Below are positions 1-64,000 of a DNA stretch of 64,000 nucleotides, one piece after another. The position numbers and the translations under genes are program-made. The notes under the pieces are model-generated. The model was not told the origin of the DNA, did no database searches, and worked only from the letters and a program-made list of their open reading frames with translations. Source of the DNA: Methylocystis sp. B8 (GTDB taxonomy: Bacteria > Pseudomonadota > Alphaproteobacteria > Rhizobiales > Beijerinckiaceae); NCBI RefSeq assembly GCF_005771425.1, contig NZ_VBTZ01000002.1:1-64000 (forward strand). The letters run 5' to 3'. The first letter of the stretch is position 1. The number at the start of each line of letters is the position of its first letter.

Positions 1-122
1 TAAATCCGAACGACCAGATAGAACCCGTTCAGAACGGCCAGGCCGATCCACATGCCCTTAAGGTCTACTACAGCTTCCGTGCCAGCAGCAGCCCGGGCCG
101 CTGTGTCAGTCGTCGAGCTCAT
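1..122 (-). CDS. pmoC: Particulate methane monooxygenase subunit C, N-terminal part
   Basis: Only the first 40 codons lie in the window; the rest runs off the left edge. The visible protein begins MSSTTDTAARAAAG, then an acidic/hydrophobic stretch VVDLKGMWIGLAVLNGFYLV leading into VRI. That start, with a short Ala/Thr-rich cytoplasmic arm followed by the first membrane helix, is what I recognise from PmoC of type II methanotrophs. PmoC is an integral membrane subunit of the copper enzyme that oxidises methane to methanol. A strong ribosome site (GGAGGAG) lies about seven bases before the ATG. AmoC of ammonia oxidisers is homologous, but the neighbouring alphaproteobacterial genes favour a methanotroph. 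Whether pmoA and pmoB follow cannot be seen. Confidence 0.8.
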   Translation of the reverse strand, partial: MSSTTDTAARAAAGTEAVVDLKGMWIGLAVLNGFYLVVRI

Positions 123-720
123 ACCTTTCTCCTCCAATGTGCTCCCAGGGAATTGCGCGTGACCGGTATCGCTCCGCCTCCCACAACGGAGCCGCTTCGT
201 CCTCGTTTCTCAAGTAAAGCGAAAGCGCGTCTTCTCGAAAACACGCAAACCCGCCCTTGTCTTGCCGCAGCCTTCCCGAAAATCCTTGGGAAAATCCTCG
301 CTGCAAGCGAGCACCCCCCAATATCCCCAGAACCCGGCTGCTTGTTGTTATCGGACGAACACCGACGTCGCCGCCTAAGCCAAAATCTTTGAAACCCGCC
401 CCTTTAAAAGAGCGGACCGCAGACCCAGCTCAGCGTGCCGCAACAATTCCAATAACCCCCTCCGCACACAATACCCATCCGTATAGAGCAAAACAATCTA
501 TCGAATAGCCAATGCAACCCTAGTGAATAGGAAATAGGCTACCTGATCGGGCTTGGTAGCATTACGTGGCGGCTCGCGCGCCTATGCATAAAACTGTTTT
601 AAATCAAATTATTATATTGCGTGGCGCCATAAACGGCGATTTTTTGGCCGAACCGTGGCTGTTAATTGCCTTAGCCTCGCCGGACGGACAGAAGCTTTTT
701 TGAACGCCAGACCTTCGAGA
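123..720 (-). promoter_or_regulatory. Long non-coding leader/promoter region upstream of pmoC
   Basis: Nearly 600 bases without a convincing gene separate pmoC from the phosphoesterase gene on the same strand. The stretch from about 480 to 650 is much more AT-rich than its surroundings and is the natural place for the pmoC promoter. On the minus strand a perfect TATAAT hexamer sits at 611-616, but no good -35 box stands 16-18 bases before it, so the promoter is not located. Long leaders before pmoC operons are usual in this group. Short reading frames in the gap have no family resemblance and I read them as chance. Confidence 0.35.
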
Positions 721-2160
721 TCATGGCGCGATTAGGGCGTTGCGCAGGTCAGTCGCCTTCGCGTCCCGGTCGGAAAGCGGCGTAACGCCGAAACGGAGCT
801 CGATGGTGCGTAGAATAGACAGCGTGTCGTAGACGGTCTTGTCGACGAAGCCCTTCTTGGCGAAAGGCGAGATGATCAGCGTCGGCACGCGGGCTCCCGG
901 GCCGTACGCATCTCGTTCCGGCGGCGCAACGTGATCCCAGAAGCCGCCGTTTTCATCCGCCGTGACGATGATCAGCATGTCGGCCCAATTGGGACTCTTG
1001 CGCAGCCTTTCGATCACCGCGGCGACATGGGCGTCGCCGGCGGCGAGATCGGAATAGTCGGGGTGCCCGTTGAACACGCCAAGCGGCTTGTAAAAGCTCA
1101 CCTGCGGCAGATCGCCTTTGTCCACAGCGCAGAAAAAATCGTCTGCGTCCTTAAGATGCTCGCGTCCTTTTTGGCCTTCCGCGTAATTGGCGAAATACGC
1201 GAACGGCTGATGGTGAGTTTGAAAAAAGTCGGGCTTGCCTTCGCCGTAAGGCTTGAGGCGCCCCTCGACGACATCGCGCCAGCCGCCCGCGTACCAGGCC
1301 CAGGTGACGCCTTTCTCTGTCATCCGATCGCCGATCGTCGGCATATGCAAAGGAGGAAGCCGCTCCTGCGGCTCCGTCTTGTCGTGCTTGGAAACCGGAT
1401 TTCCGGGTTGAAGCGTCCCGATCGCCTCCAGTTCCATGGTCAGGGGGCCAAGGTTCTTATGACGCGGCGGCCCGTCAAGCACGCTTTTCGGCGAGTCCTC
1501 TTTGCGGTCGCGAATCGTGAGATCCGCCCCTTGAGAATCCTTGATGCTCGTCAGCTTCGACAGAAATTTCTTCTTCGTGGACTCCACAGGATTGTCGAAG
1601 ACCGGCGCGCAACCGCAGATTAAAAAGAAATGGTTGAGCATCGAGCCGCCAAAGGCCGCATGGAAAAAATGATCGGCCAGCGTGAATTCTTTCGCCAAGG
1701 CCCACTGTTTCAGCTGCGAGCCGTCGTAATAGCCCATGACGAGCGCGCCGGCGTTCGAGGCCTCGACAAAGCGGTCCATTTTCCCGCCGTCGATCTGCTC
1801 CCGCTCGAGATAGAAGTCATGCACCGGGTCCATGGTGTGGCCATCGATGTCGACGTAAGGTTCGAGGCGAAACGGCGCATTGGGCAAGCGTCGCGGAAAC
1901 CGATCGTCGGCGCGCGGACGCGGCAGCGCGGCGAGCGGCTGTCCCTCGAAGTCCACTTGCGGCGGATGCTGAGCGGAATTGACGCCTTCGGCGCCGGGAA
2001 ACAGCCCGAAAACATGATCGAAGCTACGATTCTCGGTGAAGATAACGACGATATGACCTATGCGCGCGAATGGATTGATCTGTTCCTGCGCGGCCACAGG
2101 CGCGCACGCAGCCGACGCGACAATCGCAAGCAAAATTTTGAAGAGCGTAATGACTTTCAT
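721..2160 (-). CDS. Secreted phosphoesterase, phospholipase C/acid phosphatase family
   Basis: About 479 residues. The chosen start gives MKVITLFKILLAIVASAAC, a typical signal peptide ending near VAAQ; a longer frame to 2220 would put a charged segment before it. The mature protein opens with HIVVIFTENRSFDHVFG, the metal/nucleophile motif of the PF04185 phosphoesterase family (phospholipase C, acid phosphatase AcpA), and later has IIVTADENGGFWDHVAPP, the second conserved metal-binding block. It probably hydrolyses phosphate esters in the periplasm or outside the cell; the substrate cannot be read. It follows the ccpA-like gene on the same strand with a 137-base gap holding a strong stem-loop. 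Family call is firm, specific activity unknown. Confidence 0.8.
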   Translation of the reverse strand: MKVITLFKILLAIVASAACAPVAAQEQINPFARIGHIVVIFTENRSFDHVFGLFPGAEGVNSAQHPPQVDFEGQPLAALPRPRADDRFPRRLPNAPFRLEPYVDIDGHTMDPVHDFYLEREQIDGGKMDRFVEASNAGALVMGYYDGSQLKQWALAKEFTLADHFFHAAFGGSMLNHFFLICGCAPVFDNPVESTKKKFLSKLTSIKDSQGADLTIRDRKEDSPKSVLDGPPRHKNLGPLTMELEAIGTLQPGNPVSKHDKTEPQERLPPLHMPTIGDRMTEKGVTWAWYAGGWRDVVEGRLKPYGEGKPDFFQTHHQPFAYFANYAEGQKGREHLKDADDFFCAVDKGDLPQVSFYKPLGVFNGHPDYSDLAAGDAHVAAVIERLRKSPNWADMLIIVTADENGGFWDHVAPPERDAYGPGARVPTLIISPFAKKGFVDKTVYDTLSILRTIELRFGVTPLSDRDAKATDLRNALIAP

Positions 2161-2233
2161 CTTCTGGCGTTCCTTCCGCATCTTTCGCGCAGCGCGGAAT
2201 TTAGTGAACCGCCGACCCAATAGTGTGACAAGC

Positions 2234-2270
2234 GAAGGCGAGCGCCAACCGACGATCGGCGCCCGCCTTC
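2234..2270 (-). other. Intercistronic stem-loop between ccpA and the phosphoesterase gene
   Basis: An inverted repeat pairs GAAGGCG with CGCCTTC and continues inward through GCGCC/GGCGC, giving a stem of about 13 base pairs with one mismatch. No T-run follows on either strand, so it is not a standard intrinsic terminator. It may protect or trim the ccpA transcript 3' end and so let the two genes be expressed at different levels. That role is inference. Confidence 0.45.
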
Positions 2271-2297
2271 GAAAATGCGCGAACGACGCTCGACGCC

Positions 2298-3335
2298 TTA
2301 CTGCGGCAGCGGCGTGTTGGCGGAACGCGGCGGCAGCACGGGATACGCAACCTTCGGCTGGTCGCCATTAAGAGTTTCGAGGAAGGCCACGATCGCCTTC
2401 ACGTCCTGAGCAGAGAGATTTTCGCCGAGCTGATCTTTGGCCATAAGGTCGACCGCCTCTTCCAGAGTCCAGACAGAGCCGGTGTGGAAGTAAGGCGCGC
2501 GCAGCGCGACGTTGCGAAGCGGCGCAGATCGAAAGACGAATTCATCCGCCGGGTCGTTCGTGACCTTGGCGCGACCCTTATCGGCGACGGGAAGGATCTC
2601 GACGCTCGGCTTTTGAGCGACTCCGAAGGGAAAATAACCGTTGCCGCCGATATTGACGCCGCCATGGCAACCGGCGCAGCCCTTATCGAGGAAGAGACGC
2701 AGCCCCTTTTTCTCCATATCATTCAGCGCGCTGACGTCGCCTCTGAGAAATTTGTCGAAGCGTGAGTTCGGCGTGGTCAATGTCGCCTCAAAAGCTTCGA
2801 TGGCCTTCGCCATATTATCGAAGCTCACCGGATTGGAATCGGCAGGGAAAGCCGCTTTGAACTCTGTGACGTAAGCCGGGATGCTGCTGAGCGTCTTCTC
2901 GACCTGCGCCGGCGTATTGTTCATTTCCACGTCGGCCTGCACCGGACCTTTGGCCTGGGCCTTCAAGTCGACGGCGCGGCCATCCCAGAACTGCGCCACA
3001 TTGAACACGGCGTTGAGCACCGTCGGCGCGCGACGCGGACCCTTCGCCCAGCCATGGCCAATCGATGTAGGACCAGCGTCGGCGCCGCCTGTTCCGAGAT
3101 TATGACAGCTGTTGCAGCTGATGATCTGACTCTTCGAAAGCCGCGGATCGAAAAAGAGCTTGGATCCGAGTTCGATCTTCGCAGGCGTAATCTCATTGTT
3201 CTTAACGACCGATGCGACGCTCGCCGCATCAATCGGCTTGAAGGCGGCGTTGGCGTCGGCACGTAGATCGCCCGCCGCGGCCATGGTCGGCGCCAGCAAA
3301 GTCGCCGCGAATGCGGCGAACCGAGTCAAATGCAT
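2298..3335 (-). CDS. ccpA: Di-haem cytochrome c peroxidase
   Basis: 345 residues with a signal peptide (cleavage near AAAGD, about residue 22). Two c-type haem sites are visible, CNSCH at 74-78 and CAGCH at 220-224. AQFWDGRA near 114-121 carries the tryptophan found between the two haems in this family, and LEEAVDLMAKDQLG supplies Met298 at the position of the distal methionine ligand of the high-potential haem. The C-terminal stretch NYPVLPP-like (AYPVLPPRSANTP) is also classical. The enzyme reduces hydrogen peroxide in the periplasm with electrons from small cytochromes or copper proteins. The ribosome site GGAGGAAAGGA abuts the ATG. It reads away from the MauG-like gene and toward pmoC. 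Confidence 0.9.
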   Translation of the reverse strand: MHLTRFAAFAATLLAPTMAAAGDLRADANAAFKPIDAASVASVVKNNEITPAKIELGSKLFFDPRLSKSQIISCNSCHNLGTGGADAGPTSIGHGWAKGPRRAPTVLNAVFNVAQFWDGRAVDLKAQAKGPVQADVEMNNTPAQVEKTLSSIPAYVTEFKAAFPADSNPVSFDNMAKAIEAFEATLTTPNSRFDKFLRGDVSALNDMEKKGLRLFLDKGCAGCHGGVNIGGNGYFPFGVAQKPSVEILPVADKGRAKVTNDPADEFVFRSAPLRNVALRAPYFHTGSVWTLEEAVDLMAKDQLGENLSAQDVKAIVAFLETLNGDQPKVAYPVLPPRSANTPLPQ

Positions 3336-3716
3336 TCCTTTCCTCCTGCAGTTGATGTCTCGCGGCGCTGCTGCCGCGTCGCGAAAATGGCCTTTCAGGG
3401 CCGTCAGCTATCACAGCCGCGTCGACGGCGGAAGGCCGCGCGATGTCGACCCTCTTTAAAAACAATTCAGTGTAGCATGAACATGACAGGAAGCCGGCAA
3501 GCGAAAACTGCAGATCAAACGATAAGGCGTAGCGCTCCGCCACGCGGTTCTAGCGCATTGCACAATGATTACTGACGAGACCGAATATTCGCGGAGAGAG
3601 TTCTTTGATTTTCCCGCCAAGCGTCACAGCGATGACTTGCCCTGCCGCTAAAAGCAGAGCAAACTTAATGTGAAAACAAGAGTCGGCGACAAGCCGAGCG
3701 GCAGCGGAGGGAGATC
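3336..3716. promoter_or_regulatory. Divergent promoter region between the two peroxidase genes
   Basis: This 381-base gap separates the leftward peroxidase from the rightward MauG-like gene and must hold both promoters. On the minus strand TGCTACACT (about 3467-3475) resembles an extended -10 element for ccpA, with TTGCCG further upstream, but spacing is poor. I see no sigma-54 box and no clear operator palindrome. No convincing gene is present. Confidence 0.3.
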
Positions 3717-4859
3717 ATGCACATTTCTGATGTCCGGAAGTCCGTGGACAGAACGCTTGTTGCGCTTCCGCTTGCTGTGCTCCTTCTTGGCGGATGGGCG
3801 CTCGCCGAGCCGCTCGGTCTGCCCCAGGTCCCGATTCCCGCCGACAATCCGCAGTCTCCGGAGAAGATCGCGCTCGGCGACAAGCTCTTCCATGACTCGC
3901 GCTTCTCGATCGACGGCACTGTGAGCTGCTCGACCTGCCATAACGACAAAAAAGCCTTCACCGACAGTCCGCTGCGGGTTTCGGAGGGCCATAACAAGCT
4001 CACCGGCACGCGCAACGCGCCCACGGTGATCAACGCCGCCTATTACACGTCGCAGTTCTGGGACGGACGCTCACCCTCGCTTGAGGAGCAATCACAGCAT
4101 CCGATGGTGAACCCGGTGGAAATGGGACTGCCGGATCACGAGCCAGTGCTCAAAATCGTTCGCGAAGACCCGGCCTATATCGATGGTTTCAAGAAGGCGT
4201 TCGGTAAGAGCGGCCGCGACGTGACAATGGATGAGGTCAAGAAGGCGATCGCCAGTTTCGAACGCACGATCGTCTCCGGCGATTCGCCTTTCGACAAATG
4301 GTATTTCGGCGGCGACCGCAACGCGATCAGCGATCAAGCCAAGCGCGGCTTCGACATTTACGTCTCTCAGGGACGCTGCGTCTCCTGCCATGTTATCGAA
4401 CAGAATCAGGCGCTTTTCACCGACAACAGGTTCCACAATATCGGCGTTGGCATCAATCGCATTCAAGACGACATTCCTCGTCTCGCCGCCGAATTCCTCA
4501 AGGCGAAGGCGGCTGGCGCCTCCGTCGACAAGACCGTGCTCGCCGATCCGAAGGTCTCGGACCTTGGCCGCTTCGCGGTGACGAACTCCTTCGATGAGAT
4601 CGGCGCCTTCAAGACCACGACTCTGCGCAATATCGCGATGACCGCGCCTTACATGCACGACGGCTCGCTCAAGACGCTGAAAGACGTGGTCAAGCACTAC
4701 AATGAGGGCGGCAAGAGCCCCGGCGATCCGTGGCCGGTCAATCCCTATCTCTCGGGCGGCATCCGGCCGCTGGATCTGAAGGATCAGCAGATCGACGATC
4801 TCGTGGCGTTCTTGGAGACGTTGACGAGCCCGGCCTATGTGGCGGCGCAGACGAAATAA
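3717..4859 (+). CDS. MauG-like di-haem peroxidase/oxygenase
   Basis: 380 residues with a hydrophobic export segment ending near ALAEP (residue 31). Haem-binding CSTCH is at 71-75 and CVSCH at 221-225, with the inter-haem tryptophan in SQFWDG at 115. The region after APYMHDG reads LKDVVKHYNEGG, so Tyr328 stands where canonical peroxidases have the distal methionine. In MauG and MbnH a tyrosine at this place goes with protein-modifying (bis-Fe(IV)) chemistry rather than simple peroxide removal. It may therefore oxidise a partner protein in the periplasm, but no partner is proven. GGAGGGAGATC precedes the ATG. It heads an operon-like run with the metallophosphoesterase and a cytochrome c. Confidence 0.8.
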   Translation: MHISDVRKSVDRTLVALPLAVLLLGGWALAEPLGLPQVPIPADNPQSPEKIALGDKLFHDSRFSIDGTVSCSTCHNDKKAFTDSPLRVSEGHNKLTGTRNAPTVINAAYYTSQFWDGRSPSLEEQSQHPMVNPVEMGLPDHEPVLKIVREDPAYIDGFKKAFGKSGRDVTMDEVKKAIASFERTIVSGDSPFDKWYFGGDRNAISDQAKRGFDIYVSQGRCVSCHVIEQNQALFTDNRFHNIGVGINRIQDDIPRLAAEFLKAKAAGASVDKTVLADPKVSDLGRFAVTNSFDEIGAFKTTTLRNIAMTAPYMHDGSLKTLKDVVKHYNEGGKSPGDPWPVNPYLSGGIRPLDLKDQQIDDLVAFLETLTSPAYVAAQTK

Positions 4860-4925
4860 GATTCAATGCGCAAGAGAAAGCAAGCGGCGTCTTAAAGAAC
4901 TGCGAAGCCGCGAGGGAGGATAGAG

Positions 4926-5999
4926 ATGTCCAGACTCATCACCAGGCGCAGCGTGATCGCCGCCGGCGCGGCGGCCGGAACCCTAACGACCTTGCCGATC
5001 TCCATGGTGCGCCTCGCCTTTGGCGGAACGCGCGAAGATTTCAGCTTCACTTACATTTCCGATTCGCACATCCAGCAGATCAAAGGCGCGAGCTTCGTGC
5101 GCAACTGGGACATGGGCCTGAAGCGCGCCGTCGCCGAGGCCAATCTCATCTTGCCTGAGGCCGATTTCGTCATGTTTGGCGGCGATCTCGCGCAACTCGG
5201 CAAGAAAGATGAGCTCGACCACGGCGCTGAGATGCTTTCGCATCTCAAGGGCAAGCTCCACTGCGTCATGGGCGAGCACGACTATTATCTCGACCTCGGC
5301 GAATATTGGTCGAAGCTCTATGGACCGCATTGGTACAGCTTCGACCACAAGGGCGTGCATTTCGTCGTGTTGAACTCGATTATCACGACCGATGAATGGA
5401 CGTTCCATCGCTGGCCGACGGCCGAGCAGCGCATGCTTGAGATGGCGGGCCTTGATAACCCCAACGGCTCCCCATTCATGGTCGGCGAAAAGCAGCGCGC
5501 CTGGCTCAAGGATGATCTCGACAAAGTGTCGAAGGATACGCCGCTCATCGTCTTCTCGCATTCTCCGCTGCAGAAAATCTACAAGGGTTGGAATTTCTGG
5601 ACCGACGACGCCGAGCAGGTGCAAGCGTTGTTGCAGCCGTTCAAGACCGTCAGCGTGATCTACGGCCATGTGCACCAGATCCAATACAATCAGATCGGCA
5701 ACATCTCCTTCAACGCGGTGATGGCGACGGCCTGGCCCTGGCCCTATCCCGACACCTATGCACAGGCCGGCGCGCATGTTCCAGTGCTCACCGTTCCGAT
5801 GAATCGGGCCGATCCCTTCTTCGAACGCGACGCCACAGGCTGGCAGATGATTGACGTCAACTCGGGCCGCGTCACAGCGCGCTATCAGCTCTGGGACAAC
5901 CAAGAGCGCGTCGTCGGTTATGATCCGAAGCTCGGAAAGCCCGTCGACAAGAGATATCAAGAAGCGATCGTCCGAAAGGCGCCGCAACTGCATTACTAG
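4926..5999 (+). CDS. Exported calcineurin-like metallophosphoesterase
   Basis: 357 residues. The start SRLITRRSVIAAGAAAG is a twin-arginine-type signal, implying export of a folded metalloenzyme. The five metal-ligand blocks of the calcineurin-like fold are present in order: SDSH (45-48), GGDLAQ (85-90), GEHD (116-119, a GNHD variant), SHSP (211-214) and GHVH (247-250). A tryptophan-rich loop WPWPYP lies after the last block. The substrate is unknown. It sits 66 bases after the MauG-like gene and 15 before the cytochrome gene, so the three are probably co-transcribed. GNHD to GEHD changes the usual asparagine, which could alter activity. Confidence 0.85.
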   Translation: MSRLITRRSVIAAGAAAGTLTTLPISMVRLAFGGTREDFSFTYISDSHIQQIKGASFVRNWDMGLKRAVAEANLILPEADFVMFGGDLAQLGKKDELDHGAEMLSHLKGKLHCVMGEHDYYLDLGEYWSKLYGPHWYSFDHKGVHFVVLNSIITTDEWTFHRWPTAEQRMLEMAGLDNPNGSPFMVGEKQRAWLKDDLDKVSKDTPLIVFSHSPLQKIYKGWNFWTDDAEQVQALLQPFKTVSVIYGHVHQIQYNQIGNISFNAVMATAWPWPYPDTYAQAGAHVPVLTVPMNRADPFFERDATGWQMIDVNSGRVTARYQLWDNQERVVGYDPKLGKPVDKRYQEAIVRKAPQLHY

Positions 6000-6014
6000 T
6001 TGAGGAGAACGACC

Positions 6015-6413
6015 ATGCGCCGCTATGCGATTGCGCTTGTTTTGGGCGCTGTGCTGCTTTCGCCGGCAACACGCGCCGATGAGTTTACGGCGGCGGACGT
6101 CGACCGCTGGCAAGGCGAATTCGATTCGGTCGCCAAGAAAGGCCGTGAACTTTGGACAAGCGGCGCGGTCGGCACGAATGGCGTGGCCTGCGCGCAATGC
6201 CATCCTAACGCCGCCAATACCCACCCGGAGACCTATCCGAAATTTCAAAAGCAACTGGGCAAGGTCGCGCAGCTCTTTGAAATGGTGAACTGGTGCATCA
6301 GGAACCCGCTGCAGGGAACGGCGCTCGCGGCCGATGATCCGAAGATGACGGCGTTCGTCGCCTATATATACAAAGAGCGCAAAGGGGTCCCGATCGACGC
6401 CGGCAAACACTGA
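6015..6413 (+). CDS. Small monohaem cytochrome c, SoxA/TsdA-like fold
   Basis: 132 residues starting at an ATG preceded by GAGGAGAACGACC. A signal peptide ends near ATRADE (about residue 21). One haem motif, CAQCH, is at 59-63. The later segment VNWCIRNPLQGTAL places a second conserved cysteine at 94, in a context resembling SoxA- and TsdA-type cytochrome domains, followed by MTAFVAYIYKE. It could be the electron donor or acceptor for the MauG-like enzyme encoded upstream. This is inferred from gene order, as is its membership in the same transcript. No Sox genes are nearby, so a sulfur role is not supported. Confidence 0.75.
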   Translation: MRRYAIALVLGAVLLSPATRADEFTAADVDRWQGEFDSVAKKGRELWTSGAVGTNGVACAQCHPNAANTHPETYPKFQKQLGKVAQLFEMVNWCIRNPLQGTALAADDPKMTAFVAYIYKERKGVPIDAGKH

Positions 6414-6536
6414 CCGAATTCTTAGCAACTGACCAAATTCGCTGACCGATGGGAACGATCTCGCCGGCTGCACGTTTGCATACGGTTTATCGAGCGCTCG
6501 CGCCTTTAGCGTGACCGCGAATATGAGATATTCAAG

Positions 6537-7631
6537 ATGGTTCAAGAACTCATCGATCGCATTTACGAATGCTCTTTCGCGCCCGACATGTGGCCGGACG
6601 TTCTCGACGAACTTTCACATCTTGCCGAAGCGCAGGGCGGCGTGCTCTTCGCGTCGCGCGAAAAAGTCTCCCGATGGGCGGCCTCTCCGGCGATTTGCGA
6701 GCACGTCGAGAATTTCATGCGCGGCGATTGGCTCAGCAACTGCACGCGCGGCGGCAAGCTGTTCAGCCGCCGTCATCCCGGTTTCCTCACCGACGACGAC
6801 GTCTATACGGCGGAGGAACTTGAGCGCGATCCCAACTATTCCGAGTTCCTGCGGCCACGTGGTCTTGGATACAGCGCGGCGACGGCGATCTCGCTGCCGA
6901 CCGGCGATACCGGCATCATCTGCCTCGAACGCTCGCATGACCGCGGCCCCGTCGAGCCGTCAGTCATCCGCCAGTTAGATGAGTTGCGCCCACATCTTGC
7001 GCGCGCCGCTTTTCTCGCCACGCGCCTGCAGCTCGAGCGCGCCCGTGTCGCCGGAGAGACCTTCGGACTCATTGGACTTCCTGCGCTCGTGCTTGACGAC
7101 GACGGGCGCGTCATCTCGGCCAACAACCCGAGCGACGCGCTGAACAAATATGTTCGATGGCGCGCGCATGACCGCGTGTCGCTCGTCGATGCATCCGCCG
7201 ACGGGCTGTTGCGTCAGGCGATGGATGCGCTCGACGACGACCTTATTGGGGTGCCGAGATCATTCGCCGCGCGCTCGAGCGAGGAAGAAAGTCCGATGAT
7301 CGCCAATCTCGTGCCGATCCGGGGCGCAGCGCGCGACATATTCGTGCGTTGCGCGGCCGTTCTGGTGATGACGCCGGTGGGATCGCCACAGGCGCCAGCG
7401 GCTGAACTGGTTCAGTCGCTCTACGACCTCACGCCCGCCGAAGCGCGTGTCGCGCGCGGCCTTGTCGCCGGCAAGACTCTCGAAGAAATCGCCACAGACC
7501 AGTCTGTTTCCCGTAACACGGTGCGCACCCATCTGCGCGGCGTGATGGAGAAGACCGGATGCAATCGCCAAGCGGAAGTGGTCGCGCTCCTCGGAGGGCT
7601 CGCGCCACTCAATAGCGCAAAAGGCGAATAG
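6537..7631 (+). CDS. LuxR-family transcriptional regulator
   Basis: 364 residues. The last 65 residues form a LuxR/GerE helix-turn-helix: LTPAEARVARGLVAGKT, then the recognition region SVSRNTVRTHLRGVMEKTG. The N-terminal 250 residues look like a PAS/GAF-type sensory region (LPALVLDDDGRVISANNPS is PAS-like), with no receiver aspartate pocket, so it is not a classic response regulator. The start follows a weak GAGAT site. It lies 123 bases after the cytochrome gene on the same strand and could control the peroxidase locus, but this is only positional. The signal is unknown. Confidence 0.8.
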   Translation: MVQELIDRIYECSFAPDMWPDVLDELSHLAEAQGGVLFASREKVSRWAASPAICEHVENFMRGDWLSNCTRGGKLFSRRHPGFLTDDDVYTAEELERDPNYSEFLRPRGLGYSAATAISLPTGDTGIICLERSHDRGPVEPSVIRQLDELRPHLARAAFLATRLQLERARVAGETFGLIGLPALVLDDDGRVISANNPSDALNKYVRWRAHDRVSLVDASADGLLRQAMDALDDDLIGVPRSFAARSSEEESPMIANLVPIRGAARDIFVRCAAVLVMTPVGSPQAPAAELVQSLYDLTPAEARVARGLVAGKTLEEIATDQSVSRNTVRTHLRGVMEKTGCNRQAEVVALLGGLAPLNSAKGE

Positions 7632-7949
7632 GCGTATACATTTGAATTCAATAATTTGTGGCCGGCTCATCCATTTGGATGACGCCGGCGCATTGCTGGC
7701 GCGCTAAAGTTTTTCTTGGACGTCGAGGGGGCGGACGAAATTGTGCGGTCGCTTCAGTAACTCGGGGTTCGAGACTACACGCTCAATTTTCAGCTTACCT
7801 TTTGAGCGATTCTACGAGCACCGCTTTTTAGCTTAAATTTGGAGGGCCTTTGCGGGGCCCTCCGCTCTCCCTTGCGCAACAAGCGCTGAGACGCTGGCGA
7901 CTCGCTACAGCAACTCTTTTTGTAAAAAATCACCGTCATCATCAATTCG

Positions 7950-8138
7950 AATGATGTGGAGACGTTACTTCCGTCGTAACTTTTTGATGAACAGTGAGGG
8001 GCGCGAGAAGTTGGACGAGCGCATATACTCTCATTGTTCGCTTATTCCACGCTAACTTCTCAAGTTGTACTACGATCAGTGTTTCCTCCTTGACTTTTCT
8101 CCCATACTTTATGGGGCCGTTGCGCGGCCCCTTTTTTT
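7950..8138 (+). ncRNA. Candidate small RNA with CU-rich single-stranded motifs
   Basis: Upstream of the strong rho-independent terminator at 8113-8138 the plus strand carries unpaired pyrimidine stretches TTTCCTCCTTG (8082-8092) and TTTTCTCCC (8096-8103). Such anti-Shine-Dalgarno motifs next to a terminal hairpin are typical of alphaproteobacterial trans-acting RNAs such as the AbcR group. There is no gene on the plus strand that needs this terminator except the LuxR gene almost 500 bases earlier. The 5' end given is a guess; no promoter was identified. The identity with AbcR is not claimed. Confidence 0.3.
8113..8138 (+). terminator. Rho-independent terminator
   Basis: GGGGCCG and CGGCCCC pair around a five-base loop and are followed directly by seven Ts on the plus strand. 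On the minus strand the T-run is missing, so it does not end guaB. Confidence 0.8.
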
Positions 8139-8144
8139 CGCGTC

Positions 8145-9632
<1,488 letters not shown>

Positions 9633-9834
9633 TGGCGCCAACTCCTTTGCGCGGCGATGCAAGCGCGGCAGCCGCGGGATGCAAGTTCGACGGCCTACGC
9701 CGCCGGGGGTTGGCGGGTGCTCATAGCATTATTCAAGCCGAAGGCAAATGACAGGCGCCCTCGTCCGGCGGAAGGCCTGCTGGAAAAAATTTGCTATTCT
9801 TTTCAAAAGGCAATGATCGCAATGCGAGAGATTG

Positions 9835-11862
9835 ATGCGCCTACCCCACCTTAGCTTTGCTTCCCGCCTGGTTGCGTTGGTCGCCACGATCAGCGTCGGC
9901 GCGACGCTCGTCGCCTCAACCCTCCTGGCCTGGTCGAACTATCGGACCATGCTCGCCGAAGCGCATGAGAATGGTGAGGAAGTCGCACGACTTCTGGCGA
10001 GGAGCGCGAGCCTCGCGCGCGAAATACCGCTCGACGTCGAACGGATGATTTCCCAGCACATGATCGTCTCTGCCGAGCTTCTGGCGCTATTCGTCGAGGC
10101 CGCGGAAAAGGCGGGAATGACGTCGGCCGAAATCAACAACAAGCTGACCGCGATCACCGAGAAAACGATCCTGAACGAGTTCTGGGTGACAGATGAAAAG
10201 GGCTACGCCTATATCCATGGCAATAAGGAGGCCGATTTCCTGTTCAGCGCGTCTGTCGCGCAGCAGCCGCAGGCGCATGAGTTCTGGCCCCTCCTGACCG
10301 GCGAGAAGGACAGAGTCGTTCAGGACGCGAGGAAGCGGGAAGTCGACAACGAGCATTTCAAATATGTCGGCGTGCGCGGCTCGGATAAGCCGCGGATCGT
10401 TCAAGTCGGCTACAACGCCCGCTTTCTAAAAAAATTCGACGACCAGATCGGCCTTCCCCGCGTCATCGACAACCTTCTCGGCGGCGGCGACATCGACGCG
10501 ATCTTCGTCTTCGACAAGGAAGCAAGTCTGATCGCCAGTCCGAACGCCGAGCGACTCAATGGCGACCGCAGTCAGCTGACTTTCCAAGAGATCGCGCCTG
10601 TTCGGACAGTCATTGCTACGGGGCAATCGCAATCGGTTCATGGCGCCGGCAAACTCAGCGTCATCTCCCCAATTAATGGCGAAAACGGCGGCGTTATCGG
10701 AGCCGCTGTCGTCAGAATGCCGACGACTCGGCTAAACAGCCTTGTCGCGTCGCAAATCGAGACTGCGCTTGCGATCGCACTGGCCGCGACCCTGCTCGGC
10801 GGCGGCCTGGCGGCCTGGATTGCGCGAAAGCAGACGGCTCCCGTCGTGGCGATCGCAAAGGCTGCGAATGACGTCGAGCGTAGAGCGTTTTCAGCCGACG
10901 AACTCTCCGACGTCGAAGATCGGCAGGACGAGGTCGGGCATTTGGCGCGCGTCTTCAAGAGAATGGCGCTGGATTTTCTCAATCGCGAGCGAACGCTCGA
11001 CGCCCTCGTAACGCACAGAACTCAGGCGCTTGAGGACAGAAATGCAGAACTTGAAAGACTATCGGCGCGCCTCTCCAAATATCTGTCGCCTCAACTCTAC
11101 AGCACGCTTTTTAAAAACAATGCCGTCGCTTCCATTTCGGCAAAGCGGAAAAAACTGACCGTCTTTTTTTCCGATGTCGTCGGGTTCAGCCAAATGGCGG
11201 AGAGTCTTGAGTCCGAAGACGTCACCCGTATGCTCAATGATTTTCTAAATGAGATGGCGAATCTCGCCCTTAGCTACGGCGCCACCATCGATAAATATAT
11301 CGGCGACGCAGTCATGATTTTCTTCGGCGACCCGGAAACCCGCGGCGTCAAGGAGGATGCGGTGGCGTGCCTTCTCATGGCGCTCGATATGCAGGCGATG
11401 ACGCGAGAGCTGGAGCGACGCTGGCGCGAATATGGCTTGGACCAGCGCTTCGAGATCCGTATCGGCGTCAACACGGGATATTGCACTGTAGGAGATTTCG
11501 GCAGCCAGGAGCGGATGGAATACACGATCATCGGCCACCAGGTGAATCTCGCTGCACGGCTTGAGGAGGCGGCTGCGCCGGGCGCGATCCTCATTTCTCA
11601 CGAGACAATGGTGCTCGTGGAAGACGTGATCGAAGTGCAAGAGCAAACGCCGATCCATGTGAAGGGGGTCAGCGGGTCGATCCGCACCTATAGAGCGATC
11701 GGCAAAAAGACCCCGTCCGTGACGGACGTCATTCGCGAAGAGCGCGAAGGCCTGCGCGTTGACGTCGACCTGACGAAAGCGAATAAGGACGAGGCGATCA
11801 GCCTGCTGAAAGCGGCGATAGAGCGCATCCGTTCCGACGAAGGCGGTACTTCAAACGGCTGA
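9835..11862 (+). CDS. Membrane-bound class III adenylate/guanylate cyclase with HAMP domain
   Basis: 675 residues: a first membrane helix at about 10-32, a periplasmic sensor region (Cache-like) to about 300, a second helix (ALAIALAATLLGGGLAAWIA), a HAMP linker, a short coiled segment, and a class III cyclase domain from about 440. Metal-binding aspartates occur in FFSDVVGF (near 447) and YIGDAVMIFFG (near 490), and DKYIGD gives the base-selecting lysine. The partner position, usually aspartate in GDxVNxAARLE, is histidine here (IIGHQVNLAARLE, near 568). It likely makes cAMP in response to a periplasmic signal; base specificity is less certain because of that change. Divergent from guaB. Confidence 0.8.
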   Translation: MRLPHLSFASRLVALVATISVGATLVASTLLAWSNYRTMLAEAHENGEEVARLLARSASLAREIPLDVERMISQHMIVSAELLALFVEAAEKAGMTSAEINNKLTAITEKTILNEFWVTDEKGYAYIHGNKEADFLFSASVAQQPQAHEFWPLLTGEKDRVVQDARKREVDNEHFKYVGVRGSDKPRIVQVGYNARFLKKFDDQIGLPRVIDNLLGGGDIDAIFVFDKEASLIASPNAERLNGDRSQLTFQEIAPVRTVIATGQSQSVHGAGKLSVISPINGENGGVIGAAVVRMPTTRLNSLVASQIETALAIALAATLLGGGLAAWIARKQTAPVVAIAKAANDVERRAFSADELSDVEDRQDEVGHLARVFKRMALDFLNRERTLDALVTHRTQALEDRNAELERLSARLSKYLSPQLYSTLFKNNAVASISAKRKKLTVFFSDVVGFSQMAESLESEDVTRMLNDFLNEMANLALSYGATIDKYIGDAVMIFFGDPETRGVKEDAVACLLMALDMQAMTRELERRWREYGLDQRFEIRIGVNTGYCTVGDFGSQERMEYTIIGHQVNLAARLEEAAAPGAILISHETMVLVEDVIEVQEQTPIHVKGVSGSIRTYRAIGKKTPSVTDVIREEREGLRVDVDLTKANKDEAISLLKAAIERIRSDEGGTSNG

Positions 11863-11869
11863 AAAACGC

Positions 11870-13696
11870 TCAGGCTGCTGCGCCGGCCCGGTCGGTGTCG
11901 AACTGCAATTTCGCAAGCCGCGCATAAAGGCCGCCGACGGCGATCAGGCTCGCGTGCGTCCCCTGCTCCACGATGCGCCCTTCGTCAATGACGACGATGC
12001 GGTCGGCCTCAAGCACGGTCGCGAGTCGATGGGCGATGACGAGGCTCGTGCGCCCTTGCATCACGTCATGCAGCGCCGCTTGCACCAACGCCTCATTCTC
12101 GGCGTCGAGGGCCGAGGTCGCCTCGTCCAGAAGCAGCACAGGCGCGTCGGCCAATATCGCGCGCGCGATGGCGAGACGTTGCCGCTGGCCGCCCGAGAGC
12201 GTTATGCCGCGCTCTCCGAGCAGCGTGTCATAGCCCATGGGCAGCGCCATGATGAAGTCATGCGCCTGGGCGCGCTTTGCGGCGGCGATGATTTCTTCGC
12301 TTGTCGCCTCCTCGCGGCCGTAGGCGATATTTTCGGCGACGGAAAGTCCGAAGATCACCGGATCTTGCGGCGCGAGCGCGAGCGCCTTGCGCAGCGCCGC
12401 GGGATCAAGGTCGCGCAGATCGACGCCGTCGAGCGCAATTGCGCCGGAGTCGACGTCATAGAAGCGAAGAAGCAGCGCAAAGGTCGTCGATTTGCCAGCG
12501 CCGGACGGTCCAACAAGCGCGACGCGCTCGCCAGGCTCAACGACAAGCGAGAAATTCTGCAAGGCGGGCCTGTCCGGCGCAGTTGGATAGGCGAAGCGCA
12601 CATGGTCAAAGTCGATGCGCCCCTGCCAGCGCGCGGGCGGAGGAACCGGCCGCGGCGGCGCAACAATGCGCGGCTTAATGGCGAGGATGTCGGCGATCCG
12701 CCCCGCCGCGCCTGCTGCGGCGGAGAGTTCGCTCCAGGTTTGCGAGAGCTCGCCAAGCGAACTCGCTCCGAGCACCGCATAGAGGACAAATTGCGACAGG
12801 ACGCCGGACGTCATGCGTCCGGCGAGCACATCCTGCGCGCCGAGCCACAGCACGCCGACGACGCTCGTAAAGACAATGAGAATGGCGCCGGCGGTCACGA
12901 AGGCGCGAAGCAGCGTCGCGGACTGGGCGGCCTCATAAGCGATCTCCACCGCGCGCGTGAATCGCGCCGTCGTGGACGCCTGCGCGCCATTGGCCTGCAT
13001 GGCGCGCACGGCTGAGAGATTCTCCCCGGCGTAGGCGGAGGCCTGCGCCAGCGTATCCTGCGCATGGCGCGAACGCCCGCGCACGGCGCGGCCCGAAGCA
13101 ATGAGCGGCAGAACGATCACAGGGATGGCTGCGAGCGCCAATCCTGCCAGCTTGGGGCTCGTAGCGACCATCATCACGATGGCGCCGAAAAACATGAAAA
13201 GATTGCGCAACGCGACTGAAGCCGACGAGCCGAACGCTGATTTGAGCTGCGTCGTGTCGGCGGTGAGGCGCGAGAGAAGCTCGCCCGTCTTCGCGGTGTC
13301 GTAGAAGGCGGCGTCGAGCTTCGTGAGATGTTTGAAGAGATCGGCGCGCAGATCGGCGACCACGCGTTCGCCGAGCGTCATGACGAAATAGTAGCGGGTG
13401 GCGGAAGCCATCGCGAGAGTCGCGGCGACGGCGATCATCGCTCCGAAGTAAGCGTTCACCGCGCCAGCGCTGTCGGCTGAAAAACCATGATCAATCATGC
13501 CGCGCACAGCGAGCGGCAGGGTGAGAGTCGCGCCCGCGGCCATGAGCAGCGCGATGAAAGCGAAAACGATCGTTCGCTTGTAGCGCAGCGCGTATGGCAG
13601 CAAAGGCCGAAGCGGGTCGAAGGTTGCCTTAAAACCGCGATCCGGTTTGCGAACTACAGGATCGGCGGAATCGACGTCAGCGTTCTTTTTTGTCAT
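11870..13696 (-). CDS. ABC exporter, fused membrane and ATPase domains (MsbA-like)
   Basis: 608 residues. The first 330 form a six-helix exporter domain, beginning after a charged N-terminus, with LPYALRYKRTIVFAF as helix 1. The ATPase half has Walker A GPSGAGKST, Q-loop LAPQDP, signature LSGGQRQRLAIARA, Walker B VLLLDEATSALD and switch histidine in VIAHRLAT. This half-transporter would act as a homodimer, exporting a lipid or hydrophobic compound across the inner membrane. The substrate cannot be told; true MsbA, a multidrug pump, or another lipid flippase are all possible. It is convergent with the cyclase gene, with seven bases between stops. Confidence 0.85.
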   Translation of the reverse strand: MTKKNADVDSADPVVRKPDRGFKATFDPLRPLLPYALRYKRTIVFAFIALLMAAGATLTLPLAVRGMIDHGFSADSAGAVNAYFGAMIAVAATLAMASATRYYFVMTLGERVVADLRADLFKHLTKLDAAFYDTAKTGELLSRLTADTTQLKSAFGSSASVALRNLFMFFGAIVMMVATSPKLAGLALAAIPVIVLPLIASGRAVRGRSRHAQDTLAQASAYAGENLSAVRAMQANGAQASTTARFTRAVEIAYEAAQSATLLRAFVTAGAILIVFTSVVGVLWLGAQDVLAGRMTSGVLSQFVLYAVLGASSLGELSQTWSELSAAAGAAGRIADILAIKPRIVAPPRPVPPPARWQGRIDFDHVRFAYPTAPDRPALQNFSLVVEPGERVALVGPSGAGKSTTFALLLRFYDVDSGAIALDGVDLRDLDPAALRKALALAPQDPVIFGLSVAENIAYGREEATSEEIIAAAKRAQAHDFIMALPMGYDTLLGERGITLSGGQRQRLAIARAILADAPVLLLDEATSALDAENEALVQAALHDVMQGRTSLVIAHRLATVLEADRIVVIDEGRIVEQGTHASLIAVGGLYARLAKLQFDTDRAGAAA

Positions 13697-14006
13697 CGGC
13701 AGCGGGTATAGCGTCCGTCTTCGACGAAAACGAATGGGGGCGGCGATTCACGAACGGAAGGCCGCAACAAAAGCGCGTGGAAAAACAAAATTTCTTTCCT
13801 CATTTGAGTGGCGACAAACTATGGTAGGTAGAAGATGCATGTGTATCAGTTACTTAAATCCGCGACATCCTGTCGCATGCGCGATTGACTCAGCGCGAAC
13901 TTGTGCTAACCTCCCGCCTGCGTCGAAATGACGCGCCCGTATGGATGAGAATGCGCCGGCGGACAAGGCGCAACTCAGGGAACGAAATTAAGAGGAGTGA
14001 AGAACA
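13697..14006. other. Gap with promoter for the following small gene
   Basis: About 310 bases without a gene. It must hold the promoters of the ABC exporter (leftward) and of the small membrane protein gene (rightward). TTGACT at about 13884 on the plus strand could be a -35 box, but no properly spaced -10 was found. Confidence 0.3.
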
Positions 14007-14174
14007 ATGGCTCAGAAAGAACTCGAAATCACCACGAACACCTACGTCTTCGCTGGCATCGGCGCCGTCATTCTCGGCGGTCTCGCTTCTGTCGCTCTCG
14101 GCGGCATTCCGAACACGATCGCTGCGGCCGTGGTCGGCGGTCTTGCGGGCGGCTGCCTCGGCCTCTTCTTCTAA
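14007..14174 (+). CDS. Small glycine-rich membrane peptide (55 aa)
   Basis: A 55-residue protein with a good ribosome site (AGAGGAGTGAAGAACA before ATG). After a polar start MAQKELEITTNTY come two hydrophobic helices full of small residues (GIGAVILGGLASVALGG and AVVGGLAGGCLGLFF), a glycine-zipper pattern that often packs helices into oligomers in membranes. It is flanked upstream by its own gap and downstream by a strong terminator at 14226-14266, so it is a single-gene transcription unit. That isolation suggests high or regulated expression. I know no family for it. Confidence 0.7.
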   Translation: MAQKELEITTNTYVFAGIGAVILGGLASVALGGIPNTIAAAVVGGLAGGCLGLFF

Positions 14175-14225
14175 TTGAGGGCTACAAGCAGGGTGCGGAA
14201 AGTTTCGGCCTTCCGCCTTTGACGC

Positions 14226-14266
14226 GAAGCCGGCAGTCCAGCGGACTGCTGGCTTCTTCAGTTTTT
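14226..14266 (+). terminator. Rho-independent terminator of the small membrane peptide gene
   Basis: GAAGCC-GCAGTCC pairs with GGACTGC-GGCTTC (one mismatched pair inside, three-base loop), followed by TTCAGTTTTT on the plus strand. Confidence 0.8.
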
Positions 14267-14288
14267 AGCGCCTTTTCTTTGGGGCCCT

Positions 14289-15947
14289 TTACAGCGACGC
14301 CGTCGTCGCACTCGCCGGCCAGATTTCTCGGGCGCGTTCGCGCAGAACATATTTGCGTATCTTCCCCGTCGACGTCTTCGGCAGTTCGCAAAAGACAACA
14401 TGGCGCGGGCATTTAAAATGCGCCAAGTGCTGACGCGTCCAGTCGATCAGCTCCTGCGCCGTTATCTCTTCGCCATCCTTCAGCTCGACAAAGGCGCAGG
14501 GCGTTTCCCCCCATTTATCGTCAGGAGCGGCGACGACCGCCGCGGCGCGGACTTTCGGATGGCGAAACAGAGCGTCCTCGACCTCGATTGAGGAGATGTT
14601 CTCGCCGCCCGAAATGATGATGTCTTTCGATCGATCCTTGAGCTGGATGTACCCATCAGGATGACGCACGCCAAGATCGCCTGAATGAAACCAGCCGCCG
14701 TGGAAGGCTTTGTCGGTGGCGCTCTTGTTCTTCAGGTAACCCTTCATGACGACGTTGCCCCGGAACATGACCTCGCCCATCGTCGCGCCGTCGCGCGGCA
14801 CGGGCTGCATCGTATCGGGATCGATCACATCGAGATCTTCGAGAACGAGATAGCGCACGCCTTGGCGCGCCTTCATTTGGGCCTGCGAAGCGCCGTCGAG
14901 CGAATCCCAGTCGTCCTGCCATTCATTGACGGCCGCCGGGCCGTAAGTTTCGGTTAATCCGTAAAGATGCGTGACTTCAAAGCCCGCGGCCTTCATGCCG
15001 GCGAGCACCGCCTGCGGCGGCGGTGCGGCGGCAGTAAAGAAACGCGCGGGTCGCTTCAGCGGCTTCTTCTCCGATTCGCTAGCGTTGAGCAGCGTCGACA
15101 TGACGATGGGCGCCCCGCACAAATGCGTGACGCCATGCTCAGCCATCAACTCGTAGATATGACCGGCGCGCACCTGCCGCAGACAGACATGCGTGCCGGC
15201 GTTGACCGAAATCGACCAGGGGAAGCACCAGCCGTTGCAATGGAACATCGGCAGCGTCCACAGATAGACCGGGTGACGGCCCATATCGCCGGTGAGCACA
15301 TTGCCGAGCGCGGTGAGATAAGCGCCGCGATGATGATAGACGACGCCTTTGGGATCGCCGGTCGTCCCGGACGTGTAATTAAGCGAGATCGCGTCCCATT
15401 CGTCGCGAGGCGGCGTCCACTCATAATCGACGTCGCCCGAGAGCAGAAAGTCCTCATAGTCGACCGATCCGAGCCGTTCGCCGGGCCCGTCATATTCCGG
15501 ATCGTTGTAGTCGATGATCAGGGGCTTCGCCTTCGCGAGCGAAAGCGCCTCGCGAATGACGTCAGAGAACTCGCGATCGACGAAGAGCGCCTTCGTCTCG
15601 GCGTGATCGAGCGTGAAAGCGAGGATCGCGGCGTCGAGCCGCGTATTCAGCGTGTTGAGAACGGCGCCCATCATCGGCACGCCATAATGGCATTCGAGCA
15701 TGGCCGGCGTGTTGGCGAGCATGACGGAGACAGTGTCCCCGCGACCAAGCCCCGCCTTTTCGAGTGCGCTCGCGAGCCGCAGGCTACGGGCATAAAAGTC
15801 GCGATAGTTGCGCCGCAGCGGGCCGTGCATGATCGCGATGCGTTCGGGGAACACGGCCGCCGCCCGCGCCAGAAATGTGATTGGCGTCAGCGGCTGAAAA
15901 TTGGCGGGATTTCGTTCGAGGTCGCGATCATAAGGCGAGTCGGTCAT
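14289..15947 (-). CDS. AMP-forming acyl-CoA synthetase
   Basis: 552 residues of the adenylate-forming family. The phosphate-binding loop YTSGTTGDPKGV, the adenine motif LYGLTETYGPA, the hinge GYIQLKDRSKDIIISGGENI and the C-terminal catalytic lysine in TSTGKIRKYVL are all present. The enzyme activates a carboxylic acid to its AMP ester and then its CoA thioester. Overall it resembles medium-chain acyl-CoA ligases and the DmdB (methylmercaptopropionate-CoA ligase) branch; the acid used cannot be read from sequence. No Shine-Dalgarno site is evident before the ATG. It is convergent with the small peptide gene. Confidence 0.85.
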   Translation of the reverse strand: MTDSPYDRDLERNPANFQPLTPITFLARAAAVFPERIAIMHGPLRRNYRDFYARSLRLASALEKAGLGRGDTVSVMLANTPAMLECHYGVPMMGAVLNTLNTRLDAAILAFTLDHAETKALFVDREFSDVIREALSLAKAKPLIIDYNDPEYDGPGERLGSVDYEDFLLSGDVDYEWTPPRDEWDAISLNYTSGTTGDPKGVVYHHRGAYLTALGNVLTGDMGRHPVYLWTLPMFHCNGWCFPWSISVNAGTHVCLRQVRAGHIYELMAEHGVTHLCGAPIVMSTLLNASESEKKPLKRPARFFTAAAPPPQAVLAGMKAAGFEVTHLYGLTETYGPAAVNEWQDDWDSLDGASQAQMKARQGVRYLVLEDLDVIDPDTMQPVPRDGATMGEVMFRGNVVMKGYLKNKSATDKAFHGGWFHSGDLGVRHPDGYIQLKDRSKDIIISGGENISSIEVEDALFRHPKVRAAAVVAAPDDKWGETPCAFVELKDGEEITAQELIDWTRQHLAHFKCPRHVVFCELPKTSTGKIRKYVLRERAREIWPASATTASL

Positions 15948-16104
15948 CCGGAGAGTCCACAGGTTCGCCAGGCGAGACTATGATCGCGGCGAAGGCGACG
16001 CGGCGCCGACGCGATATGCGCAAGTCGGCGGTTAAGCTCTTAGTGCAAAAGATACGCGCGAGCTTCTGGTTGATCAATCGGGACTGGCGCGCAATTTCCC
16101 GTCT

Positions 16105-16821
16105 TCACTCGCCGAAATCGACGTCTTTGAGACGACCAAACACGCGATCGGCGTCGAAGTTGTCTTCCTCGTCCTGCGGCGCCGCTGGTTTGGCTTTGCC
16201 GAAAACATCCTCGGTCGTCGCCGGCTCCGCCCGCGGACTCGTGGTGACGCTCGCTGGCACCAGCGTCTGCCCATGATCCTCGGCCGCCGCCGGCTTCTCC
16301 TTTGCAGCGCGATTGACCTCGAAGTCGAGATCGATCTGCGAGCAAAGTCCGAGCGTCACCGGGTCCATCGGCGTCAGCGCCGCGGAATTCCAATGCGTGC
16401 GCTCGCGGATCGCCTTCAGCGTCGTCTTCGTCGTGCCGACGAGCCGCATGATCTGCGCGTCCTTCAGTTCGGGGTGATTACGCACAAGCCACAAAATCGC
16501 GTTCGGACGATCCTGGCGGCGCGACAGCGGCGTGTAGCGCGGACCGCGCGCTTTCTTGACTTCCGGCACGACAACCTTGGAGACGGAGAGATGAAGGCGA
16601 TGGGCGGAGTCCTTTTCCGCCTTTTCAATCTCTTCGCGCGTGAGTTGCCCTGAGGTGATCGGATCATGGCCGCGAATGCCCGCCGCGACCTCGCCGTCCG
16701 CGATCCCCTTCACTTCAAGAGGATGCAATTTGCAGAAATCGGCGATCTGATCGAACGTCAGCGACGTATTTTCGACGAGCCAAACGGCCGTGGCCTTCGG
16801 CATCAACGGGGCGTTGCTCAT
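16105..16821 (-). CDS. trcR: Cell-cycle transcriptional regulator TrcR (DUF1013)
   Basis: 238 residues. The first 170 match the DUF1013 family: KATAVWLVENTSLTFDQIAD, LHPLEVKGIADGEV, and RPNAILWLVRNHPELKDAQI followed by a helix-turn-helix-like segment LVGTTKTTLKAIRERTHWN. The family is nearly confined to Alphaproteobacteria; the Brucella/Caulobacter member TrcR binds DNA and takes part in cell-cycle control. The last 70 residues are acidic and Pro/Ala-rich, probably disordered. The ribosome site GGAGGCTTCTAAAG precedes ATG. It is a lone gene between the acyl-CoA synthetase and the DUF2157-like gene. Confidence 0.85.
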   Translation of the reverse strand: MSNAPLMPKATAVWLVENTSLTFDQIADFCKLHPLEVKGIADGEVAAGIRGHDPITSGQLTREEIEKAEKDSAHRLHLSVSKVVVPEVKKARGPRYTPLSRRQDRPNAILWLVRNHPELKDAQIMRLVGTTKTTLKAIRERTHWNSAALTPMDPVTLGLCSQIDLDFEVNRAAKEKPAAAEDHGQTLVPASVTTSPRAEPATTEDVFGKAKPAAPQDEEDNFDADRVFGRLKDVDFGE

Positions 16822-16987
16822 CTTTAGAAGCCTCCTTGATCAGACATGGCGGGAACGTTCGGCGCCGCGCCGCCCGGCGCCAGCGACCCACAGAACGACC
16901 GTCCATGTTGGGATGCCGCCTATATAATCTGCATCCGCCCAAAGCGCAATCAATTGGCCAAAAGCCGCCACGAAGCCGCTAGGCCCC

Positions 16988-18067
16988 CTACCCCAGCTCA
17001 CGCGCATGCGCCGGGCGCAATCCGCGCAAATGCGAGGGCAGTAATTCGCCGATCTCCGCTCCCATGGCGGCGCCATAGCGGTGGAACAAAAGGCCAAAGA
17101 CGATGAGCAGAACGCCGATCCCTGAAAGCGCGAAGGGGAAAAGAATCGAATCCTGGAAAACGCTGCTCGCGAGATAACCGAGATAGGTCGTCACGCCGAT
17201 CGCGCCGAAAACCGCATAGGCCCGACGCATCAGGAAAACAGACAGGAAGATCAACCCGACGTTGATGGCGCAATAGAGCGCCTTGCCGAGTTCGCCGCCG
17301 CTGTTTTGGGACGTGAGCCCGCCCCAAAACGCCATCAGGCCGAAAAGATGCAGCCAGAAGGCGAAGTCGCCGTTACGCCAACGCTTGAGGTCGATAAGCC
17401 AGGCGACGGCCAGAACGGCGAGGCCGAAATACATGCTCACCGTTGCGCGCTGATCCCATGAAAATTCTTGGACGCCCATCAGCCACGGCGTCAGATCCAT
17501 CGACATGAACCAAAGCGAGAAGGCGATGATCATGACGAGGAAAGGGAAAGGAAAGGCGAGCAAAGCGACGCACGCCGCAACGATCGTTCCAATCTCCATG
17601 GGCAGCCAACTCGATTTGACCCACACGTAAAAGTCGCCATACGGACGCGCTTCTCCCGCCGGGCTGACGCCGAACATGGATTGCAGCGCGAAGATCGCGA
17701 GCGGCGCCATGCCGACCGCGCAGGCGACGAGCAGTCCGCCCGGCGTGCGAAGGCCGCGCTTGCGCCACAGATATGCGCCAGCCAAGGTGAACAGGGCGGC
17801 ATAGACGATCGCCGTGGCGAGCAGCGCCTTGTCGCCCCAGAAGCCGAAGGCGGTCGTGGAAAACAGGCCCATGGCGCTGAGCACGATGAGCGCCCCGGCA
17901 TACCAAAGCAGATTGACGAAGTCGTAGCGCGGCGCTTGAGAAGCCGCCTGCGTCGCGACTATGCGTTGCGAGACCAGAAACTGCGATAGCCGCTCGAACG
18001 TCGTTGCGTCGATCGCGCCCGCGTCGCGTGCGGCCGCGATATCATCGATGGTGAAGCGAGACTTCAT
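16988..18067 (-). CDS. DUF2157-like multi-helix membrane protein
   Basis: 359 residues starting MKSRFTIDDIAAARDAGAI after AAAGGAGTAGCGCC. A soluble N-terminal 50 residues is followed by about ten hydrophobic helices through the end, and a short basic tail. The N-terminal helix plus the membrane region resembles DUF2157-type proteins, for which no biochemical role is established. No transport or catalytic motif was found. It is divergent from purM, sharing a 146-base promoter gap that includes a small hairpin (CTTGTGC/GCACAAG at 18117-18134). Confidence 0.6.
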   Translation of the reverse strand: MKSRFTIDDIAAARDAGAIDATTFERLSQFLVSQRIVATQAASQAPRYDFVNLLWYAGALIVLSAMGLFSTTAFGFWGDKALLATAIVYAALFTLAGAYLWRKRGLRTPGGLLVACAVGMAPLAIFALQSMFGVSPAGEARPYGDFYVWVKSSWLPMEIGTIVAACVALLAFPFPFLVMIIAFSLWFMSMDLTPWLMGVQEFSWDQRATVSMYFGLAVLAVAWLIDLKRWRNGDFAFWLHLFGLMAFWGGLTSQNSGGELGKALYCAINVGLIFLSVFLMRRAYAVFGAIGVTTYLGYLASSVFQDSILFPFALSGIGVLLIVFGLLFHRYGAAMGAEIGELLPSHLRGLRPAHARELG

Positions 18068-18213
18068 GGCGCTACTCCTTTGCGGCCACATTTAAATATG
18101 CCGCGCCACGAAAAAACTTGTGCAAACGCACAAGAGCGTAGCTTTTTTCGGCGGATTTGACAGCCGCAGCCGCTTGCGCCCATCTAGCCGGCGCCCACCG
18201 CGCGAAGGACGAT

Positions 18214-19278
18214 ATGCAAGAGAGAGTTTCGGGTCTCACCTACGCGGAAGCCGGCGTCGATATCGATGCGGGCAATCGCCTCGTCGACATGATCCGTCCC
18301 GCCGTGCGTTCGACTCGGCGCTCGGGCGCCGACGGCGAGATCGGCGGCTTTGGCGGCGTGTTCGACCTCAAGGCCGCGGGATTTTCCGACCCCGTGCTGG
18401 TCGCGGCCAATGACGGCGTGGGCACCAAGGTGAAGATCGCGATCGAATCCGGCCTGCACGACACGATCGGAATCGACCTCGTCGCGATGTGCGTGAATGA
18501 CCTCATCGTCCAAGGCGCCGAGCCGCTCTTCTTCCTGGATTATTACGCAACCGGAAAACTCGACCCGAATGCCGCCGCGACGGTGGTGAAAGGAATCGCC
18601 GCCGGTTGCGTCGAAGCGGGCTGCGCTCTGCTTGGCGGCGAAACCGCCGAAATGCCCGGCCTCTACGCGCGCGGCGACTATGATCTCGCCGGATTCGCCG
18701 TAGGCGCTGCGGAGCGCAATCGTCTCCTGCCCCGCGACGTCTGCGCTGGCGACGTCGTCTTCGGACTTCCCTCGTCCGGCGTCCATTCCAACGGCTTTTC
18801 GCTCGTGCGCAACATTGTGAAACGCGCCGGACTTGCATGGAGCGCCACCGCGCCTTTCGCGCGCGACCTCAATCTTGCGAAGGCGTTGTTGACGCCGACG
18901 CGCATCTACGTGAGGCCTCTTCTCGCCGCCTTGAAGGCGACGCCGCACATCGTCGCCCTCGCCCACATCACCGGCGGCGGGTTTCCCGACAATCTGCCGC
19001 GTGTTCTGCCAAGCGGACTCGGCGTCGCGCTCGATCTCTCCGCCTTCGATCCACCGCCGGTTTTCCGCTGGCTCGCCGCCACGGGAGAGATCGCGCAGAA
19101 CGAGATGCTGCGCGCGTTCAACTGCGGAATCGGCATGGCGGTCGTGGCCTCGGCGCCCGCCGCCGCTGAAGTGGACGCTGCATTGCGCGCCGTCGGCGAA
19201 AAGCCCGCGCGCATCGGTGAAATCATCGAGACGGAAGGCCCAGAGCGAGTCGTTACGCGCGGGGCCCTTGGGTTGTGA
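18214..19278 (+). CDS. purM: Phosphoribosylformylglycinamidine cyclo-ligase (AIR synthetase)
   Basis: 354 residues. It closes the imidazole ring in step five of purine synthesis. The start [20 protein letters not shown] is chosen because AAGGA lies five bases before it and the family begins this way; in-frame codons upstream look non-coding. Visible hallmarks are [17 protein letters not shown], the ATP-binding [24 protein letters not shown] and [11 protein letters not shown]. The stop overlaps the purN start by four bases (GTGA), so translation is coupled. Confidence 0.95.
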
Positions 19279-19946
19279 CGCGGCTGCGCACCGCGATTCT
19301 CATCTCGGGGCGCGGCTCGAACATGGACGCGCTGATCGCCGCGGCGAAGGATCCGAGCTTTCCGGCTGAAATCGCGCTTGTGCTTTCCAACCGCCCCGAT
19401 GCGCCAGGCCTCGCCAAGGCGAAGGCCGCCGGCGTCGCCACAGCCGCGGTCGATCATAAGATTTACGCGGGACGCGAGGAATTCGAGCGTTCGGTGCAAA
19501 TCGTGCTCGAGACCTATCGCATCCAATTCATTTGCCTCGCTGGCTTCATGCGCATGTTCACGCCCTGGTTTGTCGGCCGCTGGGGCGGGCGCATGTTGAA
19601 CGTCCATCCCGCCCTTCTTCCTGCCTACCGTGGGCTCGACACGCATGAGCGGGCGCTCGCCGACGGCGTGAAGATTCACGGCGCCACCGTGCATTTCGTC
19701 GCGCCTGAAATGGACGAAGGGCCCATCGTGGCGCAAGCCGCCGTGCCCGTGCTCGACGAGGACACGCCTCAAACGCTCGCCGCCCGCGTGCTTATGCAGG
19801 AACATCTCATCTATCCGATGGCGCTGCGGCTGGTGGCGTCGGGCGCGGTGCGGGTCGAAGGCAATCGCGTGCTTGGAGCGCCGACGGCGCAAGAGACGGC
19901 GCTTATCGTTCCTGACGCCGCGGCGGCGCCCAGGAGAATTTCATGA
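19275..19946 (+). CDS. purN: Phosphoribosylglycinamide formyltransferase
   Basis: 223 residues starting at a GTG that overlaps the purM stop. It transfers the formyl group of 10-formyl-tetrahydrofolate to GAR in purine synthesis. The N-terminal [14 protein letters not shown] phosphate loop, the catalytic [14 protein letters not shown] (Asn, His) and [16 protein letters not shown] with the catalytic aspartate are present. The C-terminus is about 20 residues longer than in E. coli. The stop overlaps the next gene by four bases. Confidence 0.95.
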
Positions 19947-20656
19947 CGATCACGCTTTACTGTTTTCGCCCCGTCGCCGGGCTGCCAGACGCATCGCCTT
20001 TCGTGATGAAGGCAATGGTTCTCTTGAAGTTGGCGGGGCTCGACTATGTCGAAGACCGCAGTGGATTCTCGAAGGCGCCGAAGGGCAAGCAGCCTTACAT
20101 CAATGACGACGGCGAAATCGTCGCGGATTCGACCTTCATCCGTTTTCACATCGAAAAGAAATACGGCGCGGCCTTCGACGCACATTTATCCGATGAACAA
20201 AAAGCCGTCGGCTGGTGCGTCGAGAAGATGTGCGAGGAACATCTCTATTGGATTGTCGTCCATACGCGCTGGATGGATGAAGCAAATTTTGAACGAGGTC
20301 CGGCGCGCTTTTTCGATAGCGTGCCTGCGATCGCGCGTCCCTTGGCGAAATGGTTCATTCGCCGCAGGATCGCCAACTCGCTATGGGCGCAAGGCATGGG
20401 ACGTCACAGCCCCACGGAAATTGACGCGCTTGGCGTGCGCGACATCGAAACGCTGGCGACGCTGATCGGCGGCAAGCCCTTTCTGTTCGGCGATGAGCCT
20501 TGCGGCGCCGATGCGACCGTCTTCGGCTTTCTGGCGTCGGTCTTAGCGCCAATGGCGGAGAGCGCGGTCCGAGATGCGGCGCTCGCGAAGCCCAATCTCG
20601 TCGCCTATCGCGACAGGATCATGCGGGCGTATTTTCCTGAGAACGCAAACGCATAA
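19943..20656 (+). CDS. Glutathione S-transferase-like protein (metaxin/FAXC type)
   Basis: 237 residues. An N-terminal thioredoxin-like half (TLYCFRPVAGLPDASPFVMK, then LKLAGLDYV and KGKQPYINDDGEIVADST) is followed by an all-helical half with GKPFLFGDEPCGADATVFGFL. This is the layout of GST-like proteins close to the metaxin/FAXC group. It keeps the ADSTFI segment that contacts the gamma-glutamyl group of glutathione, but no proven catalytic residue. Its ATGA overlap with purN makes it the third gene of the purMN operon; a link to purine synthesis is not known. Confidence 0.75.
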   Translation: MTITLYCFRPVAGLPDASPFVMKAMVLLKLAGLDYVEDRSGFSKAPKGKQPYINDDGEIVADSTFIRFHIEKKYGAAFDAHLSDEQKAVGWCVEKMCEEHLYWIVVHTRWMDEANFERGPARFFDSVPAIARPLAKWFIRRRIANSLWAQGMGRHSPTEIDALGVRDIETLATLIGGKPFLFGDEPCGADATVFGFLASVLAPMAESAVRDAALAKPNLVAYRDRIMRAYFPENANA

Positions 20657-20668
20657 TTTCACCAAAGC

Positions 20669-20735
20669 GTCATGGCCGGGCTTGCCCCCGTCCATCTATG
20701 ACGAAGTGTAGGGCTGCCCGCGACAAGCGCGGGCA
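20669..20735. repeat. Intergenic palindromic repeat
   Basis: Two nested inverted repeats: CGTCAT...ATGACG (20669-20703) and a perfect TGCCCGCG/CGCGGGCA stem with loop ACAAG (20715-20735). Palindromes of this wording are common as scattered intergenic repeats in Rhizobiales genomes. It lies between the convergent GST-like and ndk genes and may help end both transcripts. Confidence 0.5.
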
Positions 20736-20745
20736 TCCCGTTCGC

Positions 20746-21168
20746 TTAGCCGACGATTTCATTGCCGGAAAAGAACTGCGCGATTTCCACCGCCGCAGTT
20801 TCCGGCGCGTCGGAGCCATGTACAGAATTCTCGCCGACGCTCAGCGCATGTTCCTTGCGAATTGTCCCCGGCGCGGCGTTCGCGGGGTTCGTCGCGCCCA
20901 TGACCTCGCGATAGCGGGCGATGGCGTTTTCCCCTTCGAGCACCTGCACGACGACCGGCTCGGAAATCATGAAGTCGACGAGCTCGCCGAAGAAGGGGCG
21001 CTCCTTATGCACGGCGTAAAAGGTTTCCGCCTGTTCGCGCGTCATGCGAATACGCTTCTGAGCGACGATGCGCAGACCCGCGCCTTCGATCAGCGCGTTG
21101 ATCTTGCCGGTGAGATTGCGCTTCGTCGCGTCGGGCTTGAGAATGGAAAAAGTGCGTTCGATCGCCAT
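20746..21168 (-). CDS. ndk: Nucleoside diphosphate kinase
   Basis: 140 residues, the usual length. It moves the terminal phosphate of ATP to other (d)NDPs. [19 protein letters not shown] gives the conserved lysine of the ATP site. The phospho-accepting histidine is in [10 protein letters not shown], and [16 protein letters not shown] is the nucleotide-binding segment. The start fits the family; a longer frame adds six residues without support. Short gap to the next gene upstream. Confidence 0.95.
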
Positions 21169-21241
21169 AGGAGCGCATCGCCTCATTCGTTGGAGTAGTC
21201 AGGCGCCGCGCTTATATCGGGCGGTCAGCGAGGCGGCAAGC

Positions 21242-22327
21242 CTACATCGCCTCGGCCTTTTCCACTTCCCCGCTTTGTGGCGCAGGCCGGAACCTCGTCG
21301 CTGGATCATTGCGATCGATGCGCCAATTCGGATGGTGGAAATGCAGGACGCGATCGCCGTTATAGGAAACGACGGCGTTGTCGAAGGTAATTGCGCCAAT
21401 CCGCCGCCAATTGCGGAACGTCCCCTTCTTAAACCCGGTAATGCCGGTCACTTCGCCATCCTCGGTGACTTCGATGGCGAACACGATTTTGCGCTTGGGC
21501 ATCGGATCGCCTTTGTCGAACATCATCGCGAGCAATTCGTCGCGTGAATCGAGTCCCTCTCCTTCAATCCGCGGATGGTCCGGCGTGAGCTTCAAACGCA
21601 TGAAACGCGGCGCGCGGGTTGGAAGGTCACGAGGCTTGCCGAGCTCGGCGATCTCGTGGAGCTGCCGCTCAGTCGGATCCTTATCGGTGATCGCGAAGAC
21701 GACGCCCGCGGTCATGACGATTGGCGAGGTCGACCAATCATTCGAAAGCGTGACGTTCGGCGCATTGACGAAATCGACGTCGTTGATATGGCGCGTCGAC
21801 GCGCCGACGATGTCGTCGATCGTGAAGAAATTCGCCGTCTGCAACGGCTCCTTATGGTTTGGGTCTGTGGTGGGGAAGAGCTTGCCGGCGATGCCCTGCC
21901 CGCGCGGCTTGCCGCGCTGCACAGCGCCGCCGTTGGAATAGCGCGCGACGATCAGCGCCTTGCTGCCTTTCTGGAAATAGCCGGTGTAGTCGCTCTCCTC
22001 GGTGATTTCCCAAAGTCCCGTCAGAACGACGCCCCAGGGATGCACGATGCGTCTGAAGCCCTTCCCGTCAGGCCCCCACCTAAGATCGCTACGCGCATCG
22101 ACCGATCGCTCGGCGGCCTGCGTCAGGTAGTGCCTCCCCCTCCACAGCACGCGCAACATGTCTAGAAAGGTGGGCATCACGAAGGGGAGCGGCGGCTCCC
22201 CAGGCGCGCCCCAGACCTTTTGATAGGGATTGGCGAAAACTGCCTCACGAACTTCGCTAAATCGCGAGCCGGGATAGACGCGATCTGCGTCAACCAGCTC
22301 GATGACGCCAAAATCATTCGGGTCCAT
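21242..22327 (-). CDS. Uncharacterised protein with catalase-like features
   Basis: 361 residues, no signal peptide or membrane helix. The segment KGSKALIVARYSNGG, preceded by HPWGVVLTGLWEI and followed by RGQGIAGKLFPTTDPNH and LQTANFFTIDDI, recalls the layout of catalase-fold proteins, where a histidine precedes the RxS segment. Length is shorter than true catalases and no clear proximal-tyrosine motif was found, so haem binding and catalase activity are doubtful. I do not recognise a named family. It stands alone between ndk and tpiA on the same strand. Confidence 0.45.
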   Translation of the reverse strand: MDPNDFGVIELVDADRVYPGSRFSEVREAVFANPYQKVWGAPGEPPLPFVMPTFLDMLRVLWRGRHYLTQAAERSVDARSDLRWGPDGKGFRRIVHPWGVVLTGLWEITEESDYTGYFQKGSKALIVARYSNGGAVQRGKPRGQGIAGKLFPTTDPNHKEPLQTANFFTIDDIVGASTRHINDVDFVNAPNVTLSNDWSTSPIVMTAGVVFAITDKDPTERQLHEIAELGKPRDLPTRAPRFMRLKLTPDHPRIEGEGLDSRDELLAMMFDKGDPMPKRKIVFAIEVTEDGEVTGITGFKKGTFRNWRRIGAITFDNAVVSYNGDRVLHFHHPNWRIDRNDPATRFRPAPQSGEVEKAEAM

Positions 22328-22415
22328 GCGATGCCCCTTTATCCAATCAATTTCGAAAAAGCCGTGCTCCTCTAAACGGCGACTTTATCGGCCATGATCT
22401 GATTGTCCAGCTTGC

Positions 22416-23168
22416 TCAGCGATAGGCGTTCGCGATGCCGATGAAATCTTTGGCTGATAGACTAGCGCCGCCTACAAGAGCGCCGTCGACATTTGGAACG
22501 CTCATCAACTCGCGAGCGTTCGACGGTTTCACAGAGCCGCCATAGAGAATGCGAATGTCCGCGCTCTTGCCGCCGCCGAGCCGGGCTTCGATGCGCTCGC
22601 GCGCGAAGGCGTGCATTTCGGCGACGTCATCGACGGTCGGCGTCAAGCCTGTGCCGATCGCCCATACGGGCTCATAGGCGACGACGATATGTCTTGGGGC
22701 GTCGGCGGGGAGGGAGCCGTCGATCTGCGCGCCGACGACGCTCAAGGCTTCGCCCGCCTCCCGCTCTGCGCGCGTTTCCCCAACGCAGATGATCGGCGTA
22801 AGCCCGGCGCGCAAAGCCGCGGCCGCCTTCGCCTGTACGTCGGCGTCGGTTTCGCCATGATCCGAACGGCGCTCGCTGTGGCCAACGATGACATAGGACG
22901 CGCCGGCGTCTTTCAGCATTTCCGCGGAAATGTCGCCCGTGTGGGCGCCGCTGGGCGCGGCATGGCAATCCTGGCCGCCGAGGCCTATCCCTCCCCCCGC
23001 CGCGATATCGCGCGCAAGCGCTATCAGCGTGGCCGGCGGGCAGACAATGAGCTCAGCGCGCCCGCGCAGCGCGTCGTCATAGGCGGCGTCCATTGCTTTG
23101 ATCTCGGCGAGCGAGCCGCGCAGCCCGTTCATTTTCCAGTTTCCAGCGACGAGCGGGCGTCGGGTCAT
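22416..23168 (-). CDS. tpiA: Triose-phosphate isomerase
   Basis: 250 residues. It interconverts dihydroxyacetone phosphate and glyceraldehyde 3-phosphate. NWKMNG holds the active-site Asn and Lys, VGHSERR the electrophilic His, and [11 protein letters not shown] the catalytic Glu and flexible loop 6. [10 protein letters not shown] forms the phosphate site. The start [15 protein letters not shown] is the normal family start; 28 extra in-frame codons upstream are not credible. It is divergent from the arsenic operon. Confidence 0.95.
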
Positions 23169-23262
23169 CGAAGCGCTCCTGACGTTCAGGATGGGGTAAC
23201 ACGGCGAAGGGCAGCCACAATGCGCCCGGCGTAGCTTGGCGGGCAATGTCATTGCGCCGTCA

Positions 23263-23285
23263 TTTATTTCGATATATCTGGAATT
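23263..23285. promoter_or_regulatory. Candidate ArsR operator just before arsR
   Basis: TTATTTC-GATATATC-TGGAATT is an imperfect dyad centred on the palindrome GATATATC, ending one base before the arsR ATG. ArsR/SmtB repressors bind AT-rich dyads of this size over their own promoter. No Shine-Dalgarno site fits between it and the ATG, so the arsR message may be nearly leaderless. Inference from pattern only. Confidence 0.4.
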
Positions 23286-23624
23286 ATGGAAATAGAAGCC
23301 GCTCTCGCTTGTCTTGCCGCGCTTGCGCAGCCAACGCGCCTAGAGGCCTTCCGTCTGCTCGTCCGGCATGAGCCCGAGGGGCTCCCCGCCGGCGACATCG
23401 CACGCACGCTCTGCGTCCCGCAGAATACGCTCTCCGCCCATCTCAACGTCTTGTCTCAGGCGAAGCTCGTGCTGAGCGCGCGCGCGGGCCGCAGCATCGT
23501 CTATCGGGCCGATCTTGCGCGGCTCAATGCGCTGGCGCGCTTTCTTGCCGAAGATTGTTGCGGCGGCGCGACGTGCGCGCCGGCCGACTCTCTTGCAGCC
23601 ATCAAATGTGAGTCTCACGAATGA
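23286..23624 (+). CDS. arsR: Arsenite-responsive ArsR-family repressor
   Basis: 112 residues, a compact winged-helix ArsR/SmtB protein ([18 protein letters not shown], then recognition helix [19 protein letters not shown]). The usual N-terminal CxC metal box in the recognition helix is absent. Instead Cys91, Cys92 and Cys97 ([11 protein letters not shown]) form a C-terminal cluster like the As(III) site of the Acidithiobacillus ArsR. Its position at the head of arsC and acr3 and the dyad right before it support self-regulation by arsenite. Its stop overlaps arsC by four bases. Confidence 0.9.
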
Positions 23625-24148
23625 CGGACAGGATTTATAACGTGCTGTTCCTCTGCACCGGCAACAGCGCGCGTTCGATCATGGCCGAAGCGCTGCTGCG
23701 CGCGCGCGGCGGAGGCCGGTTCAACGTGTTTTCAGCCGGCAGCCACCCCAAGGGCGCGGTCAATCCATACGCGCTCAAGACGCTGGAGACGATGGGTTTT
23801 CCTATTGAAGGCTATCGTTCGAAAAACTGGGACGAGTTCGCCGGACCAAATGCGCCGCGCATGGATTTCGTCTTCACCGTCTGCGACAGCGCGGCGGGCG
23901 AGGCCTGCCCCGCCTGGCCCGGTCAGCCGATGACCGCGCATTGGGGCATAGAAGATCCGGCGGCGGTGGAGGGAAGCGACATAGAGAAGCAGCGCGCCTT
24001 CGCCACCGCCTTTCGCTATCTCCGCAATCGCATCGATCAATTCTGCGCCATTCCGCTGCATCGTCTCGATCGGCTCGCCATCAGCTGCCGCCTGCGCGAG
24101 ATCGGCGAGATGGACGGCGCAACCTCACGAAACGCCGTCGCGGAGTAA
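23621..24148 (+). CDS. arsC: Arsenate reductase, low-MW phosphatase type
   Basis: 175 residues. It reduces arsenate to arsenite. The P-loop CTGNSARS (near residues 12-19) is the phosphatase-type active site. TVCDSAAGEACPAWPG shows the two later cysteines, seven apart, used for the intramolecular disulfide relay in thioredoxin-coupled ArsC (pI258 type). The C-terminal 35 residues extend past the normal end and contain a further cysteine. ATGA overlap with arsR; three bases to the efflux gene. Confidence 0.9.
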   Translation: MTDRIYNVLFLCTGNSARSIMAEALLRARGGGRFNVFSAGSHPKGAVNPYALKTLETMGFPIEGYRSKNWDEFAGPNAPRMDFVFTVCDSAAGEACPAWPGQPMTAHWGIEDPAAVEGSDIEKQRAFATAFRYLRNRIDQFCAIPLHRLDRLAISCRLREIGEMDGATSRNAVAE

Positions 24149-24151
24149 GCC

Positions 24152-25219
24152 ATGACCATCTTCGAACGTTATCTTTCGCTCTGGGTGGCGCTCTGCATCG
24201 TCGTCGGCGTCGCGCTCGGCCATTTTCTGCCGGGCGTTTTTCACGCAATCGGCGCGATGGAGATTGCGAAGGTCAATTTGCCTGTCGCCGCGCTCATCTG
24301 GCTGATGATCATCCCGATGCTGATGAAAATCGACTTCGCCGCGCTTGCCGAAGTCGGCCGTCACTGGCGCGGGATTGGCGTGACGCTCCTCGTCAATTGG
24401 GCTGTAAAACCCTTTTCAATGGCGCTGCTCGGATGGGTTTTCATCGGCTATCTCTTTCGCCCCTATCTGCCTGCAGATCAGATCGACTCCTATATCGCCG
24501 GCCTCATCCTGCTCGCGGCCGCGCCTTGCACCGCCATGGTGTTCGTCTGGTCGAATCTCACCAAAGGCGAACCGCATTTCACGCTGAGTCAGGTCGCGCT
24601 CAATGACGCGATCATGATCGTGGCTTTCGCGCCGATCGTGGGCTTGCTGCTTGGACTTTCATCGATCGTCGTGCCGTGGGACACACTGTTTCTCTCTGTC
24701 GTCCTCTACATCGTCGTTCCGGTGATCATCGCCCAGATCGCGCGCAAACGGCTGCTCGCCACAGGGGGGCAAAAAGGTCTCGCCCAGACGCTCGCGCGGA
24801 TCGGCCCGGCGTCGCTCATCGCGCTGCTCGCGACGCTGGTATTGCTCTTTGGTTTTCAGGGAGAACAGATCATCCGGCAGCCGGCGATCATCGCCATGCT
24901 CGCGGCGCCGATACTGATCCAGGTCTATTTCAACGCCGGGCTCGCCTATCTCCTCAATCGCTCAGCGGGAGAGGCGCATTGCGTGGCCGGCCCTTCGGCG
25001 CTGATCGGGGCGAGCAATTTCTTTGAACTCGCGGTCGCGGCGGCGATCAGCCTCTTTGGCTTTGATTCCGGCGCCGCGCTCGCCACTGTCGTCGGCGTCC
25101 TAATTGAAGTTCCGGTGATGCTAAGCGTGGTCTGGATCGTTAACCAGACCAAAGGTTGGTATGAGCGCGGAGCGCTTCGATCGTCCGATCGAGTCTCCGC
25201 GCCAATTGACCTACCTTGA
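24152..25219 (+). CDS. acr3: Arsenite efflux transporter, ACR3 family
   Basis: 355 residues with about ten membrane helices. ACR3 carriers export arsenite driven by the proton gradient. AAPCTAMVFVWSNLTKGEP contains the essential cysteine of helix 4, and ALIGASNFFELAVAAAISLFG is the conserved helix 9 region. It is not ArsB, which has 12 helices and lacks these motifs. As the last gene of the arsR-arsC-acr3 operon it removes the arsenite made by ArsC. Confidence 0.92.
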   Translation: MTIFERYLSLWVALCIVVGVALGHFLPGVFHAIGAMEIAKVNLPVAALIWLMIIPMLMKIDFAALAEVGRHWRGIGVTLLVNWAVKPFSMALLGWVFIGYLFRPYLPADQIDSYIAGLILLAAAPCTAMVFVWSNLTKGEPHFTLSQVALNDAIMIVAFAPIVGLLLGLSSIVVPWDTLFLSVVLYIVVPVIIAQIARKRLLATGGQKGLAQTLARIGPASLIALLATLVLLFGFQGEQIIRQPAIIAMLAAPILIQVYFNAGLAYLLNRSAGEAHCVAGPSALIGASNFFELAVAAAISLFGFDSGAALATVVGVLIEVPVMLSVVWIVNQTKGWYERGALRSSDRVSAPIDLP

Positions 25220-25221
25220 GC

Positions 25222-25659
25222 TTAGCAGAGGCGGTAGCCGTACGCCGCAAGCTGACGGCCGGTGATGCGCAGCATCGGGCCCGGCGCCTGATTGCCGTGG
25301 CGGTGGACGTGGGCCAGGAAGGCCTGACGCAGCGCGGGCTTATAGTGCGCGGCAAAGACCGCGGTCATGCGCGGATCGACGACGCCCCCCTCGGGACCGC
25401 CAAACCAGGGCGCATGGAAGCCGAAGACCGCGCCTTCGGAAACACATGAGTTATGGGCCGCCAGATAGAGCGTGCACGAGGAATCGCATTCGGTCGGACC
25501 GATTCTGATTTGCTCGCCCCGAGCTTCCGCCCTGGCAAGCCTGGCTTGATATTGCTCCACGCGTCCGCCGTAGTCAGGGCGCATGACATCAAAGGCGTTC
25601 GCGGGCGTTGTCAAAAGGACAGCCGTCATCATTCCTGCAAGACCGAGAGATCGCAGCAT
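25222..25659 (-). CDS. Exported protein with ClpP-like core
   Basis: 145 residues with a signal peptide (MLRSLGLAGMMTAVLL to about ANA). The core GPTECDSSCTLYLAAHNSC, then GAVFGFHAPW, matches the serine/structural motifs of small periplasmic ClpP-like proteins (COG3904-type; CxSxCT...GfH). A serine in DSSC and the histidine in FGFH could be catalytic. Four cysteines suggest disulfides in the periplasm. It converges on acr3 with two bases between stops. Activity unproven. Confidence 0.6.
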   Translation of the reverse strand: MLRSLGLAGMMTAVLLTTPANAFDVMRPDYGGRVEQYQARLARAEARGEQIRIGPTECDSSCTLYLAAHNSCVSEGAVFGFHAPWFGGPEGGVVDPRMTAVFAAHYKPALRQAFLAHVHRHGNQAPGPMLRITGRQLAAYGYRLC

Positions 25660-25994
25660 AGGAGTTCCTTTTTGGGGCGCTCGTATGGTGGCGGCTGTGC
25701 CGCCGAATGGCTGTCAGGGCTCAGTCGACCGAGCGCTTGTCTCGGGCCCTTCGGGAAGGGGAAGGGCTCCACTCACGCCTCTTCCAGCTTCAGCGTCCCA
25801 TTAATAAACAAGCGTTATCTGAAGAGCAAGCGGGGCCTTAACTTTGTGGTTAAATTTTTTTGAAGAAAGGGCTTGTCGAGACTCGCACACGCCCTAAATG
25901 GCTTCGGCTCGACAATTGGAATGCGCGCGCTTTTTGCAACGCGCGACCTATGCAGAACAAGCCTGTCGGATTTAAGGCGCCTTGAGCGTTAGCG
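25660..25994. other. Gene-free gap
   Basis: 335 bases between the ClpP-like gene (start side) and ppk2 (stop side). I see a ribosome site for the ClpP-like gene (GGAACTCC region) and an AT-rich segment at about 25840-25865, but no gene, RNA or clear terminator. Confidence 0.4.
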
Positions 25995-26996
25995 TTAGCG
26001 TTTCCGCTTCTTCTCGACATCCATTGCAAGCGACTTGCCCAGGATGTGCTCGTCGCGGCCGATGACATGGGCGCTGGAGCCGACGATGAGCGGATCGGGC
26101 CCGTGTACGACGCTATGGTCTTTGTTCGGATAATCGAGGCTCGCGAGAAAGTGCTGCATGCAATTTAATCGCGCGCGCTTCTTGTCGTCCGATTTGATCA
26201 CGATCCAGGGCGCGTCCGCCGTATCGGTGAAGAAGAACATCGCCTCCTTCGCTTCGGTGTAATCGTCCCATTTGTTCATCGACGCGCGATCGATCGGCGA
26301 GAGCTTCCACTGCTTCAGCGGATCGTTCATGCGCGACCGGAAACGGCGCTGCTGCTCTTCGCGCGTCACCGAAAACCAGTATTTGTAGAGACGAATGCCG
26401 GAACTGACGAACATGCGCTCCAGTTCCGGACATTGGCGCATGAAGTCGAGATATTCATTCGGCGTGCAAAAATTCATCACACGCTCGACGCCGGCGCGAT
26501 TGTACCAGGAGCGGTCAAAGAAAACGATTTCGCCGTCCGCAGGCAGATGCTGGATGTAACGCTGGAAATACCACTGGGTTCGCTCGCGCTCGGATGGCTT
26601 CTCCAGGGCGACAACCCGCGCGCCACGCGGATTGAGATGCTCCATGAAGCGCTTGATGGTGCCGCCCTTGCCGGCCGCGTCGCGACCTTCGAACAGCATG
26701 ACGATGCGTTGGCCCGTCTCCCTCACCCAGCTTTGCGCTTTTAGGAGTTCCACTTGGAGAAGCTCCATGTGCCGCAGATAGACCTTCTCGCTCAGGCGAG
26801 TCTTGTAAGGAAATTCACCGGACTCGAACGCCTTGCGGATCGCCTCGGAATCGGCGCGCAGGCGGCGGACATCCTGGTGCAGCGCATGGGGGCGCCCAGC
26901 GTGCTCGACCCCTCGAAGGAGGGTGGGCTCAGCCTCGACTTTCGTGACGGGAGCATCTGCGCCAGCCTTCGTGGCGGCCTCGGCAGTTTCGTCCAT
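25995..26996 (-). CDS. ppk2: Polyphosphate kinase 2
   Basis: 333 residues. PPK2 enzymes move phosphate between polyphosphate and nucleoside di- or monophosphates. Walker A FEGRDAAGKGGTIKRF and Walker B FFDRSWYNRAGVE are intact, as is the lid region TREEQQRRFRSRMNDPLKQW. The size and single domain fit class I (ADP/GDP phosphorylating). About 65 N-terminal residues are low-complexity. The ATG follows GGGAGTTGATTG. The stop codon lies in a short GCGTTA triplet repeat. Confidence 0.9.
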   Translation of the reverse strand: MDETAEAATKAGADAPVTKVEAEPTLLRGVEHAGRPHALHQDVRRLRADSEAIRKAFESGEFPYKTRLSEKVYLRHMELLQVELLKAQSWVRETGQRIVMLFEGRDAAGKGGTIKRFMEHLNPRGARVVALEKPSERERTQWYFQRYIQHLPADGEIVFFDRSWYNRAGVERVMNFCTPNEYLDFMRQCPELERMFVSSGIRLYKYWFSVTREEQQRRFRSRMNDPLKQWKLSPIDRASMNKWDDYTEAKEAMFFFTDTADAPWIVIKSDDKKRARLNCMQHFLASLDYPNKDHSVVHGPDPLIVGSSAHVIGRDEHILGKSLAMDVEKKRKR

Positions 26997-27205
26997 CAAT
27001 CAACTCCCATTCTTCTGCCCGGCGGCTCAGCCGCGGCTTCGGGTCGTCGGCGACACTGCAAGCTTCCGAAATACAAAAGCAATACCCTATTTCGACGCGT
27101 CAGCGGGCTAAACTCAGGCGCATTGCCACGCGCCCGCCCCCTCCCTATAGTCCGCCGCCAAAAGCCGGGGAACCGGCTCAAACGCACCCAAGGAAAGCAA
27201 GACTC

Positions 27206-29113
27206 ATGTTGGAAGGCCTGCGCGTCGCTTCGCAGAACTGGATCGGTCGCGCCATTATGGCGCTGGTGATGGGCGTCATCGTCATCAGTTTCGCGATCTG
27301 GGGCGTCGGAGATGTGTTTCGCGGCATGACAACCCAGCGGCTCGCCCGCGTCGGCAGCGGCGAAGTCTCAGTTGAAGCCTACCGCAACGCTTATCAGGAC
27401 GAGCTTCGCCGCATCCAGCAGCGGATGCGGCGCGCGATCACCAATGAAGAGGCGCGTCAGTCGGGACTGGACCTCCAGATTTTGGAGCGTCTCGTCACAG
27501 AGGTCGCACTCGATCAGAAGGCGCGCCAGCTCGGACTGGCGGCAAGCGACGAAACCACCCAGCGCTTGCTTGCTTCCGAAAAAGTGTTTCAGGGGCCAGA
27601 TGGCAAATTCGACGCGGCGCGCTTCAAACAGATCGCTAACGACGCCGGCTACACGGAGCGCGGCTTCGTCGCCGATCAGAAGAACGCCTATCTCCGCAAG
27701 ATGATCACTGACATCGTCGTCGCTGGAGTGGAACCGCCAAAATTGATGCTCGAGGCGATTCATCACTTCCGCAACGAGTCGCGGACGATCGATTACGTCA
27801 TTTTGCCGCCTTCGCTGGTCAGCGCGGCGCCGGCGCCCTCTGACGAGGAGCTGAAAAAATACTTCGACGAGCGAGAGCAAACCTTCCGCGCCAAAGAGTA
27901 TCGCAAACTGACGACGCTCGTCGTCAGCGCTTCTGCGATCGGGAAGCCCGAAAGCGTATCTCCCGAAGACGCGCGCAAGCTTTACGACGAAGTGAAGTCG
28001 AAGCGCTATGGAACGCCGGAAAAGCGAGAGGTCCGGCAGATCGTCTTCAAGACCGACAAGGAAGCTGAAGAAGCGCTCGCGAAGCTCAAAGCGGGGGCCG
28101 ATTTTGACGCGCTCGTCGCGGAGCTGAAACTCAATCCAAAAGACGTGAACCTGGGACTCGTCGAGCAGCGTGATTTTGGCGATGCAAAGGTGGGCGCCGC
28201 CGTTTTCGCGCTTCCGCAACCGGGACTGACCGAGCCGGTTCATACGCCATTTGGCGCCGTTGTATCTCAGGTCAAAAGCATCAGCCCCGCAGTCTACAGC
28301 AAGACTTTTGAACAGGCGGAGCCCGAACTGCGCGCCGAAATCGCCGCGCAGCGCGCGACGCCTGAAGTGCGTAAGCTCCACGAGGCGATTGAGGATCAGC
28401 GCGCGTCAGGCAAGACGTTATCGGAAGCCGCAAAAGCCGTGGGCTTGGAGACGAAAGTCTATGACGCCGTCGACGACGCCGGCAATGACCGCGACGGCAA
28501 GGCGATCGCCAACCTTCCGGCGGGACCGGACCTCGTGAAGGCGGCGTTTGCTTCGGACGTCGGCGTCGACAACGACACCGTCGCGACGCGCGACGGCGGC
28601 TATGTCTGGTATGAGGTCAACGGCATCGAGCCCGCTCGACAGAAGACTTTTGACGAGGTGAAGCCGGCCGTCGCCGACGCTATGCGAACTGATGCGGCGC
28701 AAAAGGCGCTCGCCGCCAAGGCCGACGAAATTGTCGCGAAGCTGAACTCGGGCCAGCCGATCGAAGAGGTCGCCAAAGAGCTCGGCGTTAAGGTCCAGCG
28801 CGCCAATGACGTGAAGCGCGAAGCGCGTCCAGACTTCAATAACAACGTCATCGTTCAATTCTTCGACGTTGCGCCGCGCAACGCCGGCTCCATCGTCGTC
28901 GACAACGGGCGCTTGGTGTTTTTCGTGCGTGACTCGACGACTCCCGTTTTCGATCCGAACTCAATCGAATCGAAGACGATCGCTCAGCAACTCAAGCCGG
29001 CGTTTTATAACGACCTGCTGGAGCAATATGTCGGCGGTCTCGAGAAGGCGCTCGGCGTCGACATCAATCAGCGGGCGCTCGAAGCCGCGACCGGAGCGGA
29101 ACGCGACAGGTGA
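27206..29113 (+). CDS. ppiD: PpiD-type membrane-anchored peptidyl-prolyl isomerase/chaperone
   Basis: 635 residues. One N-terminal membrane helix (IGRAIMALVMGVIVISFAIW) anchors a periplasmic SurA-N-like chaperone domain and a parvulin domain around 265-370 (KREVRQIVFKTDKEAEEALA, then GADFDALVAE). It helps fold newly exported proteins at the Sec exit. The parvulin residues are degenerate, as in E. coli PpiD, so isomerase activity may be low. AAGGAAAG precedes the ATG. It overlaps trpE by four bases (GTGA). Confidence 0.85.
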   Translation: MLEGLRVASQNWIGRAIMALVMGVIVISFAIWGVGDVFRGMTTQRLARVGSGEVSVEAYRNAYQDELRRIQQRMRRAITNEEARQSGLDLQILERLVTEVALDQKARQLGLAASDETTQRLLASEKVFQGPDGKFDAARFKQIANDAGYTERGFVADQKNAYLRKMITDIVVAGVEPPKLMLEAIHHFRNESRTIDYVILPPSLVSAAPAPSDEELKKYFDEREQTFRAKEYRKLTTLVVSASAIGKPESVSPEDARKLYDEVKSKRYGTPEKREVRQIVFKTDKEAEEALAKLKAGADFDALVAELKLNPKDVNLGLVEQRDFGDAKVGAAVFALPQPGLTEPVHTPFGAVVSQVKSISPAVYSKTFEQAEPELRAEIAAQRATPEVRKLHEAIEDQRASGKTLSEAAKAVGLETKVYDAVDDAGNDRDGKAIANLPAGPDLVKAAFASDVGVDNDTVATRDGGYVWYEVNGIEPARQKTFDEVKPAVADAMRTDAAQKALAAKADEIVAKLNSGQPIEEVAKELGVKVQRANDVKREARPDFNNNVIVQFFDVAPRNAGSIVVDNGRLVFFVRDSTTPVFDPNSIESKTIAQQLKPAFYNDLLEQYVGGLEKALGVDINQRALEAATGAERDR

Positions 29114-30639
29114 CCGGCGCGCAGTTCGAGCCTGACTTCGACGCCTTTAGCGCCGATTACGACGCTACTCGGCCCCAGCTCGTCATAACCCGGCTGGTCG
29201 CCGATCTGGAAACGCCCGTCTCAGCTTATCTCAAAGTCACACGCGACCGGCGCGGGCCCGCCTTCCTGCTCGAGTCGGTCGAAGGCGGCGCCGCCCGCGG
29301 CCGCTATTCGATGATCGGCCTCGACCCCGACGTGATTTTCCGCGCCGTGGGCGACAAGGCGGAAATCAATCGCGCGGCGCTCGACGATGCCGCCGCCTTT
29401 ACGCCCTGCGACGCGGCGCCGCTTGTCGCCTTGCGTCAGCTCATCGCCGAGTCCGCCGTTCCCCTGGCGGCGGGGATGCCGCCCATGGCGGCGGGAGTCT
29501 TTGGCTATCTCGGCTACGAGATGGTGCGCCAAATGGAGCGCCTCGGGCCGGCCAAGGAAGACAGAATCGGCGCGCCCGACGCACTTCTGGTGCGTCCGAC
29601 CGTGATGATCGTCTTCGATACGGTTCGCGACGAAATATCCATCGTCACACCCGCTCGGCCCAAAGCCGGCGTCGCGGCGAAGGCGGCCTATGAGGTGGCG
29701 CTCGCGCGTCTCGACAAGATCGTTGCGACGCTGGAGGCGCCGCTTGAGCATCCGGAGAGCGGCGCGAATGCACAGCTTCTCGCCGACCAGCCAATTTCCA
29801 ATACGCCCGAGCCCCGTTTTCTTGAGATGGTTGAGCGGGCGAAGGAATACATTCGCGCCGGCGACATCTTTCAAGTCGTGCTGTCGCAGCGCTTCACCGC
29901 GCCCTTCGCTTTGCCTGCCTTCGCGCTCTATCGCGCCCTACGCCGGGTGAACCCGGCGCCCTTTCTCTGCTTTCTCGATTTCGGCGAATTCCAGATCGTT
30001 TGTTCGAGCCCCGAAATCCTCGTGCGCGTGGCCGACGGCAAGGTGACGATCCGTCCGATCGCCGGCACGCGCTGGCGCAGCGACGTGAAGGCGGAGGACG
30101 AGCGTCTTGCGGCGGATCTCCTCGCTGACGAAAAGGAGCGCGCCGAACATCTGATGCTGCTCGACCTCGGCCGCAATGACGTCGGCCGCGTCGCAAAGAC
30201 TGGCACAGTGCGCGTCACTGACAGTTTCACGATCGAACGCTACAGTCACGTGATGCACATCGTCTCCAACGTCGAAGGCGAGCTTGACGCGCGCCACGAC
30301 TGCATTGACGCGCTCGCTGCGGGTTTTCCTGCCGGCACCGTCTCAGGCGCGCCGAAAGTCCGCGCGATGGAAATCATCGACGAACTCGAAACAGACAGGC
30401 GCGGCATCTACGGCGGCTGCATCGGCTATTTCGGCGCTGGCGGGCAAATGGACACCTGCATCGTGCTGCGCACAGCGATCGTGAAAGACGGCAAGATGCA
30501 TGTGCAGTCGGGCGCCGGCGTGGTCTACGACAGCGAACCGGAATATGAACATCGCGAATGCGTCAACAAGGCGAAAGCGCTGTTTCGCGCGGCCGAGGAA
30601 GCGGTTCGCTTTGCAACCCGCTCGCGACGCGGGCAATAG
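29110..30639 (+). CDS. trpE: Anthranilate synthase component I
   Basis: 509 residues from a GTG overlapping the ppiD stop. It makes anthranilate from chorismate using ammonia supplied by TrpG. The feedback-tryptophan motif LLES is present, and the chorismate-binding core reads PIAGTRWRSD, LLDLGRNDVGRV, FPAGTVSGAPKVRAMEII and YGGCIGYFG. trpG follows about 2.6 kb later, separated by DUF6163, ldtR and a protease gene. The pairing with ppiD is usual in Alphaproteobacteria. Confidence 0.95.
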   Translation: MTGAQFEPDFDAFSADYDATRPQLVITRLVADLETPVSAYLKVTRDRRGPAFLLESVEGGAARGRYSMIGLDPDVIFRAVGDKAEINRAALDDAAAFTPCDAAPLVALRQLIAESAVPLAAGMPPMAAGVFGYLGYEMVRQMERLGPAKEDRIGAPDALLVRPTVMIVFDTVRDEISIVTPARPKAGVAAKAAYEVALARLDKIVATLEAPLEHPESGANAQLLADQPISNTPEPRFLEMVERAKEYIRAGDIFQVVLSQRFTAPFALPAFALYRALRRVNPAPFLCFLDFGEFQIVCSSPEILVRVADGKVTIRPIAGTRWRSDVKAEDERLAADLLADEKERAEHLMLLDLGRNDVGRVAKTGTVRVTDSFTIERYSHVMHIVSNVEGELDARHDCIDALAAGFPAGTVSGAPKVRAMEIIDELETDRRGIYGGCIGYFGAGGQMDTCIVLRTAIVKDGKMHVQSGAGVVYDSEPEYEHRECVNKAKALFRAAEEAVRFATRSRRGQ

Positions 30640-30687
30640 CGGCTTTCGTAAAAGCGCACGGGCGTAGAAAAGGCGGCGGCGCATCTG

Positions 30688-31194
30688 ATGGACGGCCCAA
30701 CGATCTACGACGACGGCGACGATCCCTATCGCGCCATCCGCGTTGGCGAGCCCAATGGCGGCGACGCCGCGAAATGGGGCGTGTTGCTCTCGCGTTTTAT
30801 GCGCATCGTCGCCTTGTTTTGGCTTGTGCAAGGCTTGATGCAGTGGCGGATCATCCTTGCCGCTGATCGCTCCATCTTTGAAACCATGCCGCAGAGCGCG
30901 GCTTTCGCCGTTATCTTTTTTGCGGTGCTGGATCTCATCGCCGGCGTGGGCCTGTGGCTCGCGACGCCCTGGGGCGGCGTGTTGTGGCTGCTTGTTGCAA
31001 GCGCGCAGATTTTCTTAACGCTCAGCATGCCTGGCTTCTTCATGGGCGGCTATTGGCTCATCGGCGTCAACGCCGTGCTGATCGCCATGTATTTCGGACT
31101 GACCTTTGAAGCCGGACGCGACGTCGAGGCGCAGCGCATGCATGAACGCCGCCGGCGCCGCAGATTCGACAGAAAGCCGCCGCAACCCTCTTAA
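30688..31194 (+). CDS. DUF6163-type four-helix membrane protein
   Basis: 168 residues: a polar N-terminal 30, four hydrophobic helices (RFMRIVALFWLVQGLMQW; AAFAVIFFAVLDLIAGVGLW; VLWLLVASAQIFLTLSM; YWLIGVNAVLIAMYFGL) and an Arg-rich tail. I recognise it as the small membrane protein usually found just before LdtR in Rhizobiales (DUF6163). Function is unknown; its link to the cell-envelope regulator LdtR is positional. Confidence 0.65.
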   Translation: MDGPTIYDDGDDPYRAIRVGEPNGGDAAKWGVLLSRFMRIVALFWLVQGLMQWRIILAADRSIFETMPQSAAFAVIFFAVLDLIAGVGLWLATPWGGVLWLLVASAQIFLTLSMPGFFMGGYWLIGVNAVLIAMYFGLTFEAGRDVEAQRMHERRRRRRFDRKPPQPS

Positions 31195-31392
31195 ACCGCA
31201 AGCTCTGTTAGAGGAGCATTAGCGTAAATCGAATCTTTAAGTTCATCTCTCATTCACCGCAAACAGGCCTTTCGCGGTAAACGCGCGATTCAGGCTATTG
31301 TTTAAACTGCCTTTCATCTGCCTCGATCTAATTTGATCTCATCGAACGCCGATCAAGAGATGCATGACGCATCCGCCGTGATGGAGAAGACG

Positions 31393-31902
31393 ATGAGCGC
31401 CATGACCAATACCGCCCCTCGGGCCCGCGAGGATCGCGCCAGCGAGATCCAGCCCGTCTATCTCGAAGCGCTCACGCTCGTCGAACGCCTTCATCGCCGT
31501 CTGCTCGATGTCGTCAAGGACGAATTCGACCGCCGGGATCTCGGCGAGGTCAATTCCGTGCAGGCGCTGCTGCTCTATAATATTGGCGACAAGGAATTGA
31601 CCGCGAGCGAGTTGCGCACGCGGGGCTACTATCTCGGCTCTAATGTTTCGTACAATGTCAAGAAGCTGGTCGAGATGGGCTATATGCATTACGCCCGCTC
31701 ACGGCTTGATCGCCGTTCCGTGCGCATCAGCCTGACCCCGAAGGGCAAAGAGATTCACGACATCATATCGAAGCTTTACGAGAAGCACGCGCAAACGGTC
31801 GAACAGATCGGCGGCGTCTCCTGCGACGAGTTTCGCAGCCTGAACACGTCGCTTTCGCGGCTGGAGCGCTTCTGGACCGATCAGGTCCGTTATCGGCTCT
31901 GA
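31393..31902 (+). CDS. ldtR: MarR-family regulator LdtR
   Basis: 169 residues from MSAMTNTAPRAREDRASEIQ, chosen because GGAG lies six bases before it; in-frame ATGs at 31360 and 31381 are possible. The winged-helix region reads TASELRTRGYYLGSNVSYNV, then LVEMGYMHYARSRLDRRSVR. This exact wording is typical of LdtR, which in Sinorhizobium and Liberibacter controls L,D-transpeptidase genes and osmotic tolerance. A strong terminator follows 45 bases after the stop. Confidence 0.85.
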   Translation: MSAMTNTAPRAREDRASEIQPVYLEALTLVERLHRRLLDVVKDEFDRRDLGEVNSVQALLLYNIGDKELTASELRTRGYYLGSNVSYNVKKLVEMGYMHYARSRLDRRSVRISLTPKGKEIHDIISKLYEKHAQTVEQIGGVSCDEFRSLNTSLSRLERFWTDQVRYRL

Positions 31903-31946
31903 CGCGACCTCTAGGTTCTTCGTCTTCGCCTTCTGTCGCATCTATC

Positions 31947-31978
31947 GCCGGCAAGCACGCTCTTGCCGGCCTTTTTTC
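31947..31978 (+). terminator. Rho-independent terminator after ldtR
   Basis: GCCGGCAAG and CTTGCCGGC pair perfectly around a six-base loop and are followed by C and six Ts. Confidence 0.9.
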
Positions 31979-32056
31979 GTTTTGCGCCCGCGACCTAGCG
32001 CAAACGGCCTGTCGGTCCTATTTTACCCGCAGTTAACCACAACCGCGAGATGCCCA

Positions 32057-33169
32057 ATGCGATGGTCCGTCACGATCGGCTCCTTCATGGGCACCGCCGT
32101 GCGCATTCACATCACCTTCCTGCTGCTTTTGGGCTGGATCGCTTTTGCGGCGTACCAGCGCGGCGGGGCCGTCGCGGCTCGCGACAGCGTTTTGTTTATC
32201 GTCGCGATTTTCATCTGCGTCGTGCTGCATGAGTTCGGGCATATATTGACCGCGCGACGGTTCGGGATCGTATCGCCGGTGATCACGCTGCTGCCGATCG
32301 GCGGCGTGGCCGACATGGAAAAGATGCCCGACAAGCCTGGACAGGAGCTGCTGATCGCGCTGGCGGGTCCGGCGGTCAACGTCGTGATCGCGATTTCACT
32401 GATGCTTTTTGTCGGCGCCGTTGACGTCTCGAACGCAATCAAGATCGGCGATCCTTCCACGAATCTGTTGGAGCGCCTTGCGGTGGTCAATATTTTCCTG
32501 GCCGCGTTCAATCTAATTCCCGCCTTTCCGATGGATGGCGGCCGTGTGCTGCGCGCCGCTCTGTCGATCTGGATGGGCAAGGAGCGTGCGACGCGCATTG
32601 CAGCGCTGATCGGTCAGGGCTTCGCTTTTGTACTGGGTTTCCTCGGATTGTTCGGAAATCCGCTGCTCCTGTTCATCGCGATTTTTGTCTATATCGCTGC
32701 CGCCGGCGAAGCGCAGATGACCACGATGGCAGAGGCGGCCCGCGGTCTAAAGGCCGCCGATGCAATGGAGACGCGCATTGCTGTGATTGACCGCGGCTCG
32801 AGCATACGTGAAGCGGTCGACATCCTCCTGGCGACGTCCCAAGACGAATTCCCGGTCGTCGACGCCTCACGCCGTCTGAGCGGCTTCCTGTCCCGTTCGA
32901 ACATCATTGAGGCTTTGCGGGCCTCCGATCCCGGCGCGCCCGTCGCGCCCTTCATGAGGCGCGAAACGGCGACGATCGATGTTCGCGACACGATCGACGC
33001 CGCGATGCCCAAGCTCACAGGAGGAGAGGCGGTCGGCGTAACAGACGCGGAGGGGCGACTGCTGGGGCTTCTGACCCGCCAATCGCTCGCCGAAATCATG
33101 ATGATCAAAGAGGTCCGGCCGGACTGGCGCTTCTCGCCGCGCAACGACAGCCCTCCCACGGTTGCCTAA
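32057..33169 (+). CDS. Site-2 protease (M50) with two CBS domains
   Basis: 370 residues. Membrane zinc protease with HEFGH (zinc ligands and catalytic Glu) in helix 2 and the DG motif in PAFPMDGGRVLRA. A pair of CBS domains occupies about 250-355 and may sense adenine nucleotides. Such CBS-bearing M50 proteases cleave substrates within the membrane; the substrate is unknown and no anti-sigma factor gene is nearby. The start MRWSVTIGSFMGTAVRIHIT is chosen by family fit; the upstream in-frame codons run over the ldtR terminator region. Confidence 0.88.
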   Translation: MRWSVTIGSFMGTAVRIHITFLLLLGWIAFAAYQRGGAVAARDSVLFIVAIFICVVLHEFGHILTARRFGIVSPVITLLPIGGVADMEKMPDKPGQELLIALAGPAVNVVIAISLMLFVGAVDVSNAIKIGDPSTNLLERLAVVNIFLAAFNLIPAFPMDGGRVLRAALSIWMGKERATRIAALIGQGFAFVLGFLGLFGNPLLLFIAIFVYIAAAGEAQMTTMAEAARGLKAADAMETRIAVIDRGSSIREAVDILLATSQDEFPVVDASRRLSGFLSRSNIIEALRASDPGAPVAPFMRRETATIDVRDTIDAAMPKLTGGEAVGVTDAEGRLLGLLTRQSLAEIMMIKEVRPDWRFSPRNDSPPTVA

Positions 33170-33219
33170 GCCCGCCCATCGGCCTATTGCACTGTCAAAC
33201 CGGCGCCGACCCCAAGCCA

Positions 33220-33834
33220 ATGTCCAACGTCACCCTCATTGATAATTACGACAGCTTCACCTTCAATCTGGTCCACTATTTCGGCCAGTTGGGCGCGAAC
33301 GTCACCGTACACCGGAACGACGCCGTTTCGGTCGCCGAGGTATTGGCCGGCGGCCCCGACGCGATCGTGCTGTCGCCGGGTCCATGCACGCCGCACGAAG
33401 CGGGCATATGCATGGAACTGATCTCGGCCGCCGCCGAGACCGTGCCGATCTTTGGGGTCTGTCTCGGCCATCAATCGATCGGCGAGGTTTTTGGCGGCGA
33501 CGTCATTCGCGCGCCCCTGCCGATTCACGGCAAGATGGCGACGATCCTGCACCACGGCGACGCCGTCTTTCGAGGCATTGAAGGACCTTTCCAGGCGACG
33601 CGCTATCATTCGCTGATCGTCAGCCGCGACACCCTTCCCGACTGCCTTCGGATCACCGCCGAGACTCCGGACGGGCTCATCATGGCGCTATCGCACAAGA
33701 CGCTGCCGACGCATGGCGTGCAGTTCCATCCCGAGAGCATCACCTCGCAGCACGGCCATAAGATCTTGCAGAACTTTCTCGACTTGGCGCGAGAATGGAA
33801 CGAGGGACCGCGTCGCCGCGAGAAGGCGGCGTGA
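33220..33834 (+). CDS. trpG: Anthranilate synthase component II (glutamine amidotransferase)
   Basis: 204 residues. Supplies ammonia from glutamine to TrpE. IDNYDSFTFNLVHYF starts the class I amidotransferase fold. The nucleophile is in FGVCLGHQSIGE, the oxyanion region is LSPGPCTPHEAG, and HPESI carries the catalytic His and Glu. The ATG at 33220 is the family start. A repeat-rich gap of about 95 bases separates it from trpD. Confidence 0.95.
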   Translation: MSNVTLIDNYDSFTFNLVHYFGQLGANVTVHRNDAVSVAEVLAGGPDAIVLSPGPCTPHEAGICMELISAAAETVPIFGVCLGHQSIGEVFGGDVIRAPLPIHGKMATILHHGDAVFRGIEGPFQATRYHSLIVSRDTLPDCLRITAETPDGLIMALSHKTLPTHGVQFHPESITSQHGHKILQNFLDLAREWNEGPRRREKAA

Positions 33835-33840
33835 CGAGGC

Positions 33841-33926
33841 GAGTAGTGAATAGTAAGTAGTGAACAACATGAAGAAATGGACTTCCATTCACTATTTGCC
33901 ACTGACTGCTCACTACTCACTATTCC
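33841..33926. repeat. Inverted repeat built of GTAGTGA-type heptamers
   Basis: The left arm (33843-33864) repeats AGTAGTGAATAGTA-like heptamers; the right arm (33893-33925) carries their complement (CTCACTACTCACTATTC). A smaller dyad AATGGA/TCCATT lies between. The whole trpG-trpD gap can fold into one imperfect cruciform. Related (G)TAGTGA repeats are frequent between genes in Rhizobiales. No terminator T-run is present. Confidence 0.65.
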
Positions 33927-33930
33927 TCAC

Positions 33931-34950
33931 ATGACCGACTTCAAATCATACATCGCTGTGCTCGCCTCGGGCGCGCCGCTGGCGCGCGATGAGGCAAAGG
34001 CTGCGTTTTCTCTGATTTTCCAGGGCGAAGCCACGCCAGCGCAGCTGGGCGCCTTTCTCATGGGTCTGAGACTGCGCGGAGAGACGCTCGACGAAATCAT
34101 CGGCGCTGCGGAAGCGATGCGCGCCGTGATGACGCCGGTTGAAGCGCCGCTTGGCGCAATCGATATTGTCGGGACCGGCGGCGATGGCGCCGGCACCTAC
34201 AACATTTCCACTCTGGCCGCGATCATTGCCGCGGCCGCCGGAGCGATCGTCGCCAAGCATGGCGGCAAGGCGGCTTCGTCGCTGTCAGGCGCGTCCGACG
34301 TGCTCGGCGAACTCGGCGTCAAAGTTGGAATTTCTTCAAACGCAGCCGCCTCATCGCTGCGAGAGGCCGGAATTTGCTTTATGGCCGCGACGACGCATCA
34401 TCCTGCCATGCGCCACGCCGCAACGGTGAGAAGCGAGCTCGGCGTCCGCACGATCTTCAATTTGCTTGGTCCGCTGTGCAACCCGGCGAGGGTTGAGCGG
34501 CAAACGATCGGGGTCTTCTCACGCGACTGGTTGGAGCCCTTAGCCCGCGCGCTCCGCGAGCTCGGCGCCAAGCGCGTCTGGTTGCTGCATGGCAGCGATG
34601 GGCTCGACGAGGCGACGACGACGGGCGTGACCCATGTTGTAGCGCTCGAAGACGGTCAAATCCGCGCCTTTGATTTCTCGCCTGAGGATGCGGGATTGCC
34701 TCGCACGACGACGCAAGAGCTTGTCGGCGGCGATGCGGCGCATAACGCAAGAGCGCTGCGCGCGGTTCTTGAAGGCGCGAAAAACGCCTATCGAGACGTC
34801 GCCGCGCTCAACGCTGGGGTGGCGCTGATCGTCGCCGGACGCGCCGCGAATGTGCGCGAGGGCGTGGCGCTTGCCGAGGCGGCGCTCGATTCCGGCGCAG
34901 CGCGGGAGAAGCTCGACACCTTGATCCGCTACTCCAATCGAGAGGCCTGA
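33931..34950 (+). CDS. trpD: Anthranilate phosphoribosyltransferase
   Basis: 339 residues. Joins anthranilate to PRPP in tryptophan synthesis. The PRPP-binding VGTGGDGAGTYNIST and the anthranilate-site KHGGKAASSLSGASDVLGELG are present, with NPARVERQTIGVF later. The start MTDFKSYIAVLASG is used; the 18 upstream in-frame residues come from the inverted repeat and are not credible. No ribosome site is visible, so translation may depend on the repeat structure. Confidence 0.95.
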   Translation: MTDFKSYIAVLASGAPLARDEAKAAFSLIFQGEATPAQLGAFLMGLRLRGETLDEIIGAAEAMRAVMTPVEAPLGAIDIVGTGGDGAGTYNISTLAAIIAAAAGAIVAKHGGKAASSLSGASDVLGELGVKVGISSNAAASSLREAGICFMAATTHHPAMRHAATVRSELGVRTIFNLLGPLCNPARVERQTIGVFSRDWLEPLARALRELGAKRVWLLHGSDGLDEATTTGVTHVVALEDGQIRAFDFSPEDAGLPRTTTQELVGGDAAHNARALRAVLEGAKNAYRDVAALNAGVALIVAGRAANVREGVALAEAALDSGAAREKLDTLIRYSNREA

Positions 34951-35069
34951 GAAGCTTCCCGATCAGGATAGGATTGCGCCCGTTTATCGGCTATCCATGA
35001 GGCGCACTCGCTTATGAAACCCGAAATCCAAGCGAGGGCGATTATCAGGCTTTCGCTACAGGCGAGCAG

Positions 35070-35861
35070 ATGACCGATATTCTCAGAAAAATCGAAGCTT
35101 ACAAACGTACGGAGATTTCCGAGGCCAAGGTGCGCATGCCCTTCGCGACGCTCGAGCGCAATGTGCGCGACCATGATCCGCCGCGCGGCTTCGTCCATGC
35201 GATCGAGCAAAAACTGAACGAGCGACGCATTGCGCTTATCGCCGAAATCAAAAAGGCGAGCCCGTCAAAGGGGATCATCCGGTCGGACTTCGATCCGCCG
35301 AAGCTGGCGCGCGCCTATGAAGCCGCCGGCGCAGCCTGTCTTTCGGTGCTGACGGATACGCCCTCCTTCAAAGGAAGGCTCGAAGACCTGGAAGCCGCGC
35401 GGAAGGCGACGCATCTGCCCGCGCTGCGCAAGGATTTCATGTTCGATCCTTACCAGGTCTATGAGGCGCGCGCTTACGGGGCGGATTGCGTCCTCATCAT
35501 CATGGCGGCTGTCGACGACGACGAAGCACGGGCGCTGAACACCGCTGCACATGATCTGCGCATGGACGTGCTCGTAGAAGTGCATAACGAGATGGAGCTT
35601 GATCGAGCGTTAAAGCTGGAGACTCGTCTAATCGGAGTCAACAATCGCGACCTCCGCGACTTCAACGTGTCGCTTGAAGTGAGCGAGCGGCTCGCGGAGC
35701 GCATTCCACGCGACAAGATCATTGTCGCCGAAAGCGGAATTGCCACGCATCAGGACTGCCTGCGTCTGGAAAAGTCGCACATCTTTACATTCCTCGTCGG
35801 CGAGAGTCTTGTGCGTCAGGAGGATGTTGAACGGGCGACGCGGGAGCTACTACAGGGGTGA
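35070..35861 (+). CDS. trpC: Indole-3-glycerol phosphate synthase
   Basis: 263 residues. Converts CdRP to indole-3-glycerol phosphate. [12 protein letters not shown] (catalytic Lys), [29 protein letters not shown] and VAESGI are the barrel-strand motifs of the family. It is not fused to TrpF. It ends the trpG-trpD-trpC run; the order trpGDC-moaC-moeA is common in Rhizobiales. Confidence 0.95.
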
Positions 35862-35919
35862 CGCGCAGCATGCGAACGCGGCGCACACAGAGGCGCGCCG
35901 CTTTGTTCTTTTTAGATGA

Positions 35920-36272
35920 TCAGCAGAAGCCAAAAAGAATGATTGTCTTCACCGCGCTTCCGTTGACATAAATCGTCGCCTTGAGTCCTGTCGGAATGAA
36001 GCTTCCGCATGTCTGCGCACAGACCTTGATTGAACCGCCGACGGGAATTGAGATCGGCAATTTCACGCAAAAGTTGCCGTAGATGGGGATGTTGAAACAG
36101 ACTTGAGCGTTTGTGGATTGTAGCTTGCGCCAACGCAGACAGAAAGGGCCAGGGCCTGAACGCCCCCCAAATCCGCCTGCGCGCCGAAACGCGTGACTTC
36201 GGCCTGCGCGTCTGGCGCCGCCGCCCCGGTAAAACCAGCGGCAGTAAAATCGGGCACATGATCATTTGACAT
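35920..36272 (-). pseudogene. Cysteine-rich unknown protein gene with a one-base frameshift
   Basis: A good ribosome site (AAGGATCAACAACC) precedes ATG at 36272, opening MSNDHVPDFTAAGFTG and continuing to SVCVGASYNPQTLK. The frame then stops at 36063, but another frame continues with VCFNIPIYGNFCVKLPIS and later GSIKVCAQTCGSFIPTGLK, ending ILFGFC at 35920. Adding one G between 36101 and 36102 joins the two as TLKVCFNIP, which parallels the later SIKVCAQTC. The restored product would be about 118 residues with seven cysteines and no signal peptide. Either the gene is broken or the base is a sequencing error. I know no function. Confidence 0.6.
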
Positions 36273-36487
36273 GGTTGTTGATCCTTTACAATTACATTGG
36301 GACATCTATTCCCCCTATGTCGTTGATGCGCGATAACCACTTGAAATTAATTAACTATATTGAATTATGGCTGCCGCGCACCACTGTGACAGTCTTGCAA
36401 GACTGGACAGCAAGAAGAGAATACTCGACGCTATTAATGAATGCAACTTAAGGTTGTATTTATGACGATCAAAAAAGAGGCGCCGCT

Positions 36488-36967
36488 ATGACCAAACTGA
36501 CTCATCTTACGTCGTCGGGCGAAGCGCATATGGTCGATGTGTCGGCGAAGGCCGAAACGTCGCGCGTGGCGCGAGCGCACGGCCGAGTGCTGATGGCGCG
36601 CGAAACCTTGCGTCTCGCCGTCGAAGGTCAGGCCAAAAAGGGCGATGTCTTCGGCGTCGCCCGCATCGCCGGAATCATGGCGGCGAAGAAGACAAGCGAG
36701 CTCATACCGCTTTGCCACCCTCTTCCCTTGTCGAGCATATCGATTGAGATCGCGCCTGATGAGGCGCTGCCGGGCCTGCGCGTCCTCGCTGAGGCGTCAG
36801 TCACCAGCAAGACCGGCGTCGAGATGGAGGCGCTGACCGCCGTCTCGGTCGCATGTCTGACCATCTATGACATGCTGAAAGCGGTCGACCGCGGCATGCG
36901 CATCGAAGGCGTCGAACTCATCGAAAAGCGAGGCGGCAAGTCCGGCGACTGGCGCCGCGGCGAATAG
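36488..36967 (+). CDS. moaC: Cyclic pyranopterin monophosphate synthase
   Basis: 159 residues. Works with MoaA to turn GTP into cyclic pyranopterin monophosphate in molybdenum cofactor synthesis. The family core [55 protein letters not shown] and KRGGKSGDW are all present, with the active-site Lys, His and Asp residues. It lies downstream of trpC, with moeA about 1.3 kb further on. Confidence 0.95.
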
Positions 36968-37035
36968 TTCGACTTCGGCCGCAAGGCTAGATATCGTAAC
37001 CGCCGACATATTTTATGATTGGTGGAGGCGCCGCC

Positions 37036-38079
37036 ATGCGGCATTTTATTTTCGTCTTTGCGCTGCTGTTCATGAGCGCGCCAGCGCTCGCTGACCGGGC
37101 GAGCGACTGCCGGCGCCAGTGCGGCGACGATGCGGCCTGCTATCGCGGCTGCATGGGTTATTCTTACCGTCCATCCTATTATGGCTACCCATCCGGTGGA
37201 GGCGGCCATCCGCACGCCTATCGGCGCGCGCCCTCCTCGCTCAGTGCGCCAAGAACGGCGCCCCAAGCAAATGCGCCAAAAGCCGAGCCGCCAACGATTG
37301 CCCCGAGAGCAGAGCAGCCAACGATTGCTCCGCGAGCAGAGCCGCAAGCGCCGAAAGCGCAGCGACCGGCCGCCTCGCGCAGCAGCGACAGGAGTGCGGC
37401 GGCGCGGCCAAGCATTCTTGGAACCGCATATGACTTTCTTTATGCGCCCGGCGCGGAGACGGCGGGCTACGGCCTCTATTCCTATGTGATCGTGCCTCGG
37501 CCCAGCGACCGCGCCGTCGCCTTTCTCCGCGAACTCGTGGGCCGTTTTCCGGCGGCGTCGGACGTTGCGGAGGCAAAACAGCGGATCAACGTCCTCTATA
37601 TACCGACCAAGGCCGGCGCCCGCGGCCAGGCTGCCTTTCCAGCGGATGTCGAGTCCGCGGCCATCAAGACCTTTCTCGACAAGAACTACGATTTCGCCTT
37701 GGCGCAGCGCCTCCTGTTCCATTTGTGCGACAAGCCGGCGCCAGCGGTCGCGCAGCTGTGCGAGAACGATCTTTCCGGCGGTCCCTATATCCTCACCTAC
37801 GCGACCAAGATCAGCGATCTTTCGCCCTTGCCGCCGCCCTTCCTATTCGTCGATCTCACCAACGTGCGTCCGCGCGCCTTTCCGCTGTTCGTCGCCGCCT
37901 ATGCCGCTCAGGTGAAACGTCCAGAATTCTCGGATGGCGCGCGCCTTGCTGACTTCCATCTGCAGCTCGCGAATATTGTCTTGACCGCCGCGGACTGGGT
38001 GCAGCCTGTGAGCGCGGCGGTCGCGGACATCGCGCACTTTGCCGAGGCCAAGAAGAGCGACGGAGAGGCGCCCAAATGA
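37036..38079 (+). CDS. Exported protein of unknown function with Pro/Ala linker
   Basis: 347 residues from MRHFIFVFALLFMSAPALAD, a signal peptide, after GGAGG. The mature start has a cysteine cluster (CRRQCGDDAACYRGCMG) and a Tyr/Gly-rich stretch. A low-complexity linker follows with repeats of the type TIAPRAEPQ-, up to about residue 130. The globular C-terminal half (TAGYGLYSYVIVPRPSDRAV onward) has no motif I recognise. Its ATGA overlap with the next small gene shows co-translation. It sits between moaC and moeA but has no evident cofactor role. Confidence 0.6.
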   Translation: MRHFIFVFALLFMSAPALADRASDCRRQCGDDAACYRGCMGYSYRPSYYGYPSGGGGHPHAYRRAPSSLSAPRTAPQANAPKAEPPTIAPRAEQPTIAPRAEPQAPKAQRPAASRSSDRSAAARPSILGTAYDFLYAPGAETAGYGLYSYVIVPRPSDRAVAFLRELVGRFPAASDVAEAKQRINVLYIPTKAGARGQAAFPADVESAAIKTFLDKNYDFALAQRLLFHLCDKPAPAVAQLCENDLSGGPYILTYATKISDLSPLPPPFLFVDLTNVRPRAFPLFVAAYAAQVKRPEFSDGARLADFHLQLANIVLTAADWVQPVSAAVADIAHFAEAKKSDGEAPK

Positions 38080-38261
38080 AATTGTCGCTTCCTCAAGTCA
38101 TCGCCGTTTTTTTGCTGGCGATTGCTCTTGGCGCGGCGTTCTCCTTTGCTTATCCCGGCGTCGACATCGACGCGGCCCTTGCGACAGTCATCGTGCTCAT
38201 CGCCCTCGCAGGCGTGAGTCTCGTGGCGTTCATCTACCGCCGCGTTGCGAACCGGGGATAA
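38076..38261 (+). CDS. Small two-helix membrane protein
   Basis: 61 residues starting at the ATGA overlap with the previous stop. Two hydrophobic segments (VIAVFLLAIALGAAFSFAY and ATVIVLIALAGVSLVAFIY) are separated by PGVDIDAA, with a basic end YRRVANRG. Translational coupling supports its reality and suggests that it works with the exported protein before it. No family known to me. Confidence 0.65.
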   Translation: MKLSLPQVIAVFLLAIALGAAFSFAYPGVDIDAALATVIVLIALAGVSLVAFIYRRVANRG

Positions 38262-38269
38262 GGTTTCGG

Positions 38270-39472
38270 GTGGATAAGCTTCTTACAGTTCCCGACGCGC
38301 TCACACGCGTGCTCGCGGGCGCTTCGCGCCTTGGCGAAGAATCGGCGCCGCTCGCTCAGGCCCGAGGCCGCACTCTGGCCGCTGACCTCGTCGCGCGCCG
38401 CACTCAGCCGCCCGTCGCCGTCTCGGCCATGGACGGCTTTGCCCTGCGCGCCGCGGATCTCGCCGCCGGGCCGCTGCGCATCGTCGGCGAGAGCGCCGCA
38501 GGCCACAGCTATGGAGCGGCGCTTCGGGCCGGCGAAGCCGTGCGCATCTTCACCGGCGCGCCAGTGCCGCAAGGCGCAAATGCGATATTGCTGCAAGAAG
38601 ACGCCCGCGTCGCCGACGGCGTGTTGACGGCAAGCGCCCCGCCCGGTCCTCATATCCGTGAAGCCGGCCTCGACTTTCGCCAAGGCGCGGTCGCGCTCGC
38701 CGCCGGCGTGCGGCTCGGCCCCGCCGAACTCGCGCTCGCGGCAGTGATGAACCATGCTTCGGTTCAAGTCGCCCGCCGCCCGCGCGTGGCCATCATCGCT
38801 TCAGGGGATGAACTTGTGCCGCCAGGCGCGGAGCCCGGTCCCGCGCAGATCATCTCATGCAATAATCTGGCTGTCGCCGCCATCGCCGAAGAGGCCGGCG
38901 CTGAGGTCGTCGATCTCGGCATTTTCCGCGACGATCTTGCAGAACTCGAACGCGGCATCGGCCTCGCCCGCGAGGCGCGCGCGGACGTTCTGGTGACGCT
39001 CGGCGGCGCGTCGGTCGGCGATCACGATCTGTTGCGTCCGGCGCTCGCTCGCCAGGGCATGTCGCTCGACTTCTGGAAAATTGCGATGCGCCCGGGCAAA
39101 CCCCTGATCCACGGGGCGCTCGGCGAAACACACATTCTCGGCCTTCCCGGCAATCCGGTCGCTTCTTTTGTCTGCGCGTTGGTGTTTCTCGAGCCTCTTC
39201 TTCGTGCTCTACAGGGCGACCCGGACGCCGGCGCGGATCGTAGCGAGACGGCGATCGCAGGGAGTGATCTCCCCGCCAACAAGGGGCGGCGCGACTATAT
39301 GCGCGCGCGGCTCTCGACGGGTGAAAACGGGCGGCTCGTCGCGACGCCGCAGCCGCTGCAGGATTCCTCGCTCCTCACAGAATTGGCGCAATCCCAAGCG
39401 CTGCTGATCCGCGAGCCGGACGCGCCGGCGGCGGCGAAAGGCGATCCCTGCCGCATCCTTCGGCTGCCCTGA
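38270..39472 (+). CDS. moeA: Molybdopterin molybdenumtransferase
   Basis: 400 residues from a GTG ([14 protein letters not shown]) eight bases after the small membrane gene. Inserts molybdenum into adenylated molybdopterin. [30 protein letters not shown], the MoCF-binding [13 protein letters not shown] and [10 protein letters not shown] with [10 protein letters not shown] are clear. Together with moaC it supports synthesis of the Mo cofactor; other moa genes are not in view. Confidence 0.93.
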
Positions 39473-39546
39473 TCCCACGACGCGCGTTCGTGACTTTGGC
39501 GCCGCAACATGGCAAAGAACGCGCGCGCCACGTAAAGCAGGCCCGC

Positions 39547-40245
39547 ATGTCGATCATCGATTCCGTCCGCAAGTCGCTCGTTCCGATCCATCCGGAAGGC
39601 TATGTCTTCATTGCCGGTTTCGCGGTCGTGGCTTTTCTGCTCGATTGGCTGTCGCCGACGCTCGGCTGGATCGGTTTTATCGCCACAGCCTGGTGCGCCT
39701 TTTTCTTCCGCGATCCCCAACGGATCACGCCGCTGCGCGAAGGACTGGTCGTGTCGCCCGCCGACGGCGTCGTGAGCGCGGTCGGTTTCTTCCTGCCGCC
39801 GGCCGAACTCGGACTCGGCGCCGAGCCGATGCAGCGCATTTCTGTCTTCATGAGCGTATTCGACGTGCATGTGAATCGCGCGCCCATCACCGGCCGCATA
39901 TCGAAAATTGCCTATAAGCCCGGCCTCTTTCTCAATGCAGACCTCGATAAGGCCAGCGAAGACAATGAGCGCAGCGGCATGGTCATCGACGCCCCTTTCG
40001 GCCGCTTCGGCGTGGTGCAGATTGCGGGACTGGTCGCTCGGCGTATCGTCGGATTCGTCAAGCAAGGCGAACAGATCGGCGTGGGCGACCGCTTCGGCCT
40101 CATTCGCTTCGGCTCCCGCGTCGACGTCTACATGCCGTCATCGGCGCGGCCCATGGTGGCCGTCGGTTCGCGCGCCATCGCCGGCGAGACGATACTCGCC
40201 GACATGACAGCGGGCGCCGCGGCGCTGACATTCAAGGCAGGTTGA
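39547..40245 (+). CDS. psd: Phosphatidylserine decarboxylase, small single-chain precursor
   Basis: 232 residues. Makes phosphatidylethanolamine from phosphatidylserine in the inner membrane. Two N-terminal hydrophobic segments ([18 protein letters not shown]) precede [26 protein letters not shown] and the C-terminal self-cleavage site RFGSRVDVY, where Gly-Ser cleavage leaves the pyruvoyl group. The start [18 protein letters not shown] is the family norm. It is seven bases before pssA, the preceding enzyme of the pathway. Confidence 0.93.
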
Positions 40246-40252
40246 ACAAGCC

Positions 40253-41092
40253 ATGGCCGATCCCTTCTTCTCCGGGCGCGATGCGCAAGAGGGATCCCTG
40301 ACGCCCTCCGAACGGCGCCGGCTGCGTTTCCGCAACATTCCCTTGCGCATCGTTCTGCCCAATCTCGTCACGCTGCTCGCACTGTCGATGGGATTGACCG
40401 CGATCCGTTACGGAATCGAAGGAAGGTTTGAGACCGCCGTCACGGCGGTGATGGCGGCGGCGGTGCTCGACGGCTTGGACGGCCGATTGGCGCGGGCGCT
40501 CAAAGGCACTTCGCGCTTCGGGGCCGAGCTCGACTCGCTGTCGGATTTCGTCGATTTCGGCGTCGCGCCCGGCCTGCTGCTGTATCTATGGACCTTGCAT
40601 GAAATCAAAGGACTCGGCTGGTTCGCCGTGCTCGTCTTCGCCATCGCCTGCGCGCTGCGCCTCGCGCGCTTCAATGTGATGATCGACGATCCGACAAAGC
40701 CGGCCTGGCACGCGGAATTCTTCGTGGGCATGCCGGCGCCGGCGGGCGCAGTGACGGTGCTATTGCCGCTCTATCTGCATTTCTCTGTTTTGGAGCTCCC
40801 GGCCTCCAAGGCGCTGACGCCCTTCTACATCGTCTATGTGCTGGGCATCGCCTTTCTGATGGCGAGCCGTATCCCGCACTTCTCCGGCAAGCGCATCGGG
40901 CGCATACCGCGCGATCTGGTGATTCCCGTGCTTTTCGGCGTGGGCGTTACGGCGCTGCTGCTGGCGATCTATCCGATGGAGTTGCTCGCTGTGCTGAGCG
41001 TCGCTTTCCTCGCCGCCATTCCGCTTAGCGTGCGGCGCTACAACAGGCTCGCGAAAGCCGAGGCGGATAAGGCGGCGCCGACAGAGGCGTAA
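40253..41092 (+). CDS. pssA: CDP-diacylglycerol-serine O-phosphatidyltransferase
   Basis: 279 residues, about seven membrane helices. Forms phosphatidylserine, the substrate of Psd next door. The CDP-alcohol phosphatidyltransferase signature is complete: DGLDGRLARALKG, then FGAELDSLSDFVDFG, with the four metal-binding and catalytic aspartates. NIPLRIVLPNLVTLLAL begins the first helix. The psd-pssA pair is a common alphaproteobacterial operon. Confidence 0.93.
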   Translation: MADPFFSGRDAQEGSLTPSERRRLRFRNIPLRIVLPNLVTLLALSMGLTAIRYGIEGRFETAVTAVMAAAVLDGLDGRLARALKGTSRFGAELDSLSDFVDFGVAPGLLLYLWTLHEIKGLGWFAVLVFAIACALRLARFNVMIDDPTKPAWHAEFFVGMPAPAGAVTVLLPLYLHFSVLELPASKALTPFYIVYVLGIAFLMASRIPHFSGKRIGRIPRDLVIPVLFGVGVTALLLAIYPMELLAVLSVAFLAAIPLSVRRYNRLAKAEADKAAPTEA

Positions 41093-41155
41093 CGGCCAGG
41101 TAGCGGCCATAAAATCAAAAACGATCTTTGCGGTCGCGGCAGCGAAAAGGCAATC

Positions 41156-42376
41156 TCACCGTGCGGCGAGCGGCGCCAGCGGCTGGGTTTCGACCTTTTG
41201 ATTGAGCGGCGCAGGCGCAGCTTCGGTAGAGGCTGCGCCGCGCGCATCGATCACGGCCTGCGTCTCGGCCTCCGCCGGGCGCGGCGCCGTCAACTGCGCG
41301 CCAATCTTTCGCACAACGTCGGGCGCTTCGGCGAACGCGCCATGACCGACGAAATCGGTTGAGAAAGACGAAATATCGTGCACGGCGACGCCGAGCCGAT
41401 CGAGCTCCGCCTTGTCTTCAGCACTATTCGGATTCATGGCGCCCACTCGCGGGCGGTCGCCGGCGATACGCGAGGAGAGCGACAGCGCGCGATCATTGCT
41501 GGCGACGAAGATCGAGACATGCCGAGGATCGAGGCGCGCCACCTGCTGACGGAAAACATTGAGATCGATGTCGGGCGCCGCCAGCATGACTTCGCCAAGC
41601 TTGCCGTCGAGATCCGCATGGCCGGACTGCGCGACGCCGCGCAGCGTCTCCATCGTCAGCCACGCGCCCATCGAGTGAGCGAGCACATGTATGCGGCCGA
41701 CCCCAGGCGTGTGCGACAGATCGATGATGAGCTTCTCGAGCGCGTCGCGCGAAACAGTAGCCGCTTCCTTGTCGGACTCATAGTTGAAGAGCCCGCCTCG
41801 GGAATTCCAGGCAAAGAGCGCGGGAACGCCGGAGAAGCGCCCGTCCGCGACGATCTGCGCCAGCCGATAACGCGCGTCGTCGGCGCTGGTGTTGAAGCCG
41901 TGCACGTAAAGCAGCACGTCGCGCGAATTGCCGATGCGGCCGGAGACATGCGAGGCGACCTCGCCGCAAAACTCCTGCTCATCCATATTGCGCTTCGACA
42001 GCACCGTGAAATGGCGCCGTCGATCGGCGCCGCCGAAGCTCGGCCGTTCAACATTTCCGGCGTGATGATTGAGCGGAACGCCGATCGACGTCAGCGAAAA
42101 ATGCGCGCGGCCGTCATCCGCCGCGCCTTCAGAGCGTCGGGTCGAAGCCACGAAAATGGCGACGTTCGCCGGCTCTCCCTGGGGTCCGGCGACGAGAGAG
42201 ACGGCGTTGTTCACATGGCCATCAACCATGCGCATGCCATCAGACACGCAGCCTGCAAGCGACGCCGCAGCAAGAAGCGCGCATAAGCGCGTGAGCATGT
42301 TCATCAAAAAGTTGCGCAAATTGTTTGGCTCGATCCGGCGTCTGTTCAAGACATCGACGCGCTTCGACTGAGGCAT
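41156..42376 (-). CDS. Alpha/beta-hydrolase lipoprotein (DUF900-like)
   Basis: About 406 residues. Start at 42376 has the better ribosome site (GGGAGAGGCTG), but 42304 gives a cleaner lipoprotein signal (MNMLTRLCALLAAASLAGC). Either way the lipobox LAGC predicts a lipid-anchored protein. DVLLYVHGFNTS gives the oxyanion region and LAHSMGAW the nucleophile serine elbow of an alpha/beta hydrolase; AAPDIDLNVF and a late histidine (FVGHGAF) fit the triad. This is the DUF900 layout. Substrate unknown. Convergent with pssA and divergent from pqqB. Confidence 0.75.
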   Translation of the reverse strand: MPQSKRVDVLNRRRIEPNNLRNFLMNMLTRLCALLAAASLAGCVSDGMRMVDGHVNNAVSLVAGPQGEPANVAIFVASTRRSEGAADDGRAHFSLTSIGVPLNHHAGNVERPSFGGADRRRHFTVLSKRNMDEQEFCGEVASHVSGRIGNSRDVLLYVHGFNTSADDARYRLAQIVADGRFSGVPALFAWNSRGGLFNYESDKEAATVSRDALEKLIIDLSHTPGVGRIHVLAHSMGAWLTMETLRGVAQSGHADLDGKLGEVMLAAPDIDLNVFRQQVARLDPRHVSIFVASNDRALSLSSRIAGDRPRVGAMNPNSAEDKAELDRLGVAVHDISSFSTDFVGHGAFAEAPDVVRKIGAQLTAPRPAEAETQAVIDARGAASTEAAPAPLNQKVETQPLAPLAAR

Positions 42377-42565
42377 CAGCCTCTCCCTAATCTCTTTTGC
42401 CCTGAGAAAGCGACCAAAGCGGGGCGAGACGCCCGTCTCAATAGGGAAAAAGTCTCGATATTTCATGTAGCCCGCGCAAATCGGTCGCACTTGCGCGAAT
42501 GCTGACCACCTGCGCATAGTGCCAAGAAAATAACGTAAGGGAGACCCGACGGCGGAGCAGCCGCA

Positions 42566-43510
42566 ATGTCGGAAACACTAATGCGAATCAAGGTCTTGGG
42601 ATCGGGCGCCGGCGGCGGCTTTCCGCAATGGAACTGCAATTGCGCCAATTGCCGTGCGGTCCGCGCAGGAACGCCCGGCTTTATGGCCCGCACGCAGTCC
42701 TCCTTGGCGGTCAGCGCCAATGGCGAAGACTGGTTGCTGCTCAACGCCTCTCCCGATCTGCGCCAGCAAATCTCAGCGACGCCCGAGCTTGCGCCGAGCT
42801 CCGACAATGGCTTGCGCGCGAGCCCGATAAAGGCCGTGGCGCTGACAAATGGCGACGTCGATCACGTCGCCGGTCTTCTCAACATGCGCGAAGCGCAGCC
42901 GTTCAGCCTCTACGCAGCGGGGCGCGTTCTCGATGCGCTTGGCGCCAATCCGATCTTCACGATACTTCAAACTCAGCTCGTGCCGCGTATCGAACTGCGC
43001 ATGGACGAGACCGTCGCCGTTAGCGGCGCTGGGCTGGACCTCGGGCTCGCGATCCGGGCCTTTCCCGTTCCCGGCAAAATCGCGCTCTACCTTGAAAACG
43101 CCAACGCGCCGAACTTCGGCACGAGTGCGGGCGACACGCTCGGGCTCGAAATTATCGAAACCGAGACCGGCGAGTCGTTCTTCTACATTCCGGGCTGCGC
43201 AAAGCTCGACGGGCCGCTCACTGAACGGCTTCGCGGCGCTTCGCTCGTCTTCTTCGACGGCACGCTCTTCCACGAAAACGAGATGATCGAACAGGGCCTG
43301 CTCGGCAAAACCGGTTCGCGCATGGGCCATATCAACGTTAGCGGCGAGGACGGCTCCATCGCCGCCTTCGAGCCGCTCGACGTGAAGCGCAAGATCTACG
43401 TGCACATCAACAATTCTAATCCGCTTCTCAACGAGTTTTCGAGCGAATACGCGACTGCGCAATCGGCCGGCTGGGAAATCGGCGAAGATGGCATGGAGGT
43501 CGACCTGTGA
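42566..43510 (+). CDS. pqqB: PQQ biosynthesis protein PqqB
   Basis: 314 residues, metallo-beta-lactamase fold. It hydroxylates the tyrosine of the processed PqqA peptide. The N-terminal IKVLGSGAGGGFPQWNCNC and its cysteine-rich zinc loop are diagnostic, and TNGDVDHVAGLLN holds the metal ligands. PQQ is the cofactor of methanol dehydrogenase, so the operon is central to methane and methanol oxidation. The usual short pqqA gene is not found in the 190 bases upstream. GTGA overlap with pqqC. Confidence 0.95.
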   Translation: MSETLMRIKVLGSGAGGGFPQWNCNCANCRAVRAGTPGFMARTQSSLAVSANGEDWLLLNASPDLRQQISATPELAPSSDNGLRASPIKAVALTNGDVDHVAGLLNMREAQPFSLYAAGRVLDALGANPIFTILQTQLVPRIELRMDETVAVSGAGLDLGLAIRAFPVPGKIALYLENANAPNFGTSAGDTLGLEIIETETGESFFYIPGCAKLDGPLTERLRGASLVFFDGTLFHENEMIEQGLLGKTGSRMGHINVSGEDGSIAAFEPLDVKRKIYVHINNSNPLLNEFSSEYATAQSAGWEIGEDGMEVDL

Positions 43511-44277
43511 ACGAGATCGTAGCTATTGACTGGCGCGAGGCTGCGCCGCTCACCCGCAACGAATTCGAAACCGCGATCCGCGCCGTCGGCGCAGAGCGCT
43601 ATCACGACAAGCACGAGTTCCATAAGCTGCTGCACGGCGGCAAGCTCAAGAAGGAGCAGGTCGCCGCCTGGGCGCTTAACCGTTATTGTTACCAGGAGGC
43701 GGTGCCGCGCAAGGACGCCGCCTTTATGAGCCGCGTCCATGACCGCGAACTGCGTCGCGAATGGATACATCGCATCCATGATCACGATGGACTGGGCGAA
43801 GAAGGCGGCGGCATCGAGCGCTGGCTGGTTTTGACCGATGCGCTCGGCTTCTCGCGCGACTACGTCACCTCTCGCCGCGGCGCCCTGCCCGCGACCAAAT
43901 TCGCTGTCGAAGCCTATGTGCGCTACGTCGTCGAGCAGCCGCTCACAGTCGCGGTCGCGTCTTCGCTGACCGAACTCTTCGCGCCGTCGATCCACCGTGA
44001 ACGCATCGCCGGAATGCTCGAAAACTACGATTTCGTCGACGACCATGTGATGGCCTATTTCAAGCGCCGGCTGACCCAGGCGCCGCGCGATTCCGAATTT
44101 GCGCTCGGCTATGTGCTCGACAACGCCAAAACCCGCGCCGAACAGGAGGCCTGCGTCGGCGCCGTTCGGTTCAAATGCGACGTCTTGTGGGCGCAGCTCG
44201 ACGCATTACATCACGCCTACGTCACGCCCGGACTGATCCCGCCCGGCGCCTGGCGGCCAGGGGAAACAAATGTCTGA
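43507..44277 (+). CDS. pqqC: Pyrroloquinoline-quinone synthase PqqC
   Basis: 256 residues from a GTG overlapping the pqqB stop. Cofactor-free oxidase that closes the ring and carries out the final eight-electron oxidation. YHDKHEFHKLLHGGKL, WALNRYCYQEAVPRKDAAF, RIHDHDG and LTELFAPSIHRERI are the helical-bundle motifs with active-site His, Lys, Arg and Tyr. It is not fused to PqqD, unlike the Methylobacterium version. It overlaps the next gene by eight bases. Confidence 0.95.
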   Translation: MNEIVAIDWREAAPLTRNEFETAIRAVGAERYHDKHEFHKLLHGGKLKKEQVAAWALNRYCYQEAVPRKDAAFMSRVHDRELRREWIHRIHDHDGLGEEGGGIERWLVLTDALGFSRDYVTSRRGALPATKFAVEAYVRYVVEQPLTVAVASSLTELFAPSIHRERIAGMLENYDFVDDHVMAYFKRRLTQAPRDSEFALGYVLDNAKTRAEQEACVGAVRFKCDVLWAQLDALHHAYVTPGLIPPGAWRPGETNV

Positions 44278-45742
44278 GGCGCACGCCGCGCGGTTCGTGA
44301 TCGGCCTTGACTCGCGTCCGGCCTTCACGCGTTACGCGCGGCTGCACGAAGACCGCGCGCGGTCCCGAACGGTCATTCTCGCGCCCGAGCGCGCCTATGA
44401 GCTCGATCCGATTGGGCTCATCGTTCTGCGCGCGATCGACGGCGTAACGCGCGTCGCCGATCTTTGTGCGCGGCTTGCGCAGCAATATGCGGCGCCGATC
44501 GAAATCATCACGCGCGACGTCACGACGCTGTTGCAAGGGCTCGCGGACAAACGGCTGCTGCGCGACGGGCCGGATGAGTATTCGGCGCCCGCGCCTTCGG
44601 CCTTCGCGAGTTCAATCGCGCCATTTGCGGGCGGGCCCGCGGGACTGCTCGCCGAACTCACCCATCGCTGCCCGCTGCAATGTCCCTATTGTTCCAATCC
44701 GCTTGAACTCGAGCGCTCGAACGTTGAGCTCACCGCCGACGAATGGGGCGAAACTTTTCGTCAGGCGGCGTCGATCGGCGCACTGCAGCTGCATCTTTCC
44801 GGCGGCGAACCGACCGCACGACGCGATCTTGAAGAAATACTGGCGCATGCGGTCGACGCGGGCCTCTACACCAATCTCGTCACCTCCGCCGTACTGCTCA
44901 CGCGCGAGCGCTTGCAGCGTCTCGCCGAGATCGGCCTCGATCACGTGCAGGTTTCCATACAGGATGTCGTTCCAGAGAGCGCTGACCGCATCTCAGGCTA
45001 TCAGGATGGCGTCGCCAAAAAGCGCGACGTCGCGCGCTGGACGCGCGAATTCGGCATGGGATTGACGATCAACGCGCCAATGCACCGGCAGAACATCGCG
45101 CATCTGCCGCAGATCATCGATTTCGCCGTCGAGGTCGACGCGCAGCGCATCGAGATCGCGCATATTCAATATTACGCCTGGGCGCAGATGAATCGCGCGG
45201 CGCTCATTCCGACGCGCGAAGCCTTCATGGAAACGGTCGGAATCGTGGATGAGGCAAAGAAGCGTCTCGCCGGCGTGTTGAATTTTGATTTCGTCATCCA
45301 CGACCATTACGCAAAGCGACCGAAGGCCTGCACGGGCGGCTGGGGCCGATCAATCATGGCGGTGACGCCGTCAGGCAAGGCCCTGCCCTGCCACGCGGCG
45401 CAGACCTTGCCGGGACTGACCTTCGACGACGTGCGCGAGAAACCGCTCGGCGACATCTGGCGGCTTGGCGCGGCGTTCAACGCGTTCCGCGGCACGGAGT
45501 GGATGAAGGAGCCTTGCCGTTCCTGCGACCGCCGCGAAATCGATTTCGGCGGCTGCCGCTGCCAGGCTTTCGCGATCGCCGGCGACGCGACAGCGACGGA
45601 CCCCGCCTGCCATCTCTCTCCTGACCATGCGCGCTTCGCCGCTTACGCGGAAGTCGAATCGCACGCGCCCGCGCCGGACTTCATCTACCGCCGTTATGGC
45701 GGCGCCGCGGCGTCAACGGCGCGCGCCAAAGAGCCGGCGTAA
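44270..45742 (+). CDS. pqqDE: PqqD-PqqE fusion protein
   Basis: 490 residues. Residues 15-100 are PqqD (RYARLHEDRARSRTVILAPE, ALDPIG-like LDPIGLIVLRAIDG), the chaperone that binds PqqA. From about 125 comes PqqE, a radical SAM enzyme with CPLQCPYC (Cys134, 138, 141) that makes the Glu-Tyr carbon bond in PqqA. The C-terminal SPASM clusters show in CTGGWGRS, LPCHAA and CRSCDRREIDFGGCRC. A linker rich in Ala/Pro joins the halves. Fusion places chaperone and enzyme in fixed ratio. AGGGGAAACAA precedes ATG. Confidence 0.93.
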   Translation: MSEAHAARFVIGLDSRPAFTRYARLHEDRARSRTVILAPERAYELDPIGLIVLRAIDGVTRVADLCARLAQQYAAPIEIITRDVTTLLQGLADKRLLRDGPDEYSAPAPSAFASSIAPFAGGPAGLLAELTHRCPLQCPYCSNPLELERSNVELTADEWGETFRQAASIGALQLHLSGGEPTARRDLEEILAHAVDAGLYTNLVTSAVLLTRERLQRLAEIGLDHVQVSIQDVVPESADRISGYQDGVAKKRDVARWTREFGMGLTINAPMHRQNIAHLPQIIDFAVEVDAQRIEIAHIQYYAWAQMNRAALIPTREAFMETVGIVDEAKKRLAGVLNFDFVIHDHYAKRPKACTGGWGRSIMAVTPSGKALPCHAAQTLPGLTFDDVREKPLGDIWRLGAAFNAFRGTEWMKEPCRSCDRREIDFGGCRCQAFAIAGDATATDPACHLSPDHARFAAYAEVESHAPAPDFIYRRYGGAAASTARAKEPA

Positions 45743-45917
45743 ACCTATCGCTACGCCGCGCGAGGGTCGTCGCGCCCCGCGCTTGAGATCGGGCGCAGGG
45801 GCAGCCAACAAAAAATTCAAGCCGGTAAGAAAAGAGCAACTTCCGCGAGGCATATTAAGGCCCGTCTCGCGGAGTTAAGAATTTGTTTCGCATAAGTGGC
45901 GTAACGGAGTTTGTCGC

Positions 45918-46322
45918 ATGAAGTCGCGGGATACGCTTGTCCGTCTGAAACGTTTTCAGGCTGAGGAAAAACGTCGGCGCGTCGTCCAGCTCAATACGAT
46001 GATCGGCGAATTCACGCGCATGGCCAATGAACTCGATCGCGAGATTGGCCAGGAAGAGCGGCGCGCCAACATCAACGACCCCAATCATTTCGCCTATCCG
46101 ACCTATGCGCGAGCGGCGCGCACGCGACGCGACAATATCCTTGCGTCAATCGGCGAACTACGCGGGCAGCTTGAAGAGGCTGAAGCGCAGTTCAAGGAGG
46201 CGAGCGAAGATTTCGCCAAGGCGCAAAGCCAGGAGGCGCGGGATCGCGGCGCCGAGCGCATGATCGATGTGGTCGCCGAGCGGCGCCATGCCGAGATGCC
46301 GGAGGCGTTTCGCCGCGCCTAG
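45918..46322 (+). CDS. fliJ: Flagellar export protein FliJ
   Basis: 134 residues, almost entirely coiled coil, typical of FliJ, the stalk-like part of the flagellar type III ATPase that escorts export chaperones. It begins MKSRDTLVRLKRFQAEEKRR, the usual alphaproteobacterial opening, after GGAG. No other flagellar gene is within the window, so it may be the end of a locus elsewhere or an isolated copy. Its TAG stop is formed by the first three bases of the repeat element that follows. Confidence 0.8.
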   Translation: MKSRDTLVRLKRFQAEEKRRRVVQLNTMIGEFTRMANELDREIGQEERRANINDPNHFAYPTYARAARTRRDNILASIGELRGQLEEAEAQFKEASEDFAKAQSQEARDRGAERMIDVVAERRHAEMPEAFRRA

Positions 46323-46434
46323 AGCGCTTCCCGATCACATGGAATCATGTGATCGATAAGGAATCGCTCAAAATCAGAATGTTGGAGCAGGTTCTCATCG
46401 AAAAAGACTGTCAACTTTTTCGGAACCCGCTCTA
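46320..46434. repeat. Repeat element with terminal inverted TAGAGCG ends
   Basis: 115 bases bounded by TAGAGCG (46320-46326) and CGCTCTA (46428-46434). Inside are two hairpins: a perfect 9-bp stem GATCACATG/CATGTGATC with loop GAAT (46333-46354) and GAAAAAG/CTTTTTC (46400-46421). The wording matches small non-coding repeats that I associate with intergenic regions of Rhizobiales. The left end supplies the stop codon of fliJ, the right end the stop of the opposite-strand gene. Confidence 0.75.
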
Positions 46435-47010
46435 AAGCCCGAGCAGCCGCCAGCGCAGCCTGCCTCGAGGCGGGCGCACCCAAACGCCGAAGGTTTTCTT
46501 GCGAACGGCATTGACCTCTTCGCCTCTGGCGAGAGCGTTGGCGACTGAGGCGACGTCGAAGTCGAACCGTCGGAAAAAAAGCGTTGCGCCGGAACGTCCC
46601 GCATCGATGAAGGCGAGCTCGAAACGCGCGAGATCGGCAAGCCAAGGCGGCTCCAGCCGCCGGCAGGCAATACGCGTGTCGATGAGCGCGGCGAACGCCG
46701 CGGCGTCTGTGCGATGTTTCTTGTCTCGTGCGACGCCGCGGATCGTCTCGCGCAGAAGCGGGTTGAATCGATCTCCCAATGCCTGCGCGGTGAGTGGCAG
46801 CGCTTTGCGCGCATAGAGCGCGCGCTTGCCAATCAGGCTCTGCGCAAAGGCTTCCATTTCGCGCCGATCGATCGAAACGAGGCTCTGCGTTTCATGCATG
46901 CTTAGACCGAACCGCGGCGCCACGGCGATCGGCGACTCGAAAAATTCGCGGCGTAAATCTTCGTCGGTGAAGAGGCGCGCCAACAGCGCCTGCGTCTCAG
47001 CTAACGCCAT
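46432..47010 (-). CDS. Partner protein of the MNIO enzyme (SCO6045-like)
   Basis: 192 residues. The N-terminal 60 (LLARLFTDEDLRREFFESP, then FGLSMHETQSLVSIDRREME) looks like the small helical modules found in RiPP precursors and partners. The rest is an alpha/beta domain without catalytic motifs, ending in a basic tail. MNIO enzymes usually act with a second protein that recognises the substrate; position and size suggest this role. It overlaps the MNIO stop by ten bases. It could be the SCO6045-like family, but I am not certain of the name. The stop codon comes from the adjoining repeat element. Confidence 0.6.
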   Translation of the reverse strand: MALAETQALLARLFTDEDLRREFFESPIAVAPRFGLSMHETQSLVSIDRREMEAFAQSLIGKRALYARKALPLTAQALGDRFNPLLRETIRGVARDKKHRTDAAAFAALIDTRIACRRLEPPWLADLARFELAFIDAGRSGATLFFRRFDFDVASVANALARGEEVNAVRKKTFGVWVRPPRGRLRWRLLGL

Positions 47011-47837
47011 CGTCCGTTCTCGACCATCGTCATGCGCGCCCGCGCCACTTCGTCAATTAATTCGCTGAACGGCGGAATCCTTTCATCCCGCTCCAGAACG
47101 ACGGCTTTGACCGGCGCGTGCGCGACGACGCGATCATGGAGCGTCCAAACCGCTTCGCTCGTCGCAGCATCATGGCTATCGATCAGCACGCCATTGCGCT
47201 CGCGTCCTCCCGCGTAATGCATTTGCACGAGCCTGTCCCAGGGCCAGCATTCGAACTCACCTTCGGGGCCCATGCCGAAATTCATCGCATTCACATGCAT
47301 GTTGGCGACGTCGCACAGCCATCCGCAACCTGTCGCTTCCAGCGTCCGCGACAGAAATTCAGGCTCGTCCATCTCGCCGCCAGGAATGCGCACGACGCAA
47401 GTGATGTTTTCCAGGATCAGCGGCGTCTTGATGCGCCTGCGCACGAATTCAACGTTGCGCGCGACGACGTCGATCGCTTCCTGCGTATAAGGCAGCGACG
47501 CCAGATGGCCGATACACACGCCGCCAGCGCGCGTGAAGCACAAATGCTCGCTCCACCAGGGCGGATCGATGCGCTCGATCAGCGCCGCCACTTTATCGAG
47601 ATAACGGGAATCAACGCCCTCTGCGCTACCGATCGACAGATCGAGCCCATGCGCAACGAGTGGAAAATGCGATTTTAGAAGCTCGAGCTCGTCGAGCTTT
47701 TCTTTCGATGCGTCGAGATAATGATCGGCGATGATCTCAACGAAATCGATTTGATCCCGATGAGCGAAGAGATCGGCGCGAAATTGCGGGCGATAACCGA
47801 TACCCGATCCGAGAGCCGGCGCGTCAATCGCCGCCAC
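47001..47837 (-). CDS. Multinuclear non-haem iron oxidase (MNIO, DUF692)
   Basis: 278 residues from a GTG that lies 14 bases inside the previous gene, with GGAG six bases upstream; longer in-frame starts have no support. A TIM-barrel enzyme of the DUF692 family (MbnB, TglH, bufferin BufB), which uses two or three irons and O2 to rebuild cysteine residues in peptides. Ligand blocks in order: AHGLDLSIGS (His63), WWSEHLCF (Glu97, His98), LILENI (Glu143, Asn144), CDVANMHVNA (Asp176, His181), MHYAGG (His207), SHDAATSE, and VVLERDE (Glu249). It is not MbnB: no methanobactin peptide is nearby. Likely substrate is the tail of the preceding membrane protein. Confidence 0.85.
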   Translation of the reverse strand: MAAIDAPALGSGIGYRPQFRADLFAHRDQIDFVEIIADHYLDASKEKLDELELLKSHFPLVAHGLDLSIGSAEGVDSRYLDKVAALIERIDPPWWSEHLCFTRAGGVCIGHLASLPYTQEAIDVVARNVEFVRRRIKTPLILENITCVVRIPGGEMDEPEFLSRTLEATGCGWLCDVANMHVNAMNFGMGPEGEFECWPWDRLVQMHYAGGRERNGVLIDSHDAATSEAVWTLHDRVVAHAPVKAVVLERDERIPPFSELIDEVARARMTMVENGRWR

Positions 47838-48741
47838 CGCTCGCTCCGCCGTCGCCGCAACTGCCGCCGCAACTCGTTCCGCAATCGGAGCCAGCGCTTC
47901 CCGAGCCGCGGCTGAAAGCTTCGGCGAACATCGCCTCAGTCGTGCCTTTAAGCGGCGAGAATCCGTAGAGGCCAATGAGAAACAGCGCGGCGCCGCCGAA
48001 GGCGCGCGCCTCCGGTCCGGGCGACCCAATGTGACCGATCGCTTCCTTCAAACGGCCGCCGTAGGCAAGCCGCATCGCTTCGAGATAGGCGTGGCCGCGA
48101 CGGCTCGCATGCGTTCTCGTCAGCACATAGGCGAGCGCAAAAAGAACGGCGGCGGACGCAGCGGCGAGAAAGACGAGGTAGGCGACGTTCGCCGAACCCT
48201 TCTCCCATTCGACATAGATCTTCGCAAGCGCCAGACCGACGATGATCAGCATTCCACCGATCTGCGCGCGGCGGCGCCAGATCTTCATGGACTGAGGCTT
48301 GATCAGCTCCTCCTCCGCGAGTTTGGCGCGGAGCGGCGCAATCAACTCCAGTAACCGCCGCCGCAGGCTGTGATCTTCGAAGAGCTTATGCGCCTTCGGC
48401 TTCGCCTGCACAGCTTCGAGCAGGCGCGTTTCCATAGCGTTCAGCTCGCCCGGCTGCGGCTGCTTTTCTGTGGGGACAACGTGATCCTCAGGGGCAAGAG
48501 CGACGAAGCCGCGCTGCGCAAGATCATAGACCAGCGTTCGAATGACCTGATTGACCCCGCCTTGCAGGAAGGCGACCTCCATCGCATCCGGGTTCTGCGG
48601 CACAGGCGGCGGCGGACGGCGGTCCGTACGGTCCGCGAGGCGGATGCAGAGATAAGCCCCCGCCAGCACGATGATGACGACGAGGCCGAAGAAATTGAGA
48701 AATTCTGGCCCGGGAAGATTGAGGAGAGGAATATTCTGCAC
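47824..48741 (-). CDS. TIGR04222-type membrane protein with cysteine-glycine tail
   Basis: 305 residues from a GTG (AAGG nine bases before), nine bases after the ctaA stop. One membrane helix at 15-35 (FFGLVVIIVLAGAYLCI), a soluble winged-helix-like region (VNQVIRTLVYDLAQRGFVAL), two close helices near 160-210, and a final hydrophobic segment ALFLIGLYGFS. The end is SAGSDCGTSCGGSCGDGG, with Cys287, 291 and 295 in a regular CGxS spacing. Such tails in TIGR04222 proteins accompany MNIO genes and are the presumed site of modification. Function unknown. Confidence 0.75.
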   Translation of the reverse strand: MQNIPLLNLPGPEFLNFFGLVVIIVLAGAYLCIRLADRTDRRPPPPVPQNPDAMEVAFLQGGVNQVIRTLVYDLAQRGFVALAPEDHVVPTEKQPQPGELNAMETRLLEAVQAKPKAHKLFEDHSLRRRLLELIAPLRAKLAEEELIKPQSMKIWRRRAQIGGMLIIVGLALAKIYVEWEKGSANVAYLVFLAAASAAVLFALAYVLTRTHASRRGHAYLEAMRLAYGGRLKEAIGHIGSPGPEARAFGGAALFLIGLYGFSPLKGTTEAMFAEAFSRGSGSAGSDCGTSCGGSCGDGGASGGGD

Positions 48742-48750
48742 GCCGTCGCC

Positions 48751-49863
48751 TTAGTGCGTAACCATGTCTTGCGCAAGGCGTCGAGCCTGCAGGGTCGCAA
48801 CCGCCAAGACCGCCATGCCGATCGCCTGATGCGCGAGCGCTAGCGCCAAATGCGGCGTGCCGGCGAAAGGCGGCTCGACCAGCACCAATGTTGCGATTCC
48901 AAGCGCGATCTGCATGAGCACATGGCCGAACAGGATCCCGGCGCCGCGTCGCGCGCGCCCTTCCGCGTTCATCCATGCATCCAGAAGATGCGCCAGCGCC
49001 AAAGCAAAGATCACATAGGCGATCATGCGGTGAAAGAATTGAACAGTGACAGGATTATCGACGAGGTTCTTCCAGACAGGCTCCAATCGCCACAAGACGT
49101 CGGCCGGCGGGATGAATGCGCCGTCCATCAGCGGCCAGGTGTTGTCGATGAGCCCCGCCCGCAATCCGGCGACGAGGCCGCCGGCGAAAATCTGCAGGAA
49201 AACGAAAGCGAGGATCGTCAGCGCCACGGCCTTCAATCTGCCTGCGCCCTCATGCACGAGAGAGACGGCGCGCGGGCCCAAGCCGCCAGCCACCCATAAA
49301 CAGGCGGAAAAGATCAATGCCGCAAGCAACAGATGAATCGCGAGGCGCTCCTGCGCCACCTCGATGCGATTGACGAGTCCGGAGGCGACCATCCACCAGC
49401 CGACGCCCCCCTGAAGGGCGCCGAGCGCAAGAACGCCGAGAAGCTTCGGCTTCACCGGGCGCGGCAGGCGGCCAGTCGCCCAAAACCAGACGAGCGGAAC
49501 CGCGAAAACGACGCCGATCAGGCGTCCGAGAAGGCGGTGCGCCCATTCCCAGGCGTAGATGTATTTGAACCCGGAGAGATCCATGTCCGGGAACAGTTCC
49601 TTATACTGCGGGATCTGCTTGTATTCTTCGAACGCCTCCTGCCACTCCTGCTGCGAGAGCGGCGGGAGCACGCCGGTAACCGGCTTCCACTGCACGATGG
49701 AGAGGCCTGATTCGGTCAGCCGTGTCGCGCCGCCGACGATGACCATGAGAAAGACCAGCGCCGCGACGACCCACAGCCAATTGCGCACCGCGATCGCGTT
49801 CGCTTCGGTCGCGTGGTGCCTAATTGCCGGGACTGGATGGGGAAAGTGCAGCCAATCTTCCAT
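48751..49863 (-). CDS. ctaA: Haem A synthase
   Basis: 370 residues, eight membrane helices in two similar halves. Oxidises the haem O methyl group to make haem A for aa3-type cytochrome oxidase. RNWLWVVAALVFLMVIVGGATRLTESGLS, shown here as VIVGGATRLTESGLSIVQWK, is the conserved opening, with haem-ligand histidines in WEWAHRLLGR, IHLLLAALIF, FFHRMIAY and LALAHQAIG. The start MEDWLHFPHPVPA is preferred; a GTG at 49929 would add 22 residues. It opens a probable four-gene operon with the MNIO unit. Confidence 0.93.
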   Translation of the reverse strand: MEDWLHFPHPVPAIRHHATEANAIAVRNWLWVVAALVFLMVIVGGATRLTESGLSIVQWKPVTGVLPPLSQQEWQEAFEEYKQIPQYKELFPDMDLSGFKYIYAWEWAHRLLGRLIGVVFAVPLVWFWATGRLPRPVKPKLLGVLALGALQGGVGWWMVASGLVNRIEVAQERLAIHLLLAALIFSACLWVAGGLGPRAVSLVHEGAGRLKAVALTILAFVFLQIFAGGLVAGLRAGLIDNTWPLMDGAFIPPADVLWRLEPVWKNLVDNPVTVQFFHRMIAYVIFALALAHLLDAWMNAEGRARRGAGILFGHVLMQIALGIATLVLVEPPFAGTPHLALALAHQAIGMAVLAVATLQARRLAQDMVTH

Positions 49864-50024
49864 GAGACGCCGGGGGTTGGGACGCGGAGGACGGCGGCCA
49901 GTTAAGGGATGCGGCCATCGCTTGTCCACACCTTGGAGCCGGCGCTCTAACCGAGGCCCGATTTTGGGCTGAAAAGAGCGACGCAGCGGATGTAAGAATA
50001 GAGTCGCTTGAGTCGAGGAATCAG

Positions 50025-50624
50025 GTGACGGGCAAGAGCGAGGAAGCCATGCGCACCATCGGCGAGGTCGCGGAGAGCCTCGACCTTCCCGCGCATGTGC
50101 TGCGCTTCTGGGAGACCCGATTTCGGCAGATCAACCCCTTAAAACGCGCGGGCGGGCGGCGCTTTTATCGGCAGCGCGACATCGACCTCGTGGCCGCGAT
50201 CCGCCACCTGCTCTACCAGGAAGGCTATACGATCAAGGGCGTGCAGCGCATCCTCAAGGAGGACGGCGTCGAGGCTGTCCTCGCCGGCGCAGGCCGTCGC
50301 CAGGGAGAGCTCCCGATAGGCGAGCCGCCCCTCCCGCTCGGCGCAAGAGGCGGTTGGGAGCCGATCGAGCCGGCCGACGACGAAGAAGACGAAACTGACG
50401 AGGCGTTATCAGCCGACGACCCCGCTCTGCGCGCGGACCGTCCCGATCCCGTGGAAAGGCGACCTCGCGACACGGCCCCGTTCGTCGAGATTGATGCGCC
50501 TCTCGAATCGCCTGCGGTCCGTATCGAGCGGCGCGAACGCGCCAAGCAGCAGGCGCGCATCCTGCGCGAGGTTCTGGCTGAGCTCGAAGAATGCAAGCGT
50601 CTGCTCAAGCTGACCAAACGGTAG
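50025..50624 (+). CDS. MerR-family transcriptional regulator
   Basis: 199 residues. N-terminal MerR helix-turn-helix: [20 protein letters not shown] and [20 protein letters not shown], then the wing. A long acidic linker (about 105-150) leads to a C-terminal coiled coil. This is the form found next to ihfA in many Alphaproteobacteria, though ihfA is not here. No metal-binding cysteines are present. The GTG at 50025 and the ATG at 50049 both have ribosome sites (GAGGA); the longer form is given. Confidence 0.8.
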
Positions 50625-50671
50625 CGGCCGGCGTTGCCAGCGCCGCGCCGCGTCACTATAACGGCGCCAGT

Positions 50672-50749
50672 CGGAGTGTAGCGCAGCCCGGTTAGCGCAC
50701 TTGTCTGGGGGACAAGGGGTCGTGGGTTCGAATCCCGCCACTCCGACCA
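50672..50749 (+). tRNA. tRNA-Pro (GGG anticodon)
   Basis: A full cloverleaf can be drawn. The acceptor arm CGGAGTG pairs with CACTCCG and is followed by encoded ACCA. The D-arm GCGC...GCGC carries loop AGCCCGGTTA. The anticodon stem CTTGT/ACAAG holds the loop CTGGGGG with anticodon GGG, and the T-arm has GGGTTCGAATCCC. The 3' end is duplicated at 52348-52390, so this is an insertion site for a mobile element. Confidence 0.95.
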
Positions 50750-50846
50750 TTTTCAAAAATAAAATCAGTTAGTTGATATCGCAAAAGACAAGGGGCTTTT
50801 GGCTTCCCTTTCATAGATTCACTACGGGTTCAAACATACTCTGCAT

Positions 50847-51072
50847 ATGTGCCCGGCCCGCCAACTCGACGAGTCGCAACGCGCCATGGTGGCGGCGCGC
50901 TTGGCTAACCGCGCCTGCCAGCACTATGGGGTCGCGCCCTTCGAAGCGATCGGCCCGCGCCAGCTTCGTCCTTATCGACGTTCCGAAGACGCGGCGCTTC
51001 GTCTGTCGGGAATGCGGCGCCAGGGAAGTGCCTGTCATACCGGATTGGCCGGTGCGTTGTGAGTATAGCTAA
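50847..51072 (+). pseudogene. Decayed fragments: ParB-like piece and zinc-ribbon piece
   Basis: Just inside the presumed island. One frame reads LDESQRAMVAARLANRAC, wording typical of ParB-like nuclease proteins carried by phages and integrative elements. A different frame, about 50960-51072, reads RFVCRECGAREVPVIPDWP, like the C-terminal zinc ribbon of small rhizobial proteins. Neither is a whole gene and the frames do not match, so this is gene debris. Confidence 0.4.
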
Positions 51073-51293
51073 TGCAGTTGAAGCCCGATGTTGGCGGAGC
51101 GCAGGAGCTTACGGCATGCGACTCCATCCTCCCCCGCAAGTCCCGCTCGTCCCTGCCGCTGCGGATCCGCAAGAGCGCCGAGTCCATCGCTCGTGCGCTC
51201 GCCGAATGACGCTGGAAGCGAGCTCAGCATTCATGCCGGGTTCACCGGCTAATTCGCATCGTCGTGCAATGCGCAGCTTAGGAGCTCACTCAC

Positions 51294-51620
51294 ATGCGGA
51301 ATACCAAACCTATCTTCATTTCTTTCGCTCTCGCCGGCTGCTTCGCGACCACCGTCCCCGCGTTCGCATTGCCGACTACGCAATCGCCAGCCACGGATGC
51401 GCAAATTGAGTTTGCCAGCGGCGGTCTTCAGCGCTGCTGGATAGTGGAGACCCCATGGGGACCGCAGCGTCGCTGCCGCGGCGGTGGTTGGGGAGGTTAC
51501 GAGGGCCGGGGCGGTTATGGGGGTCATGACGGCAATGGCGGCTGGGGCGGCGGTTATGGGGGCTGGAGTGGCGGCGGGTATGGCTATCGACGACACGGCG
51601 ACTGGGACGATCGAGACTAA
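51294..51620 (+). CDS. Small exported glycine-rich protein
   Basis: 108 residues: a signal peptide (MRNTKPIFISFALAGC, cleaved near AFA), a short segment with RCWIVETPWGPQRRC, then a long Gly/Trp/Tyr/His-rich tail (GGYEGRGGYGGHDGNGG and similar). Two cysteines flank the Pro-Trp-Gly core, and the tail probably is unfolded or surface-exposed. AGGAG lies ten bases before ATG. It resembles short Gly-rich exported proteins common in Rhizobiales; no function known. It lies within the tRNA-Pro island remnant. Confidence 0.6.
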   Translation: MRNTKPIFISFALAGCFATTVPAFALPTTQSPATDAQIEFASGGLQRCWIVETPWGPQRRCRGGGWGGYEGRGGYGGHDGNGGWGGGYGGWSGGGYGYRRHGDWDDRD

Positions 51621-51848
51621 GCGCGAATTCTCTTCTCACCCCGATTCCAAATTACACCCTGGGCGAGTCTAGCGACTAATGGGAAGGCGCTCGCCTATGT
51701 CTATTTCGATGACGAACGTCGCGCCGCAGGGCTGTCAAAGCGCCTTTCGAGCGCCGACGCCAAGGCCGGCGCGCAGGCGATCGCGCGGGCGCTGACGGCG
51801 GAAAGAGACGACGGCAGGCTCGCGAGTCCTGCACAAGGCGCCGATTGA
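51621..51848 (+). pseudogene. Fragment of a conserved small protein, no start codon
   Basis: An open frame without ATG reads PRFQITPWASLATNGKALAY, then VYFDDERRAAGLSKRLSSAD and continues to a TGA at 51846-51848. The NGKALAYVYFDDE core with a following helix is typical of a very common short Rhizobiales protein (NGQALAYVYFEDE type). The first part of that gene is missing here, so this is probably a remnant. Confidence 0.5.
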
Positions 51849-51969
51849 AGGCGTGGCGAGACCGGCATGGCGGCAGCGCACGGGCCGAGTGTCCGATCAT
51901 GCCGTCGTGGAAAATACGCCGTCCAATGCGATCTATGGATCGGGGGGCGCAAATCCCAAAGAGGGCGCG

Positions 51970-52269
51970 ATGATAAAATTTGGCATCTTGGCGACGCTGG
52001 AAGCGAAGACCGGGAAGGAGCACGAGGTTGCAGCATTCTTGAAGTCGGCGCTGCCGCTCGTTGAAGCTGAGCCGGGCACCGTGTCATGGTTCGCAATCCG
52101 GATTTCGCCCACCATTTTCGGCATTTTCGACGTCTTCAACGACGAAGCCGGTAGAGACGCACATCTTGCCGGGGAGGTCGCGAAAGCGCTTATGGCAAAG
52201 GCGCCGGAGATCTTCTCAGAGTCGCCGAAAATCGAGAAAGTTGACGTGCTGGCGTCAAAGCTTGGCTGA
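51970..52269 (+). CDS. Antibiotic biosynthesis monooxygenase-like (ABM) protein
   Basis: 99 residues, the normal size for the dimeric ferredoxin-like ABM fold. FGILATLEAKTGKEHEVAAF, EAEPGTVSWFAIRI and FGIFDVFNDEAGRDAHL are the strand-helix pattern of this family (quinol monooxygenase YgiN and relatives). Catalysis cannot be assigned. It has a ribosome site (GAGGGCG) and its own downstream hairpin. It is the only clearly intact gene of recognisable family between tRNA-Pro and its duplicated 3' end. Confidence 0.75.
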   Translation: MIKFGILATLEAKTGKEHEVAAFLKSALPLVEAEPGTVSWFAIRISPTIFGIFDVFNDEAGRDAHLAGEVAKALMAKAPEIFSESPKIEKVDVLASKLG

Positions 52270-52278
52270 AAAAGCAAA

Positions 52279-52315
52279 AACGCCCCGCCGTAGTAGCATC
52301 CACGGTCGGGGCGTT
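52279..52315 (+). terminator. Strong hairpin after the ABM gene
   Basis: AACGCCCCG and CGGGGCGTT pair, with CCG/CGG continuing inward, ten bases after the ABM stop. The preceding A-run gives a U-run on the other strand, so it may end transcripts from both sides. Confidence 0.6.
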
Positions 52316-52347
52316 CTCATGCGACGGAGGTGGGCGCCGACTCTGTA

Positions 52348-52390
52348 GGACAAGGGGTCGTGGGTACGAAATCCCGCCACTCCGACCATT
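52348..52390 (+). repeat. Duplicated 3' end of tRNA-Pro (attachment-site remnant)
   Basis: About 42 bases repeat the 3' half of the tRNA-Pro gene at 50710-50751, from GGACAAGGGGTCGTGGG through the CCA and the following TT. It differs by one substitution (TTCGAA to TACGAA) and one added A. Duplication of a tRNA 3' end is the mark left by site-specific integration of a genomic island or prophage. Confidence 0.85.
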
Positions 52391-52418
52391 GAAGCGTGGG
52401 TTCAGTTAGCCGGCAGGC

Positions 52419-52772
52419 TCACCCCGCCGCCTGAAGTTGCGCCAGCGCTTTCTTCGCCAACGATGCGCCTCTACGCGAATATTTCAGCAAGTGCGTCCCA
52501 TACGCCACCTTGCGCGCCCGGCGCAGATAACCGATCGCCCGTTTGACATGCCGATTGGCCTGCGCCTTTTGCGCCATCACCGCATGATCGATCGCATTGT
52601 CGATGTGTTCGACAAAAGACGAGCTATGAGCCGGCTCCTCGCCATAGGGGATGGCCTTATTAATTTCGGCTATGGCCTCGGCGATATGGTCTTCGGCAAG
52701 CGCAGTGCTGGGGACAACAAGGGCGGCGAGCGCGGTACCGATTGAAGCGCGCAGGAATACACGTCTATCCAT
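52419..52772 (-). CDS. Small Tat-exported helical protein
   Basis: 117 residues. DRRVFLRASIGTALAALVV is a twin-arginine-type signal ending at ALA-ED. The mature 90 residues are helical with spaced histidines (HIAEAIAEINKAIPY, HSSSFVEHIDNAIDHAVM, NRHVKRAIGYL), a pattern like the small metal-binding protein SmbP. Metal binding is inferred. It lies just outside the island remnant and stands alone. Confidence 0.55.
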   Translation of the reverse strand: MDRRVFLRASIGTALAALVVPSTALAEDHIAEAIAEINKAIPYGEEPAHSSSFVEHIDNAIDHAVMAQKAQANRHVKRAIGYLRRARKVAYGTHLLKYSRRGASLAKKALAQLQAAG

Positions 52773-52956
52773 GGTGCTCTCCTATCACTTTCGACAAAAC
52801 CGCCAGGGTCGGTGCGGCCTGGCTTACATCGAGCTACCTAGCGCCTAGCCGTGATCGCGACAGGGCTGAAGCAGCGCAGAGTCGCACATGGCATTTCAGC
52901 CTGTCCTTGTAAAAGCGCGCGGACCGAACTGCCGCGCCCCTCAAACAGCGCCGGCG

Positions 52957-53646
52957 CTAGTGCGCCTTCGTGTTCAACGCGTCGATCAGGACGTGGGCCG
53001 CAGGCCCTGAAGAGGCCGGGTTCTGGCCGGTAATCAGCAAGCCGTCAGTCGTGACGAAGGGGCGCCAGTCTCCAGCCTTCTCGAACTTGGCGCCTTCTGA
53101 CGTCAACGCGTCTTCGACCAGGAAGGGAACAACCTTGGTGAGCCCGACCGCGGCTTCCTCGCTATTGGTGAAACCAGTAACCTTCTTGCCTTCGACGAGC
53201 GGCCGCCCTTCGGGCGTCTTGACGTTACGGAGCGCGCCAGGGGCGTGACAGACCAGCGCGATGGGCTTGCCGGCGGCCAAAAACGCTTCGATCAGTTTAA
53301 TCGAGTTCGGGTTCTCAGGGAGGTCCCACATCGGACCGTGTCCGCCAGGGTAGAATACGGTGTCGAAGTCCGCGGCTTTAACGCTGTCCAAACGCAGCGT
53401 CGAAGCGAGCTGAGCGTTCGCGGCGGCGTCGGCTTCGAACCGGCGCGTAAGATCGGTCTGAAAATTCGGCTCGTTGCTTTTTGGATCAAGCGGTGGCTGG
53501 CCGCCCTTAGGCGAGGCAAGGACGATTTCCGCGCCCGCGTCTTTAAACGCATAGTAAGGCGCCGCCAGCTCCTCAAGCCAAAACCCGGTCTTGCGGCCGG
53601 TGTCGCCGAGCTGATCATGCGACGTGAGGACCATCAGGACTTTCAT
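52957..53646 (-). CDS. DJ-1/PfpI superfamily protein (Hsp31-like)
   Basis: 229 residues from MKVLMVLTSHDQLGDTGRKT. The nucleophile elbow ALVCHAPGAL contains the reactive cysteine, YPGGHGPMWDL the glutamate/glycine region of the Hsp31/glyoxalase III branch, and WLEELAAPYYAF is typical of that branch. It may convert methylglyoxal to lactate or repair glycated proteins. The start is chosen by family fit; a longer frame to 53688 adds 14 residues. Confidence 0.82.
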   Translation of the reverse strand: MKVLMVLTSHDQLGDTGRKTGFWLEELAAPYYAFKDAGAEIVLASPKGGQPPLDPKSNEPNFQTDLTRRFEADAAANAQLASTLRLDSVKAADFDTVFYPGGHGPMWDLPENPNSIKLIEAFLAAGKPIALVCHAPGALRNVKTPEGRPLVEGKKVTGFTNSEEAAVGLTKVVPFLVEDALTSEGAKFEKAGDWRPFVTTDGLLITGQNPASSGPAAHVLIDALNTKAH

Positions 53647-53999
53647 CGCTGTCTCCTTTGCTTGCGAGTGCGTTGCGAATGCGATCAACGCAGCGCTGCC
53701 ACAAATCGATCTGATCGAAACTCGCGCGAAGCCTTACGAGGCATAGAGGTCACAGGCCAGGATCGCCTCCAGACGGCGCGCCAATGGCGCCGCTCATGTC
53801 CGCTCGGCTTTTTGAAGGTTTATCGCCGCTCAACACGTGGCGATAACCAGATCGTGACGCGCATGTTCCGATCAGGCGAAACGCCTCTGCGACGCTATCG
53901 CTAAAGAGACGACGCTGCACGACGTCAAATCGAATACGCATTGTCGTTCGGCGGAGCCGCTCTAACTAGCATGCCGCTCTGCAATGTCGCGAGGCGTTA
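53647..53999. other. Gap with no recognisable gene
   Basis: About 350 bases upstream of the DJ-1-type gene. Short open frames exist on both strands but none has a family resemblance or a ribosome site. GCTCTAACTAG near 53958-53968 recalls the TAGAGC ends of the repeat at 46320 but has no partner. Confidence 0.35.
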
Positions 54000-54110
54000 A
54001 TGTCTCCCCAGCGAGATTATGGCCGGGTAGCTGAGGCGCTGCTGATCGTCTCCATGTTGGCGACGGTCAACGCCACCCTGTTCACCGTCATTTATCGGAT
54101 GCTGCGGTAG
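54000..54110 (+). CDS. Possible 36-residue membrane peptide
   Basis: ATG at 54000 opens MSPQRDYGRVAEALLIVSML, followed by ATVNATLFTVIYRMLR and a TAG. It is one hydrophobic helix bracketed by polar and basic ends, as in many small bacterial membrane proteins. There is no clear ribosome site, so it may be chance. Confidence 0.3.
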   Translation: MSPQRDYGRVAEALLIVSMLATVNATLFTVIYRMLR

Positions 54111-54331
54111 CAGAACACGCTGGCGCCATTCCAAACCAGACGAACGTGAGCTGCCTCTGCAAATGCGTAGGCGCGACATCGCGCAAGCCGCCTTGCCGGC
54201 GAACGGCAGCCCCAGACCTATTACAGATTTTTTGTTGGTGGTTTGCTTTCGGCTTCCACGCTTTCGGCCCCCACCATAGGGCTGATGATCGCAAGCCGCT
54301 GATAGTTTAGAGGCGATTGAGCACGCGCGGC

Positions 54332-54427
54332 CTATCGCGTGTACCAGACGTAGATGATGGAAAAGGCCAGAGCCAGCGCAAAGCCAATCATCGCATTGCG
54401 CAGAAAGCCGCCGCCGAATTCATCCAT
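54332..54427 (-). CDS. Possible 31-residue membrane peptide
   Basis: ATG at 54427 has GGAGAAGCGAG directly before it. The product begins MDEFGGGFLRNAMIG and runs through one membrane helix (FALALAFSIIYVW) to YTR. The ribosome site and sharp amphipathic pattern favour a real small protein. It is divergent from the amidase gene. Confidence 0.5.
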   Translation of the reverse strand: MDEFGGGFLRNAMIGFALALAFSIIYVWYTR

Positions 54428-54602
54428 CTCGCTTCTCCACTGTGCGCCGCCGCGAACACTCTGGCGTAGGCCCATGGATTGCGCAACAGCCGGACCGCCC
54501 GCCACGCATTTCGTCTTGCCACATTCTTGGTTATATTCTTGCTCAGGCGCAATTTTGTTCCCGCCGCGCCCGCCGACTCTAGAGCTAAGGAAGGATGCCG
54601 CG

Positions 54603-55778
54603 ATGAAAGTCGATCTCGGCGCGCTCTCCGTCGTTCTCAATCAGAGCTCGGAAACGCCGGGACCCTTGTCCGGCGCGACCTTCGTGGTCAAGGAGAACAT
54701 CGACGTTGCAGGGCACGTGTCGACGAACGGACACCCGACTTGGGCGAAGACTCACAGCTCCGCCGAGCGCAACGCGCCAGTTGTCGATCGCTTACTTGGT
54801 GCAGGCGCGCGGCTCGTCGGCAAGACGCATATGGACGAGATGGCCTATAGCCTCCTCGGAGCCAATCCGCATTACGGGACGCCGATCAATCCGGCCGCAC
54901 AGGATCGGCATCCCGGCGGCTCGTCATCAGGCTCGGCGGTCGCCGTCGCCGCCGGACAAGTGAATTTCGCCATCGGCACCGACACCGCCGGCTCCTGCCG
55001 CGCGCCGGCCGCCTTTTGCGGGATTTTCGGCTTTCGCGCGTCGCACGGCGCAGTTCCGATGGATGGAATAATCCCGCTTGCGCCATCCTTCGACGCGATC
55101 GGCTGGTTCGCCCGCGACATCGACGTCATGGCGTCAGTCGGCGAGGCCTTGTTGCCGAAAACGAAGAAGAACGCGAAGGTCGAAGAAGCCGTTCTTCTTA
55201 CTGACGCCTTCTCCGGCGTCGAAATGGATTTCGCGTCGGCGGCGGCGCAGCCGATCGACGCCTTAAAGTCGTTCGGCCCCTGGCGCGAAGCGACGCTCGG
55301 CGAGGATTTCTTCAAGACGGCGCTAGGCCATTTCCGCAACATGCAGGCCTTTGAGGCCTGGGCGTCGCATGGCGCTTGGATCACAGCGAACAGCCCGACC
55401 TTCGGCAAGGGCGTCGAGCAACGCTTTGCCTATGCGGCCAAAGTCACCGCAGATCAAAAGAAGGCCGCCGAGGCCTTCCGCGACGAAGCGCGCAAGAAAA
55501 TTGACGCCATCCTTGGCGCAAATGGCTTCATCGTATCGCCGACGACGCCATTCCGGTCGCCGCTGCTCGCCGAAAGCGAAGAGACGCTTGACGCCAAGCG
55601 TTATCAGATGATGCGCCTCTTTCTCATCGCAAGCTTTTTCGGCCTGCCGCAGATCAGCCTCCCGCTGCCGACGACGGAAGCGCCGGTCGCGCTCTCCTTG
55701 ATCGGCCGCCGCGGCTCGGATCGCGCGCTGATCGCCTTCGCGCAGCGGTTCTGCGCACAGATGAAGAAATCGCTTTGA
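54603..55778 (+). CDS. Amidase signature family hydrolase
   Basis: 391 residues from MKVDLGALSVVLNQSSETPG after AAGGATG. The Ser-Ser-Lys triad is visible: Lys in FVVKENIDVAG, the cis-serine in GGSSSGSAVAVAAGQV and the nucleophile in GTDTAGSCRAPA. It is shorter than GatA (about 480) and lacks its C-terminal region, so it is not a tRNA amidotransferase. It hydrolyses some amide; the substrate is unknown. AtzF/indoleacetamide hydrolase-like forms are possible. Confidence 0.82.
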   Translation: MKVDLGALSVVLNQSSETPGPLSGATFVVKENIDVAGHVSTNGHPTWAKTHSSAERNAPVVDRLLGAGARLVGKTHMDEMAYSLLGANPHYGTPINPAAQDRHPGGSSSGSAVAVAAGQVNFAIGTDTAGSCRAPAAFCGIFGFRASHGAVPMDGIIPLAPSFDAIGWFARDIDVMASVGEALLPKTKKNAKVEEAVLLTDAFSGVEMDFASAAAQPIDALKSFGPWREATLGEDFFKTALGHFRNMQAFEAWASHGAWITANSPTFGKGVEQRFAYAAKVTADQKKAAEAFRDEARKKIDAILGANGFIVSPTTPFRSPLLAESEETLDAKRYQMMRLFLIASFFGLPQISLPLPTTEAPVALSLIGRRGSDRALIAFAQRFCAQMKKSL

Positions 55779-55810
55779 GTTTTCCCTGTTGTGGACAGCG
55801 GGTCATCATT

Positions 55811-55897
55811 CCCGGCAGTCCGAAGGACTGACCGGGACTCCAGAGCATATGTCTATTGCAATTCTGGATTCCCGATCACGCTTCGCGCGTCGGGAAT
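55811..55897. repeat. Intergenic double-hairpin repeat
   Basis: CCCGGCAGTCC pairs with GGACTG-CCGGG (55811-55836), and ATTCCCGA pairs with TCGGGAAT (55868-55897). It lies between convergent genes and looks like one of the scattered palindromic repeats of Rhizobiales chromosomes. Confidence 0.5.
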
Positions 55898-55929
55898 GGC
55901 ATGGGGTAGCGCAAGAGATGCGGCTTTAC

Positions 55930-56370
55930 TCACCCGCTCGGCTGCGGACCATGACCGAGCAAATCATTGATGCGCCCGGTCAGCCGCTGGCGCACGTCGC
56001 GATAGGCGTCGAGAATGGCTTCGCGCGAGCCTTGGACAGCTGTGGCGTCGGGCGTCGGCCAATAGACGACATCAACGGCCATCGCGCGCGTGAATTCCAG
56101 CGCCCTGTGATGGGCTTCAGGCGACAGCGTCACGATCAGATCGAAGTTTGAATCTTCGAGATCTTCGAAAGTGTGCGGCTTGTGCCCAGAAATGTCGACG
56201 CCGATTTCGTCCATAGCCGCTATCGCGAATGGATCGGGCGCGCCGCGCTTCAGTCCGGCCGAAGCAAAATAAATTTCGCGGCCGAAATAGTGCCGCGCGA
56301 TCGCCTCGGCCATTGGCGATCGGACAGTATTCAGCGTGCAGGCGAAGAGTATCGACTGTGGTCGCGCCAC
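55930..56370 (-). CDS. Low-molecular-weight protein-tyrosine-phosphatase-like protein
   Basis: 146 residues from a GTG. The P-loop CTLNTVRSPMAEA has the CX5R pattern and VVYWPTPD the general-acid aspartate. It may be a phosphatase or an ArsC relative, but lacks the extra ArsC cysteines, so an arsenate role is not supported. In Rhizobiales this gene follows hisD and UPF0262 and precedes infA; infA is missing here. Confidence 0.8.
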   Translation of the reverse strand: MARPQSILFACTLNTVRSPMAEAIARHYFGREIYFASAGLKRGAPDPFAIAAMDEIGVDISGHKPHTFEDLEDSNFDLIVTLSPEAHHRALEFTRAMAVDVVYWPTPDATAVQGSREAILDAYRDVRQRLTGRINDLLGHGPQPSG

Positions 56371-56385
56371 GTTGCTAACGCGTCT

Positions 56386-57810
56386 TCATAGCTGGCTTGA
56401 CGCCGATTGCCGGTCCCGTTCAATGAACGCCGCAATCTTTTTCGTCTGTTCAGTGAAGAGTTGCAGCTCGCTGATGTCGAGTGGTTCGCTCAGGCGCTGC
56501 ATCAGCAGCAGATCGCGGCCCTCCGAGAAAGCCGGCGCCAGACCACAAAAGAAAAATCCCAGCCTGCGCGCGCTATCAACGAGGAGCGGCAAGCCAGGAT
56601 CTTCGAGATGCGCTGAAAGCTGCACTGTTCGCGCGCCGAGCGCTTCGACGTCGCTCATTGCCTGCGCAAGCTCCACGGCGGCATTTGATCCGGTCCTCTC
56701 AAAACGAATCCTGCCATAGCCTCCAGCGTTGACGGCGATGCTCGTCATCGACCGCGTCTCTGTCGGCGTCCTGCCGCCGCTCGTTGAAACGCTGACGCCG
56801 AGGCTGTCATATGTTGACGAAATGACATCGCGATATTCATTCGGCGCCACGATCTCGTATGTTCGCGCAGATTTCAGGAATTTGAACGTCAGGAGGAAAC
56901 TCTGGCGCTGTCCGGCCGTCGGCACGGGCAAATCTTTAGAATGCAGCGTCTCAGGCGCCGCGCCGAGTAGGATGGCGCAGGTCGGCATGCCGGCGCGCTC
57001 GTCGTTACGTTGCGAAAATGTGTGAGTGGTGACAGGCTCGGCGTAGATTCCGACGAGGCCGAGTTTGACGGCCTCGTCGGTCAGCCGCTCGGTCATGCGC
57101 TCCAGAAGATGACGTCCGCGGTAAGACGGCAGCACGACCGCTTCGCCACGTTCGGCGATCATGGCCCCCGGGTCGCGTTCAAGCGCGACATGTCCGATGA
57201 CTTCGCCGCGCGCATCGCGGCTCACCATCGGAATTAATTCTCCGTTCTCGACTTTCCGCCAATAGCGGTGCGGCGAGAAGACTTCCCGGTGAACGTAATT
57301 ATGTCCATAGACGGCGAGGAAGCAGCGCGCGATCGCCGCAGAATCGCTCTGCTGAGGCGCGTCGATCTGCACGGACTCTGTCGGCGCAGCCTCTTCAGCG
57401 ACCGCTCTTTCAACTCCGGTCGATTCGCGAGAAGGCTCAAGAGCGCGATGGAGCGTGACCTCCCAGCCATCGACGCCGCGCTCGCGATAGGACAGACCGG
57501 CGCCCCGTAGCAGATGCGCGCCAAGCGAAGGAAGAATGGCGGAAAATCGGGAATGGCCGTTCAGCAGAATTTTCGCGCGCACTTCGCCTTTGGGCGACGA
57601 GAGAAGTACCGTGGCGTGTTCGGGCGCCGCGTCCGACTGGCAGAGAACTCGCCAAATTTGCTCGGCGTCGCTAGCGATCAGGCTCGCAATCGCTGCAGGA
57701 ACCTTTTCGACAAGCGACGCTTCGCGCACGAAGGCGCGCAGTAGTTCGCCGCTGTCCGCTTCCGTCGACAGCCGCAGTTCGGCGAAGTGATCCGTATTGC
57801 CTTTGCCCAT
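56386..57810 (-). CDS. Two-part protein with C-terminal GNAT-like acetyltransferase region
   Basis: About 474 residues from MGKGNTDHFAELRL (a start at 57858 is also open). The first 130 residues are like an anti-sigma-type ATP-binding fold (FVREASLVEKVPAAIASLI; LGAHLLRGAGLSYRERGVDG), without clear catalytic residues. From about 160 the sequence reads FLAVYGHNYVHREVFSPHRY, GEVIGHVALERDPGAM and VVLPSYRGRHLLERMTERL, which fits a GNAT acetyltransferase core with its CoA loop. It interrupts the normal UPF0262-phosphatase order of this operon. Substrate unknown. Confidence 0.55.
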   Translation of the reverse strand: MGKGNTDHFAELRLSTEADSGELLRAFVREASLVEKVPAAIASLIASDAEQIWRVLCQSDAAPEHATVLLSSPKGEVRAKILLNGHSRFSAILPSLGAHLLRGAGLSYRERGVDGWEVTLHRALEPSRESTGVERAVAEEAAPTESVQIDAPQQSDSAAIARCFLAVYGHNYVHREVFSPHRYWRKVENGELIPMVSRDARGEVIGHVALERDPGAMIAERGEAVVLPSYRGRHLLERMTERLTDEAVKLGLVGIYAEPVTTHTFSQRNDERAGMPTCAILLGAAPETLHSKDLPVPTAGQRQSFLLTFKFLKSARTYEIVAPNEYRDVISSTYDSLGVSVSTSGGRTPTETRSMTSIAVNAGGYGRIRFERTGSNAAVELAQAMSDVEALGARTVQLSAHLEDPGLPLLVDSARRLGFFFCGLAPAFSEGRDLLLMQRLSEPLDISELQLFTEQTKKIAAFIERDRQSASSQL

Positions 57811-57894
57811 GCGACGAATCCCATAATGACAAATGCGACGTGACTCAGCGCCACGCAACGCGGCGCTTCATCATTGCCGCGCTAAGCATTGCGT

Positions 57895-58374
57895 TCAGCC
57901 TTTCCAATGCAGCGCCGTGATCAACGTGAAGAGGCGGCGCGCCGTGTCCTGATCCGTGTCGACTTTTCCTTTCAGGCGTTCAAGGAGAAGCTGCGCGCCT
58001 TCGTTGTGAAGACCGCGACGGCCCATGTCGATCGCTTCGATTCTGCTCGGCGTCGCGTGACGGATGGCCGCGTAATAGCTTTCGCAGATCATGAAATAGT
58101 CTTTGAGAATGCGTCTGAAAGGCGTCAGCGAGAGAATATGCGTGACGAGACAGACGCCCTCAGGATCGCAGATCTTAAAGACGAGCTTGGCGTCGACGAG
58201 CGAAATCAGCAGTGCATATGGTCCGCCATCGTGACCGACAAGCGAAAAGCTGTTTTCCTCGATAAGATCGTAAATCGCAATCGCGCGCTCATGCTCCTGA
58301 TCGGCCGAACCGCGTCCGATCGAATTTTCATCGAGCGTGACGGAGATTAGCCGCTTCGACTCGTTTGAGTCCAC
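57895..58374 (-). CDS. UPF0262 family protein
   Basis: 159 residues from a GTG three bases after his[21 protein letters not shown], then [16 protein letters not shown] and [20 protein letters not shown], match UPF0262, a family nearly limited to Alphaproteobacteria and almost always downstream of hisD. No function is established. Translational coupling with hisD is likely. Confidence 0.85.
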
Positions 58375-58377
58375 GCC

Positions 58378-59679
58378 TCACGCCCCGAGCTGATTGAGGC
58401 GGATCGACACCGAGCGCGCATGAGCCTGCAAACCTTCGGCGTCCCCGAGCGTCACGGCGGCGGCGCCGATGGCGCGCAGCGAATCTGCGTCGCATTTTAA
58501 AATCGACGTGCGCTTGACGAAATCGAGCACGCTTAAGCCCGACGAGAAGCGCGCCGAACGCGCCGTCGGCAGCACATGGTTCGAGCCGCCGACATAATCG
58601 CCAACAGCTTCCGGCGTGTAGGCGCCGATAAAGATCGCGCCGGCGTTCGAAACGCGCGCGGCAAGGCCCTCAGCGTCCTCGCTTATGATTTCGAGATGTT
58701 CGGCGGCGATGCGATTCGCGAGCGGAACGGCGTCGGAGAGCGACTTCACGACGATCGTCGCGCCATAGTCGCGCCAAGAGGCGCCAGCGATCTCTTTGCG
58801 CGAAAGCGTCGAGAGATGGCGTTCGACGGCGGCGACCACCGCATCGGCGAGCGCCGAATCGTCGGTGATGAGGATCGACTGGGCGGATTCATCATGCTCA
58901 GCCTGCGCGAGCAGATCGGCGGCGATCCAGTCGGGGTTTGCGGTCGCGTCGGCGAGGACCAGAACTTCGGAGGGTCCGGCGATCATGTCGATGCCGACCT
59001 GTCCGAAGACGCGGCGCTTCGCCGCCGCCACCCAGGCATTTCCCGGCCCAACGATCTTGGCGACAGGCGCAATCGTCTTCGTGCCATAGGCGAGCGCCGC
59101 CACCGCCTGCGCGCCGCCGACACGGTAGATTTCGTCGATGCCGGAGCGTTTGGCGGCGGCAAGCACCAGCGGCTCCACATGTCCGCCGGGCGTCGGAACC
59201 ACCATGACGATGCGCTTCACGCCGGCGACCTTCGCCGGCACGACATTCATCAGCACTGAAGAGGGATAGGCGGCGGTGCCGCCGGGCACATAGAGCCCCA
59301 CCGAATCGAGCGGCGTCCAGCGCCAGCCGAGTTCGACGCCGGCGGCGTCGCGAAAGCGCAAATCCTGCGGCCTCTGCCGTTCGTGAAAGGCGGTGATGCG
59401 CTCGAGCGCGAGATCGAGCGCCGCAAGCTGCTCGGCCGAACATTTGGCTTCCGCCGCGGCGACCTCCTCGCGCGAGACGGCGATGCCGGTTTCCTCAAGA
59501 TCGATGCGGTCGAAGCGTTTGGAATAATCGACAAGGGCCGCATCCCCGCGGGCGACGACGTCCTCGATGATGCCGCGAACGGTCGCATCGACGTCCTGCG
59601 ACGTCTCCCGCTTCATAGCGAGCAATGACGCGAAACGCTTTTCAAAATCGGGCGCCGCGGCGTCCAAACGCAGGGTCAT
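58378..59679 (-). CDS. hisD: Histidinol dehydrogenase
   Basis: 433 residues. Catalyses the last two oxidations of histidine synthesis with NAD and zinc. GLYVPGGTAAYPSSVLMNV, the cofactor/substrate segment IAGPSEVLVLADATANPDW, zinc ligands in QAEHDESAQ, and the catalytic AAEHLEI and YVGGSNHVLPT are intact. It lies 27 bases after the DUF2948 gene and three before UPF0262. Other his genes are not in view. Confidence 0.96.
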   Translation of the reverse strand: MTLRLDAAAPDFEKRFASLLAMKRETSQDVDATVRGIIEDVVARGDAALVDYSKRFDRIDLEETGIAVSREEVAAAEAKCSAEQLAALDLALERITAFHERQRPQDLRFRDAAGVELGWRWTPLDSVGLYVPGGTAAYPSSVLMNVVPAKVAGVKRIVMVVPTPGGHVEPLVLAAAKRSGIDEIYRVGGAQAVAALAYGTKTIAPVAKIVGPGNAWVAAAKRRVFGQVGIDMIAGPSEVLVLADATANPDWIAADLLAQAEHDESAQSILITDDSALADAVVAAVERHLSTLSRKEIAGASWRDYGATIVVKSLSDAVPLANRIAAEHLEIISEDAEGLAARVSNAGAIFIGAYTPEAVGDYVGGSNHVLPTARSARFSSGLSVLDFVKRTSILKCDADSLRAIGAAAVTLGDAEGLQAHARSVSIRLNQLGA

Positions 59680-59706
59680 GATCCTCTCCAGCCGGAAGTC
59701 CGGCTG

Positions 59707-60198
59707 TCATGGCCCTCGGCGAGCGTCCTCGTCAAGTTCGCCGCTGAAATCATGGATCGGCCGGGCGGCGACCTTCCAACGCGGGCCCATGTCGCAAAGT
59801 TGCGCCTCGACACATTCAACCTCCAGCGCGATCGACGCGCCGCCGGCGAAATAGAGCCGGATGACGCCCGACGGCGGTTCCGCGTCGGGTTCGAAAGTGA
59901 CTGCGAGCAGTTCGAGGATGGCGTCCGGCTGGTCGCGGGCGACGCGCTGGCAGCGTACGCGCTGAACGCCCTCGAAATGGAGGCCGCAGCGGCAGCGCTC
60001 CAGACGTCCGTCAAGCTCGGCGGCCCAGTCGAAACGCGATCCGACCATGGCGAAACGGCGCTTGTCGGGAATAAAGGCGATGTCGCCGACGCGCACCAGA
60101 GCGTCCTGCAGATGCGCCGACAGGAGCGAAAGGTCCTCGCTGTCGAGCGCATGCAGGCGCAAGGCGGGCGCGCTACAAGGCCGGCTGGGTGGCTCCAT
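59707..60198 (-). CDS. DUF2948 family protein
   Basis: 163 residues. Start MEPPSRPCSAPALRLHALD has a perfect ribosome site (GGAGGAGAGGAT). LSAHLQDALVRVGDIAFI and FAMVGSRFDWA fit the DUF2948 family, which precedes hisD in many Alphaproteobacteria. Function unknown. First gene of the hisD operon here. Confidence 0.8.
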   Translation of the reverse strand: MEPPSRPCSAPALRLHALDSEDLSLLSAHLQDALVRVGDIAFIPDKRRFAMVGSRFDWAAELDGRLERCRCGLHFEGVQRVRCQRVARDQPDAILELLAVTFEPDAEPPSGVIRLYFAGGASIALEVECVEAQLCDMGPRWKVAARPIHDFSGELDEDARRGP

Positions 60199-60305
60199 AT
60201 CCTCTCCTCCTTCGCCCGATATGGCGAAGGGCGCCGGGGGACGCAACCCTATGTGCGGCGGCAGCGGCAATGTGGCCAGCGACCGTTCTATCTCCTGACC
60301 GCAGC

Positions 60306-60350
60306 CCTCGTCCTTCGAGACGCCGCTTTCAGCGGCTCCTCAGGATGAGG
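60306..60350. repeat. Palindromic intergenic repeat (CCTCGTCC...GGATGAGG)
   Basis: CCTCGTCCTTCGAGACGCCGC pairs imperfectly with GCGGCTCCTCAGGATGAGG around TTTCA, in shorter form CCTCGTCC/GGATGAGG. I know this type as a widely scattered palindrome in Rhizobiales genomes. It lies between the DUF2948 gene and purA. Confidence 0.65.
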
Positions 60351-60459
60351 ACTGCTTGAGGGGGCAAAAGCTTCGTTGCGAATACAGGGCAGCCCAGCAA
60401 ACAAAGGCCTTCACCCTGAAAAGCGCGCGCAGCGCGCGTCTCGCACCGAGTGAACTGCC

Positions 60460-61752
60460 TCAATCCTGAAACGGATTATGCACGAGGATCGTGTCAGCGC
60501 GTTCGGGGCTCGTCGAGAGCAACGCCACGGGCGCCTCGATCAGCTCCTCGACGCGGCGGACATATTTGATCGCCTGCGCCGGCAGATGCGCCCAAGAACG
60601 CGCGCCGCTCGTCGATTCCTTCCAGCCAGGAAAGCTCTCATAGACAGGCTGCACCCGCGACTGCGCCGCCTGCGAAGCCGGCAGCCGCTCGATGCGCTTA
60701 TCGTCGAGCGTGTAATGCGTGCAGATTTTGATTTCGTCGAAACCATCGAGAATATCGAGCTTCGTCAGCGCGACGCCATTGATGCCAGACGTCTTCACCG
60801 CCTGACGCGTCAGCACCGCGTCGAACCAGCCGCAACGGCGCCGCCGTCCGGTGTTGGTGCCGAACTCGCGACCGCGGTCGCCGATCAATTGGCCGATCTC
60901 GTCATGAAGCTCGGTAGGGAACGGGCCGCCGCCGACGCGCGTCGTATAAGCCTTGGCGATGCCGAGCACATAGCCGATGGCGCCGGGGCCGAGCCCGGAG
61001 CCGCTCGCCGCCGACGCCGCGACGGTGTTCGACGACGTCACGTAAGGATAGGTGCCGTGATCGACATCAAGCAGCACGCCTTGTGCGCCCTCGAAGAGGA
61101 TGCGCTTGCCGGCGCGGCGATTGTCTTCGAGCAGCTCCCACACCGCGTCCATGAACGGCAGGATACGCGGGGCGACGGATAGCAGCTCCTCGCGCAAGAA
61201 GCTGGCGTTGACTTCGGGCAGGCCAAGGCCGCGCCGCAGCGGATTGTGATGGGCGAGCACGCGCACAATCTTATCGTCGAGCCGATCAGGCTCGGCGAGG
61301 TCCATAAGCCGAATTGAGCGGCGGCCGACCTTGTCCTCATAGGCTGGGCCGATGCCACGCTTGGTCGTGCCGATCTTGGCGCCGGCGCCCGCCTCCTCGC
61401 GATGCGCGTCGAGTTCGCGATGCAGCGAAAGGATCAGCGGGGCGTTTTCCGCGATCTTGAGATTCATCGGCGAAATCTCGACGCCCTGCTCCCGCAGACG
61501 GTCGATCTCGCCGACGAGAAAATGCGGGTCGACGACGACGCCATTGCCGATGACAGAGAGCTTGCCCGGCCGCACGATGCCGGAAGGCAGCAACGCGAGC
61601 TTATAGGTCACGCCGTCGATAACGAGCGTGTGCCCAGCGTTATGTCCGCCCTGAAAGCGCACGACGACATCGGCCTCAAGCGACAGCCAGTCGACGATTT
61701 TGCCCTTGCCCTCGTCGCCCCATTGGGCGCCGACCACCGCCACATTCGCCAT
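60460..61752 (-). CDS. purA: Adenylosuccinate synthetase
   Basis: 430 residues. Joins IMP and aspartate with GTP, the first step to [21 protein letters not shown] (GTP loop with catalytic Asp), [10 protein letters not shown] (catalytic His), [36 protein letters not shown] split here as [14 protein letters not shown], and [12 protein letters not shown] are all present. It has a leader with two mutually exclusive hairpins just before the start. purM and purN are elsewhere in the window, 40 kb away. Confidence 0.96.
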
Positions 61753-61775
61753 GGCCGAATCTCGATCTCCAAACA

Positions 61776-61813
61776 GAAAAAGCCCCGCGCGGTAACGCAG
61801 GGCTCGTTACCGC
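61776..61813 (-). promoter_or_regulatory. Attenuator-like leader of purA
   Basis: Reading toward purA, GCGGTAACG (61813-61805) can pair perfectly with CGTTACCGC (61797-61789). Alternatively AGCCCTGCG (61804-61796) pairs with the downstream GCGC-GGGCT arm, giving a nine-pair stem followed at once by TTTTTC, an intrinsic terminator. The two stems share bases, so only one can form. This is the arrangement of transcription attenuators. The U-run ends about 24 bases before the purA ATG. The signal sensed is unknown. Confidence 0.55.
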
Positions 61814-61923
61814 CAGGGTTTAGCGCATGAGGCCGGGACGGTAAAGGCCCGGCCAGCGGCCGCGGCAAACAGGAACTTCAAGCCGACTTAGCAGTTGGAA
61901 AACAGCAAGGGGAGGTTGGATCA

Positions 61924-62397
61924 ATGCCGACTACGGCCGCTCGCGTTCCACAAAATAGGGATGAGGACATCAACCGCGCCATCCGCAAGGAAGCTCAGGC
62001 GCGGCTTGCCCATTTCGCCAAGCATCCCGAGAAAATCGACGATCGCCTGGATGAGCTTGACCGCGAATGGGACATCGAGCGGGCGCTCGAAGCCAACGCC
62101 TCCTCTGTGGCGCTCGTCGGTCTTACGCTCGGCCTCACCGCGGATCGCCGCTGGCTGGCGTTGCCGGTATTGGTGAGCGGCTTCCTTCTACAGCACGCCA
62201 TACAGGGCTGGTGTCCGCCTCTTCCGCTCTTGCGCCGATTGGGATTCCGAACCGCGGAAGAAATCGGCCAGGAGCGCAATGCGCTCAAGGCGCTGCGCGG
62301 CGATTTCGACAAGGTGAAAAAGGCCGGCAACAGAGTGCACGAAGCGGCCCGCGCGGCTGGCCTCGGCTGCGATACGCACGGGCGCACGGCGCATTAG
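61924..62397 (+). CDS. DUF2892-like membrane protein
   Basis: 157 residues, GGAGG before ATG. A charged N-terminal helix (EDINRAIRKEAQARLAHFAK; DDRLDELDREWDIERALEAN) precedes two hydrophobic segments with GLTLGLTADRRWLALPVLVSGF and the conserved QGWCPPLPLLRRLGFRTAEEI. That CPP-LP-LRR-G-RT wording is typical of the DUF2892 (YgaP-like) membrane module. Function unknown; in rhodanese proteins this module anchors sulfur-transfer domains, but none is present here. Confidence 0.75.
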   Translation: MPTTAARVPQNRDEDINRAIRKEAQARLAHFAKHPEKIDDRLDELDREWDIERALEANASSVALVGLTLGLTADRRWLALPVLVSGFLLQHAIQGWCPPLPLLRRLGFRTAEEIGQERNALKALRGDFDKVKKAGNRVHEAARAAGLGCDTHGRTAH

Positions 62398-62468
62398 AAT
62401 TTATCCCCACTCTGCCAGACAAGAATATTATCCGTCTGCGCCGTCGCTTACATGCGCACGGCAATCGC

Positions 62469-62948
62469 TCAGGCCTTGTGGTAAGGATGGCCAGACAAGA
62501 TCGTCATCGCGCGGTAAATCTGCTCAGCGGCGAGAATGCGCGCCAGCTGATGCGGCAATGTCATTGCGCCGAATGAGAAGATCGCGGTCGCTCGCGCGCG
62601 TACGCTTTCATCGAGGCCTTCGGCGCCGCCGATTGCAAACCGGAGCGCCTTGCAGCCCTTGTCGCGTTCGGAGGCGATGAATTGCGCAAAGGCGACGCTC
62701 GTCGCCGCCCTGCCCCGCTCGTCAAAAGCCGCAAGACGCGAGTCGGCCGGCAGCGCCGCGAGCAGTTCCGCGCCTTCGCGCGACGCGCGCTCAGCCGCGG
62801 AAGCGGCTTTGCTCTCGTCAATCTCCTTGAGCTCCAAGCCTTCGAGGCCCAGCCGTTGGAAGGCGCCGATACGCTCGGCGTAGCGCGCGTAAAGCTCTCG
62901 CTCAGGGCCGGCTTTGAGCCGGCCGACGCAAATCAGTCCGAGTTTCAT
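62469..62948 (-). CDS. rlmH: 23S rRNA pseudouridine1915 N3-methyltransferase
   Basis: 159 residues. SPOUT-class methyltransferase acting on the 70S ribosome at helix 69. MKLGLICVGRLKAGPERELY, FAIGGAEGLDESV and the knot region FSFGAMTLPHQLARILAAEQ, then YRAMTILSGHPYHKA, are the family signature. It follows rsfS, the usual pairing in bacteria. Confidence 0.95.
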   Translation of the reverse strand: MKLGLICVGRLKAGPERELYARYAERIGAFQRLGLEGLELKEIDESKAASAAERASREGAELLAALPADSRLAAFDERGRAATSVAFAQFIASERDKGCKALRFAIGGAEGLDESVRARATAIFSFGAMTLPHQLARILAAEQIYRAMTILSGHPYHKA

Positions 62949-63009
62949 CCAGCGCCAGTCGAAACAGAACCGAGACAAGCGATCCAAAAGGAACGCCCGT
63001 CAGTTCCCG

Positions 63010-63438
63010 TCAGACCAAGCGAATTTCCACCGGACGGTCGCCGCCCCACATCTTTTCGAGATTGTAGAACTGGCGCACCTCGGGACGGAAAATATGGACG
63101 ATGACGTCGCCGGCGTCGATCAGCACCCAGTCGCACTGGGACAGGCCTTCGACACGCGGCGCAATGACGCCCGCGGCCTTCAGGGCCTTGATCGCTTTGT
63201 CGGCGATGGCGCCGACATGCACGGTCGAACGGCCCGTCGCGATGATCATGTCATCGGCGAGAGCAGTTTTTCCGCGCAGATCGATGGAGACGATGTCCTC
63301 GGCCTTCGTTTCGTCCAGGCTGGCGAGAACCTTTTGCACGATTGAACCGGTCAGGGGCGCGCCTGCGCCAATTTCCGGCCGGAGCGGACTAAGTCCCGCC
63401 CCCGGATGAACACCTGTCGACAGCGTTGCAACCCTCAT
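63010..63438 (-). CDS. rsfS: Ribosomal silencing factor RsfS
   Basis: 142 residues from MRVATLSTGVHPGAG; the family core begins at SIVQKVLASLDETKAEDIVS, and a start further upstream (63534) is open. Binds ribosomal protein uL14 and blocks subunit joining in starved cells. DLRGKTALADDMIIATGRS, then CDWVLIDAGDVIVHIFRPEVR and FYNLEKMW are diagnostic (each abbreviated). The usual nadD upstream neighbour is absent. Confidence 0.92.
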   Translation of the reverse strand: MRVATLSTGVHPGAGLSPLRPEIGAGAPLTGSIVQKVLASLDETKAEDIVSIDLRGKTALADDMIIATGRSTVHVGAIADKAIKALKAAGVIAPRVEGLSQCDWVLIDAGDVIVHIFRPEVRQFYNLEKMWGGDRPVEIRLV

Positions 63439-63862
63439 GCTTCGCGGCCCAAAGCCCGCGAGAGAGCCGGCCGCCACGCAAGGATGGGGCTCTTCGCAAA
63501 AAATTGCAATAGAAACTACAGTGTTGCCGACCATGGCTTAAGAAAAAAACCCGGCTCGGGCGCCGGGTTTTGGAAGGCGGTTCGGGCTAATCGAGAGGCG
63601 GGAGGAACCTCAAAGCCGGAACATGCAAAGCATAATCGATTTGCGCCGAAAGCGTAGGACGAAATTGTCGAGGTTCGTTCGGGCGCGACGAAAAAGCGGG
63701 GAAAAGCTGCTAAATCGAGCCCCCGAGACCCTAGGAGAGACGCAAGATCCGGCCAAATTAACAAAGCCTTGCGACACGACTCATCCCGCTAGTTGTGAAA
63801 TTGCAACACAAGTCAAGTTTGTTGCTGAAGCGCTGCTTTTCACTCGCTACATTGTGGCGAAA
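63439..63862. other. Leader region of rsfS with internal terminator
   Basis: About 420 bases between rsfS and the quinone oxidoreductase gene, both leftward. Apart from the terminator at 63543-63571, nothing gene-like is visible; the AT-rich part near 63770-63860 may hold a promoter. Confidence 0.4.
63543..63571 (-). terminator. Rho-independent terminator upstream of rsfS
   Basis: AAACCCGGC and GCCGGGTTT pair around TCGGGC; on the minus strand the stem is followed by seven Us. It lies some 300 bases after the quinone oxidoreductase stop and just before the furthest possible rsfS start. Confidence 0.75.
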
Positions 63863-64000
63863 TCACGGAATTAGGACCATGGAGCCGCTGGTGGCGCGTG
63901 ATTCGAGCGCGGCATGCACCTTGGCCACATCGGCGAGCGGAAACTGCGCCGGTTCCGCGAGGTCCACGTAGCCCTGCTTCACCGCATGGACGAGATCGTC
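63863..64000 (-). CDS. Quinone oxidoreductase (zinc-free MDR type), C-terminal end
   Basis: Only the last 45 codons are inside the window: DDLVHAVKQGYVDLAEPAQF, then PLADVAKVHAALESRATSGS and MVLIP followed by TGA. The ALESRATxGSxVLxP ending is the normal C-terminus of NADPH:quinone oxidoreductases of the medium-chain dehydrogenase family. The cofactor domain lies beyond the right edge. Confidence 0.8.
   Translation of the reverse strand, partial: DDLVHAVKQGYVDLAEPAQFPLADVAKVHAALESRATSGSMVLIP

Follow-up and report, generated by a model that had tools for sequence, protein, structure and literature searches.

A probable three-gene module for modifying a membrane protein's cysteine tail in Methylocystis and cyanobacteria

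The window analysed here, a 64,000-nucleotide stretch of DNA from Methylocystis sp. B8, a methane-oxidising bacterium of the Methylocystis group, carries four closely packed genes on its minus strand in the order ctaA, a TIGR04222 gene, an MNIO (DUF692) gene and a small partner gene. The haem A synthase gene ctaA (COX15-CtaA; 48751..49929) scores 340.4 bits with PF02628 (cut-off 29.9) and 326 bits with NF045570, below the equivalog cut-off of 550; it starts at a GTG at 49929 or at an alternative ATG at 49863 (370 aa), the start taken in the original prediction for this locus. Nine bases separate it from the TIGR04222 membrane protein gene (47824..48741, GTG start, 305 aa; 88.9 bits, cut-off 43), which overlaps the MNIO gene (47001..47837, GTG start, 278 aa) by 14 bases; the latter overlaps the partner gene (46432..47010, 192 aa) by 10 bases. 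The order, gap and overlaps originally described were all found again on the minus strand.

The AF2 model and a hydropathy script predict that the TIGR04222 protein has three transmembrane helices, a cytosolic domain and a disordered C-terminal tail. Mean pLDDT is 79.4 and falls below 50 at residues 279-305; this tail (47827..47907, minus strand), delimited by pLDDT and alignment, closes the protein with ...SDCGTSCGGSCGDGGASGGGD and carries C287, C291 and C295 (CGTSCGGSCG), confirming the exact four-residue cysteine steps noted earlier. In a fold search the membrane protein matched no PDB entry at an E value of 0.001 or lower, and PDB sequence searches with it and with the partner gave nothing useful.

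The MNIO exceeds the gathering score of PF05114 (271.8 against 25 bits) and is the probable modifying enzyme, as judged from its sequence. Its residues H62, H97, E142, D175, H206, D219, H221 and E248 (counted from the residue after the start) are invariant in 8 aligned sequences; these positions align, by eye, with the 3bww, TglH and MbnB chains, and we take them to be iron ligands. The best NCBIfam match, BufB (NF050167), reaches 232.4 bits, below its equivalog cut-off of 310, and MbnB (TIGR04159) scores 55.4 bits, below its cut-off of 325. We found no relative of the enzyme in the viral contigs searched, and the 354 records of a plasmid search all fall below 60% identity. One Azospirillum locus from that search (L133) has the appearance of a bufferin-type operon.

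The partner's AF2 model (pLDDT 87.0) has as its best Foldseek match 8hi7_A, from the TglHI structure (E 8.0e-5, probability 1.00, TM 0.65 by query length); we read this 269-aa chain as TglI because the DUF692 chain of 8hi7 has 304 aa. The partner's profile also matches partners of other MNIOs (probability 81.8%, 74 columns). Searched against Pfam, it hits no family up to E 1 and lacks the PF09836 (DUF2063) signature of PME-type 1, which two DUF2063 partners elsewhere in the same genome do carry. No match to the MbnC model was found, and among 4 partners scanned the Os17/NHLP domain (NF038399) stays below its cut-off of 40 bits, with scores of 34.6, 22.1, 27.1 and 17.2. On its predicted model, the partner fits PME-type 2, or TglI-like, a type that Antoine et al. 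(2025, PMC12452194) define by lack of the DUF2063 signature and a structure resembling TglI or NGO1945.

We then compared 30 loci of the Methylocystis group. ctaA lies upstream of the TIGR04222 gene in 29, the 30th (L033) being at a contig end, and the intervening gap is 3-16 bases at 24 of the 25 loci with the full triad; the deviating figure for the last one, L026, stems from an artefact in how its start was chosen, ctaA being in place there. The MNIO and partner are present at 25/30 loci, with an overlap of 10 bases in 25/25 (starts chosen by script), and the motif CGxSC occurs in 24/24 readable tails of these MNIO-bearing loci. L021 was left out of the tail counts owing to a frame shift near residue 255, its tail frame being seen by tblastn only; G028 was dropped because its membrane protein gene is interrupted by a run of N, and G012, G020 and G034 gave no ctaA match. 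Given the constancy of ctaA, the tail motif and the 10-base overlap, the four-gene arrangement is not due to chance, and ctaA is probably co-transcribed with the module in Methylocystis.

The remaining 5 loci lack the MNIO, the partner and the tail together, and the motif is found in none of them. Across the genus, a close MNIO (at least 73% identity) occurs in 25 of 37 genomes searched, in each case adjoining the membrane protein gene; the partner is missing from the same genomes as the enzyme, and was also found in G1472 and G1473. Four of the five genomes with MNIO-less loci have no MNIO match at all and the fifth, G010, has a single match at 33%; two of the five are incomplete (G013, 81%; G015, 73%). 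That enzyme and tail are missing together maps to one event on the TIGR04222 tree, or to two on a weakly supported branch of the ctaA tree (84/85), so the 30 loci cannot be counted as that many independent tests. The dN/dS of the membrane body is about 0.15 in two tail-less pairs and 0.11-0.21 in five tailed pairs; by this measure the body persists under purifying selection after tail and MNIO are absent, and modification would thus be dispensable in those lineages.

The membrane protein, MNIO and partner also occur together at 9 cyanobacterial loci, and the Methylocystis and cyanobacterial enzymes group against 5 other MNIOs with support 98/97. Sequence comparison thus identifies one three-gene module common to the two lineages, a connection that is new here and probably reflects horizontal transfer. 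At least 2 Ser-Cys pairs lie in the last 60 residues of 33/33 MNIO-linked tails, against 3/24 tails with no MNIO found nearby (L139, L151 and L051 were left out of the latter table, as were L069, L070 and L072, where the script selected no open frame; the weak matches L052-L062 were set aside, and L148 and L150 are from one genome). The CGxS spacing, however, survives only in part: the four-residue step is invariant throughout Methylocystis but is not kept in cyanobacterial L142, L144 and L147. In Pseudomonadota outside the genus, an MNIO profile hit 0/17 TIGR04222 regions, these being regions of 4.6 to 17 kb, some ended by the contig. TIGR04222 above cut-off is rare in Pseudomonadota (9/397 genomes of the order, 1/385 of the class and 14/398 of the phylum, in samples that overlap and include the genus genomes). 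In the published survey, more than a quarter of TIGR04222 proteins have no C-proximal cysteines, and 490 of 1372 genomes with TIGR04222 have no MNIO (Antoine et al. 2025, PMC12452194).

Co-conservation, joint absence, the Ser-Cys signature and the TglI-like partner fold together make it quite likely that the MNIO acts on the tail, as the original prediction held. An improbable alternative is that the tail is an unmodified metal-binding or disordered Cys/Ser/Gly sequence and that the enzyme acts on an unlinked peptide. Cysteines are indeed frequent in TIGR04222 proteins without a nearby MNIO, mostly as CGGCGG, and three cyanobacterial proteins from genomes without any MNIO match bear Ser-Cys tails (L137 and L140 with 2 pairs, L149 with 4, the last with a TIGR04222 match below cut-off), which counts against our reading. 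By contrast, a substrate elsewhere fits poorly with the shared presence and absence of enzyme, partner and tail across the genus, and a search for small ORFs (20-120 aa, at least 2 Cys) outside the operon's known genes found none. Further, 5/5 cyanobacterial genomes tested with the module have exactly one MNIO, beside the Ser-Cys tail, and 11/11 whose TIGR04222 gene stands without a neighbouring MNIO gave no MNIO match anywhere (this count covers 16 of 17 genomes, with G1130-G1133 outside it). The original prediction named an MNIO kept beside a cysteine-free tail as a case that would refute it: there is no such case among the 33 readable Methylocystis and cyanobacterial tails, but one does occur at a distant locus on a Streptomyces plasmid, where the MNIO and a related partner accompany, in another gene order, a TIGR04222 protein whose tail has no cysteines.

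On which side of the membrane would the tail lie? Our topology call combines a home-made hydropathy script, charges and the AF2 model, and places it probably in the cytosol, contrary to the periplasmic location predicted for other TIGR04222 tails (Antoine et al. 2025, PMC12452194). If that location held here, the tail would be modified before or during export and act outside in a bufferin-like manner, a possibility to which we give the smaller weight. A fourth, marginal hydrophobic stretch (residues 247-265), which the script finds in 13/16 sequences, speaks for it. This stretch is not found in L125-L127, however, and is modelled as a helix of only 10 residues (250-259), and the charge distribution favours an N-out, C-in arrangement.

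The original prediction further tied the locus to haem A or cytochrome oxidase, and one could suppose that the tail, once modified, helps to insert copper or haem into the aa3 oxidase, which would explain the operon with ctaA. The near-constant, tightly spaced ctaA would accord with this, as would its persistence beside the tail-less membrane protein (gaps of 11-87 bases), seen at 4/4 tail-less loci whose sequence extends far enough; G123, of the same order, has a distant TIGR04222 gene without the tail (55.7 bits) that is divergent from an adjoining cytochrome oxidase subunit I (COX1) gene. Yet in 9/9 cyanobacterial genomes with the module ctaA does not adjoin it, lying on another contig or 322-943 kb off. 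This comes from a whole-genome PF02628 search, which replaced a tblastn with the window's ctaA that found nothing in 10 cyanobacterial regions, since that query might overlook ctaA genes of diverged sequence and had been controlled with a close relative. ctaA and TIGR04222 are also apart in 16/16 other Pseudomonadota genomes with both, and COX1 appears in 1/67 stretches screened, that of G123. Moreover, the FliJ-like gene that flanks the module at its opposite end is just as constant (15/15 loci reaching that far), and ctaA adjoins it without the module in G007 (L091) and G035 (L106). Because ctaA is elsewhere in the cyanobacteria and keeps its place where MNIO and tail have been lost, we find no support for the haem A link: ctaA is a neighbour, outside the module as kept in cyanobacteria, and its adjacency looks like an accident of location. 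We regard any functional link of ctaA to the module as doubtful, and the oxidase-insertion role as more doubtful still.

From the observed gene order, families, co-conservation and joint absence, and from the computed partner fold, we infer the substrate, chemistry, metal and membrane side of what is likely a post-translational modification module, sitting in Methylocystis between ctaA and the FliJ-like gene. Three helices would anchor the TIGR04222 protein in the inner membrane, with its tail most likely cytosolic; the MNIO and TglI-like partner would bind this tail and, by oxidation, turn the cysteines of Ser-Cys pairs, starting with C291 and C295 and perhaps including C287, into MNIO-type groups such as thiooxazoles. 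The outcome would be a metal ligand anchored in the membrane, for which copper is the most plausible, though tentative, choice of metal. A more speculative version, which we think unlikely, has the enzyme pair modifying the tail of the already inserted protein at the cytosolic face to give a heterocyclic ligand, with the N-terminal helices of the partner, which bear a weak resemblance to RiPP leader domains, serving as a leader in trans, leader and core being on different proteins.

Subsets of TIGR04222 proteins have been proposed as MNIO substrates, in clusters that likewise combine C-proximal cysteines, an adjoining MNIO and, in some, a PME-type 2 partner (Antoine et al. 2025, PMC12452194). 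The TIGR04222-MNIO pairing is therefore already known as a published prediction; the main text of that paper mentions neither Methylocystis, cyanobacteria nor ctaA, and what is new here is the distinct shared module, its Ser-Cys signature and the joint loss, together with the proposed cytosolic tail. The prediction can be put to the test directly, since the module is compact, occurs in culturable Methylocystis, has natural relatives that lack the enzyme, points clearly to particular residues and includes a TglI-like partner; these are methane oxidisers, for which the handling of copper is important.

Known MNIO enzymes act on small peptides, and we know of no demonstration in the literature that a membrane protein tail, although predicted, is a substrate. 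In TglH-TglI (PDB 8hi7), too, an MNIO is accompanied by a second protein, whose fold the model of our partner resembles. The target of TglH is the cysteine at the C-terminus of a small peptide, whereas the cysteines here lie inside a membrane protein tail. Bufferins (BufA/BufB/BufC) share the best-matching enzyme family and cysteines as likely targets, but our MNIO falls short of the BufB cut-off, no small precursor gene was seen in the operon and the partner lacks the DUF2063 signature. Methanobactin (MbnABC) also employs an MNIO, from which the module differs in its low MbnB score and in a partner that does not match MbnC. The same genome additionally has MbnB and MbnC of its own, together with a presumably MbnA-like sequence ending RCASTCAATNG, whose cysteines are four apart.

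The minus strand carries four genes in the families named by the original prediction, as searches of the window's proteins confirmed, and with the spacings it gave: ctaA, a 9-base gap, the TIGR04222 membrane protein, a 14-base overlap, the MNIO (DUF692, PF05114), a 10-base overlap and the small partner. They lie on contig C12 of a 3.4-Mb genome. Because named relatives with the same module include Methylocystis rosea, M. silviterrae and M. suflitae, we refer to the group as Methylocystis.

The membrane protein was found in 31 of 61 genomes searched, all 31 among the 37 of the same genus; 30 of these loci were examined, one genome (G028) being left out for a run of N. MNIO and partner follow the membrane protein in 25 of the 30, and in every readable tail of these loci (24/24) the C terminus, proposed as the MNIO's substrate and in the window CGTSCGGSCG (C287, C291 and C295), carries CGxSC with a third cysteine four residues on. 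The remaining five loci (L028, L031-L034) have neither gene downstream, and their membrane protein stops early with 0 or 1 cysteine. Close MNIO homologues (at least 73% identity) are confined to exactly those 25 genomes; the tail-less genomes gave no MNIO match in four cases and only a 33% match in the fifth, G010 (two of the five genomes, G013 and G015, are not complete). The partner occurs in 27 of 39 genus genomes, with none in the tail-less or TIGR04222-free genomes among those 39. The one locus outside the tail count, from a Methylocystaceae MAG (L119/L021), has a frame shift that joins the membrane-protein and MNIO open frames and may reflect either decay or an error of assembly.

On the TIGR04222 tree the tail-less proteins form a single clade nested among tailed ones (100/99); this nesting suggests that MNIO, partner and tail were lost together, once or twice. 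The ctaA tree separates G010 from the other tail-less genomes with weak support (84/85). Because the tail-less proteins form one clade (two branches on the ctaA tree), the 30 loci are not 30 independent tests. From sequence comparison, the body of the protein is under purifying selection even without its tail; dN/dS is ~0.15 in two tail-less pairs, and the five tailed pairs compared range from 0.11 to 0.21.

The structural model of the membrane protein has a disordered tail and three long membrane helices, and a home-made hydropathy script recovered the same three in 16/16 sequences, with a fourth, marginal stretch in 13/16. Taken with the positively charged residues in loops 36-157 and 209-247, the helix count places the tail, by this prediction, in the cytosol; MNIO and partner would be on the same side. 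Antoine et al. 2025 (PMC12452194) differ on the side of the tail, which they predict to be periplasmic in other TIGR04222 members. That paper predicts subsets of TIGR04222 proteins as MNIO substrates, so the pairing is already in print as a prediction; its main text mentions no Methylocystis, cyanobacteria or ctaA.

A scan of 84,980 species for MNIO patterns returned 21 loci, 17 of the Methylocystis group and four cyanobacterial, though it demanded exact short peptides and so may have missed other relatives. The cyanobacterial MNIOs (51-54% identity) are closer to the window's than are the other MNIOs of its own genome (32-34%; MbnB 25%), and membrane protein, MNIO and partner stand in the same order at all four loci. 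TIGR04222 was found in 17 of 339 surveyed cyanobacterial genomes (16 above cut-off), and MNIO and partner adjoin it in six (L128, L141-L144 and L147); with L125-L127 these make nine distinct loci, L128 being the Nostoc of L124. Where no MNIO adjoins TIGR04222, cyanobacterial genomes had no MNIO match anywhere (11/11); where one does, it is the genome's only MNIO (5/5 tested). Methylocystis and cyanobacterial modules group together on the MNIO tree (98/97, against only five other MNIOs) and on the TIGR04222 tree (98/92, long branches meeting). Horizontal spread of the module between the two groups, with no direction assigned, is likely from these sequences. One cyanobacterial TIGR04222 protein (Nostoc linckia, L124 4898-5839) matches DUF2207_C at 25.1 bits, below the cut-off of 33, hinting that the two membrane families may be akin.

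Counted within the last 60 residues, Ser-Cys pairs number 2-4 in Methylocystis tails with MNIO (24/24) and 3-7 in cyanobacterial ones (9/9). Relatives with no MNIO found nearby have at most one in 21 of 24, their tails mostly finishing CGGCGG; the exceptions are L137, L140 and L149. The exact four-residue cysteine step originally described is constant in Methylocystis tails, but cyanobacterial steps vary. A Streptomyces plasmid locus (L132) counts against the generality of MNIO-linked cysteine tails: an MNIO, a partner (partner profile, 9e-8) and a TIGR04222 protein (120.4 bits) follow one another, in an order different from that of Methylocystis, and despite the adjacent MNIO the TIGR04222 protein has no tail cysteines. 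This locus may represent a different subclass, or its MNIO may have another substrate.

Within the genus, ctaA precedes the membrane-protein gene at 29 of 30 loci, including four of the five tail-less ones (the contig ends in the fifth). The proposed tie to haem A is not supported, since ctaA is elsewhere in all nine cyanobacterial module genomes and a FliJ-like gene on the far side of the module (29.5 bits, below the 50.45 cut-off) is as fixed, being in place in all 15 module loci that reach that far. In G007 and G035 ctaA directly adjoins the FliJ-like gene with nothing in between, and in other Pseudomonadota genomes with both, ctaA is apart from TIGR04222 (16/16); one with TIGR04222, G954, gave no ctaA match in a genome search. 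One observation points the other way: in G123, of the same order, a TIGR04222 gene without tail cysteines divergently adjoins COX1 (362 bits; L051 1447-3707 and L089). This is a single case, from another subfamily, with the only COX1 among 67 stretches screened; it leaves the functional reading as improbable as before. Position best explains the neighbourhood, and the module is likely co-transcribed with ctaA. A Radical SAM protein (44270-45742), which also has PqqD and SPASM domains, lies near the FliJ-like gene in 14/17 module loci, and the window also encodes a small protein rich in glycine whose start resembles a signal sequence (51294-51620; GRP family, 21.6 bits, below the 30-bit cut-off).

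The partner matched no family in Pfam. Its model (pLDDT 87.0) is most similar to chain A of the TglHI complex (8hi7; E 8e-5), a likeness that on the partner's side is of a predicted fold. A partner profile matched three proteins downstream of other MNIO genes with a probability of 81.8% (two of the three confirmed as DUF2063), and in four partners scanned the N-terminal 60 residues resemble an Os17/NHLP leader-like domain, below the model cut-off. The window genome has four MNIO genes, including the module's own. The other three (loci L102-L104) lie on other contigs. Two of them are each followed by a DUF2063 partner, and one of these two adjoins a precursor that weakly resembles BufA2 (21.9 bits, cut-off 60); the fourth MNIO belongs to a methanobactin set of MbnB, MbnC and an MbnA-like end, RCASTCAATNG.
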